Below are positions 1 to 36,701 of a stretch of DNA of 36,701 bases, one piece after another (the stretch's first letter is position 1; each line of letters begins with the position of its first letter). The position numbers were made by a program, and so were the translations under genes. This DNA comes from Acidimicrobiales bacterium (GTDB lineage: Bacteria > Actinomycetota > Acidimicrobiia > Acidimicrobiales > Acidimicrobilacustridaceae), in contig JANZZE010000008.1 in the NCBI GenBank assembly GCA_026419545.1, positions 1-36,701 of the forward strand, in the 5' to 3' direction. Under the pieces are notes generated by a model, which saw only the letters and a program-made list of their open reading frames with translations, did not search any database and was not told where the DNA came from.

Positions 1-348
1 CAGCTCGGGTTCGCCCTGGCCTACGTGGTGGGGGCGCTCGCCGCCTTGTTCGCCTTGGACCGGAAAGCTGGAGGATTGCCCTGGCGGACGAGCACTAGAC
101 CGGTTACCAAGATGATCGTCGCATCAGCGGTCATGGCGTTGGTCGTGTGGGCGGTCTCGGCTGCCATCGACGGTGACCACGGGGTCGCAGCCGCCATCCG
201 AGTGAGCGTCAGCATCCTCGCAGGTGTCCTTATCTACGGCGGACTGGTCCTACTGCTCGGTATTCCCGATGCTCGTCAGTTATTGGCGAAACTGTTGCAG
301 CGGATCGGTCGGGATCGGGAAGGAACCACGGCCCAAACCCAAGCGTGA
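1..348 (+). CDS. murJ: Lipid II flippase MurJ, C-terminal end (5' truncated by window)
   Basis: The reading frame is open from base 1 and ends at a stop at 346-348, giving the last 115 residues of a longer membrane protein. The fragment has an AY-VVGALAALFAL helix, then a short basic loop with a GGL motif, then two further hydrophobic helices (about residues 37-57 and 70-90), and a basic tail. This order matches the C-terminal transmembrane helices of MurJ/MviN, which moves lipid II across the membrane for peptidoglycan synthesis. It would supply substrate to the PBP2/RodA/MreBCD machinery encoded further right. There is no nearby Met that looks like a start, so the gene begins outside the window. 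The family call rests on the helix pattern and the loop motif only. Another MATE/MOP-superfamily flippase is the main alternative. Confidence 0.72.
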   Translation, partial: QLGFALAYVVGALAALFALDRKAGGLPWRTSTRPVTKMIVASAVMALVVWAVSAAIDGDHGVAAAIRVSVSILAGVLIYGGLVLLLGIPDARQLLAKLLQRIGRDREGTTAQTQA

Positions 349-429
349 CGTTTTCGTCGGTACGACCGGCGCCAACGCAGTAGCCGTGGGATGGGACGAA
401 AGCATGGCGCAACCCGCAACGTGATGTCC

Positions 430-435
430 TAGGCT
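430..435 (+). promoter_or_regulatory. -10 box candidate for pspA (leaderless type)
   Basis: TAGGCT fits the actinobacterial TANNNT -10 motif and ends 7 nt before the pspA ATG, so transcription would begin at or next to the start codon. No good -35 box and no Shine-Dalgarno sequence is visible. The same TAGGCT core lies inside the repeat pair upstream of rplU. Confidence 0.4.
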
Positions 436-442
436 GGCCAGC

Positions 443-1300
443 ATGTGGAGAGCGATCAAGAGGTGGTGGAAGTACCTCACGGCCCGCACCAACCGTGCCA
501 TCGACAACCGAGCTGATCCGAGTATCCAACTCGAGCAAGCGATTACCGAGGCACAAGACCAGCACCGGCGACTCAAGGAACAGGCCGCCAACGTCATCGC
601 CCAGCAAAAGCAGGCCGAGATGCGGCTCAATCGCTCGCTGGAGGAATACGAGCGGCTGAACGCGAACGCGCGTCAGGCCGTGTTGATGGCCGACGAAGCC
701 CAACGATCTGGGGACGAGGCAAAGATGCGGGAGTACACCGCGGCCGCAGAGGCGTTCGCCAACCGTCTCATCACGCTCGAAACCGAGATCGAACAAGGCA
801 AGTCCCTCGTGCTGCAGGCTACGCAAGCGGCTGAACAAGCCAAGGCGGCGGTCGAGCAGAACGCCCAAGCGTTGCAAAAGAAGCTCGCCGAGCGGCAGAA
901 GCTTCTGGGCCAGCTCGAACAGGCGAAGATGCAAGAAGCCATGAACACGGCCATGGCCCAACTCAACGAAGCTGTCGGTCAAGACGTGCCGACCTTCAAC
1001 GAGATCCGCGAAAAGATCGAGGCCCGATACGCCAAAGCCAAGAGCGTGTCCGAACTCACCGAGGCTTCGGTGGAGTCGAACATGCTCGAGATCGAGCAGG
1101 CGGCCCGCAACGTCGAGGCCCAAGCCCGTCTTGCGCAGATCCGCGCCCAACTCGGGTTGGCCCCAGTTTCTGACCAGGCCCAAAGCAGTGGAGTCGGAGC
1201 CGGCGCAACCGGGGTACTCGGCGGCCCGACTGCCGATGCCACCGGGCCGACCGCACAACCAGTGGCTGAGCCAGCGACCGAATCTGGCTCTTCCAGCTGA
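443..1300 (+). CDS. pspA: PspA/IM30 (Vipp1) family membrane-stress protein
   Basis: The protein has 285 residues. Residues 1-25 form an amphipathic N-terminus (MWRAIKRWWKYLTARTNRAI) of the kind that binds membranes in PspA/IM30. Residues 25-235 are almost entirely charged, alanine- and glutamine-rich coiled coil with the family signature of long helices (ITEAQDQHRRLKEQAANV; ETEIEQGKSLVLQATQAA). The last 50 residues are a low-complexity Gly/Ala/Pro/Ser tail, longer than in E. coli PspA and typical of actinobacterial versions. PspA family proteins polymerise on stressed inner membranes and maintain the proton-motive force. The gene stands alone between murJ and the convergent proB, with no pspBC or clgR partner visible. 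The ATG at 443 has no Shine-Dalgarno sequence but a TANNNT box 7 nt upstream, which suggests a leaderless mRNA. Confidence 0.85.
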   Translation: MWRAIKRWWKYLTARTNRAIDNRADPSIQLEQAITEAQDQHRRLKEQAANVIAQQKQAEMRLNRSLEEYERLNANARQAVLMADEAQRSGDEAKMREYTAAAEAFANRLITLETEIEQGKSLVLQATQAAEQAKAAVEQNAQALQKKLAERQKLLGQLEQAKMQEAMNTAMAQLNEAVGQDVPTFNEIREKIEARYAKAKSVSELTEASVESNMLEIEQAARNVEAQARLAQIRAQLGLAPVSDQAQSSGVGAGATGVLGGPTADATGPTAQPVAEPATESGSSS

Positions 1301-1346
1301 CCCGGATCCCACCTACGACTGGCGCGAGCCTGGGTCAGGGGAAGGA

Positions 1347-2441
1347 TCAGGGTAAAACCACAAGGTCATCGCGGTGGATGACGTAGCTGGGCACTCCGTC
1401 GGGTAGTTCGCCTCGTCGCTTCCCCGCGATTTCCTTCACCAGCTCCGCTGGCACGCGGGCAAGTCCCTTGGCGAAGACGGAGCCATCTGGGCCAGCGATC
1501 TCGACGGCGTCATCCTCGTCGAAATCTCCATGCACACCCACGATCCCAGCCGCAAGCAGCGATGCGCCGCCCCTCTCGAGCGCTGCACGGGCTCCAGCGT
1601 CGACTGCGATCGTGCCGGCAGACCCAACCGCAAACGCGATCCAGAGCTTGCGGGCGCCAAGTTTGCGGTCGTGAGGAAGCACGACCGTCCCCCCCCCGGA
1701 ACGATCCGCGACGGCATCCGCCAGAACGCGCTCCCGGGACGCTGACGCAATGACCGTCCGCACCCCTGACCATGCCGCAATTTTCGCGGCGGCCAGCTTG
1801 GACGCCATCCCGCCACTCCCCCGCTCGGTGCCAGCGCCACCGGCCACCCGTTCCAACGCGTGGTCGACCTCGACGATCTCTTCGATAAGCGAGGCCTCGC
1901 GGTCAAATCGCGGGTCGGCAGTGAGCACCCCAGCCGTGTCGGTTAGCAGCACCAGCAGGTCGGCGCCGACGAGGTGGGCTACGAGCGCAGCGATCCGGTC
2001 ATTGTCACCGAAACGGATCTCATCGTCGGCAACCGCATCGTTCTCATTCACGATCGGCACCACCCCGAGTTCGAGCAGTCGCTGAAGTGTGCCACGAGCA
2101 TGCAGGTACTGTTTCCGATCACGGAAATCGAGGGGGGCGAGGAGGACTTGCCCCGCTATCAGACCGTGGTCGGCGAAAGCCTCGTTGTAGACCTGCATGA
2201 GACGGCTCTGACCGACAGCCGCAACAGCTTGCAAGGTGACGGCATCGCGGGGCCGACGGCCGCCGGTAAGCCCGAGTGCCGGAAGCCCGGCACCGATGGC
2301 CCCGGAGGTGACGACGATGACCTGATGAGCGTCGGCTCGCACTGCAGCGACTTCAGCGCACAACTTGGCGATGGCGCTCCGTACGATCTCACCATCGTCA
2401 TCAGTTATGGATGACGTCCCGATCTTGGCGACGACGATCAT
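1347..2441 (-). CDS. proB: Glutamate 5-kinase
   Basis: The protein has 364 residues and catalyses the first step of proline synthesis, ATP-dependent phosphorylation of glutamate. The N-terminus reads MIVVAKIGTSSITD, the usual start of the amino-acid-kinase fold with its substrate-binding KxGTSS segment. Further motifs are VVTSGAIGAG, IVNENDAV and GxGGMASKLAAA (about residues 50-60, 140-150 and 210-225). Roughly the last 85 residues form the C-terminal PUA domain. The ATG at 2441 is chosen because homologous sequence begins there and it lies 16 nt after the obgE stop. Longer in-frame extensions upstream overlap obgE and show no similarity. The obgE-proB order is standard in Actinobacteria, but proA, which usually follows, is absent: the next gene, pspA, is convergent. 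Confidence 0.95.
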   Translation of the reverse strand: MIVVAKIGTSSITDDDGEIVRSAIAKLCAEVAAVRADAHQVIVVTSGAIGAGLPALGLTGGRRPRDAVTLQAVAAVGQSRLMQVYNEAFADHGLIAGQVLLAPLDFRDRKQYLHARGTLQRLLELGVVPIVNENDAVADDEIRFGDNDRIAALVAHLVGADLLVLLTDTAGVLTADPRFDREASLIEEIVEVDHALERVAGGAGTERGSGGMASKLAAAKIAAWSGVRTVIASASRERVLADAVADRSGGGTVVLPHDRKLGARKLWIAFAVGSAGTIAVDAGARAALERGGASLLAAGIVGVHGDFDEDDAVEIAGPDGSVFAKGLARVPAELVKEIAGKRRGELPDGVPSYVIHRDDLVVLP

Positions 2442-2457
2442 GTTTCCCGACCGCCCG

Positions 2458-3717
2458 TCACGCTTCCTCCTCGAAATCGAACGACAGGTCGCCGATATGG
2501 ACGGTGTCACCGTACTTCGCACCGGCCCGGATAAGCGCACGGTCCACGCCGAGTCGTCTGAGGCGCCGATGTGCGTATGCAAGGGCTTCGGGATTGGTGA
2601 GATCTGAAAGAGCCACGGCTCGTTCGGCTTCGCGACCGATAACCCGGAAGCTCCGGTCGTCCAAGCGTTCGACCCGGAAGCCCTCGGCCGCCGGCCGGTG
2701 CACGACGAACGCCTCGGCGGTGGGTTCTTCGGCTTTCGACGCCTCGACCGCAGTGGCCATCTGCCCGAGAAGGACCGGAATACCTTCTCCGGTCACCGCG
2801 GATATGCGCAACTCGGGATAGCTCAAGCCACTCCCACCCCGATACTCGGACGCGAGATCTGCCCGAGAACCCACCACGAGACGACGCCGTTCGAGTAGGG
2901 CTGGCTGATAGTTCGCCAGCTCGCTCAACAAGATGGATTCCTGGTCTCGCGGCGGCAGCGCACCTGTCCCATCAGCCAAGTCGAGCAGGAGCAGGAGCAC
3001 CCGAGCCCGCTCGATGTGCCGCAGGAACTGGTGCCCGAGCCCCTTGCCCTCACTCGCGCCCTCGATCAGACCGGGAATGTCCGCGACGATCATCTCGAAC
3101 CCGTCGTCGAGACGCACGACACCGAGGTTCGGCTCAAGAGTTGTGAACGGGTAGTCGGCGATCTTGGGCTTGGCGGCAGAGATCCGCGATATCAGCGTGC
3201 TCTTGCCCACATTCGGGAACCCAACGAGCGCGACGTCAGCCATGAGCTTGAGCTCGAGGTGCAGCCAGCGCTGCTCGCCGAGCTCACCCTGTTCGGCGAA
3301 TGCCGGAGCCCGACGCCGGTTCGAGAGAAAGCGGGCATTGCCTTTGCCGCCTCGCCCACCAGCTGCGGCGAGCCACCGATCGCCATGGCGTACGAGATCC
3401 GCGAGCAGCGTGCCCTCAAAGTCATAGACCGCAGTTCCCTCGGGCACGTGGACCTCGAGATCGGCGCCCGCTGCACCGTGCTTCCGCTGGCCCTGTCCGT
3501 GGCGGCCGTTTTCGGCGCGGCGATGGGGGTGGTCCTTGAACGCGAGCAGCGACGCCACGTTGCGATCAGCGACGAGCCACACGTCACCACCTTTCCCACC
3601 GTCGCCACCGTCGGGTCCGCCCCGGGGTACGTGCGCCTCGCGCCGGAACGAGATACATCCTGCGCCGCCGTCACCGCCACGCACATTGAGGTTGCACTCG
3701 TCGACGAACCCGCTCAC
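2458..3717 (-). CDS. obgE: GTPase Obg/CgtA
   Basis: The protein has 419 residues and is a ribosome-associated GTPase acting in 50S assembly and growth control. The glycine-rich Obg fold covers residues 1-158 (GGDGGAG, RGGPDGGDGGKGGDV, GGRGGKGN). The G domain holds G1 GFPNVGKS (166-173), G2 TT (192-193), G3 DIPG (213-216) and G5 SAVTGEG (from 306). The C-terminal OCT domain (about 335-412) contains FRVERLDDRSFRV and ends in an acidic tail. The G4 motif, normally NKxD, reads SRAD here. There is no ATG. The GTG at 3717 is preferred because a TANNNT box (TAAGCT) ends 7 nt upstream and conserved sequence (FVDE) begins at once. A TTG at 3723 would add two residues. The 5' end abuts the terminator hairpin of the upstream Tad genes. 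Confidence 0.95.
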   Translation of the reverse strand: MSGFVDECNLNVRGGDGGAGCISFRREAHVPRGGPDGGDGGKGGDVWLVADRNVASLLAFKDHPHRRAENGRHGQGQRKHGAAGADLEVHVPEGTAVYDFEGTLLADLVRHGDRWLAAAGGRGGKGNARFLSNRRRAPAFAEQGELGEQRWLHLELKLMADVALVGFPNVGKSTLISRISAAKPKIADYPFTTLEPNLGVVRLDDGFEMIVADIPGLIEGASEGKGLGHQFLRHIERARVLLLLLDLADGTGALPPRDQESILLSELANYQPALLERRRLVVGSRADLASEYRGGSGLSYPELRISAVTGEGIPVLLGQMATAVEASKAEEPTAEAFVVHRPAAEGFRVERLDDRSFRVIGREAERAVALSDLTNPEALAYAHRRLRRLGVDRALIRAGAKYGDTVHIGDLSFDFEEEA

Positions 3718-3721
3718 TCCC

Positions 3722-3757
3722 AAAAGCTTAGGGACGGCATCGCCGCCGTCCCTAAGC
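3722..3757 (-). terminator. Intrinsic terminator of the Tad gene cluster, abutting obgE
   Basis: Bases 3726-3738 and 3745-3757 form a perfect 13-bp inverted repeat with a 6-nt loop. On the minus strand the second arm is followed directly by TTTT (3722-3725). It lies 35 nt after the stop of the TadG-like gene, so it should end that transcript. The distal arm and the T run coincide with the -10-like TAAGCT box (3725-3730) and the possible TTG start (3723) of obgE. Confidence 0.75.
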
Positions 3758-3792
3758 CAGTCAAGGGTGCAATACCGAGGACACTGGGACGC

Positions 3793-5559
3793 TCAGGCCA
3801 CAAGGTGGACTGGGTCACCGATGATCTTCAACGACCAGGTGGTTCGGTCAGTCGCGGACGCACTGTAAGTGTACTCGACGCGGTACCATTGATTACAGGC
3901 AGGTGGATTCCAACTTGCAGGCAACGTCCAGTTGATCGTGATCAGATCATTGTTGAAATCATAGCCAGCAATATTGATCACCTGGACACCGGTACCCGAC
4001 GCTTCTATTCCACCGGTTCCGTTGCTGTTCACACGGAAATCAAACGTTTCGTCGACCCACGAATTACAACCATTCGGCCGCTTGATCCGGAGCGACTGAG
4101 CACCTTCAGCTGCGTCCCACAGTTGAACTTCAACTTGCTTACCGGCGTGCTGAGGTCCGACCTCGGCCAAGAAGAACTGCGCGGTCCCCGCTGAACGGGC
4201 GTAGACCGACATGAAATCCTTCGCATATACACGCGGACAGGTGCTATCCGTCCGGTAGTCGCACAAACCCGGATTTGTCGACCGGTTGGCCACAATGGAA
4301 TACGCGTTCGAGCCGTTGTTATTGCTTGCAGCGCCTCCGGGCGAACTTTGATTACGGACCCTGAGTATGTACTTTCCAGCCGGGGCGCTAGCAGGGATCG
4401 TGCAAAGCCGCCACCAGCCGAGCCTGCTCCGGAACTGCCCAGGTGCGGGGTTCCACGCTGTCCCAGCCGACGGGTAGTTGTGCTCGGCTGTTGTGTTTTG
4501 GTTCGGGGTCGTAATCGGATTAAACGTCTTCTGCCCCCCGGTGCCCGTGCCGAACCCGGACGTGCAACCATTGACAGCTGTCATTGGTGGGTTGTCGCTA
4601 TCGTCGAGAGGTGTCGAGTCAGCTTGGTACAGCGTGAACGTCGTAGGCATCACCGGCTGACTTGCAAGTCCGCCAAAACACATTTCGTTCGTCACGTTCA
4701 CTGGTTCAGCCGGCAGCGGACCACTACCGTCCGGATCCCAGGTCCCTGGCGTATTGCATTGCGTGCTACTGGTCCCTACATTCATCATGTTACCACTAAA
4801 GATTAGAACATCAGTGTCATAGGTCCGGTTCGTCGGCAATTCGACATAGTACTCATAGTTAATATCCGAATATTCAAGATTGTCCGCGCCCTGACAATTA
4901 TTGTTGGTATTATTGTTGGCTTTCAGCGCCGCTTTTCGATCACCCTGCTGCTTGTCTGTGCATCTACCGCTTATAGCCATCCATAGGTTTTCCATTTCAT
5001 ACGGTGTGTTCGCCGAACCAAGCCCGAAATCGCCAGTCCCGATGAAATTGCGAGGGCTCCCGAGTGGGACTGGAAGCACATACTCCGCGACCGAACGCCG
5101 TGTCAGGGTGGAAGCCGGGTAGAACAAGCTGCTGAAGTAGCGCTGTCGGGGAGCGGTGATCGTTGCCTGCACCCTGTTGCCGGAAATCCTGTCGATGGAC
5201 ACACTCACGCCACCGACACCGTGCTGGAAGCCGTTGCGCTGGGCCGTCTCGAGCCCGACGGTCTGGTAGAGCGTGGGATTGCTCGGATTGTCCGCCCACA
5301 CGACCGCTGCGAGAGCGGCTGCATCAGCAGCTCGCTGTTGCTCGACACCTTGCGCATACCACGACCCCACGTCAACCGCAAAGGACGTAAAGATGAGCAG
5401 TGGGACCAGGAGCAGTCCCGACAACACGACTGCATACCCACCGTCGCCAACAGGTCCGTGACCAATTGACGCAGGCGTGCTCCTATCGCCCGTCAGTCGA
5501 CGACCACGGGATGCTTCCCCTGATTTCATTCGCTCAGTTTGCGAGAACTCATACTTCAT
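3793..5559 (-). CDS. TadG-like pilus-assembly/secreted protein with Tad N-terminal helix
   Basis: The protein has 588 residues. After about 40 polar residues there is one membrane helix (43-62) followed by AVDVGSWYAQ and QQRAADAAALAA (61-85), the hallmark of the TadG-type N-terminal segment. Unlike the two upstream proteins, it has Leu rather than Glu at position +5 after the Gly (GYAVVL), so prepilin-type cleavage is not evident. Residues of about 160-588 are a long extracytoplasmic region rich in Asn, Thr, Ser and Gly with many cysteines and an Asn-rich stretch. Its repeated GKYILRVRNQ and GKQVEVQLWDA strings suggest beta-sandwich modules. I do not recognise a catalytic motif. The ATG at 5559 overlaps the preceding stop (ATGA) and is preceded by AAAGGTG. 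The base composition is visibly more AT-rich than its neighbours (for example 4790-4925), consistent with later acquisition. Confidence 0.7.
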   Translation of the reverse strand: MKYEFSQTERMKSGEASRGRRLTGDRSTPASIGHGPVGDGGYAVVLSGLLLVPLLIFTSFAVDVGSWYAQGVEQQRAADAAALAAVVWADNPSNPTLYQTVGLETAQRNGFQHGVGGVSVSIDRISGNRVQATITAPRQRYFSSLFYPASTLTRRSVAEYVLPVPLGSPRNFIGTGDFGLGSANTPYEMENLWMAISGRCTDKQQGDRKAALKANNNTNNNCQGADNLEYSDINYEYYVELPTNRTYDTDVLIFSGNMMNVGTSSTQCNTPGTWDPDGSGPLPAEPVNVTNEMCFGGLASQPVMPTTFTLYQADSTPLDDSDNPPMTAVNGCTSGFGTGTGGQKTFNPITTPNQNTTAEHNYPSAGTAWNPAPGQFRSRLGWWRLCTIPASAPAGKYILRVRNQSSPGGAASNNNGSNAYSIVANRSTNPGLCDYRTDSTCPRVYAKDFMSVYARSAGTAQFFLAEVGPQHAGKQVEVQLWDAAEGAQSLRIKRPNGCNSWVDETFDFRVNSNGTGGIEASGTGVQVINIAGYDFNNDLITINWTLPASWNPPACNQWYRVEYTYSASATDRTTWSLKIIGDPVHLVA

Positions 5560-6224
5560 GGCTGCGACACCTTTGGTTCGATTCGCATGACAGCGCGGTC
5601 GTTGAACGCCACAGACGATGACCAATAGAGCCTGGTGACCGGCGAGTAATTGACTCGCGCGTACACACCAACGTAATCCGGTGGATCAGATTGATTTGCC
5701 TTGCGAGAAGTTGGGCACCAAAAGCGATCCCAGGAGGACGCGCTACACGTGGTCCCGGTCAAGTTGTCAAAGTTAGCTGGTACCATGGTTTGAAGTTGCG
5801 TCAAGCCAAAAATGTTGCAGTGACCAGACAATCCCTGACCACTCGGCGTCGCATTTGTGGTTAGACATGCCGAGTTGGTCGGATCACCATTCAACGCCGT
5901 CGTGCGGTAAATCACTAGTCGATCAATCGTCACTCTCTTGGTCTTGGCCATCGAAGACCAGAACGATTGGAGGGCCAGGTAGTCCGCACCGCGCTGGTCC
6001 CCAAGATTGGTGGTCTGCCGAGCAGCGGCGCGCACGGCTGATTCAAGGTCGATTGTCTGCCGATATGCAAAGCCGAACTCGAAAACAATCAGCATAAACA
6101 CGACGATGATCGGAGCCACGAGGGCGAATTCGGGAATTACTGCACCTCGGTCCTCACGCAAGCACCTAGGCTCAGCGAAGCGGCCGTCTGGCTCAATCCT
6201 CAGATCTTCGGTGGCGCGAGTCAT
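5556..6224 (-). CDS. TadE-like pseudopilin (second copy)
   Basis: The protein has 222 residues. A 26-residue basic leader ends in RG, followed by AVIPEFALVAPIIVVFMLIVFEFG. Gly27 with Glu32-Phe33 fits the G/xxxxEF prepilin-peptidase site of Flp/TadE pseudopilins, and the hydrophobic helix runs to about residue 53. The C-terminal domain contains paired cysteines (CLTTN...GHCNIF) and a DRFWCPTSRK...PPDYVGVYAR block that is shared with the gene upstream, so the two are paralogues. The ATG at 6224 overlaps the upstream stop by one base (TGATG) and has GAGGAAG about 10 nt before it. A TTG at 6227 is a weaker alternative. TadE proteins are minor components of tight-adherence pili or of related export systems. 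No TadA/B/C or prepilin peptidase gene lies in this window, so the partner machinery must be elsewhere. Confidence 0.75.
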   Translation of the reverse strand: MTRATEDLRIEPDGRFAEPRCLREDRGAVIPEFALVAPIIVVFMLIVFEFGFAYRQTIDLESAVRAAARQTTNLGDQRGADYLALQSFWSSMAKTKRVTIDRLVIYRTTALNGDPTNSACLTTNATPSGQGLSGHCNIFGLTQLQTMVPANFDNLTGTTCSASSWDRFWCPTSRKANQSDPPDYVGVYARVNYSPVTRLYWSSSVAFNDRAVMRIEPKVSQP

Positions 6225-6850
6225 CAAACCAACTTCCTCGGTTCGAGTTTGGTCACTGTCTGGTCCTCAAGGATCATTGACGACCCGAACATCGAGCTCA
6301 CTGAAATGTGGTTGTAGCGAACATATACGCCAATCCAGTCGGGAGGACCGTTTCCGTTGTTGTTGAACACAGCGTTCTTCCGAGTCGTCGGGCACCAGAA
6401 GCGATCTTTCGATACGCCGACTATGCAAGTAAAAGCCGTCGAAGTCTGGGGGAGCGTCAAATCAGATGCCGCATAGACGTTGCACGTACCTGAAACGGCG
6501 ACGGTCTTGCACGTCAACGGAATAGTAGAGGTGGCAGAGCTAGCTTTGAATATCGCGATGTGCTGAATGTTGGCTCGTTGAAGTCCGGTGCCGCCCTTGC
6601 CTAGTTCTTGGAGGATTTGCCAATCAGCGAGTGGATCCGATCCCGCGATCGCAGCCGACCGGGCTCCGCCGGCGGTCATATTGCCCAGCGTCAGCCAGTC
6701 ACGGAACAACAGACCACCTTCCATGATGGCTATGAGGATGAACATCAACACTGGTGTCACAAGCCCGGCTTCGACTAGGGCAACACCACGATCTCCCGTT
6801 CCGCGGTCAACGGCGGACAGCTCATCACCTGCCGGACGGTTCAGCAACAC
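6224..6850 (-). CDS. TadE-like pseudopilin (first copy)
   Basis: The protein has 208 residues from the GTG at 6850, which is chosen because AAGGAG lies 7 nt upstream. A GTG at 6856 would have almost no spacing. The leader ends in DRG, then VALVEAGLVTPVLMFILIAIMEGG: Gly22 with Glu27 forms a prepilin-type cleavage site at the start of the only membrane helix. The C-terminal domain carries cysteines (LTCKTV...GTCNVY) and the block DRFWCPTTRK...PPDWIGVYVR, which is nearly matched in the next gene. This is the first gene of a three-gene translationally coupled set (stop/start overlaps of 1 and 4 nt), so the three products are expected to work together at the cell surface. The start of the cluster follows 375 bp of non-coding DNA. 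Confidence 0.73.
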   Translation of the reverse strand: MLLNRPAGDELSAVDRGTGDRGVALVEAGLVTPVLMFILIAIMEGGLLFRDWLTLGNMTAGGARSAAIAGSDPLADWQILQELGKGGTGLQRANIQHIAIFKASSATSTIPLTCKTVAVSGTCNVYAASDLTLPQTSTAFTCIVGVSKDRFWCPTTRKNAVFNNNGNGPPDWIGVYVRYNHISVSSMFGSSMILEDQTVTKLEPRKLV

Positions 6851-7225
6851 GGCCACTCTCCTTGATGCCTGGCACCGCGGCGTTGGTCGCCCTCAACAAG
6901 TTCAATGCTTGGCCAAAAGGGCTGCCTCTGGAGCCCGCCAAATACGCCAACATCTGGTGCTTTTACCATGCTCGGGGCTCGCGCGGTAGCGTCACGAATA
7001 GCTTCCCAAGCGCTTGGCCGTATAAGGCGAACGCTGACGGGACACAAGATATCCCCCTGCTCTATCCGAATGCTGGTTGTGGTGTCTCTAGGGTGCAGCA
7101 CGCAAAGCGATTGAGTCACGCGAGGACTATCACGCTGCACTACCGTATCGGTAGATTACATCACACAACTTGAGCGAAAATGTGCCGATCGGCCCATATG
7201 CTGGGCCGTCATCTGATTCGCAGTT
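6851..7225. other. 375-bp intergenic region between rpmA and the Tad genes
   Basis: I see no convincing gene here on either strand. Open frames exist (for example + 6865-7173) but lack a ribosome site and recognisable motifs. The region holds a terminator candidate for rpmA (7177-7208), a CTACCG-tat-CGGTAG inverted repeat at 7140-7154 whose minus-strand reading contains a TANNNT box (TACGGT), and the Shine-Dalgarno site of the first Tad gene near 6858-6863. It is the probable promoter region of the Tad cluster and one border of its insertion. Confidence 0.5.
7177..7208 (-). terminator. Terminator candidate after rpmA
   Basis: The 7-bp arms CGGCCCA/TGGGCCG (7190-7196 and 7202-7208) with a 5-nt loop lie 17 nt past the rpmA stop. 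On the minus strand a TTTT run (7177-7180) follows after about 9 nt, so the U-tract is not immediate and the call is tentative. Confidence 0.4.
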
Positions 7226-7477
7226 TCAGCTCGGTAGAACGTCAACGACCTTGCGATTGCGGCGTTCACCAAACTTCACCTTGCCCTCTACCAGGGCAAA
7301 CAGGGTGTCGTCGCCGCCCCGGCCCACGTTCTCGCCGGGGTGAATGCGGGTACCGCGCTGGCGAACGATGATGGTTCCCGGCAGGACGACCTGGCCGTCG
7401 AAACGCTTGACCCCAAGGCGCTTGCTCTGGGAGTCACGCCCATTCCGGGTGGATCCACCGCCTTTGGTCTTCGACAT
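7226..7477 (-). CDS. rpmA: 50S ribosomal protein L27 (bL27)
   Basis: The protein has 83 residues, the normal length. It begins [16 protein letters not shown] and contains [11 protein letters not shown], the IIVRQRGTR block and DDTLFAL, all invariant or near-invariant in bL27. Its N-terminal tail reaches the peptidyl-transferase centre of the ribosome. There is no Firmicutes-type cleavable N-terminal extension. The gene starts only 3 nt after the rplU stop, so the two are co-transcribed. In most actinobacteria obgE follows directly. Here the Tad genes intervene. Confidence 0.98.
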
Positions 7478-7480
7478 CGC

Positions 7481-7789
7481 TCAGCCCTTCTCGATGCTCG
7501 TGATCTCGATGGTGTCGTACTTCTGCCGGTGGCCCCAGCGACGCCGGTTATTGGTCTTCGGCTTGTAGCTGAATCCGACGATCTTGGGACCGGTAGTCGC
7601 ACCAACGACTCGTGCTGACACCGATGCATTTGCAAGCTCGGCGGGTGTAGCCAACACCGAATCACCGTCCACAATGAGCACCGGCTTCAGCCGCACCTCA
7701 CCAACACCGTCGCCAAGCCGCTCGACGGCAAGCTGCTGGCCTTCCGTCACGCGGTACTGCTTGCCGCCGGTTTTGATCACCGCATACAT
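7481..7789 (-). CDS. rplU: 50S ribosomal protein L21 (bL21)
   Basis: The protein has 102 residues, the family length. It begins MYAVIKTGGKQYRV and ends with the RNA-binding YKPKTNNRRRWGHRQKYDTIEITSIE segment, both diagnostic for bL21, which binds 23S rRNA. The ATG at 7789 is preferred over an upstream in-frame start at 7828 because homologous sequence begins at MYAVIK. No Shine-Dalgarno sequence precedes it, but a TACCGT -10-like box ends 9 nt upstream, so the mRNA may be leaderless or nearly so. Two promoter-like repeat units lie further upstream (7850-7939). Confidence 0.98.
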   Translation of the reverse strand: MYAVIKTGGKQYRVTEGQQLAVERLGDGVGEVRLKPVLIVDGDSVLATPAELANASVSARVVGATTGPKIVGFSYKPKTNNRRRWGHRQKYDTIEITSIEKG

Positions 7790-7798
7790 AGGCGCAAA

Positions 7799-7828
7799 AC
7801 GGTACCCGAGGAGCGCGATTGACCACAA
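7799..7828 (-). promoter_or_regulatory. Proximal promoter candidate of rplU-rpmA
   Basis: On the minus strand TTGTGG (7823-7828) and TACCGT (7799-7804) are separated by 18 nt, and the second ends 9 nt before the rplU ATG. This fits a sigma-70-like actinobacterial promoter that gives an mRNA with little or no leader. Confidence 0.5.
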
Positions 7829-7849
7829 CTCGGGATCACACTCGCCCCT

Positions 7850-7947
7850 GCTCGGGAGCTGAGCCTAGGTGCACTTGTGAGAAGTGGACGAGGGACGACG
7901 ACCGACGACGAGGACACGCTCGGGAGCTGAGCCTAGGTGGGCACTTG
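7850..7947 (-). repeat. Two-copy direct repeat upstream of rplU, each copy with a -10-like core
   Basis: A perfect 22-bp direct repeat occupies 7850-7871 and 7918-7939 (period 68 bp). The similarity continues for about 6 more bases (gcacttg) after a 2-bp indel. Read on the minus strand, each copy contains CCTAGGCTCAGC, whose TAGGCT core equals the -10-like box of pspA. The spacer is rich in cgacga/gacgac triplets. The copies may be tandem promoters or binding sites for a regulator of the L21-L27 operon. Confidence 0.75.
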
Positions 7948-8057
7948 CGCTGGTGAACGCGAGAGCCCAATAGCGGAGCTCACAGCCCGTCGACCGGCCG
8001 ATTCGTTTAGGACCTTCATTGGGAACGGCCTGGGACACGGGTGCCGACGCGCGCAAC

Positions 8058-10097
8058 TCACCCATTCCCAGGAACTTTCCCGTTGCGCTTCTTACCCCGC
8101 TTGGCAGTGCCCTTGGCGGGGCCTCGGTCAACGCTGCGGCCTGGTGCAACGTGCTCCCGCTCACCGGCTCGTACCGACCTGACCCCGGCGCCGGCGTCCT
8201 TGTCGAGCAGCGCCTGGTCGATTACCACGCCCCGTCCCTCACATTCCGGGCAGGTCTGTGTGAAGGACTCGAGGAGCCCTTCTCCGATTCGCTTCCGGGT
8301 CATCTCGACCAACCCGAGTTCCGAGATATCAAACACCTGGGTCCGGGTCTTGTCCCGCGCCAACGCCTCGCGGAACGCTCGGATGACAGCTCGGCGGTTC
8401 TCTTCGATCTCCATGTCGATGAAGTCGATGACGATGATTCCGCCGATATCGCGCAGGCGGAGCTGTTTGGCGATTTCCTCAGCCGCCTCGAGATTGTTCT
8501 TGAAGACTGTTTCCTCCAAGCTAGAGGTGCCCACGTTCTTGCCCGTGTTGACGTCGATGACGGTGAGGGCTTCGGTGTGCTCGATGACCAGCGATCCCCC
8601 GGACGGGAGCCACACCTTCCGGTCGAGCGCCTTGTGAAGCTGTTCGTGGACATGGAACCGTTCAAAGACCGACAGAGGCTCCTTCAATTTGTCATAGAAC
8701 TGGACCCTGTCAGCAAGAGCGGGAGAGATTGCCGACACATAGGCACTGACCTCGTCGTAGAGCTTGCGGTCGTCGATGATCACCCCGCGGTAATCCTGGT
8801 TGAACTCCTCGCGAATGACCCGGACCGCCATATCCGGCTCCCGGTACAACAGCGCCGGAGGCGTCACGGTGGCGGCGAGCTGCTCTATCTGCTCCCACTG
8901 CTGCACCAGCTGCACGACGTCGCGTTCGATCTCCTCGGCAGTGACTCGCTCCGCTGCGGTACGAACGATGACACCGTGTTGCTTTGGCTTCACCTTGTCG
9001 AGAATCTGGCGGAGCCGCCTGCGCTCCTCGTCTGGAAGCCGCTTGGAGATGCCGTAAGTCCTCGAGTTCGGGATGAGCACCACGAACCGACCCGGAAGGC
9101 TCACTTCCTGGGTGAGCCGAGCACCCTTGTGGGCTATGGGATTCTTGGTGACCTGACACAAGATTCCCTGTTTGGCCTTCAGCATCTGTTCGATGCGAGG
9201 TGGCCCAGACTCCTCGACATCTTCCGGGTCGTATTGGACATCCCCCCGGTACAAGACGGCGTTCTTCGGAGTGCCGATGTCGACGAACGCTGCCTCCATA
9301 CCGGGCAGGACGTTCTGAACCTTCCCGAGATAGATGTTCCCGTGGATCTGGAAGACGTCGTCGGCTGGCCGGGACACGTAATGCTCGATGAGGTTTCGGC
9401 CTTCAAGCACGGCGATCTGCGTTGCGGTAGGACCGACGCTCACGACCATCAAGTACCGGCCGACTGGCCGCCCCTTACGTTCCCGGCCCCGGCGCGCCTT
9501 GAGGACCTCCTCGTCGAGATCGATCGCCTCCGTCGGTACCGCGGCTTCCACCGGCTTGACGGCAGGGGCTTGGCTACCCCCGCCACCGCGTCCTCTACCC
9601 CCCCGTCGGCGGCGTGAACCCGGCTTGGTGGCCTCAGGCGGCACCACTGGCAACGGCGGTGCCGGCAGGGTGTCACCGATCTGCGGCTTGCGCACGAGTA
9701 CGCGCTCGGCGACTTGGGGATCCCGGACTCGTTCCCCCGACAGCTTCGCCGGGAGTTCATCAGGCATCCGGCTCTTGGCCGAACCCTTGGCTCGAGGCTG
9801 GGTAGCCGAGGTCGCGCCTGGTCCTACCTTGCCACCAGACGGCGCGATCGCGTCCGTCGGCGGCCGTGCTTCAGCCTGCTGGCCACTATCGGTACTGGCC
9901 TCGGGTCGGGACCGGTTGCGGCCTCCACGCGAGCCCCGCCGTCTGGGCGAAGACCCCGGGACTGGCGACTCGGCCTTTGCTTCGGCAGGCGGGGCCTCGG
10001 TGCGGGGGGCCGGAGCCCCGTCCGCGTCGCTGGTAGCGCTCGGCGCTGCAACCGGTGGCGGGCCACCGCTCGCAGCGTCGTCGAGCCGATCTGACAT
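8058..10097 (-). CDS. rne: Ribonuclease E/G family protein
   Basis: The protein has 679 residues and is an endoribonuclease of mRNA decay and rRNA processing. Residues 1-200 are a disordered Pro/Ala/Arg-rich arm with RRRGSRGGRNRSR and RRRRGGRGRGGGG patches, probably for RNA or partner binding. The S1-type domain (about 250-330) starts at IHGNIYLGKVQNVLPGMEAAFVDIG. The DNase I-like catalytic part carries Asp515 (VIDVNTGK) and Asp558 (VIDFIDM), spaced 43 residues as in the E. coli enzyme. The zinc-link CPEC lies at 616-619. The C-terminus is a short basic tail, so the scaffold extension is at the N-terminus, as in other actinobacterial RNase E proteins. The ATG has AGAGG six nt upstream and follows the DUF2344 gene by 15 nt. 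rng is linked to mreBCD in E. coli as well. Confidence 0.95.
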   Translation of the reverse strand: MSDRLDDAASGGPPPVAAPSATSDADGAPAPRTEAPPAEAKAESPVPGSSPRRRGSRGGRNRSRPEASTDSGQQAEARPPTDAIAPSGGKVGPGATSATQPRAKGSAKSRMPDELPAKLSGERVRDPQVAERVLVRKPQIGDTLPAPPLPVVPPEATKPGSRRRRGGRGRGGGGSQAPAVKPVEAAVPTEAIDLDEEVLKARRGRERKGRPVGRYLMVVSVGPTATQIAVLEGRNLIEHYVSRPADDVFQIHGNIYLGKVQNVLPGMEAAFVDIGTPKNAVLYRGDVQYDPEDVEESGPPRIEQMLKAKQGILCQVTKNPIAHKGARLTQEVSLPGRFVVLIPNSRTYGISKRLPDEERRRLRQILDKVKPKQHGVIVRTAAERVTAEEIERDVVQLVQQWEQIEQLAATVTPPALLYREPDMAVRVIREEFNQDYRGVIIDDRKLYDEVSAYVSAISPALADRVQFYDKLKEPLSVFERFHVHEQLHKALDRKVWLPSGGSLVIEHTEALTVIDVNTGKNVGTSSLEETVFKNNLEAAEEIAKQLRLRDIGGIIVIDFIDMEIEENRRAVIRAFREALARDKTRTQVFDISELGLVEMTRKRIGEGLLESFTQTCPECEGRGVVIDQALLDKDAGAGVRSVRAGEREHVAPGRSVDRGPAKGTAKRGKKRNGKVPGNG

Positions 10098-10112
10098 AGC
10101 GTTCCTCTCTCA

Positions 10113-10835
10113 TCACGCACGCGCCTCTGCGTGCTCCGCTCGAGCAGCGGCTGCGGAAAGCGGCTCGCGCCGCGTGTTCCCGAGCGTGATCCACTGGTGA
10201 AGCCTGCATACCCGCGCTTGGATGACCGGCGGCTCGAAAGCGGCCAGCAACTCAGCGGGGCGCAGCCCCCGCGGCTGGGTGCCGAACACCGCTCGCAACT
10301 CGGTGCCTGGCTCGGCCGCGGCAATCGGACCGGCGACGACCAGCTCCCAGAGGTAGGGCCGGATGTCGTCGTGAACCTCTTTGCCCTTCCGCTGCCGCAC
10401 AACAGGGAGCGTTGGAGCAGCGAGTAGGCGCTCAACCTCGCGGCGCGCCGCCTCGATCGCGAGGCCGGGTACTTCAATACGCCACTCACAGGCAGTCACC
10501 GCCTCTTGCAGCGATGGTGCCTTCGGGTCGACGACATCGGCAGCGTCGACGGATATTCCCTCCGGGAGCAGTGGCGTGAGCTGCTCCGGGAGGGTGTCGA
10601 TGTCGAGCGAGACGGCTTCCGGCTCGCGCAGGTCGACGTCGAGATATTCGGCAAGGGACTCGTAGCCCGTGGGTAAGGCCAAGCCAAAGTGCACCTTGGG
10701 TCGCGGGGCGAAACCCTCGGTGGACGCAACCGGCAATTGGGCCCGGCGCAGCGCCCGCTCCCAGAGACGAGCCACGTCACGATGACTGGTGAAGCGCACC
10801 TTGCCCAGCTTCGAGAAGCGGAAGCGAACCCTCAT
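10113..10835 (-). CDS. TIGR03936-type DUF2344 protein, partner of the upstream radical SAM gene
   Basis: The protein has 240 residues. The opening MRVRFRFSKLGKVRFTSHRDVARLWERALRRAQLPVASTEGF-PRPK is the signature of the DUF2344/TIGR03936 family, and the GLALPTGYESLAEYLDVDL block follows. The function is unknown. In many genomes it lies beside, or is fused to, the TIGR03960 radical SAM protein and precedes rne/rng, as here. The ATG overlaps the radical SAM stop (ATGA), which implies coupled translation and a shared task. A role in RNA or ribosome modification is plausible from the neighbourhood but is inference. Confidence 0.88.
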   Translation of the reverse strand: MRVRFRFSKLGKVRFTSHRDVARLWERALRRAQLPVASTEGFAPRPKVHFGLALPTGYESLAEYLDVDLREPEAVSLDIDTLPEQLTPLLPEGISVDAADVVDPKAPSLQEAVTACEWRIEVPGLAIEAARREVERLLAAPTLPVVRQRKGKEVHDDIRPYLWELVVAGPIAAAEPGTELRAVFGTQPRGLRPAELLAAFEPPVIQARVCRLHQWITLGNTRREPLSAAAARAEHAEARA

Positions 10836-12772
10836 CGCGCACCTCGGAGCAGTACCGGGGCCTCGGAGCCCCTGCGGAGGTCCTGGCCGGTTCCCTGACT
10901 CCCGCCAGCGGGAGGAGTCGTCGAGGCCACGATGTGCTCGAGGCCATACCCCGTGCATGCGCCGCAGTCGTAACAGGGAGTCCACCGGCAATCCGGCAGA
11001 CCCACCTCGGCGAGCGCGTCGCGCCAGTCCTGCCACAGGAAGTCCTTGTGCAGACCGGCCGACAGGTGATCCCAGGGAAAGACCTCGTCCTCGGTGCGGT
11101 GGCGATGGACATACCAGTCCACGTCGAGACCGTGCATGGACATCGCATCGATCCACATCGAATAGTCGAACTTCTCGCTCCATTCTTGGAACGTGCCACC
11201 CTTGCGCCACACCTCCTCGATGACCGCGCCGATCCTGCGATCCCCACGGCTTGCGATCCCCTCCACAAGCGAAGCCTTGGGATCGTGCCACTTGAGCTGA
11301 ACCGCCCGATCCTTCCGGAGAGCATCCCTCAGCAATCCGATCTTTCGATTGAGTTCGGCCACGGTGTTCTGACCGAACCACTGAAACGGCGTGAACGGCT
11401 TGGGCACGAACCCCCCCACCGAGACCGTTATCGACGGCGAGCCGTGGTACCTGCGGCCTATCTCGATGCAGTTCCGCGCGAGTTCGGCAATGCCAAGGGT
11501 GTCAGCATCGGTCTCCGTGGGCAGCCCAGTGAGGAAGTACAGCTTCATGCGCCTCCAGCCCTGGGAATAGGCCGACTCGACCGCTCCGTAGAGATCTTCT
11601 TCCCGGATCAGCTTGTTGATGACCTTGCGGAGCCGCCAGGTACCTGCTTCAGGCGCAAACGTCAGCCCCGTACGTCGAGCCTTTTGGATCTCCGACGCGA
11701 TCTGCACGGTAAATGCATCGACCCGCAGGCTGGGCAACGAGACCGACACCGGATTGCAGTTCGGCTGCTCCTCGATAATGCCCGCAACCACCTCGTCGAT
11801 CGAACTGAAATCGGCAGTGGACAGGGACGTGAGCGCGACCTCGTCGTAGCCGGTCCGTCGCAGACCGTCACGGACCATGGTGCGAACCTGTTCGGCCGGG
11901 CGTTCCCTCACGGGCCGAGTGATCATCCCGGCCTGGCAGAACCGACACCCACGGGTACACCCCCGAAACACCTCGACATTCAACCGGTCATGCACCACCT
12001 CGGTCAGGGGAACGAGTTGACGCTTCGGGTATGGCCAACTCGCCAGATCCGAGATCGTTCGCTTCTCGACGAGCTCGGGGACCCCCGGGAACCGCGGCGT
12101 GACCGCCACCAGACGTGGGCCGTCGTATGTGACCTCATACAGCGAGGGGACGTAGACCCCCGGGACCTTGGCCAGCTCCCGCAGCAGGTGCAACCTCGAC
12201 CCTTCGGACCGGCCACTTGCCTTCCATTCCGCCACCACCTCGGTGATCTCCCCAACGACCTCTTCGCCATCGCCCAGCACGACTGCGTCCAGGAAATCAG
12301 CGAGCGGCTCTGGGTTGTAGGTGCAGTGACCGCCGGCCAACACGAGGGGGTGCTCTGGTCGCCGCTCAGCGCTGCGGACCGGGATCCCGGCCAGATCGAT
12401 CAGGTTGAGCACGTTGGTGTAAACGAGCTCAGCCGAGAGGTTGAAGGCCAGTACGTCAAAGGCGCTCGCAGGGAGATGGTTTTCGATCGAAAACAGGGGC
12501 AACCCGTGGGCGCGCAATTCCGACTCGAGGTCCTCCCAGGGCGCGTAGGTCCGTTCTGCCAGCGCATCGGGCCGTTCGTTGAGGATCTCATAGAGGATCT
12601 GCAACCCTTGATTGGGTAGCCCAATCTCATAGGTGTCCGGGTAGGTCAGCAGCCAAGACACCTTTCTCGGATCGTGATCAGGGCGAACAGATCCATCTTC
12701 AAGACCGATATAGCGAGCTGGCTTTTGGACCTTGGCCAGCAGATTTTCCAACTGAGGCCAGATCGAATTCAT
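10832..12772 (-). CDS. TIGR03960-family B12-binding/radical SAM protein
   Basis: The protein has 646 residues. The N-terminal half (about 30-200) is a cobalamin-binding-like Rossmann region (WLLTYPDTYEIGLPNQGLQILYEILN; PLVLAGGHCTYNPEPLADFLDAVVLGDGEE). The radical SAM core starts with C272-x3-C276-x2-C279 (GCTRGCRFCQAG), the 4Fe-4S site that cleaves S-adenosylmethionine. Later blocks include GLTFAPEAGTWRLRKVINK and MKLYFLTGLPTETD. A C-terminal C600-x2-C603-x2-C606 (CYDCGAC) may bind a second cluster or zinc. Substrates are not known. The gene stands 12 nt after rodA and overlaps the DUF2344 gene, joining the elongasome genes to rne. Confidence 0.92.
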   Translation of the reverse strand: MNSIWPQLENLLAKVQKPARYIGLEDGSVRPDHDPRKVSWLLTYPDTYEIGLPNQGLQILYEILNERPDALAERTYAPWEDLESELRAHGLPLFSIENHLPASAFDVLAFNLSAELVYTNVLNLIDLAGIPVRSAERRPEHPLVLAGGHCTYNPEPLADFLDAVVLGDGEEVVGEITEVVAEWKASGRSEGSRLHLLRELAKVPGVYVPSLYEVTYDGPRLVAVTPRFPGVPELVEKRTISDLASWPYPKRQLVPLTEVVHDRLNVEVFRGCTRGCRFCQAGMITRPVRERPAEQVRTMVRDGLRRTGYDEVALTSLSTADFSSIDEVVAGIIEEQPNCNPVSVSLPSLRVDAFTVQIASEIQKARRTGLTFAPEAGTWRLRKVINKLIREEDLYGAVESAYSQGWRRMKLYFLTGLPTETDADTLGIAELARNCIEIGRRYHGSPSITVSVGGFVPKPFTPFQWFGQNTVAELNRKIGLLRDALRKDRAVQLKWHDPKASLVEGIASRGDRRIGAVIEEVWRKGGTFQEWSEKFDYSMWIDAMSMHGLDVDWYVHRHRTEDEVFPWDHLSAGLHKDFLWQDWRDALAEVGLPDCRWTPCYDCGACTGYGLEHIVASTTPPAGGSQGTGQDLRRGSEAPVLLRGAR

Positions 12773-12784
12773 GTACCTCAGAGG

Positions 12785-13918
12785 TTACCGGAACCGGTGC
12801 ATGTGGACGCTCAGCACGAGACCAAGGGCCAAAAAGGTGGTCACGATGCTCGAGCCGCCATAGGACATCAACGGCAGCGGAATGCCGGTGACCGGCATGA
12901 TCTGCATGGTCATGCCAACGTTCTCAAAGATCTGGAACACCAAGAAACTGAGCACCCCGACGCAGAGCAGCCGACCGAACCAGTCCTTGGCCAGTAAGGC
13001 CGTCCGCCAGATCCGCCAGATCACGATGCCGTAGAGGACCAGCAAGGTCGCAGCCCCGACGAACCCCAACTCCTCACCCACCGCAGTGAAGATGAAGTCA
13101 GTCTCCTGTTCAGGTACGAACTGGTACTGCGTCTGCTGGCCCTTGAACAAGCCTCGACCAGTGATACCGCCGTTCCCTATCGCGGTTGTGCTCTGGTTGA
13201 TGTTGTAGGTCGTCGCCCGGGCATCGCTCTCCGGGTTCACGAACGCGGTGAGCCGATCCTTTTGGTACTGCTTCAACACGTTCGAGTTGAAGACGCCGAT
13301 CACGGCAACGACGCCGAGCAGCGACAACGCGAGGATGTGACGACCACGGACACCCCCGACGAGGAGCATGCCCATCAAGATCGCGACATAGATCAGCACC
13401 ATGCCCAGGTCAGGCTGCAACAGGATGAGGGCCATCGGCGCACCGGCGACCCCGAGCAACACACCGAGCCGCCGTGGATCGATGTCGCCTTCATAATGCG
13501 ACAAGAGCGCCGCGAGTACCCCGATGAGCGCCAACTTGGCGAACTCAGCTGGCTGCAGTTGGAACGGCCCAAAGCCGAACCAAGCCTGTGCCCCTTTCGA
13601 CTCCTGCCCAAGGGGAGAGATCACCAGCACGAGAAGCAACAATGCGCCGCCGTAGAGCAGCCACACGTAATTGAACAGCTTGCGATAGTCGAACGCACTG
13701 ACTGCCACCATCGCCAGCCCGCCGAGGGTCATGAAGGCCAACTCCCGGCGCAGGTACGAGGTGTCCGGCGCAGGGCCGGTTCCGCGAGTGGAGCTGAACA
13801 CCATGAGTGTCCCCAGGGCAGCGATCGCCGCGACGCACACGACCAGGACGACGTCGACATGGCGAAACGGGGAGGTGGCGTCACCCCGAGCCCGAGTTCC
13901 GAGCGTACCGACAGCCAT
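12785..13918 (-). CDS. rodA: Peptidoglycan glycosyltransferase RodA (SEDS family)
   Basis: The protein has 377 residues with about ten membrane helices. SEDS landmarks are present: QPAEFAKLALI (about 120-132), the LLQPDLGMVLIY segment (about 165-176), a long extracellular loop with GRGLFKGQQTQYQFVPEQETDFIFTAVGEELGF (about 250-285) and the C-terminal PVTGIPLPLMSYGGSSIV. RodA polymerises lipid II into glycan strands as the partner of the transpeptidase PBP2, whose gene ends one base into the rodA start (TGATG overlap). The reading frame starts with ATG at 13918. It belongs to the elongation rather than the division (FtsW) branch, judged by its neighbours mreBCD and mrdA. Confidence 0.95.
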   Translation of the reverse strand: MAVGTLGTRARGDATSPFRHVDVVLVVCVAAIAALGTLMVFSSTRGTGPAPDTSYLRRELAFMTLGGLAMVAVSAFDYRKLFNYVWLLYGGALLLLVLVISPLGQESKGAQAWFGFGPFQLQPAEFAKLALIGVLAALLSHYEGDIDPRRLGVLLGVAGAPMALILLQPDLGMVLIYVAILMGMLLVGGVRGRHILALSLLGVVAVIGVFNSNVLKQYQKDRLTAFVNPESDARATTYNINQSTTAIGNGGITGRGLFKGQQTQYQFVPEQETDFIFTAVGEELGFVGAATLLVLYGIVIWRIWRTALLAKDWFGRLLCVGVLSFLVFQIFENVGMTMQIMPVTGIPLPLMSYGGSSIVTTFLALGLVLSVHMHRFR

Positions 13919-15936
13919 CAGTCGCTAGACCTCACGACCGACGGCTTCGAACCTTCTTCGGTCTGCTGCCCGGCAAGGGGCTCGAACACCCGCCTCGCAA
14001 CTGGGGCGGCGACATTGCCACCGAACCCCGCCTCCTCCAGGACGATGGAAAGGCAGTACTTGTACTCCGGGTCGGGAGCACAGGCGACGTACAAGGCGGT
14101 ATCGGCCTTGTTGTTGACCTGGGCGGTACCGGTCTTGGACAGCACGGGAAACGCCTTCGTGTCAAAGCCACGGAACGCGTTGTATGCGGTACCTGTGAAC
14201 ACCCCACCGCTGGACGCCACGCCGAGGAGGCCTTGCCTGATCGGCTCATGAATCGCAGCTGGCATGTCGGCCGTATAGGTCACCTCGGGCTCGATCTCCC
14301 GAATCACCGCAGGATGCGCCGGGTCGGCGGCTTCGCTAGCAGGTTGGAGGATCCGCATCACCACCGTTGGCTTGTGATGTACACCCTGATCGACGAACAT
14401 CGCATAGGCGTTGGCCAACTGGAGTGGCGTTGCGAGCATGTCACCCTGACCGATCGCCAGGTTCACGCTGTCTCCCGGATACCAGGTCGGGTCGCCCTTT
14501 GCCTTCTGGTCAGGGGGGAGCGACTCCCAGGTCCGTCGCTTCCAATCAGCGTCGGGCACGTTCCCAGCCGACTCGCCGGGAAGGTCAATACCGGTCTTGG
14601 CCCCGAACCCGAACGTGCGGGCGGCACTTTGTAACCCCTGCCCCCACCGATCGGCCTCCCAAAAGAACCGGTCCCCAATCCAATAGAAGAACACATCGCT
14701 GGACACGGTAAGTGCGCTGGAGACGTTGACCGTGCCATGACCTTGGCGGTTGGGGTTCTGGCGGGTGCAGTTGCCGCTGCACTTCATGAGCTGGTACACG
14801 CCGCCATCGACGTATGAGGTATTCCCGTTGATCATGCCAGAACTCATTGCCCCGAACGCGGTCACCAACTTGAAGGTCGATCCCGGCGCGTACTGGCCCG
14901 AAATCGCCCGGTTGACGAACGGGTTCTCCGCTGGATTGCGGGTCAGCTCCTGGTATCGCTCCGTGCTGATTCCGTTGACGAACTCACTCGGGTCATAGGT
15001 CGGATACGAAGCAAGAGCCAGTACGCGACCGGTGCCCGGCTCCAGCATCACCGCGGACCCAGCAGGTGCTGCGGCAATCTTGCCGTCGCTGGTGTAGCCG
15101 CCCCGAACCAGGTCGAGTTGCTCGGCTAGGGCCTTCTCCAGGCTGACCTGGATGTCGATGTCGATGCTGAGCTGCACGTCGTTGCCGGGACGCGGCGGCC
15201 GGTGCTCGACAGTTCGCACGACCCTGCCCAGCGAATCGACCTCGATCCGGCGGACTCCAGGTGTTCCGCGTAGTTCATCCTCGTAGACCCGCTCCACACC
15301 TTCCTTGCCGATGTTCGAGTCCGGCTGGTACGGCTTCGGATTCTCTTTCGGATGGTCGGGGGTTCCCTGCCGGGCACGCAGCTCCTCCTCATTGATCCGC
15401 CCGACATAGCCGACCACATGAGCGGCCGCCGCGCCGTAGGGGTACGAACGCACCGCTTCTCGGTTGACTGCAATGCCCGGAAACTCCTCTGCCCGCTCCG
15501 ACAGAAAGACGTAGAGGTCCTCGGGCACGTCAACGGCGATCGGCACCGGTTGGAGCGGGTTGTACTGCGGGTCGTGCAACCTGCGCTCCAGCGAACGAAC
15601 CTTCGTGGGCCTGCCCGAGCGGGTCAGCTCCTGGGCGATCCGGAAAAGGATCTCGTCCCGCTTGCCCGACGAATCGAGCTCATGGGGATTGGCTGTTACC
15701 ACCAAGGAAGTCCGATTGTCGACGATCACCTTGCCGTTGCGATCGAGAATCCGGCCACGGGGTGGTTCTTCGTAGACCACTTTTGTCGTGTTCTGGACCG
15801 CAACGTCTTGATATTGGCCCGCTGACATGACCTGCAGGTACCAGAGCCGAGCAAAGAGTGCGCCGAACATCGAAACGATGACGACGCCGAGGATGCTGAG
15901 ACGTAGTCGTGGCGATTCGGCGTCCATACCTCTCAC
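13918..15936 (-). CDS. mrdA: Penicillin-binding protein 2 (elongation-specific transpeptidase)
   Basis: The protein has 672 residues. One membrane anchor (12-36, LSILGVVIVSMFGALFARLWYLQV) is followed by the non-catalytic pedestal domain (RGRILDRNGKVIVDN at 60-74; KEGVERVYEDELRG) and the transpeptidase domain with S353-T-F-K356, S412-x-D414 and K601-T-G-T. These are the SxxK, SxN-type and KTG boxes in the form used by PBP2/MrdA. It crosslinks side-wall peptidoglycan with RodA. GTG at 15936 overlaps the mreD stop (GTGA). An ATG at 15927 is the alternative start. The 670-residue length is normal for actinobacterial PBP2. Confidence 0.95.
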   Translation of the reverse strand: MRGMDAESPRLRLSILGVVIVSMFGALFARLWYLQVMSAGQYQDVAVQNTTKVVYEEPPRGRILDRNGKVIVDNRTSLVVTANPHELDSSGKRDEILFRIAQELTRSGRPTKVRSLERRLHDPQYNPLQPVPIAVDVPEDLYVFLSERAEEFPGIAVNREAVRSYPYGAAAAHVVGYVGRINEEELRARQGTPDHPKENPKPYQPDSNIGKEGVERVYEDELRGTPGVRRIEVDSLGRVVRTVEHRPPRPGNDVQLSIDIDIQVSLEKALAEQLDLVRGGYTSDGKIAAAPAGSAVMLEPGTGRVLALASYPTYDPSEFVNGISTERYQELTRNPAENPFVNRAISGQYAPGSTFKLVTAFGAMSSGMINGNTSYVDGGVYQLMKCSGNCTRQNPNRQGHGTVNVSSALTVSSDVFFYWIGDRFFWEADRWGQGLQSAARTFGFGAKTGIDLPGESAGNVPDADWKRRTWESLPPDQKAKGDPTWYPGDSVNLAIGQGDMLATPLQLANAYAMFVDQGVHHKPTVVMRILQPASEAADPAHPAVIREIEPEVTYTADMPAAIHEPIRQGLLGVASSGGVFTGTAYNAFRGFDTKAFPVLSKTGTAQVNNKADTALYVACAPDPEYKYCLSIVLEEAGFGGNVAAPVARRVFEPLAGQQTEEGSKPSVVRSSD

Positions 15937-16451
15937 CAGTACGCCGGGCGATAACCCGGTTCAACTCGCCAAGCCCATCGCAACACCCGCAGCGCAATTG
16001 GTGCTAGGAGCGCATTGACCACTGCAACCACGACAACGATGCGGGGCACTCGGTCGGTCATCAGGTGAGACTGACCTACAAGCTGACCCACCCCGACGTA
16101 GAGCAACTCACCGATGATGCTCGCGATAGCGGCCGATGCCATCGGCACCCAGCGGGATGTCCGGACCGATAAGCCCTGCATACGACCAGCCACGTAACCG
16201 GTCAGGCAGAACGCCAGTGCCCCAAGCCCGATCAGCCCTTGGATGACAAAGTCAAAGGCCAAGCCAGCAAAGAACCCCACGATTGCGCCACGCTCGGGGA
16301 CGCTGGTGAGGCCGGCTGCGATGGCGAGTAGGAGCAGGATGTCAGGCGACACCCCAAAGATGTGGAAGTGAGAGAACACACCGCGCTGAAGCACCGCGGC
16401 CGACGCCACGAGCAGCCCGAGGCGAGCCCTAGTCCCCAACGCGTCAGTCAT
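15933..16451 (-). CDS. mreD: Rod-shape-determining protein MreD
   Basis: The protein has 172 residues and is very hydrophobic, with about five membrane helices. The pattern SPDILLLLAIAAGL...ERGAIVGFFAGLAFDFVIQGLIGLGAL is characteristic of MreD. It links MreC and the PBP2/RodA pair in the elongation complex. Sequence identity within the family is low, so the call relies on this pattern and on position: it overlaps mreC upstream (ATGA, 4 nt) and mrdA downstream (GTGA). Confidence 0.9.
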   Translation of the reverse strand: MTDALGTRARLGLLVASAAVLQRGVFSHFHIFGVSPDILLLLAIAAGLTSVPERGAIVGFFAGLAFDFVIQGLIGLGALAFCLTGYVAGRMQGLSVRTSRWVPMASAAIASIIGELLYVGVGQLVGQSHLMTDRVPRIVVVVAVVNALLAPIALRVLRWAWRVEPGYRPAYW

Positions 16452-17281
16452 TCCGGCGGCTCCTGCAGCAGCACTTGGACGTATTCAACGTCGCCCACGT
16501 TCACGAACAGGTCGATTTCGATCTCCTTTTGTCGACTCGGCTCGTCCTCGTACACCGCAGTGACCTTGCCCACTGGGATGTCAGGTGGATAGAACGATCC
16601 ACGCCCGCCGCTCGTGAGGATCAGGTCGTCGACAGCGACTGGGTCCTCGAACCGGATCAGTGTTGCCCGCAGTGTGTGCTCATTACCCTGACCCCTCGCG
16701 ACCCCCTTGACCGGCTGGTCGCTGCGGACCTTCACCCCCACGCTCTGGTCTTTCTCAGTCACAAGCCGCACCGTCGCGCGGTTCTCCGACACCACGTCGA
16801 CATGGCCGAGCAAACCGGCCCCCGTCACCACCGCCATCTTCGGCCTGATGCCTGAACTAGCACCCTTGTCGATTTGAATCGTCGCGTCATAGTTGGACAC
16901 GGGTCCGGACGACACTCGGGCAGTCACCTTTTCGATTCCACCAGCGAACTCGATGTTCAGGGCGCGCTTGAGCTCGTCCAGTTCCTGTTGAGCCGCCTCG
17001 CTGGTCGCGAGGCGGCCTTCGAGTTCATCGATACGCCCCTTGAGGCGCTGGTTCTCGGCTTCGAGTTCTCCGTAGCCACGGGCACCCCGCCACATCTCGC
17101 CAACCGGTTCGCCGATCCTCCCGAAAAACTCGCCTACTGGCGCCAGTAACCCGAGGGCGGCACTGCGCGCCGACTCGAGCGGCCCGAAACCGCGAAAGTC
17201 CAACGTCAGCAGCGTGATCGACGTGAGCACGAGAAGCGCCAACGTGAAGCGGCGCCGACTCGTCCTCCGGGTGACAGCCAC
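16448..17281 (-). CDS. mreC: Rod-shape-determining protein MreC
   Basis: The protein has 277 residues. A basic N-terminus (TRRTSRRRF) precedes one membrane helix (about 13-30), then a coiled coil (about 72-108, ELEAENQRLKGRIDELEGRL) and the two beta-barrels of the periplasmic-side domain, with GPVSNYDATIQIDKGASSGI, VVTGAGLLGHVDVV and TSGGRGSFYPPDIPVGKV as conserved blocks. MreC activates PBP2. It starts with GTG. TAAGGT lies about 10 nt upstream and may be the ribosome site. The 53-nt gap after mreB contains nothing notable. Confidence 0.95.
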   Translation of the reverse strand: MAVTRRTSRRRFTLALLVLTSITLLTLDFRGFGPLESARSAALGLLAPVGEFFGRIGEPVGEMWRGARGYGELEAENQRLKGRIDELEGRLATSEAAQQELDELKRALNIEFAGGIEKVTARVSSGPVSNYDATIQIDKGASSGIRPKMAVVTGAGLLGHVDVVSENRATVRLVTEKDQSVGVKVRSDQPVKGVARGQGNEHTLRATLIRFEDPVAVDDLILTSGGRGSFYPPDIPVGKVTAVYEDEPSRQKEIEIDLFVNVGDVEYVQVLLQEPPE

Positions 17282-17334
17282 GACCGCAAACCTTACGTGC
17301 CCAGCGGCGCTGGTTGCTCCTCACCCGTACGCGC

Positions 17335-18372
<1,038 letters not shown>

Positions 18373-18656
18373 TGGTTTGGCGGCTTCGTTGTCTAGGGGC
18401 CCGCGGGCCCGATGCGGCGAGTTCGGTCAAGCTCACCGCGGCGGGGCGGATCCAACGTCCGGCTCGGGTACGTAGAAACCACCAAGCCGGGGCGAGCAGT
18501 GTCGTTCTGTGCTGAAGGCTAGGCCTCATTGCCCGACCTGCGTTGCCGTCTCACCTTAGTTCGGGGTAACGAAAATGCAACATCCCAGGTGAGGCAGCCA
18601 GAATCGCGCCCGCGACCAGGTCCACCCTTCGTCGGAGCGATGTCAGCTGCGCCAGG
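18373..18656. other. 284-bp intergenic region upstream of mreB
   Basis: This should hold the promoter of the mreB-to-rne operon. On the minus strand a TAGCCT box lies at 18516-18521 inside GAAGGCTAGGCC (plus-strand reading), a 12-mer that recurs at 19085-19096 just before ndk. A perfect 14-bp palindrome, GGGCCCGCGGGCCC, sits at 18397-18410, about 25 bp before the mreB start, and a TTGACC lies near 18420. No -35/-10 pair with good spacing was found, and there is no gene. Confidence 0.35.
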
Positions 18657-19076
18657 TCAAGCCTTGGCGGAGAGGCCGGGGAACCAAATCCCGATTTCCC
18701 GCTCGGCCGACTCGAACGAATCTGAACCGTGCACCAGGTTCTCGGTGAACAATATGCCGAGATCACCTCGGATCGTCCCAGGCGCGGCCTCGCGCGGATT
18801 GGTCGTCCCCATCATTGCGCGAACCACCTTCCAGGTATCCTCCGGACCCTCCACGACGAGCACAACAACCGGAGAACGCGTGATGAACTCGATGAGTTCA
18901 CCGTAGAACGGCTTGTCCTTGTGTTCCTCGTAGTGTTTGGCAGCCGTGGCCTCGTCGACTTGGCGCATCTCCATCGCGACGATCTTCAGGCCGCGTCGCT
19001 CAAAACGGGACAGGATCTCGCCGACGAGACCGCGCTCGACGGCATCGGGCTTACAGATGACCAGGGTGCGATCCAT
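18657..19076 (-). CDS. ndk: Nucleoside diphosphate kinase
   Basis: The protein has 139 residues, the standard bacterial length. It begins [21 protein letters not shown], contains [21 protein letters not shown] and the active-site segment NLVHGSDS with the phosphorylated His116. It transfers the gamma-phosphate between nucleoside triphosphates and diphosphates by a ping-pong mechanism. It lies alone between folC and mreB with intergenic gaps on both sides. A TAGCCT box 10 nt upstream of the ATG, with no Shine-Dalgarno sequence, suggests its own near-leaderless promoter. Confidence 0.98.
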
Positions 19077-19086
19077 AGGGAATCGA

Positions 19087-19092
19087 AGGCTA
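19087..19092 (-). promoter_or_regulatory. -10 box candidate for ndk
   Basis: On the minus strand TAGCCT (TANNNT) ends 10 nt before the ndk ATG. It lies in a 12-mer also present upstream of mreB (18514-18525). No clear -35 box is visible. Confidence 0.4.
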
Positions 19093-19152
19093 GGCCGCCT
19101 GAACGCGCTGACCCCAATCGCGCGTGCCGCCCACCAGGAATGGTCGTGTTAC

Positions 19153-19262
19153 CGACACTACACCCGAACGAAGACAGAGCTGCGCTACGTGGCGCGTGCA
19201 TGGTGCGGCGCCGCAAACAGGACGCCCGACACTAAACCCGAAAGAAGACAGATCTGCGCTAC
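19153..19262. repeat. Pair of 36-bp direct repeats between ndk and folC
   Basis: Copies at 19153-19188 and 19227-19262 agree at 33 of 36 positions, with period 74 bp. Both read CGACACTA-ACCCGAA-GAAGACAGA-CTGCGCTAC with three variable bases. The second copy reaches into the folC stop codon: its final CTAC provides the TAG at 19259-19261. The repeats have no internal inverted symmetry that I can see, and they lie downstream of folC and upstream of the ndk promoter. Confidence 0.85.
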
Positions 19263-20638
19263 TCCATACCCGGCGGCGCGAGCCCGAGGGCGTCACGTGC
19301 TGCTCCGGCCACGTAGATCGAACCAGTCACGATGATCACGTCAGCGTCGCTCGCGACCTCGCGGGCACGCTCGACTGCGGCTGCGACCTCCGGGCAGACC
19401 TCGACCGGTAGGGCAAGTGACCGGCAGATCTCGCCGAGCTCCTCCGCAGGGCGGGCCCGGGGTGAGTCAGGTGTGCAGCAGATCACTAGATCCGTGTGGC
19501 GAACACCGAACGCTTCGAGCATGGCGTCAGGATCCCGCCCTTCGAGCAAGCCGATCACGAAAACGATTCGGCCCTCACGGGCGAACTCCTCGTCAAGCGT
19601 CTGGCGAACTGCGGCAGCACCAGCGGGGTTGTGGGCGCCGTCGATGATGAGCAGCGGCGACCGGCCCGCGATCTCAAAGCGGCCAGCCAGATGCAGGCGA
19701 GCGAACGCGGCCCGAACGACGTCCGGATCGAGCGGCCTGGCGAAGAATGCCTCGGCCGCCGCAACCGCCACAGCAGCGTTGATGCCCTGGTGCTCACCGT
19801 GCAGCGGGAGGAACACCTCTTCGATCAGCTGCCCGGGCGTCTGCAGATCGAGGAGCCGCCCCCTGACCGCGACCCGATCCGACACCACATCGAAATCCTG
19901 GCCGCGGACCCAGAGACGATCACCTGCTGCCCGTTCGAAAATCGGTCTCAGTTCAGGATCCGTTTCCCCCACGACGAGGAATGAACCCGGCTTCACGATG
20001 CCCGACTTCTCCTCGGCGATCGCGGCACGCCAGTTGCCCGAGAAATCGGTGTGATCTGGTCCAATGTTGGTGATCACCGCGACCTCGCCGTCCACGACGT
20101 TGGTGGCATCGAACCGGCCAAGCAGGCCCACCTCGATCACTGCGGCGTCAACGGGTAGCTCCGAGAACCACAGCAGGCTGGCCGCGGTCAAGATCTCAAA
20201 GTACGACGGGCGGACACCAGCAAGGCCTTCCGCGTCGGCCACGGCACCGATCACTCGTCCGAACTCCTCATCCGAGATGGCGCCACCGCGTCGCCCACCC
20301 CGTCGCGCGACGATCTCGCCCTGCCGGTCGACATCGAGCAGCCGATCACCAGTCCAGCGCAGCCGCTCGTTGATCCGCTGCAGGTGCGGACTGGAGTACG
20401 TACCGACCGAAAGCCCGTGCTCTTCGAGCAGGAGCGTGATCATCTCACCCACCGAGCCCTTACCATTCGTCCCGGTCAGGTGTAGCACCGGGTACTGGGT
20501 CTGCGGGTCACCGAGCACGTGCATGAGCCGGCGAATCGGTTCGAGGCTGAGCCCTTCGACGCGGCCGGCGGCAATAGCCGGGGACGCCTCACGGTTGATG
20601 TGAGCATCGAGATACGCGAGGGCGCTCGCGTAATTCAC
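19259..20638 (-). CDS. folC: Bifunctional folylpolyglutamate synthase/dihydrofolate synthase
   Basis: The protein has 459 residues of the Mur-ligase fold. The ATP-binding loop GTNGKGS is at residues 56-62. Other blocks are GTYSSPHLQRINERL, PSYFEILTAAS, EVGLLGRFDATNVV, ITNIGPDH and LIIDGAHNPAGAAAV at the start of the C-terminal domain. It adds glutamate to dihydropteroate and to folates. It begins with GTG 14 nt after the clpX stop and has no clear ribosome site, so it is probably translated from the clpX message. The usual neighbour valS is not present. The 3' end terminates inside a repeat copy. Confidence 0.95.
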   Translation of the reverse strand: MNYASALAYLDAHINREASPAIAAGRVEGLSLEPIRRLMHVLGDPQTQYPVLHLTGTNGKGSVGEMITLLLEEHGLSVGTYSSPHLQRINERLRWTGDRLLDVDRQGEIVARRGGRRGGAISDEEFGRVIGAVADAEGLAGVRPSYFEILTAASLLWFSELPVDAAVIEVGLLGRFDATNVVDGEVAVITNIGPDHTDFSGNWRAAIAEEKSGIVKPGSFLVVGETDPELRPIFERAAGDRLWVRGQDFDVVSDRVAVRGRLLDLQTPGQLIEEVFLPLHGEHQGINAAVAVAAAEAFFARPLDPDVVRAAFARLHLAGRFEIAGRSPLLIIDGAHNPAGAAAVRQTLDEEFAREGRIVFVIGLLEGRDPDAMLEAFGVRHTDLVICCTPDSPRARPAEELGEICRSLALPVEVCPEVAAAVERAREVASDADVIIVTGSIYVAGAARDALGLAPPGME

Positions 20639-20652
20639 GGCAACGACGGTCG

Positions 20653-21942
20653 TCAGCTCGCGGCGCGCCGAGGTCGTGCCTGGCCGTCGGCGGGCGAGGA
20701 CTTTCGGGCAGTACGCGGAACAAGCGTCGGGTTGACTTTCTCGAGCACTACGTCGGCGTCGATGACGACCTTTGCGATGTCGTCGCGACTCGGGAGTTCA
20801 TACATCACGTTCAGTAGGACTTCCTCGAGAATCGCTCGCAAGCCGCGGGCCCCAGTGCCCCGCAGCAGCGCCTGGTCGGCCACCGCGGCCAGAGCATCAT
20901 CGGTGAACTCCAGCTCGGCGTTCTCGTACTCAAAGAACTTCTTGTACTGCTTGACCAACGCGTTCTTGGGCTCGACGAGGATTCGGATGAGTGCGTCCCG
21001 GTCGAGATTGGAAACCGCGCCGATGACGGGCAAGCGACCGATGAACTCGGGGATGAGCCCGAACTTCAGCAGATCCTCAGGGAGCACGTGAGCGTAGATC
21101 TCGCCAAGGTCCTTCTCGGCCGCTTTACGGATGTCGACACCGAACCCTATGCCGTTGGAGCCTCGCCGGCTCTCGATGATCTTTTCGATTCCAGCAAATG
21201 CGCCACCGCAGATGAACAAGATGTTCGTGGTGTCGATCTGGATGAACTCCTGGTGCGGGTGCTTCCGGCCACCCTGCGGCGGCACCGACGCCGTCGTGCC
21301 CTCAAGAATTTTCAACAGAGCCTGCTGGACCCCCTCGCCCGACACATCACGCGTAATCGATGGGTTTTCGCTCTTGCGAGCAATCTTGTCGATCTCGTCG
21401 ATGTAGATGATGCCCGTCTCCGCCTTCTTGACGTCGTAATCCGCAGCCTGGATGAGCTTGAGCAAGATGTTCTCGACGTCTTCACCGACGTAGCCCGCTT
21501 CAGTGAGCGCGGTTGCATCGGCAATCGCGAAAGGCACGTTCAACATACGGGCCAACGTCTGGGCAAGCAGTGTCTTGCCACAGCCAGTCGGACCGATGAG
21601 CAAGATGTTCGATTTGGCCAGCTCCACCTCATCAGAGTGGTTCGCCCCGAACTGCACCCGCTTGTAGTGGTTGTAGACCGCGACCGACAGGATCTTCTTC
21701 GCGTGCTCCTGGCCGATGATGTAGTCGTTCAGGAACTCGTAGATCTCGCGTGGCTTGGGCAGTTCGTCGAACCGGACCTCTGAGGACTCAGCAAGTTCCT
21801 CCTCGATGATCTCGTTGCACAGGTCGATGCACTCGTCGCAGATGTAGACGCCCGGTCCGGCGATCAGCTTCTTGACCTGCTTCTGCGACTTGCCACAGAA
21901 CGAGCACTTCAGCAGCTCACCGCCATCTCCGAACTTCGCCAC
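20653..21942 (-). CDS. clpX: ATP-dependent Clp protease ATP-binding subunit ClpX
   Basis: The protein has 429 residues and is the AAA+ unfoldase that feeds ClpP. The N-terminal zinc-binding domain has C13, C16, C35 and C38 (CSFCGKSQ...CDECIDLC). Walker A is GPTGCGKT at 117-124, Walker B IIYIDEID around 178-185, and the YVGED pore loop lies near 151. PEFIGRLPV and the sensor-2 region [11 protein letters not shown] are intact. It begins with GTG and has a GGGGGA site about 7 nt upstream. The gene lies 53 nt after clpP. The tig-clpP-clpX order is conserved in many bacteria. Confidence 0.97.
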
Positions 21943-21995
21943 GTCATGATCCCCCGAGGTGCGTCTGACTCGATTCTGCGCCTGGTGTCTGGCCT

Positions 21996-22634
21996 CTACC
22001 GTATCGCCGAGATCGGCCCACCGCTCTCGGCTTGGGAGCGATAGGTGATGACCTCGTCGATGATCCCGTACTCCCGGGCCTGCTCTGACGACATTACAAA
22101 GTCACGGTCGGTGTCCTGGTGGATCTTCTCGATGTCCTGGCCGGTGTGATAAGCGAGAATCTCCTCAAGCAAGGACCGCATACGCAAGACCTCGTTGGCC
22201 GCCAACTCAATATCGGTGGCCTGGCCATAGGCCTCGCTGTAGGGCTGGTGCAACAAGATGCGGGCATGGGGCAACGCGAGCCGCTTTCCTTTGGTGCCAG
22301 CCGCGAGCAACACAGCTGCTGCCGAGGCTGCCTGGCCGAAGCAGATCGTGGACACATCGGCCTTGACGTACTGCATCGTGTCATAGATCGCGAACAGGGC
22401 GGTGATGCTGCCCCCGGGCGAGTTGATGTAGAGGTTGATCTGCTTGTCGGGGTTCTCGCTCTCGAGATACAGCAGCTGCGCGCAGATCAGGTTGGCCACC
22501 TCGTCAGAGATTGCGGTCCCGACGAAGATGATGTTCTCCTTGAGGAGCCGGGAAAACAGGTCGTAGCCCCGCGCGCCTCTGCTGTCCTCATGCCAGACCT
22601 GCGGGACATAAGCGTTGAAGATCTCAGGAATCAC
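21996..22634 (-). CDS. clpP: ATP-dependent Clp protease proteolytic subunit (ClpP2 type)
   Basis: The protein has 212 residues. The catalytic triad is Ser104 ([14 protein letters not shown]), His129 (RILLHQP) and Asp178 (DTDRDF). [21 protein letters not shown] is the conserved handle region. The [12 protein letters not shown] motif and the N-terminus [12 protein letters not shown]...[11 protein letters not shown] resemble the actinobacterial ClpP2 branch. Actinobacteria usually have a second ClpP in tandem to form a mixed tetradecamer. Here only one gene is present between tig and clpX, so a ClpP1 partner is elsewhere or missing. The GTG start overlaps the tig stop (GTGA). Confidence 0.95.
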
Positions 22635-24031
22635 TCGTCGTCCTCAGTTTCGTTGTCGCCTGTCGCTGCGCTACCGGCCTCACCGTCGCGATCATCGAAT
22701 TGGGATGGTGAATCGCCATCGATTTCCAGGCTCGCCCGAGCGATGACGTTTCCTTCCTCGTCGACGATTTCGAGCTGATCGCACAGCCATTCGAAGGCCT
22801 TACGGTTGCGCAGGTCGGAGCGTACCGCCTCAACCTGGTCACTGCGTTCGAATCGGCGCCGCACCTCTGCCGGCTTGATATCGAGCCGTTGTGCCACGGC
22901 GGCGTACTCCTCTTCGAGCTCGTCGTCGGTCACGTCGATGGCTTCGGCTTCGGCGATGGCCCGGAGCGCCAGGTCCACCTTCACCGCCAGCTCAGCTGCC
23001 CCGCGCAGCTCATCGACGATCTCTTGTTCCGTCTTGCCGGTCATCGCGAGGTATTGCTCAGGATCGATGCCCTGGGCCTGGAGCCTGAGCGCAAAGTCCT
23101 GCAGCCGATTGCGCAGCTCGGTATCGACCAAGGGCTTGGGCGGGTCGTCGGTCACCAGCGCAGCGAGTGCCTCGCTCGCCCTTTCGCGCAACGCCATCTG
23201 GGCCTGGATCTTCTTGACCCTCGAGAGCCGCTTTGCAAAGTCGTCGCGAAGCTCGGCGAGGGTTTCGAATTCCGATGCTTCAGCTGCGAAGGAATCGTCG
23301 AGCGGGAGAAGGACCTTGGCCTTGACTTCTTTCACCAGGATCCTGAAATGGAGATTGTCAGCCGCCTCCGGGTCCGGATTGGCGGCGTTGAATTCGAGGA
23401 TGTCACCTGGCTTGGCACCCCTGAGGTTCTCGTCGATCTCGGGGATCGGAGATCCGGCTCCAATCTCGTAGAGATAGTCGTCGGCAGTGAGACCGTCGAG
23501 GACCTCCGCTCCTTGGGTGCCCTTGATGTCAACCGTGACGAAATCACCATCAGCCGCGGGTCGATCGACGGTCTCCAACTCAGCGAAACGCTGGCGAAGC
23601 CGTTCGAGTTGCTCATCGATCTCGGCGTCGGTGGGTACCGGCGAAGGAATCGTGACCCTGAGCGAGCGGTAGCCGCCGATCGTGACCTTGGGCCGGACCT
23701 CCACGACGGCATCGAAGGCAACAGGGCCGGACTCCTCGCCAGTGGTGATGTCGATCTCGGGCGGAGCGATGACATCGACCTGATGCTCCTTGACCGCCGT
23801 CAGGTAATACTCGGGCAGCGCATCTTGGAGGGCCTGGCCGCGTGCGGCTTCGATGCCGAACCGGGCTTCGAGCACCTTGCGAGGGGCCTTTCCCGGACGA
23901 AAGCCGGGAATCCGGACCTCGCGTGCGATTTTCTTGAACGCCGCGTCGATGGCTTTTTCGAACTCTTCCTCGTCGACCTCGACGCTGACCTTGACCTTGT
24001 TGCCCTCAAGGGGCTCGACCGTCGATTTCAC
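22631..24031 (-). CDS. tig: Trigger factor (ribosome-associated chaperone and prolyl isomerase)
   Basis: The protein has 466 residues. The ribosome-binding N-terminal domain (1-115) contains [17 protein letters not shown], whose GFRxGKxP signature contacts L23. The FKBP-type domain (about 155-240) follows with [11 protein letters not shown]. The helical C-terminal arms run from about 245 to 425, with ADVRRR-like AEVRRRFE near the end, and an acidic tail (NETEDDE) closes the protein. The GTG at 24031 is the only plausible start. It has no Shine-Dalgarno sequence but a TAGACT box ends 9 nt upstream. It is the first gene of the tig-clpP-clpX-folC group. Confidence 0.96.
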
Positions 24032-24357
24032 AGAAGCTGCAGTCTACCGGCCGCCTCTGGCCACCCGGGCTGAGAGCCAACAGAGTCGACGTTCAGGACC
24101 AGAACTCGTTCACCGATGCTTGGTCAGCCGGGATGTCGTGACCTTCAGCGAGCATTCCATCGACGAAACGCCATCTCCTCCCCCACGGCGCCCGCTTCAA
24201 TCCCGGGTCGATGGGCCCGGGCTGGCAATCAGTGCCTTAACGCCGAGACCATCAGGGAGGTCGCCCACCTCCGCCAAGTAGCGAATGGTTCAAAAAATCC
24301 CCGGCATGCTAGGTTGCCGAGGCTCGAAGCTTGACTTGATCCTGGGGAGAATCCATT
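24032..24357. other. 326-bp divergent intergenic region between tig and the lipoprotein-like gene
   Basis: No gene is evident. On the minus strand TAGACT (24041-24046) is the -10 candidate for tig. On the plus strand TAGGTT near 24310 could serve the lipoprotein-like gene. A small hairpin, GGAGGT-cgccc-ACCTCC, occupies 24256-24272, and CCCGGG repeats flank a short spacer near 24202-24222. I found no tRNA or known structured RNA. Confidence 0.4.
24041..24046 (-). promoter_or_regulatory. -10 box candidate for tig
   Basis: TAGACT on the minus strand fits TANNNT and ends 9 nt before the GTG start of tig, which lacks a ribosome site. This spacing points to a leaderless or nearly leaderless mRNA. 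Confidence 0.45.
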
Positions 24358-24831
24358 TTGCGACTCCAACGTCTCATCGTGCCCCTCGCGCTCGTCATTG
24401 CAACCTTTGGGACCATGAGCTGCGGCGCCAAACCCAAAGACGAAAAGGCGCAAGCCGCGGGCGGAACGACCACCGTGAGGGCCTCGGGCAACAACGCCAC
24501 CGCCGACAAACCAACAACAACGACCACTGCTGCGAAGCCACGCACGACGATCAGGAATCGGCCCGATTGCGTGGCGTATGAGAGGTACTCCTGGGCGCTG
24601 AGCGCTGTCGCGTTTGCCAAGCCTGAGAAGCGAGCCGAAGTAGAGAAGAAAGCCGACGAAGTCGCGGCCAACGCCAAGAAACTCATACCGCAGTTGAGCA
24701 GCGACATCGATAGCCAACTGTCGTTGACCAAGAAGGCTGCAACACCCACTGGCCTCAATCAAGCCGACAAGGACCAGCTGAAAAAGGTCGGTGATACCCT
24801 GACCCAGTGGCGAACGACGACCTGTTTGTGA
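24358..24831 (+). CDS. Small putative secreted or lipid-anchored protein of unknown function
   Basis: The protein has 157 residues from a TTG start, supported by GGGGAG 8 nt upstream. A basic N-terminus and a hydrophobic stretch (about 6-20) end in TMSC-GA, which could be a poor lipobox with Cys22 as the lipidated residue. A Thr/Ala/Lys-rich linker follows (about 30-65), then a small domain (about 70-157) with two cysteines (PDCVAY and the C-terminal TTCL) and a Lys/Ala-rich helical centre. I do not recognise the family. It is the only protein gene on the plus strand between pspA and the CBS gene, and it is divergent from tig. Confidence 0.6.
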   Translation: MRLQRLIVPLALVIATFGTMSCGAKPKDEKAQAAGGTTTVRASGNNATADKPTTTTTAAKPRTTIRNRPDCVAYERYSWALSAVAFAKPEKRAEVEKKADEVAANAKKLIPQLSSDIDSQLSLTKKAATPTGLNQADKDQLKKVGDTLTQWRTTTCL

Positions 24832-24897
24832 TTCCGGAGCGGCTTCCACCAGTGGCTGTGTGGATGCGTCGGGATCATCTCTATCGTTGGTGACACC

Positions 24898-24972
24898 CGG
24901 GGAGTAGCGCAGCTTGGTTAGCGCGCCTGCTTTGGGAGCAGGAGGCCGCGGGTTCAAATCCCGCCTCCCCGA
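24898..24972 (+). tRNA. tRNA-Pro (anticodon TGG)
   Basis: A 75-nt cloverleaf with acceptor CGGGGAG/CTCCCCG, a D arm with GCGC stems, anticodon stem CCTGC/GCAGG with loop TTTGGGA (anticodon TGG) and T arm GCGGG-TTCAAAT-CCCGC. The discriminator is A. The CCA end is not encoded. A TATCGT box lies 10 nt upstream (24882-24887). Confidence 0.97.
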
Positions 24973-24986
24973 CGAAACAAGTTGCT

Positions 24987-27425
24987 TCAGATCTCGCCGT
25001 TGCGCTGCATCAGGTGGAAGGTCAGCCAGCCAGGAACGACCGGCAGCCAGAACGTCACGCCGCGGAACAAGAACACCGACGAAACGGCCTTGTCCGAGCT
25101 CATCCCCAGCCCGGTGAGTGCAGCGATGAGGGCGGCTTCGACTGCGCCAAGGCCCCCAGGCGTGGGTGCCACGATCGCTACCGACGAAGCGATCAGGTAG
25201 GCAACGCCAATGTGTGCGATCGACACGCCTCCACCGAAGGCCTCGATCGAGCACACCAACGCCCCGAGAAAACCGAGCGTCACGACAGTTGAGCCACCGA
25301 TCAACATCGCGATCTTGCGAGGGCGCTTTGCCAGCTCGACCAGGCCGGTCTTGGCTTGGGCCAAAAGCGGAGCGACTCGTCTGACCACCATGCGCCGGGT
25401 GAACGGCAATGCCAGCAGGAGACCCGCGACCGCCATGACCGCAACAGCGACAAGCACGATCGTCCCCACCGGCGAGGACGAAGGGGCAGGCTCGCTCGTC
25501 AGCTCGGTCTCAACCGACGTGGCTGAGCCGACCCACAGGAGGAATACCCCGAGCAACAGCAGGTGCGCGACCAAGCCGCCGAGCGCGTTGAGGCCCACGC
25601 CTGCCACCGCCACACCCGAGTCCACGCCTCTGCGTTGGAGAAACCTGGTGTTGAGCGTCATCCCGCCAACCGATGCAGGAGCTAGCACATCAACGAAAGC
25701 CGCAGCGACCTGTGCCCGCATCATCGGGAGCATCGGTACCCGGTCAGGAACTGACCCGGCCATTGCGATACCGGCGCCGATATAAGTCACCCCCTGGGAG
25801 AACAAGAGTGGCACGAGCCATTGCCACTTTGCATCAGCAAGGGTTCGACCGATGTCTGAGACCTCTGCGAAGCGTGGCAGAAGGGCATACAGGGCCAACG
25901 CGAAGACCGCCATGCCGACGATCGTTCGGGGTTTGAACCTCGCTAGCTCTTCATAAGAAACCTCATCGATTCCGGTGGCATGCTGCACCTCGGACCGGAG
26001 TTCGTCGAGCAAGCCTTCGCGCTCACCGAGGGCTTTGCGGGTCTCGGTGCGCAGAGCCAACGGTTGCAACACGGAAAGCGAGGCACCCAACGTGTCGCGA
26101 CCCAGTACGGAAACCGCGGCGTGCACTGCCCGCGGAGCGCCAACCTCGATCGCGCTCGAGCAGAGCAGTTCTGCAACATCGGTCCGAAGCTGCAGGTCCG
26201 TCGCAGCTATCTCGCCGTAACCGAAATCAACAAGCTTTGGCCGTCCGTCATCGTCCCGAATGACATGGGCCAAGCGCAGGTCGCGGTGAGCGATACCAGC
26301 CCTCTGCAGCTGCACGACCACTTCCCACAGCCTGCACAAGGTGTCGTCATCGATCGCCTTCCCTTTTCCTTGAAGGTGCTCGCCGCCAAGGTGCTCGAAC
26401 GCGAGCACCATGCCTCCGGGGTTAACCTCGGCCAGTGCGGTCAGGTCCGCGGTCGGCACACCCCTATCGGCCGCGTACAGCGCAACCAGCGCTTCGTGTT
26501 CGACCGATCGGCGAAGGGTCGAGAATGGCTGTTCATTGACGGCGTCCCGGAGACGAAGCCGCCGATAGAGCTGGACCAACCGATCGGCTTCGGCACGGTC
26601 CGGCGGGAACACCTTCACGAAATGTCGGTTGCCGTTCCGTTCGACGCAGCAATAGGTCGTCGACCCACGGACTCCCGACGCCAGGAATTCGAGTCTCGCC
26701 GGATCCAGGCCGGCCGAACACAAGGCGCGTACCACCGCAGTGCCAGTCGGACGCCGGTTCGGCGAACCGAACACCAGCAGGATCAAAGCGCCGAGGAGGT
26801 AGCCCAGGACGATGGCTATTGCCACGTCATAGGGCGAGTCAGCACCTGAGGCGATCCGGGTGAACGCAGCAAGCGCGATGAGGCCGACTCCGAACCGTCG
26901 CCACGGGCGATCTAAGAACGATGCCAGGACCGTGAGAACGGCCGAGGCGCCAGCGAGGAATCGGGCGCCGGGATAGGCAACGGCCCGCAGCTCTCCGAGC
27001 TGACCGGGTAGCGCGACCTCGGAGGAGAGCGCCGAGCTGACCCCGAACATCGCGATCGCCCCTGCACCGGCGGCCAAGGCCACCATGAACATCGTGCGCA
27101 ACCGACCGATCACAACAAGCGCTATCACGACGGCAACCGGCCCCACGATCCCGACAACTTGCCCCAGCGCGATCAGGATTGTCGCCAACACCTCAGGCAC
27201 GGCATCGGCGAGGTGCACCACATCCCTTTCAGCGCCGCTCAAGCCACCGCGGAAAACTGCTGCAATCAGCACCGCTGCCACGAAAGCCACGGTTGCCTCC
27301 ACTGCGCGCACTGCGTCCCCGGCGGTGCGGACGAAGGCTGGTTGGCTCGGCTCGATGATCTCCACAGTCGGGCTCGCTGCGGCGGCGTCCGACCCGTGAT
27401 TACGGTTGGCTCGAATACTCGGCAC
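24987..27425 (-). CDS. PAP2-like/kinase-like/flippase three-part membrane fusion protein
   Basis: The protein has 812 residues from the GTG at 27425, chosen because GGAG lies 7 nt upstream and a TACGGT box lies 29 nt upstream. A longer in-frame start at 27566 has no support. Residues 40-220 form about six membrane helices arranged like a PAP2 lipid phosphatase, but the PSGH motif reads YPGAR (151-155) and the SRxxxGxHxxxD motif reads TRIASGADSPYD (189-200), so both catalytic histidines are gone. Residues of about 247-425 are kinase-like: Lys271 in HFVKVF, Glu311, HRD at 380-382 and DFG at 400-402, with His387 in place of the usual metal-binding Asn. Residues 500-805 form a YbhN/MprF-type (UPF0104, TIGR00374) flippase domain with the signature PTPGGLGAVE (753-762). 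Substrate unknown. Transport of a lipid controlled by the kinase-like part is a reasonable guess only. Confidence 0.85.
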   Translation of the reverse strand: MPSIRANRNHGSDAAAASPTVEIIEPSQPAFVRTAGDAVRAVEATVAFVAAVLIAAVFRGGLSGAERDVVHLADAVPEVLATILIALGQVVGIVGPVAVVIALVVIGRLRTMFMVALAAGAGAIAMFGVSSALSSEVALPGQLGELRAVAYPGARFLAGASAVLTVLASFLDRPWRRFGVGLIALAAFTRIASGADSPYDVAIAIVLGYLLGALILLVFGSPNRRPTGTAVVRALCSAGLDPARLEFLASGVRGSTTYCCVERNGNRHFVKVFPPDRAEADRLVQLYRRLRLRDAVNEQPFSTLRRSVEHEALVALYAADRGVPTADLTALAEVNPGGMVLAFEHLGGEHLQGKGKAIDDDTLCRLWEVVVQLQRAGIAHRDLRLAHVIRDDDGRPKLVDFGYGEIAATDLQLRTDVAELLCSSAIEVGAPRAVHAAVSVLGRDTLGASLSVLQPLALRTETRKALGEREGLLDELRSEVQHATGIDEVSYEELARFKPRTIVGMAVFALALYALLPRFAEVSDIGRTLADAKWQWLVPLLFSQGVTYIGAGIAMAGSVPDRVPMLPMMRAQVAAAFVDVLAPASVGGMTLNTRFLQRRGVDSGVAVAGVGLNALGGLVAHLLLLGVFLLWVGSATSVETELTSEPAPSSSPVGTIVLVAVAVMAVAGLLLALPFTRRMVVRRVAPLLAQAKTGLVELAKRPRKIAMLIGGSTVVTLGFLGALVCSIEAFGGGVSIAHIGVAYLIASSVAIVAPTPGGLGAVEAALIAALTGLGMSSDKAVSSVFLFRGVTFWLPVVPGWLTFHLMQRNGEI

Positions 27426-27432
27426 TCGACGA

Positions 27433-27492
27433 CTCCGGCGAGTTGGCTTGATCAACCGTACTCGGATCCAGAAGGTCTGCGGTCGACCGCAG
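27433..27492 (-). promoter_or_regulatory. Promoter and palindromic operator candidate of the fusion gene
   Basis: On the minus strand, in order: a perfect 16-bp palindrome CTGCGGTCGACCGCAG (27477-27492), a -10-like TACGGT (27455-27460) and a GGAG ribosome site (27433-27436). The palindrome covers about where a -35 box would lie, a usual place for a repressor or activator to bind. Confidence 0.5.
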
Positions 27493-27615
27493 CTAGCGAG
27501 GATGCACCCGACAAGATTGCGCCAACGAATCTCCCGGCAAGCCGGACGCCAGCATCTGGGCTGCAATCAGCACCCCGGGCGATACAAAACGTCTCAGCCC
27601 GGGCCTTGATTCAAG

Positions 27616-27687
27616 AGCGGGTGACGGGAATCGAACCCGCATAACCAGCTTGGAAGGCTGGGGCTCTAGCCATTGAGCTACACCCGC
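27616..27687 (-). tRNA. tRNA-Gly (anticodon TCC)
   Basis: A 72-nt cloverleaf on the minus strand: acceptor GCGGGTG/CACCCGC, D arm GCTC...GAGC, anticodon stem CCAGC/GCTGG with loop CTTCCAA (anticodon TCC) and T arm GCGGG-TTCGATT-CCCGT. The discriminator is T. The CCA end is not encoded. Confidence 0.97.
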
Positions 27688-27743
27688 GAGGAATCGACAG
27701 TTTAGTGCGCGCACGACCCGATCCCGAAGGCGTGGCCAGTCGT

Positions 27744-30104
27744 TCAGCCACCGAACAACGTTCGTCGAACCAATGACGGATCCGATTCGATGTCTCCGTC
27801 ACGGAACCGAAGAGGCCTCGTCTGTTTCGCGGCGTACGCCTCGGTCCCGTCGACATGGTGCAAAGACTCCGGGTCACCAGATTGACCGTAGACGAGCAGG
27901 CCAACCCCGCGGGGCCCGTCGGCTGTCAGCTCGACCGCCATGAGGAAACTCGTGCCATAGGTGACGAGATACCCCCCGTCACCGAGCCCCGTCCTAGCCC
28001 GGCCTGGGAGAGCGACAGGCGGGACCGGCGCGGGCTCAAGTGACGCTGCGGGGAGCGCCCCCCAGGGGGCGAGCACGTTGAGCACGCCATCACCTTCGCC
28101 CCCACCATGCACCGGGATCCGACGGTCGCCACGGCTGGCCCACTGGATGTCGCCAAGCGGCGCGTCGAGCGGTACGCCCGCACGGTCGAGCACCCGGACC
28201 GCGTGACCCATAGCGTGGACGACCGGGTCGTCACCATCATCGTCGGCGTGTGCGGCCAACCCGTACGGCGTACCGACTGGGTCGTCAGGATCGAATGCCG
28301 CAGCAAAGAGCGTTCCGGCATCAACCCACGCACTCACGGGGAAGCCTGCCATGAACTCCCGCCAAAGCGCGGCTCCACGCGATTCGATCGAGAAGCATCG
28401 GTCCCAGCGCTCGAGGATGTCCGCTGCCTGGACCAGGTCGGCGTCGTGGCCTCCGACCGTCACCTTGCCGACCGCACGACAACGACTAATCACCGCATCG
28501 ACGAGCAGTTCTGCGCTGAGGCTTGCGTTGTCGAACACCGCTGCGACCAGGTCATCCAAGGTGACGTTCCCCCGCCGGGCCAGGGCGGCGGCCCGGCGGA
28601 GGTTCTGTCGCGTCCGAAGGCTTTGCGGCGTTGCTTCAAGGCCGTTCAACGGCGAGAACCCCTCGAGCCGGACCTGGGGGTTCGGGAGCCAGTGCGAGTC
28701 GTTGGCGTTGAGCACGAAGTCACGCCGCTCGATCTGGGGCAACTCACCAAACGGTTCAAGACCAGGCGAACGGGCGCCGTCAACGACGACCCACTCGTCG
28801 TCGGGATCGCTGCCATCGAGCAGCGCGACCCGGTTCTCGTAGAGCAACGCGGCAACGAAGTCGTCCCGCAGACGGGAACGGAAGCGTTCACGAGCTCCTG
28901 CGCTCAGCTTCGGGGTCGCAGATGCATCACAATACCAGACCCTTCCTGACCGGTCGGCTGCCACCGTGTTGACCCAAGGCATCCCCTGCACCTCCCGGAA
29001 CACGGCTTTGAATGCGTCGAGGTCGGTCGCCCGATCCATCCCGATGAACTGGCGCAGGAATCCGGTGTTGTCCAGATTTGCGTCGCGGTAGGTGAATCCG
29101 ACTTCAAGCCCCCAGCCGAGCAAGGGAAGATTCACCATCGGCCCGTAATGGCTCGACCAGAGCGTGCGCGAAACAAAGCCAATCGAGCCGTCGTCCTCCA
29201 GCACCTCGATCGTGTAGGTCTCCGGGACGCAGTCACGAACCTCGTCGCCGTAGCGATAGCGGGTCGGGTCACCCGGCAACAGCTCGAGTCGGTAAAGCGT
29301 GAACCGATGACCGCAAGAAAAAGTGTGGGCCCAAGCCACGCCTTCGTTGAACCCCATCTGAACCCCGGGCGTACCGAGAAGAGAAACGCCGTAAACGTCG
29401 AGCTCGCCCGGGATGGTCAGGTGGCATTCCCAGAATCGAGCCTCGCCATACCAGGGGAAGTGTGGGTTGGCGAGGACCATGCCGTGGCCAGACGTGCTGA
29501 TGTCCCCGCCCACCGCCCAACCGTTGCTCGCCCCGGGCGGCGCAACCAGCGCGTCAAGGGGCGAAGGAGGCACCGGACCGTCCGGTCCGGGTGCCTCAGC
29601 GCGGCCGATCAACGGAGCAAGATTCCGCCCACTGGCCATGAGCGCGACGTCACCGAGATACGCATACAGATCGAGCACGTCGATCGGGCGGATCCAGTCT
29701 GCGTCCCGACACCACTCAGGTAGGGCACCGCGTTGCCTTGCCTCGGCGACCCAGCTGTTGTAGCCGGCGACGTAGCCCTCAACCATGGCCTCGATCTCCG
29801 GTGGCTGCGCTTCACGCAGATCCACAGCTCGATCTGCAACCCCAAGGGCCAGGTAGCCGAAGTCGCTGGCAAGGTGCGCGCCATCGCGGCCTGGTCCGTG
29901 GAAACGGGCACGCTCACTTCGCACCTTCACGATCTGATCGGCGATCGTTGCCAGGTTGTCCCGAGCGCACGCCCAACCTTGGCCGAACCCCAAGCCACCC
30001 CAGTCATCGGCTCGGATGTGCGCGACGCCATGGGTCGTCCAGCGGATCTCGGCTGCGAACCGCCCACCAACTGCTTCTCGCTCCACCGCCTGTTCACTGA
30101 TCAC
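27744..30104 (-). CDS. Penicillin acylase family (PvdQ/aculeacin-acylase-like) Ntn hydrolase
   Basis: The protein has 787 residues. The enzyme class hydrolyses amide-linked acyl chains (acyl-homoserine lactones, lipopeptides, beta-lactams) after self-cleavage into two chains. The predicted cut is before Ser193 in PPGA/SNGWAVGG, which becomes the N-terminal nucleophile. GMVLANPHFPW follows as in PvdQ relatives, and LNANDSHWLPNP carries the oxyanion/catalytic Asn region. LRTRQNLRRA and the C-terminal RTGLGDGGYLVTYGTSFLMAVEL are also family-like. GTG at 30104 has AGGGGG just upstream. Neither this start nor the longer one at 30143 gives a signal peptide, although family members are usually exported. 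The gene is divergent from the CBS gene and shares a 122-bp promoter region with it. The substrate cannot be told from the sequence. Confidence 0.85.
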   Translation of the reverse strand: MISEQAVEREAVGGRFAAEIRWTTHGVAHIRADDWGGLGFGQGWACARDNLATIADQIVKVRSERARFHGPGRDGAHLASDFGYLALGVADRAVDLREAQPPEIEAMVEGYVAGYNSWVAEARQRGALPEWCRDADWIRPIDVLDLYAYLGDVALMASGRNLAPLIGRAEAPGPDGPVPPSPLDALVAPPGASNGWAVGGDISTSGHGMVLANPHFPWYGEARFWECHLTIPGELDVYGVSLLGTPGVQMGFNEGVAWAHTFSCGHRFTLYRLELLPGDPTRYRYGDEVRDCVPETYTIEVLEDDGSIGFVSRTLWSSHYGPMVNLPLLGWGLEVGFTYRDANLDNTGFLRQFIGMDRATDLDAFKAVFREVQGMPWVNTVAADRSGRVWYCDASATPKLSAGARERFRSRLRDDFVAALLYENRVALLDGSDPDDEWVVVDGARSPGLEPFGELPQIERRDFVLNANDSHWLPNPQVRLEGFSPLNGLEATPQSLRTRQNLRRAAALARRGNVTLDDLVAAVFDNASLSAELLVDAVISRCRAVGKVTVGGHDADLVQAADILERWDRCFSIESRGAALWREFMAGFPVSAWVDAGTLFAAAFDPDDPVGTPYGLAAHADDDGDDPVVHAMGHAVRVLDRAGVPLDAPLGDIQWASRGDRRIPVHGGGEGDGVLNVLAPWGALPAASLEPAPVPPVALPGRARTGLGDGGYLVTYGTSFLMAVELTADGPRGVGLLVYGQSGDPESLHHVDGTEAYAAKQTRPLRFRDGDIESDPSLVRRTLFGG

Positions 30105-30226
30105 TGTTCCCCCTTTTTGCGCGATTGGCCGCCATGGTGCCATCAGGGGTCAGCCTGCGCGGCACGGATCGCCGGAATGGGGTACACAGGGTGGCGGGAA
30201 TGAGAGAGGAGCCCAAAGGAGGCGCC

Positions 30227-30661
30227 ATGAATGTCGAGGCGATCCTGCGGAGCAAAGGGTCATGGGTAGCGACGATCACACCTGAAGCTGGGGTCGTAGA
30301 AGCGGCCGCGCTCCTGGCACGACACGGCATCGGAGCGCTCGTCGTGTGCAACCCGGCTGAGAAGATCGTGGGGATTGTGTCCGAACGCGACATCACTCGA
30401 GCACTGGGTGCGGTCGGCTCAGCTATCGCCAACCTGCACGTCGCCGACATCATGACCCGCGAGGTTCACACCTGTTCACGTCGAGACAGCGTCGACAAGC
30501 TTGCGCTCGACATGACGCAGCGGCGCATCCGCCACCTTCCAGTCGTCGGCGACGGCGAACTCGTCGGGCTGGTCAGCATCGGCGATGTGGTGAAGTCGCG
30601 CATCGACGAGTTGCAACAAGAAACCAACGCGCTCCATCGCTACATCACCGACGGTCGTTGA
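30227..30661 (+). CDS. CBS-domain pair protein
   Basis: The protein has 144 residues, made almost only of two CBS domains (about 12-62 and 75-125). IVGIVSERDITRAL and LVGLVSIGDVVKSRIDE close the two halves, and ADIMTREVHTC opens the second. CBS pairs bind adenosine nucleotides (AMP, ATP, S-adenosylmethionine) and act as energy sensors. No effector domain is attached. The ATG at 30227 is chosen because AAAGGAGG ends 4 nt before it. Longer starts upstream (30125) lack a site. It is followed by the alcohol dehydrogenase gene after 54 nt, but that gene appears to have its own promoter. Confidence 0.92.
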   Translation: MNVEAILRSKGSWVATITPEAGVVEAAALLARHGIGALVVCNPAEKIVGIVSERDITRALGAVGSAIANLHVADIMTREVHTCSRRDSVDKLALDMTQRRIRHLPVVGDGELVGLVSIGDVVKSRIDELQQETNALHRYITDGR

Positions 30662-30703
30662 ACGCGCTCAGCGTCCTAGCCCACGTGGGTCGAAGCCAGC
30701 CCG

Positions 30704-30709
30704 TACAGT
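30704..30709 (+). promoter_or_regulatory. -10 box candidate for the alcohol dehydrogenase gene
   Basis: TACAGT ends 6 nt before the ATG at 30716, and there is no Shine-Dalgarno sequence. The block TACAGTTGCGCC-ATG resembles TACCGTTTTGCGCCT-ATG at rplU. Confidence 0.45.
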
Positions 30710-30715
30710 TGCGCC

Positions 30716-31735
30716 ATGCACGCTGCTGTCCTGCAAGAACCCGGCCAACCGCTCGCTGTCGTCGAAGTCGACGACCCGACGCCTGCAGCCGACGAAGTAC
30801 TCCTCGCCGTGGAGGCCTGCGGCATCTGTGGTTCTGATCTGCACGTTTCTGACGTCTTGCCTGCACCTGGATTGATCATGGGCCATGAGCTCTGCGGCAC
30901 CGTGGTGGCGGTCGGCGGCCAAGTCCGATCCGAAGCCCCACTCTTGGGTGAAGGGGTGCGGGTTGCTGCCTTGTCGCTCGCCACCTGTGGCCGCTGCATT
31001 GCCTGCCGAACCGGCCGGGTCCGCAAATGCGTCGAGGCGAAGATGATCGGGATCGAGCGGCCCGGCGGTTACGCCGAACTCATCACAATCCCGGCTCGGG
31101 ACGTGGTGCCGCTCCCAGAAGGGCTCGACCACCGTCACGGCGCCCTGATCGAACCCTTGGCCGTCGGGATCCACACCGTGAACCGGGCTGGCATCGCGTT
31201 CGGCGACGATGTCCTGGTCCTCGGCGGCGGCCCGATAGGCGTAGGTGTAGCGATTTGGCTGACCCAAGCTGGAGCACGGGAGGTCATCGTGAGCGATCCG
31301 GTCGCCAGTCGACGCGAGCTCGCAATGACCGTCGGCGCGACCGGCACCCTTGATCCGATGCGCGAAGACGTCGCAACCGGTTTCGCCGCCATCACCGGAT
31401 CACCACCGCGTCATGTCATCGAGTGCGTGGGAATCCCAGGGCTTCTCCAACACGCGGTCGACGTTGCCGCAACGGACGCAACGATCACCGTCGCCGGTGT
31501 TTGCGTCTCCCCCGACCAGATCGTGCCGTGGACATTCATGGCGAAGGAGACCGACGTGCGGTTCTCCTTCTACTACACCGCCCACGAATTCAACACCGTC
31601 ATCGACATGATCAATCTCGGTCGCATCGATCCCCTCCCCCTTATCACCGACGAGATCTCCCTGGACGAGGTCCCAAGTCGCTTCCAAACGCTCAAACAAC
31701 CAACTGACCACTGCAAGGTGCTCATCCGCCCTTGA
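30716..31735 (+). CDS. Zinc-dependent medium-chain alcohol dehydrogenase
   Basis: The protein has 339 residues. Catalytic zinc ligands are Cys38 (CGICGSDLH) and His57-Glu58 (GHELCG). The structural zinc loop has C91, C94, C97 and C105 (CGRCIACRTGRVRKC). The Rossmann fold begins with LVLGGGPIGVGVAIWLTQAGA (about 163-183), with DPV after the second strand, which suggests NAD rather than NADP. The sorbitol/threonine-dehydrogenase branch of the MDR superfamily is likely, and the natural alcohol is unknown. It stands between the CBS gene and the LLM oxidoreductase on the same strand. A promoter-like palindrome separates it from the latter, so these are probably separate transcripts. The start lacks a ribosome site and has a TANNNT box 6 nt upstream. 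Confidence 0.92.
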   Translation: MHAAVLQEPGQPLAVVEVDDPTPAADEVLLAVEACGICGSDLHVSDVLPAPGLIMGHELCGTVVAVGGQVRSEAPLLGEGVRVAALSLATCGRCIACRTGRVRKCVEAKMIGIERPGGYAELITIPARDVVPLPEGLDHRHGALIEPLAVGIHTVNRAGIAFGDDVLVLGGGPIGVGVAIWLTQAGAREVIVSDPVASRRELAMTVGATGTLDPMREDVATGFAAITGSPPRHVIECVGIPGLLQHAVDVAATDATITVAGVCVSPDQIVPWTFMAKETDVRFSFYYTAHEFNTVIDMINLGRIDPLPLITDEISLDEVPSRFQTLKQPTDHCKVLIRP

Positions 31736-31750
31736 CCCCGCCCACCTGGG

Positions 31751-31767
31751 TTGCACTTGTAGTGCAA
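31751..31767 (+). promoter_or_regulatory. 17-bp palindromic operator candidate before the LLM oxidoreductase gene
   Basis: TTGCACT-tgt-AGTGCAA is a perfect inverted repeat with 7-bp arms. A -10-like TAGGGT lies at 31777-31782, so the palindrome covers the -35 region. The shape is that of a TetR-family operator. The first half could also act as a -35 box (TTGCAC). Confidence 0.6.
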
Positions 31768-31806
31768 TATTCGCGCTAGGGTTGGGCGACACCTGAAGGG
31801 GGGATC

Positions 31807-33033
31807 ATGAGGTTCGGGACGTTCTACGAGATGCAGCTGCCGCGACCCTGGACCGAGGAAAGCGAATACGACCTGTACCAACAAGCGCTCGACCAGGTGG
31901 AGCTGTCTGACCGCCTCGGGTTCGACTACGTGTGGGAAGTCGAACACCACCATCTCGAGGAGTACTCACATTCCTCAGCACCCGAGGTTTTCTTGGCCGC
32001 AGCGTCACAGAGGACCAAACAGATCCGTCTCGGCCACGGCGTGATGCTCGTTCCACCCCCCTACAACCACCCGGTCCGTTGTGCCGAGCGCATCGCCACC
32101 TTGGACCTGATCTCGGGCGGCCGAGTCGAGTTCGGCACCGGCGAGTCGGCCACCATGCTCGAGATGGGCGGCTTCGGGATCGACCCGGCGCTCAAGAAGC
32201 GCATGTGGCGGGAGGCAGTCGAGCAGATCGCCAACATGCTCGTGATGGACCCCTACCCCGGCTTCGACGGCGAGTTCTTCTCGATGCCGTGCCGCAACGT
32301 GTTGCCCAAGCCACGCCAGAAACCGCACCCGCCGGTGTGGGTGGCCTGCACCAACCCCAACACCATCAAGTGGGCGGCCCGCCACGGGCTCGGCGCCCTG
32401 ACGTTCGCCTTCACCGACCCCGACAACATGCGGGAGTGGGTGGCCGACTACTACCGGATCCTTCGCGAGGAGTGCGAACCCGTCACCCATGTCGTCAATC
32501 CGAACGTCGCGGTCGTCACCCCGTTTTCGGTCCACGAAGACGAAGACGAAGCGATACGCCGGGGCATGGACGGCTTCCGGTTCTTCCAGTACGCGCTGAT
32601 CAGGCTCGCCGCCGGGAATCCGACCCGGCCTGGCAACACCAACCTGTGGTCGGACTACCTCGAATCGAAGAAGCAGATGAACCAGTTCGACTTCTTCACT
32701 CGCTATGGCGGGATCGGCACCCCCGACCAGGTACGCGAGCACCTCCAGGGCTACGCAGACGCCGGCGTCGACCAAGTGATCTTCATCCAGCAAAGCGGCA
32801 AGAACACCCACGAACACATCTGCGAATCCCTCGAGTTGTTCGCGACCAAGGTGATGGACCACTTCAAGGAGAACGAAGCAGACCGCGAAGCAGCCAAACA
32901 CGAGGAACTTGCTCCGTTCATCGCCACGGCTTTCGAGCGCAAGAACTGGATGGAGCCGATCGCTCCCGAGGCGGTGCCCGAGGTGCCGTCGGTGCTTGCA
33001 CAGATGAGCCAGCAGAGCCAGGCGACCGGCTGA
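31807..33033 (+). CDS. LLM-class (bacterial-luciferase-like) flavin/F420-dependent oxidoreductase
   Basis: The protein has 408 residues, longer than the usual 330-380. The TIM-barrel landmarks are MRFGTFYEMQLPRPW at the first strand, LGFDYVWEVEHHHLEEYS with the EHH/EH segment (about 45-55), IRLGHGVMLVPPPYNHPVRCAERIATLDLISGGRVEFGTGE (about 73-115) and GTPDQVREHLQGYADAGVDQVIFIQQSG (about 303-330). The family uses FMN or coenzyme F420 for monooxygenation or hydride transfer. Acidimicrobial members are often F420-linked, but the cofactor cannot be read here. The extra C-terminal 60 residues are a charged helix ending in a Gln/Ser tail. The ribosome site AAGGGGGG lies 3-4 nt before the ATG. A palindromic site upstream suggests control by a repressor not encoded in the window. 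Confidence 0.9.
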   Translation: MRFGTFYEMQLPRPWTEESEYDLYQQALDQVELSDRLGFDYVWEVEHHHLEEYSHSSAPEVFLAAASQRTKQIRLGHGVMLVPPPYNHPVRCAERIATLDLISGGRVEFGTGESATMLEMGGFGIDPALKKRMWREAVEQIANMLVMDPYPGFDGEFFSMPCRNVLPKPRQKPHPPVWVACTNPNTIKWAARHGLGALTFAFTDPDNMREWVADYYRILREECEPVTHVVNPNVAVVTPFSVHEDEDEAIRRGMDGFRFFQYALIRLAAGNPTRPGNTNLWSDYLESKKQMNQFDFFTRYGGIGTPDQVREHLQGYADAGVDQVIFIQQSGKNTHEHICESLELFATKVMDHFKENEADREAAKHEELAPFIATAFERKNWMEPIAPEAVPEVPSVLAQMSQQSQATG

Positions 33034-33153
33034 TCACCTCACGCCCAGCGGCAGGTTCGGCGTTGGCGCCTCGGTGGTCGGAACTGATGGCGAGCTCCTT
33101 GTCCTAGACGACGGAACGACTCGTTCAGCAGTCGTCGTGACAACAGCCGCTAG

Positions 33154-33227
33154 CGCCCCCGGCAGGATTCGAACCTGCGACCATCGGATTAGAAGTCCGG
33201 TGCTCTGTCCATCTGAGCTACGAGGGC
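33154..33227 (-). tRNA. tRNA-Arg (anticodon TCT)
   Basis: A 74-nt cloverleaf on the minus strand: acceptor GCCCTCG/CGGGGGC, D arm GCTC/GAGC, anticodon stem CCGGA/TCCGA with loop CTTCTAA (anticodon TCT) and T arm GCAGG-TTCGAAT-CCTGC. The discriminator is G. The CCA end is not encoded. The top anticodon-stem pair 27:43 is C-A, a mismatch. The other four pairs are standard. Confidence 0.96.
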
Positions 33228-33350
33228 CGGCTACAAGCGTAGGCGCCGCGCGCCCATCAACGGGCAAACCGGGGGGAGTCGCGGCAAGCCAGCGCCGTTC
33301 GTCCCGGCGTGCGCAAAATGCCCAGCTAACCCCGAGCCGCGGAAACGTGA

Positions 33351-34325
33351 TCAGGTCGGGTTCGAGGTCTGCCGGCGACGCGAGGCCACGAGGAGGCCGG
33401 CTCCACCAAGGGCGAGACCAGCTCCCGCAACTGCCAGTGGGAAGACAACCCCCGAACCGGTGCGCGGTAGCGCCCCAGTCGCGGCGGTGGTGGTCGGCGT
33501 GAGGCTGTTGACCGCACCGGCAAGCGCTGTGACCTGAAGGTCAGCGGACAAGACTTGGACCTGCCCTGCCAGGTCCAAACCGGTGAGCGTCACGGAATGC
33601 GCGCCGACGAGGAAGTCAACCGGGACCGTGAACGTGTGGACAATCGTGCCGACCTGGTCGGCAATTGCCGTCCCCACATCGAGAGGATCAGAGTTCAACG
33701 TGACCTGAACGGACGTGCCAGGCATCCACCCTGTCGAGGTCACCGTGACCTGACCCCCCTGCGGCACCGTGGTCTTGTCGAGGGTGATGCTCGGTCCAGC
33801 CAACGTGGTCGGCGGGGTCGGGCCGGTCGTCGGAGGAGCGCTCGTCGTCGAGGACGTCGAGGACGTGACCGTGCTCGTGGTTGGCAAGGACGAGGTCGAC
33901 GGGGGCGCGGTCACGGTGAAGGTCTCCGGCTCGTACACGAAACCCCCGCCAACGAGTGCACACGTTACGTAGAAGTCGATGGCGCCCGGAGGGGTGCCCA
34001 TAGGGATGACGTAGGACAGGGACCAGTCGCCCGTCGCGTCGGGGTTACCCGAGGCCAGGATGGCGCTACCGGTCGGATTCGGCACGGTACCGAGGTTGAC
34101 CACGGCGCCTTCGATACACCCAGTGATCGACGTGAACGTCACGGTCGTACCGGGATCACCCGCGGTCGGCGACATCGTCATGGCGGGGGTTGTGATGATG
34201 CCCTTTGGCAGAGCCACGGCGCCGCCGGCCGAGAAGGCGAGGAGCAGCACGGAAACCAACGGGGCTGCGGCGCATCGGCAAACCCGGCGAGCCCAGGGTT
34301 CCAAAACGTTCGGTCGCGTCGTCAT
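33351..34325 (-). CDS. LPXTG-type cell-wall-anchored surface protein
   Basis: The protein has 324 residues. A signal peptide (about 1-39) with basic N-terminus and LVSVLLLAFSAGGAVAL core is followed by two small beta-sandwich-like modules (about 45-140 and 178-270), separated by a Thr/Ser/Pro-rich linker (about 140-178). The second module (ITLDKTTVPQGGQVTVTSTGWMPGTSVQVTL) resembles Ig-like bacterial surface domains. The sorting signal is complete: LPRTG at 286-290, a hydrophobic helix (about 294-314) and the RRRQ tail. A sortase would link it to the cell wall, but no sortase gene is present here. The ATG at 34325 has only a weak GA-rich site upstream. The ligand and role are unknown. Confidence 0.85.
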   Translation of the reverse strand: MTTRPNVLEPWARRVCRCAAAPLVSVLLLAFSAGGAVALPKGIITTPAMTMSPTAGDPGTTVTFTSITGCIEGAVVNLGTVPNPTGSAILASGNPDATGDWSLSYVIPMGTPPGAIDFYVTCALVGGGFVYEPETFTVTAPPSTSSLPTTSTVTSSTSSTTSAPPTTGPTPPTTLAGPSITLDKTTVPQGGQVTVTSTGWMPGTSVQVTLNSDPLDVGTAIADQVGTIVHTFTVPVDFLVGAHSVTLTGLDLAGQVQVLSADLQVTALAGAVNSLTPTTTAATGALPRTGSGVVFPLAVAGAGLALGGAGLLVASRRRQTSNPT

Positions 34326-34475
34326 TTCTCATCCCATCCCTCGGCCGAGGCCCGCAGGCCAAGCGGCTCTCGACGCTCAAGCCCCGAACAACGGCGGACT
34401 CCGGATCGCGGCAAGCTTAGCGACGATTCGGTGGTGGTACGGGTTTCACGACCACGTATGCTGTGTCCTCTCCAT

Positions 34476-34553
34476 GGTGGCCGTAGCTCAGGCGGTTAGA
34501 GCACCAGGTTGTGGCCCTGGAGGTCGGGGGTTCGAGTCCCCTCGGCCACCCCA
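34476..34553 (+). tRNA. tRNA-His (anticodon GTG)
   Basis: A 78-nt sequence including G at -1 (34476) and an encoded CCA (34551-34553). Acceptor GTGGCCG/CGGCCAC, anticodon stem CCAGG/CCTGG with loop TTGTGGC (anticodon GTG), T arm GGGGG-TTCGAGT-CCCCT. G-1 faces C73, the identity element of histidine tRNA. A TATGCT box lies upstream (34457-34462). Confidence 0.97.
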
Positions 34554-34641
34554 TCGAGTCGAGGCCCGGGCTTGCCCGGGACCGTGACCGACGCGACTAG
34601 AATGCAGGCTCCGAGCGACGAGCCCGCAGGCTTGCCGCCGT

Positions 34642-34717
34642 GCGCCTCTAGCTCAATTGGCAGAGCAACGGACTCTTAATCCGCAGGTTCTGGGTTCGAG
34701 TCCCAGGGGGCGTACCA
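34642..34717 (+). tRNA. tRNA-Lys (anticodon CTT)
   Basis: A 76-nt sequence including an encoded CCA (34715-34717). Acceptor GCGCCTC/GGGGCGT, D arm GCTC/GAGC, anticodon stem ACGGA/TCCGC with loop CTCTTAA (anticodon CTT), T arm CTGGG-TTCGAGT-CCCAG, discriminator A. Two departures from a regular cloverleaf are seen: the end pair 1:72 is G-T (G-U in RNA), and the top anticodon-stem pair 27:43 is A-C. A TAGAAT box lies at 34598-34603. Confidence 0.95.
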
Positions 34718-34721
34718 CACC

Positions 34722-34778
34722 GAAGTCTCTCGAACCCCGATCCTCCAGGCGGGGGCCGAGAGACTTCTGCCGTTTTGA
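34722..34778 (+). terminator. Intrinsic terminator after tRNA-Lys
   Basis: A perfect 11-bp inverted repeat, GAAGTCTCTCG (34722-34732) and CGAGAGACTTC (34757-34767), encloses a second stem CCCCG/CGGGG. A TTTT run follows within about 8 nt. It begins 5 nt after the tRNA CCA end, so it should terminate the tRNA-Lys transcript. Confidence 0.7.
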
Positions 34779-34930
34779 TCGTCTTTGATCGTGAGCAGCC
34801 ACTGATTGCCGATACCCGGCTGGTGGATGATCGTTGCCGAAGAGGTTCCTGGTGCGTCGACCATCGTTGGCGCTCACCGACTACCTGACAACCAGCAGAC
34901 AATCAGCAGAAACGAACATTCCGTCCTCAT

Positions 34931-34971
34931 CCTCCAGCCGCTGCGCTGGAGGAGTCATCCCCTACTACCGT
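34931..34971 (+). promoter_or_regulatory. Promoter candidate of the subtilisin-like protease gene with inverted repeat
   Basis: An 8-bp inverted repeat CCTCCAGC-cgctgc-GCTGGAGG (34931-34952) lies just before a -10-like TACCGT (34966-34971). It would overlap the -35 region. AAAGGG and GTG follow 30-46 nt downstream. Confidence 0.4.
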
Positions 34972-35011
34972 GTCGCCCACTGTCGGTTCGCCGGTGAGGA
35001 AAGGGACCTTG

Positions 35012-36701
35012 GTGGCCAGGAACGTTCTCGCCAGCCGCAGCACGCGCGGCTTCCTGCCAATTGCAGTCATCACAGTCGTAGCCGCCACGACTGTGGGGGT
35101 GTTCACCACCTCCATCGCCAGTGCCGCCGAGCGGCAATCGCTCATCGACACGAGCCCGCTACCACCCCAACGTGTGGTCCCAGTCGATCCACAGGTTCTC
35201 AACGAGGCCAGCCGCGGCGCTTCGGTGAACGTGATCGTCGAATTCGCAACCCCCTCACCGGCAACTGCCACCTCAGCGGGCGAAGCAGCGAGCCGACGCG
35301 CTGCTGCCCGAGCCGCAGGTGATCGAATCATCGGTCGCCTGCCACGACAAGATCGATCCCACGAACAACGGGCCGAGCACTTCCCGTTGCTCGCCCTGAC
35401 CGTGACCCCGGCGGGCCTCACGGCACTGCAGTCCGCCCCTGACGTTGCCCGCATCTACGCCAACCGCGCCGCAGCTCCCTCGCTCGATGACAGTGTGCCG
35501 CTCATCGGCGGAACCCACGCCTACGACCTCGGCTACACCGGCGCTGGTCAGACCGTGGCGATCCTCGACACTGGTGTCGACGCGACCCACCCCTTCCTTG
35601 CCGGGAAAGTCGTTGCCGAAGCGTGCTTTTCGACGAGCATGGGGACCGAAATCGAAGCGATCTGCCCCGGGGCGGACCCGACCATGGCGGTTGGCCCGGG
35701 GACAGGGGCGCCGTGCCCGCTCGGTTCGAAGTGCGATCACGGCACCCACGTCGCCGGTATCGCAGCCGGCAACAACGGGGTGTTCAGCGGGGTAGCCAAA
35801 GACGCCACGATCATCAGCGTCCAGGTCTTCTCCAAGTTCAATTCCGGGTGTGATCCGGAAGCACCACCGTGTGTCCGGGTCATGGACTTCGACATCATCC
35901 GGGGGCTCGACTTCGTCTACGGCCTGCGCGATACCTACTCGATCGCCTCGGTGAACCTGAGCCTGGGTGGTTTCCCGATCCCCGGCTACTGCGACTTCGA
36001 CAGCCGGAAACCTGCGATCGATGCTCTCCGGGCCGCGGGAATCGCGACGGTCATCGCGTCCGGCAACGACTCGGCTAAGAACGGCATCCAGCTCCCGGCA
36101 TGCATCTCGTCAGCGATCAGCGTCGGCGCCACCACCAAGGGCGACACTGTCGCCGGGTTCTCGGACTCGGCCCCGCATTTGTCGCTGCTCGCGCCTGGTG
36201 TGGGTATCACCTCCTCGGTACCGGGCGGGCTGTTTGCCACGTTGAGCGGGACGTCGATGGCCACGCCACATGTGAGCGGGGCGATCGCGATCCTCAAACA
36301 ACGGTGGCCACAACTCGGGGTCGGTGAGGCGGTAGGAATTCTCCGGGGCACTGGTCTCCCGGTCCTCGATCCGGGCAACAACCTCGCGGTGCCGCGGATC
36401 CGGCTCGACGGCGCCCTCGAGCCCCCGACCTTCCATCCGCTTACGCCGCGCCGCCTGCTCGACACGCGGGACGGGACCGGCGTTGCTGGGGGAGCTTCCG
36501 CACCGATCGGACCCAATTCGAGCATCGATCTCGCGGTCAACGGAATAGGTGGGGTCCCAGCGGACGGCGTCACAGCAGTCGTCCTAAACGTGACGGCGGT
36601 CGGAGCCAGTGCCGGTACCCATCTCACCGTCTGGCCAGCGCGGTTCCCCAAACCCGAGACCTCGAATCTCAACGTGCGGGCCGGCGAGACGAGAGCGAAC
36701 C
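35012..36701 (+). CDS. Secreted subtilisin-like (S8) serine protease with C-terminal surface domain (3' truncated by window)
   Basis: The frame is open from GTG 35012 to the window end, 563 residues. AAAGGG six nt upstream supports the start. GTG at 34994 is an alternative. A signal peptide (about 1-38, core IAVITVVAATTVGVF, ending IASAA) is followed by a short propeptide-like region with VNVIVEFATPSP. The catalytic triad is Asp186 (AILDTGVD), His243 (DHGTHVAG) and Ser415 (SGTSMATPHVSG), with the oxyanion Asn352 in ASGND. Paired cysteines in two insertions (about 210-240 and 275-290) suggest disulfides outside the cell. From residue 474 a new domain begins, FHPLTPRRLLDTRDG...GVPADGVTAVVLNVTAV...LTVWPA, which I know as a recurring module of large extracellular proteins in Acidimicrobiia. 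Its end and any further modules lie beyond the window. The role is probably extracellular protein degradation or processing. Confidence 0.93.
   Translation, partial: MARNVLASRSTRGFLPIAVITVVAATTVGVFTTSIASAAERQSLIDTSPLPPQRVVPVDPQVLNEASRGASVNVIVEFATPSPATATSAGEAASRRAAARAAGDRIIGRLPRQDRSHEQRAEHFPLLALTVTPAGLTALQSAPDVARIYANRAAAPSLDDSVPLIGGTHAYDLGYTGAGQTVAILDTGVDATHPFLAGKVVAEACFSTSMGTEIEAICPGADPTMAVGPGTGAPCPLGSKCDHGTHVAGIAAGNNGVFSGVAKDATIISVQVFSKFNSGCDPEAPPCVRVMDFDIIRGLDFVYGLRDTYSIASVNLSLGGFPIPGYCDFDSRKPAIDALRAAGIATVIASGNDSAKNGIQLPACISSAISVGATTKGDTVAGFSDSAPHLSLLAPGVGITSSVPGGLFATLSGTSMATPHVSGAIAILKQRWPQLGVGEAVGILRGTGLPVLDPGNNLAVPRIRLDGALEPPTFHPLTPRRLLDTRDGTGVAGGASAPIGPNSSIDLAVNGIGGVPADGVTAVVLNVTAVGASAGTHLTVWPARFPKPETSNLNVRAGETRAN

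Follow-up and report, generated by a model that had tools for sequence, protein, structure and literature searches.

The window analysed here is a stretch of 36,701 nucleotides, contig C322 (JANZZE010000008.1) of an Acidimicrobiales genome of 3.07 Mb that is assembled in 344 contigs and is 90.9% complete. Between its rpmA and obgE genes lies a trio of minor-pilin genes, two of them TadE-like and one TadG-like (Table 1). The ObgE protein of the window is closest, among named records, to those of Microthrixaceae, Aquihabitans and other Acidimicrobiia metagenome-assembled genomes (MAGs), which puts the genome in Acidimicrobiales or near it.

Table 1. Features of the window at and around the minor-pilin trio.
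Feature	Position	Strand	Evidence or remark
rplU (L21)	7481..7828	-	PF00829
rpmA (L27), upstream border of the trio	7226..7477	-	PF01016
Intergenic stretch between rpmA and tadE-A	6857..7225	-	Position of a reversed dgt gene in relatives
tadE-A, first TadE-like minor pilin	6224..6856	-	PF07811; class III cleavage site G/VALVE (cut at the slash)
tadE-B, second TadE-like minor pilin	5556..6224	-	PF07811; class III cleavage site G/AVIPE (cut at the slash)
tadG-like large minor pilin, 588 aa	3793..5559	-	PF13400; alignment; structure model
15-pair hairpin abutting the obgE start	3725..3758	-	Terminator or leader hairpin
obgE, downstream border of the trio	2458..3723	-	PF01018; start TTG 3723 or GTG 3717
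proB	1347-2582		Neighbour gene in the window

Both TadE-like genes score above the gathering cut-off of 22.9 bits for PF07811 (TadE), tadE-A with 35.7 bits (ORF 6224-6856) and tadE-B with 40.9 bits (ORF scored as 5556-6227). The third gene reaches 35.2 bits against PF13400 (Tad), for which the cut-off is 22.3 (ORF scored as 3793-5625), and has the N-terminal helix (38-86 in the model) and long C-terminal part of a TadG-like protein. The stop codon of tadE-A overlaps the ATG of tadE-B in the sequence TGATG (6226-6222), and that of tadE-B overlaps the ATG of tadG in ATGA (5559-5556). Because stop and start overlap at both junctions, the three genes are coupled, as a first-pass annotation of the same DNA had proposed. 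It had also given the trio a transcription unit of its own, which fits the coupling and the 369-bp gap that follows rpmA. This gap is probably the promoter region of the trio.

The two TadE proteins carry the class III prepilin processing site, a glycine at the cleavage point and a glutamate five residues later, ahead of a hydrophobic helix. The same motif and hydrophobic stretch occur in all 51 TadE proteins examined from rpmA-obgE intervals, the window's two included. A model of the TadG-like protein, built from six sequences (mean pLDDT 56), has a long pilin-like helix at its N-terminus and a beta-rich C-terminal part; the C-terminal end is common to the six aligned proteins. When the model was compared with the PDB using Foldseek, 626 matches had E <= 10 and none had E <= 0.001. 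The best VIA-align score, Z 8.4 to beta-sandwich chains, is near the level reached by models with no clear match. Since the model is of low confidence and has no firm structural relative, no binding function is claimed from it.

The borders of the trio had been described as a terminator candidate after rpmA and a strong terminator before obgE. In both places the hairpin exists and its role as a terminator is less certain. The one after rpmA lacks an immediate T-run. The 15-pair hairpin before obgE is a doubtful terminator because the short run of Ts behind it shares bases with the earliest candidate start codon of obgE, which leaves almost no room for an obgE promoter downstream, and because a terminator scan did not include it among its predictions. 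Its stem of 15 pairs in the window shortens to 11 in Aquihabitans, to 9 in G041 and to 5-8 in the other 24 trio-bearing loci. Stems this short in most relatives rule the hairpin out as a conserved element of the cassette.

Comparison of gene order in relatives, which the first-pass annotation had suggested, places the trio at the same site in most of the family. The family sample comprises 37 genomes, 21 of them from one genus (g2) and 16 from outside it. TadE matches adjoin rpmA or obgE in 15 of these 16; the sole exception, G023, has dgt after rpmA and no trio within the 5.3 kb examined. In contrast, the rpmA and obgE contigs of the 21 g2 genomes are all free of TadE matches. About 1.2-1.5 kb separates rpmA from obgE in the 15 g2 genomes that carry both genes on one contig, and in the three examined (G010, G014 and G015) this interval holds a reversed dgt. 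The window and g2 are thus opposites, one with the trio and no dgt, the other with dgt and no trio. The name dgt is used here for a gene whose HD (PF01966) and HD_assoc (PF13286) domains suggest a dGTPase-like product. A remnant of dgt between rpmA and tadE-A in the window was considered and rejected: the dgt proteins of 52 loci and the profile itself gave only chance-level matches there, and no HD_assoc domain was found in the window's genome.

Profile searches of named and unnamed loci yielded 147 with both rpmA and obgE. Removal of Coriobacteriia, one record titled Acidobacteria and repeats with identical ObgE leaves 118 distinct Acidimicrobiia intervals. Fifteen of these hold the trio only, 11 the trio and dgt, 43 dgt only and 8 other cargo, while 41 are empty. 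The trio is therefore present in 26 of 118, which include several families of the order. That it interrupts a pair of genes otherwise found side by side, as first proposed, is borne out by the adjacency of rpmA and obgE in these 41 intervals and in 23 of 24 Coriobacteriia loci that contain the pair. Where both cargoes occur, the order rpmA - dgt (reversed) - tadE - tadE - tadG - obgE is seen in 9 of 11 intervals; the exceptions are G080, with one tadE, and G054, with extra sets.

Several other arrangements were encountered in these searches. One Acidimicrobiales locus (MAG-119; L084 1679-4468) has, besides the trio between rpmA and obgE, a second tadE-tadE-tadG trio on the upstream side of rpmA, probably directly ahead of rplU. 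In Microthrix (L060 918-7876; L153; L235) the interval measures 7.3 kb and contains two Tad minor-pilin sets, and that of L060 also encodes a protein with four HTH_3 repeats. Other rpmA-obgE cargo (L065, L093, L099, L176, L237) includes a UvrD-like helicase, an MMPL transporter, a molybdopterin oxidoreductase and a solute-binding protein. Five MAG records titled Bifidobacterium breve (L057, L080, L087, L088, L090) have ObgE proteins that group with Acidimicrobiia, and their titles look wrong.

The window's contig has no T2SSE match, so the trio is not part of a complete Tad locus in which the machine is linked to its minor pilins. A search for tadA, tadB, tadC and a prepilin peptidase elsewhere, another suggestion of the first-pass annotation, found TadA-bearing loci on three contigs of the same genome (C38, C155 and C299) and a single A24 prepilin peptidase. 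C155 encodes RcpC, a TadZ-type ParA, TadA, a TadB with a VWA domain and TadC; domain searches of the genome found no TadE or TadG on this contig. The C38 locus has TadZ-like, TadA, TadB and TadC proteins and one TadE in a single run. C299 carries an SAF protein, TadA and a TadB/C-like protein, with no TadE visible on its 11.5 kb. The genome has three PF07811 matches, two in the trio and one in the C38 locus. Because the C155 machine has no TadE and C38 has its own, the trio is, by elimination, the most likely source of minor pilins for C155. A major Flp pilin for C155 was not found in this genome, which is about 91% complete. Profile searches around C155-type tadA genes in five relatives likewise found no TadE or TadG.

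Two further observations concern machine proteins and stray matches. In the C155 TadB (L193 3708-5639) the VWA-type domain precedes the T2SSF domain, and full-length relatives of this protein exist in several trio-bearing genera. A weak PF13400 match (G000:C92:184-321; 24.2 bits) lies near a contig end, where the other ORFs look like gyrase subunits.

The distribution of the C155-type machine supports such a partnership in raw counts. Its TadA (at least 59% identity) is present in 15 of 16 family genomes outside g2, although the reading is broken in G030. In g2 no genome (0/21) matches it across the greater part of the protein; G002 contributes a single 84-residue piece at a contig edge (63% identity). 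The correspondence is imperfect within the family, where G023 has the machine with no trio within 5.3 kb of rpmA and G027 has the trio with no close TadA. Of 78 genomes with a scored interval, 24 have the trio there, and 19 of these show a TadA match at E <= 1e-240; among the 54 that lack it, 4 do so (G048, G192, G204 and G179). The five trio-bearing genomes with weaker TadA matches are G201, G030, G032, G031 and G025. At E <= 1e-140 the figures are 24 of 24 and 22 of 54. With the strictest cut-off, about 4.4 of 5 independent pairs are concordant for trio and TadA (p 0.0625); looser cut-offs give fewer, and the median p never falls below 0.0625 at any TadA cut-off. Co-occurrence thus suggests that trio and machine belong together, and is non-significant on independent pairs.

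The age of the cassette can be judged from trees. A tadE tree was made from 40 interval-borne TadE proteins of 21 of the 27 trio-bearing loci, using first and second genes only and dropping rows of 140 residues or fewer. One branch, with support 87/92, parts all 19 first-position genes from all 21 second-position genes, and a single change between the two positions suffices in 86% of 200 bootstrap trees. A split of tadE-A from tadE-B by one branch across families points to one old, ordered cassette. The trio appears to have entered the rpmA-obgE interval through a past event that is old relative to the family. On an ObgE tree (122 rows, quick method), the states of the interval require 27 changes, compared to a mean of 59.8 after shuffling, and none of 200 shuffles was as low. 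Presence of the trio accounts for 12 changes, so transfers at the same site are possible. This tree is blind to the difference between gain and loss, and both repeated loss and some exchange may have occurred.

The first-pass annotation had read the trio as a self-contained island dropped into the rplU-rpmA-obgE operon. Base composition favours this. Trio genes have GC of 0.553-0.565 and GC3 of 0.61-0.63, compared with 0.634 (sd 0.027) and 0.728 (sd 0.054) for 77 predicted ORFs of the genome's own contigs, which upholds the lower GC noted earlier, about 56% against 63% around. Among 27 bearers, the window shows the widest GC difference between trio and obgE (-0.097), and its GC3 difference (-0.108) ranks second. 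In addition, its genus is represented in the family sample by this genome alone. However, 24 of the 27 bearers have a trio poorer in GC than their obgE (GC3 is lower in 14 only), which makes low GC partly a property of the trio proteins; the window's low GC is partly stronger than in other bearers, beyond this protein-linked share. Recent acquisition is opposed also by the occurrence of these genes, in this order and at this position, in 15 of 16 family genomes outside g2 and in other families of the order, and by the tadE tree, in which tadE-A groups with G025 and then G022, and tadE-B with G022, all of the same family. The trio does form a unit between rpmA and obgE; its recent horizontal acquisition in the window's lineage is rejected on gene order and trees and is very improbable. 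The opposite expectation, of an ancestral arrangement found class-wide with normal codon usage, is half right: the trio does not occur in the whole class, and GC3 is low in the window.

The interval might instead be an exchange site, at which rpmA-obgE blocks with varying cargo move among Acidimicrobiales by homologous recombination through the flanking genes. The variety of cargo, further genes such as those for UvrD-like and MMPL proteins, molybdopterin oxidoreductase and solute-binding protein included, and the 27 state changes on the ObgE tree speak for this. Nevertheless, it is unlikely, because cargo is strongly clustered on that tree, the dgt-trio order is nearly constant, and one old insertion followed by later losses accounts for much of the pattern. 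Also unlikely is a role of the trio in the C299 or C38 machine, or its survival as a remnant that has no machine to serve. The genome does have three TadA-bearing loci, and C299 has no visible TadE. But C38 has its own TadE, and machines like that of C299 (TadA about 31-36% identity) are found in g2, where the trio is missing. The intact reading frames and the conservation of motifs speak against a remnant.

Three coupled genes in a conserved order, a shared processing motif, a place kept among relatives and a separate machine that lacks TadE lead us to favour, with a probability of about 0.7, a tip cassette of minor pilins that is old, has passed down mainly by vertical descent and equips a Tad (type IVc) pilus powered by the C155 machine. 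In part of the Acidimicrobiales this cassette would sit between rpmA and obgE, often accompanied by the dGTPase-like gene in reverse orientation. Both TadE proteins and TadG would probably be cleaved by the A24 prepilin peptidase encoded elsewhere, and the mature proteins would pack through their N-terminal helices. The trio may then start and cap a pilus driven by the unlinked RcpC-TadZ-TadA-TadB-TadC machine. The beta-rich C-terminal part of TadG could form an exposed binding end, with adhesion as the outcome.

Similar parts are known from other bacteria. The Kil tips of Myxococcus xanthus are predicted trimers of KilL, KilM and KilN, homologues of TadE, TadF and TadG, and three of the four tip sets are encoded in their own tip-gene clusters apart from the machine, according to the accessible portion of PMC12075869. 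As described there, these tips also combine small minor pilins with one large minor pilin that has a distal domain. Unlike the Kil tips, which belong to a diderm predator, the window's set is actinobacterial, lies between rpmA and obgE, and is a predicted tip. A second parallel is the Flp competence pilus of another actinobacterium, Micrococcus luteus, for which the available sections of PMC4322843 describe TadE/F-type minor pilins, a TadG-like distal gene and a peptidase encoded elsewhere. The tad-1 and tad-2 loci are both needed for one pilus, and these split loci complement each other much as the trio and C155 might. In M. luteus, however, tadE/F-tadG follow tadABC in the same cluster, as far as those sections show, whereas the window's trio stands alone. 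In monoderms, TadE is a minor pilin and TadG a Tad-specific component, as stated in the accessible part of a review (PMC6916266). The trio matches all three part lists, and differs in its place and its distance from machine genes. Within the same genome, the compact C38 locus is comparable through its run of TadZ-like, TadA, TadB, TadC and TadE; it differs in that its TadE is single and its own, and no TadG-like gene was seen on the contig.

Searches of the open-access literature found no paper that joins Acidimicrobiia with Tad pili and none that has rpmA, obgE and TadE together. Papers returned for Acidimicrobiales with TadE, or for Microthrix parvicella with pili, looked unrelated in their accessible portions. 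The trio would be an ordinary but informative example of a pilus-tip cassette encoded away from its machine, and resembles the Kil tips of Myxococcus in this. It corrects an easily made error, in which low GC and an interrupted operon are taken for a recent island. It also provides a testable pairing of an orphan minor-pilin trio with a Tad machine encoded on another contig, in an order of actinobacteria that has received little study.

If this pairing is true, Tad tip cassettes that reside apart from their machine would not be peculiar to predatory myxobacteria. More tentatively, the rpmA-obgE interval may be an ancient docking place, where a Tad tip cassette is kept, duplicated, expanded or dropped independently of a separate RcpC-type machine. 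Were this possibility correct, pilus specificity would evolve among housekeeping genes, at a distance from the pilus genes. The interval could also serve as a simple marker by which to follow how uncultured Acidimicrobiia acquire and lose pilus tips.

Follow-up and report, generated by a model that had tools for sequence, protein, structure and literature searches.

A membrane protein of Actinomycetota joining a PAP2-fold domain, a kinase-fold domain and an MprF-type flippase domain

Overview

A single protein of 812 amino acids (aa), encoded in the window (the whole analysed stretch of 36,701 nucleotides from an Acidimicrobiales bacterium), joins a PAP2-fold membrane domain, a kinase-fold domain and an MprF-type flippase domain, and this observation is confirmed. 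The three-part fusion had been proposed in an earlier note, and each of its folds was checked here by structure prediction and comparison with the PDB. The note regarded these as parts normally seen apart; however, the fusion is the standard architecture of a protein family in many Actinomycetota. A literature search for the three-part architecture, in which few subscription journals were covered, found no work on it, and the family of PAP2 phosphatase, cytosolic kinase and MprF-type flippase in actinobacteria is apparently undescribed. In RefSeq its members (Streptomyces and others) carry the name 'lysylphosphatidylglycerol synthase transmembrane domain-containing protein', which covers the flippase part only.

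Gene and genomic setting

The coordinates given in the note hold, with the minus strand as the coding strand; read on the plus strand, the interval has many stops. Its reading frame is open up to a TTG at 27566 (859 aa); the GTG at 27425 is a plausible start since a GGAG is found 7 nt ahead of it. The residues singled out from the sequence were all located in the 812-aa numbering (YPGARF at 151, TRIASGADSPYD at 189, K271, HRD at 380-382, H387 and PTPGGLGAVE at 754).

24987-27425, minus strand: coding sequence, 812 aa, fusion of PAP2 relic, kinase and flippase; GTG start at 27425; supported by homologues
27433-27436, minus strand: GGAG, possible ribosome-binding site for GTG 27425, 7 nt before it; read by eye
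24898-24973, 27615-27687, 33153-33227, 34477-34553 and 34642-34717: tRNA genes around the fusion gene, for Pro, Gly, Arg, His and Lys, respectively

The gene is flanked by tRNA-Pro(TGG) on one side and tRNA-Gly(TCC) on the other, with tig-clpP-clpX-folC downstream and a penicillin-acylase-family gene upstream. The copy in the nearest relative (genome G028, locus L157) likewise lies between Pro(TGG) and Gly(TCC) tRNAs, the Gly being inverted. A copy with an intact PAP2 domain in G270 (L155) is followed by Arg, His, Lys and Leu tRNAs; the tRNA neighbours common to this copy and the window are too weak as evidence to establish positional orthology. A form with PAP2-like and kinase parts and no flippase was found in G024 (L158) near tig-clpP-clpX, like the window gene. 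Two further proteins encoded nearby on the minus strand were a 799-aa penicillin-amidase-family protein (27744-30143; PvdQ acylase model 524 bits, below the cut-off of 950) and a 324-aa protein with a weak match to an LPXTG-like C-terminal anchor signal (33351-34325). The window genome holds two other PAP2 genes over cut-off, elsewhere than at the fusion locus. On one of its contigs (L161, G000:C344), a PAP2-superfamily gene and a PF03706 gene lie at most 3 kb apart (11738-11968 and 14506-15429).

Distribution of the family

A single-sequence query of the genome contigs with the 812-aa protein found no relative; an alignment query did detect relatives. They were present in 29 of 37 genomes of the same taxonomic family as the window, most matching over the full length, in 76 of 395 genomes of its class and in 37 of 296 Actinomycetota genomes sampled, as well as in named Geodermatophilus, Blastococcus, Nonomuraea, Streptosporangium and Streptomyces genomes. 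Because full-length relatives are so widespread, the 812-aa protein is neither a chance ORF nor an assembly chimera. The motif table compiled from these sequences has 149 rows, 148 of them distinct (L146 duplicates the window copy).

In the Pfam search the flippase part of the 812-aa protein was strong, and the PAP2 and Pkinase matches were weak and below their cut-offs; the folds were therefore tested by structure. The full-length model was built with 45 homologues (pLDDT 86.4, pTM 0.74). Residues 40-220 without a PAP2 fold, or a kinase region without a kinase fold, had been named as refuting outcomes; both were tested and neither occurred. Judged by the predicted structures, the weak PAP2 and Pkinase matches are real homologies.

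The N-terminal PAP2-fold domain

26748-27368, minus strand: six-helix PAP2-fold membrane domain, residues 20-226, predicted to be catalytically dead; Pfam PAP2 weak, structure of the domain alone matching 5jki at Z 14.7
26958-26975, minus strand: relic of PAP2 motif C2, YPGARF, residues 151-156 (PSGH in intact relatives)
26826-26861, minus strand: relic of PAP2 motif C3, TRIASGADSPYD, residues 189-200, His replaced by Asp (R-x5-H-x3-D in intact relatives)

Pfam PAP2 scored 22.9 bits on the 812-aa protein (E 7.6e-5; cut-off 27.2). The N-terminal domain was also modeled by itself, using an alignment that contained no canonical PAP2 (pLDDT 88). In the PDB comparison its top 21 rows were all PAP2-superfamily phosphatases, with Z from 14.7 to 8.1, and the best other fold reached Z 6.5. 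Fold and helix order are those of the lipid phosphatases B. subtilis PgpB (5jki, Z 14.7) and A. aeolicus LpxE (6ebu, Z 13.2); G6PC1, PgpB, Aur1, acid phosphatases and LPP1 were also matched. Foldseek ranked the same kind of enzyme first, with weak E-values (0.03). However, unlike these phosphatases and some of its own relatives, in which the motif set is full (L121, L122, L126, L129 and others), the 812-aa protein holds none of the catalytic motifs KX6RP, PSGH and (S/A)R-x5-H-x3-D. The proposal of a PAP2 fold whose catalytic histidines are replaced is thus borne out by the domain on its own, with all three motifs lost, and since they are missing the protein should not be a phosphatase.

All three PAP2 motifs are kept in 7 of the 149 rows, which mostly form one cluster on the tree (three changes). 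Four rows combine them with a complete kinase site and the flippase, i.e., the near-copies L121 and L122, L126 and L129. For L126 all Pfam matches were over cut-off (PAP2 62.4, Pkinase 35.1, APH 28.8 and LPG_synthase_TM 100.3 bits); PAP2 scored 68.0 bits in L121 and 55.4 bits in L129, with kinase motifs complete in both. These PAP2-intact relatives show that genuine PAP2 enzymes are the group to which the fused N-terminal domain belongs; the window copy is related to them but dead.

The loops with the PAP2 motif positions contain 0-1 Arg, and most of the Arg residues are in the loops of the other side and in the linkers that lead to the kinase. This distribution would put the former PAP2 site on the exterior and the kinase in the cytosol. 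In bacterial PAP2 enzymes the active site is established to be on the outside.

The kinase-fold domain

25986-26747, minus strand: cytosolic kinase-fold domain, residues 227-480, of Bud32/RIO/WaaP type; Pfam and structure
26613-26615, minus strand: K271, ATP-binding lysine
26499-26501, minus strand: E309, helix-C glutamate partner
26265-26288, minus strand: catalytic loop HRDLRLAH, residues 380-387; His387 at the usual Asn position, as in WaaP
26220-26228, minus strand: DFG, residues 400-402; helix-F Asp416 only 16 residues later

Pfam Pkinase scored 16.7 bits on the 812-aa protein (E 0.005, below cut-off), and phmmer of the kinase part against the PDB returned generic kinases only, through the catalytic loop. 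The kinase fold that the note claimed is well supported by structure: residues ~223-495 adopt the two-lobe fold (Z 13-16.5) with Lys, helix-C Glu, HRD Asp and DFG Asp in place (K271, E309, D382 and D400). The KEOPS kinase Bud32/PRPK was the best match (human PRPK and Bud32, Z 16.5-15), followed by YihE, RIO kinases and WaaP (Z 14.1). The NCBIfam model for Bud32 (TIGR03724) gave 26.4 bits, far below its curated cut-off of 125; Bud32 is a cytosolic protein with a role in tRNA modification, unlike the membrane-bound protein described here. WaaP, an LPS kinase of the WaaP/Kdo kinase family (PF06293), resembles the 812-aa protein in its fold, in the His at the Asn position, in a DFG-like motif and in having no activation segment. 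Its substrates are of a membrane lipid-sugar class, but it is not fused to a flippase. PF06293 had no match in the 812-aa protein and matched 9 of 45 relatives (E ≤ 0.01); those for which individual scores were listed gave 16-21 bits, just under the cut-off of 21.3.

The Asn that serves as second Mg2+ ligand in the catalytic loop is replaced by His387, which had been taken as a defect of the kinase. However, in P. aeruginosa WaaP it is His168 that coordinates the second Mg2+ instead of Asn, and the H168A mutant fails to support growth (PMC6147952); the loop of E. coli WaaP, HRDCYICH, is alike. His387 is therefore no evidence of a dead kinase, as the His in WaaP binds Mg2+ and is essential. The parallel, if it holds, rests on position in the fold, and His387 is common to only one relative: among the 149 rows, His for Asn with the other kinase residues intact was seen only in the window protein and in its nearest relative G028 (54% identity over kinase and flippase).

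D400 and D416 are 16 residues apart, and a helix (410-428) starts 8 residues after the DFG; for WaaP the residue numbers D188 and D206 give a spacing of 18 (PMC6147952). With only 16 residues between the DFG Asp and the helix-F Asp there is no activation segment, and in this respect the domain resembles the described Rio/Bud32/KdoK cluster (PMC1821047) and not the regulated protein kinases. This bears on the possibility that the domain is a regulatory Ser/Thr protein kinase acting on envelope proteins and fused to a flippase by chance. Although Pkinase is the best-scoring Pfam kinase model in several relatives, the short spacing speaks against this, and so does the structural ranking, in which PRPK/Bud32, YihE, RIO2 and WaaP all stand above PknB (Z 13.6). 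RIO and Bud32 can act on proteins, so that a regulatory protein kinase becomes less probable and is best called unlikely. We infer that the domain is a kinase for small molecules or lipids rather than a regulatory protein kinase, and it is probably working as such.

If K, E, D, N and D are all required, the kinase residues are intact in 37 rows; the kinase is degenerate in 109 of the 149. Many relatives have lost HRD and/or DFG and still keep the whole domain, so that in those lineages the domain must have some role other than catalysis. One related genus (g2; L011, L012, L014, L016, L020, L025 and similar) has a kinase part of full length from which HRD and DFG are entirely gone (HGGI, DLA etc.). 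Such members favor the earlier reading, in which the PAP2 and kinase parts would both be pseudo-enzymes, sensing lipid and ATP and together gating the flippase; the loss of all PAP2 motifs and the His in place of Asn at 387 also agree with it. However, the window protein retains K271, E309, HRD and DFG, WaaP is functional with a His in the corresponding place (PMC6147952), and the kinase is the best-conserved part among members that have lost the PAP2 motifs and kept the kinase. A pair of pseudo-enzymes therefore appears possible though doubtful for the window protein. Its description as a 'kinase-like switch' did not hold up well, given that there is no activation segment and that 37 of 148 relatives have the complete set of catalytic residues (39 when His is allowed). 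The same two features make a catalytic role of the kinase the more likely one in the window branch, as far as sequence can tell.

The flippase domain

24990-25934, minus strand: flippase domain, residues 498-812, LPG_synthase_TM, MprF flippase fold; Pfam and structure
25137-25166, minus strand: PTPGGLGAVE flippase signature, residues 754-763

Pfam LPG_synthase_TM matched the 812-aa protein at 110.5 bits (cut-off 33.4), and the region aligned with MprF in the PDB at Z 21-24 (rmsd 3.6-4.0 over ~275 residues), so that the proposed MprF-like flippase is upheld as to family and fold, with flipping itself predicted. MprF, the bifunctional lysyl-PG synthase/flippase (PF03706), has the same fold and the PTPGGLGAxE signature. 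However, the C-terminal aminoacyl-PG synthase domain of MprF is absent from the 812-aa protein, which ends after the flippase and carries the kinase and the PAP2 relic in front instead. Accordingly, NF033480 matched with positions 6-295 of its 841 only (56 bits versus 600).

It could be argued that the protein is an MprF-like resistance or lipid-export flippase and that in the window lineage its other domains are both vestiges. The flippase is indeed the strongest family match and is present in nearly all members, and the identity of the PAP2 part is low. Within members that have lost the PAP2 motifs and kept the kinase, identity was 0.32 for PAP2 (lowest), 0.56 for the kinase (highest) and 0.51 for the flippase, and low conservation of PAP2 is as expected after catalysis is lost; within PAP2-intact members the PAP2 part was highest, at 0.55 (three sequences, indicative). 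However, the kinase is as well conserved as the flippase. Moreover, some relatives end after the kinase and have no flippase (L008, L013, L015, L024 and L140), and the first four keep a PAP2-like domain with an intact kinase, which implies that the front part is functional in its own right. Vestigial front domains are hence improbable indeed. Several members, in Streptomyces and in large genomes (L141-L143, L079, L085, L091, L094 and L096), are longer, at ~900-950 aa, and have an insertion between kinase and flippase, the profile matching them in two pieces.

Stand-alone PAP2 genes next to the fusion

The dead fused PAP2 domain is often accompanied by a separate canonical PAP2 gene next door, an observation that is new here. 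Flanking DNA was scanned for canonical PAP2 motifs, near meaning within 1.3 kb of the family gene. There were 18 canonical copies in 363 kb of near flank versus 1 in 578 kb of far flank, and in a same-locus comparison of kinase-intact loci with long flanks there were 8 in 53 kb near and 1 in 161 kb far. Of ten neighbor ORFs examined with Pfam, eight were PAP2 at 57-75 bits and two were not (L038:5308-5874 and L062:3783-4943); Pfam also confirmed the neighbor PAP2 at L041, L043 and L089. Among 92 neighbor ORFs, 11 were of the PAP2 family; the next families had 2, and no other family recurs more than twice. An earlier conclusion of little conserved context, drawn from gene-order clustering by BLAST coverage with four adjacent PAP2 genes, was dropped when the motif scan showed many more.

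An adjacent PAP2 gene was found at 12 of 32 loci with lost PAP2 motifs and an intact kinase, at 2 of 92 with lost motifs and a degenerate kinase, and at none of the 7 PAP2-intact fusions (adjacency versus kinase state, Fisher p 9e-7, kinship ignored). When kinase state and adjacency were compared in phylogenetic pairs there were 5 supported pairs, with a median sign-test p of 0.25, and the link of an intact kinase with an adjacent PAP2 gene is not independent of descent. The neighbor genes lie on either side and either strand of the family gene, and adjacency required at least 8 gains or losses on the tree; it thus arose or was lost repeatedly. Four stand-alone PAP2 proteins were about 35-51% identical to the intact fused domains, with best scores of about 110 bits for three of them, versus 32-45 bits for an unrelated PAP2 of the window genome. 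No adjacent PAP2 gene was present in the window region or at the G028 locus.

Possible mechanism and significance

The reading we favor, with moderate confidence, is that the protein couples a flippase to a cytosolic kinase for a lipid or lipid-sugar and retains the PAP2 part as a scaffold. On the cytosolic side, the kinase would phosphorylate a membrane lipid or a lipid-linked sugar, and this lipid would be moved across the membrane by the flippase domain within the same chain. In those relatives that keep it, the PAP2 site on the exoplasmic side may then remove the phosphate, and the ancestral machine could have run a cycle of phosphorylation, flip and dephosphorylation. In the window protein the PAP2 part would persist only as a scaffold or as a lipid-binding entry; should a phosphatase step still be required, an unlinked gene might provide it.

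The intact or gene-neighbor phosphatase in relatives points to an undescribed cycle of membrane-lipid phosphorylation and flipping. A more specific version, which we consider rather unlikely as it stands, is a lipid-phosphate cycle within one chain, in which PAP2 would dephosphorylate outside, the flippase carry and the kinase rephosphorylate inside, or the reverse. This would serve actinobacterial recycling of polyprenol or another carrier lipid, with the phosphatase step moved to another gene in the window lineage.

The return of carrier lipids to the cytosolic leaflet, and their rephosphorylation, are still under investigation. DedA/UptA and DUF368/PopT proteins were only recently named undecaprenyl-phosphate translocases (PMC9876793, PMC12893004). 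The 812-aa protein offers a natural example of a membrane phosphatase domain that has been retained although dead. Its family of phosphatase, kinase and flippase, with a phosphatase gene repeatedly adjoining when its own is dead, is a concrete and testable candidate for the carrier-lipid cycle in Actinomycetota, and members occur in culturable Streptomyces, Nonomuraea and Geodermatophilus.
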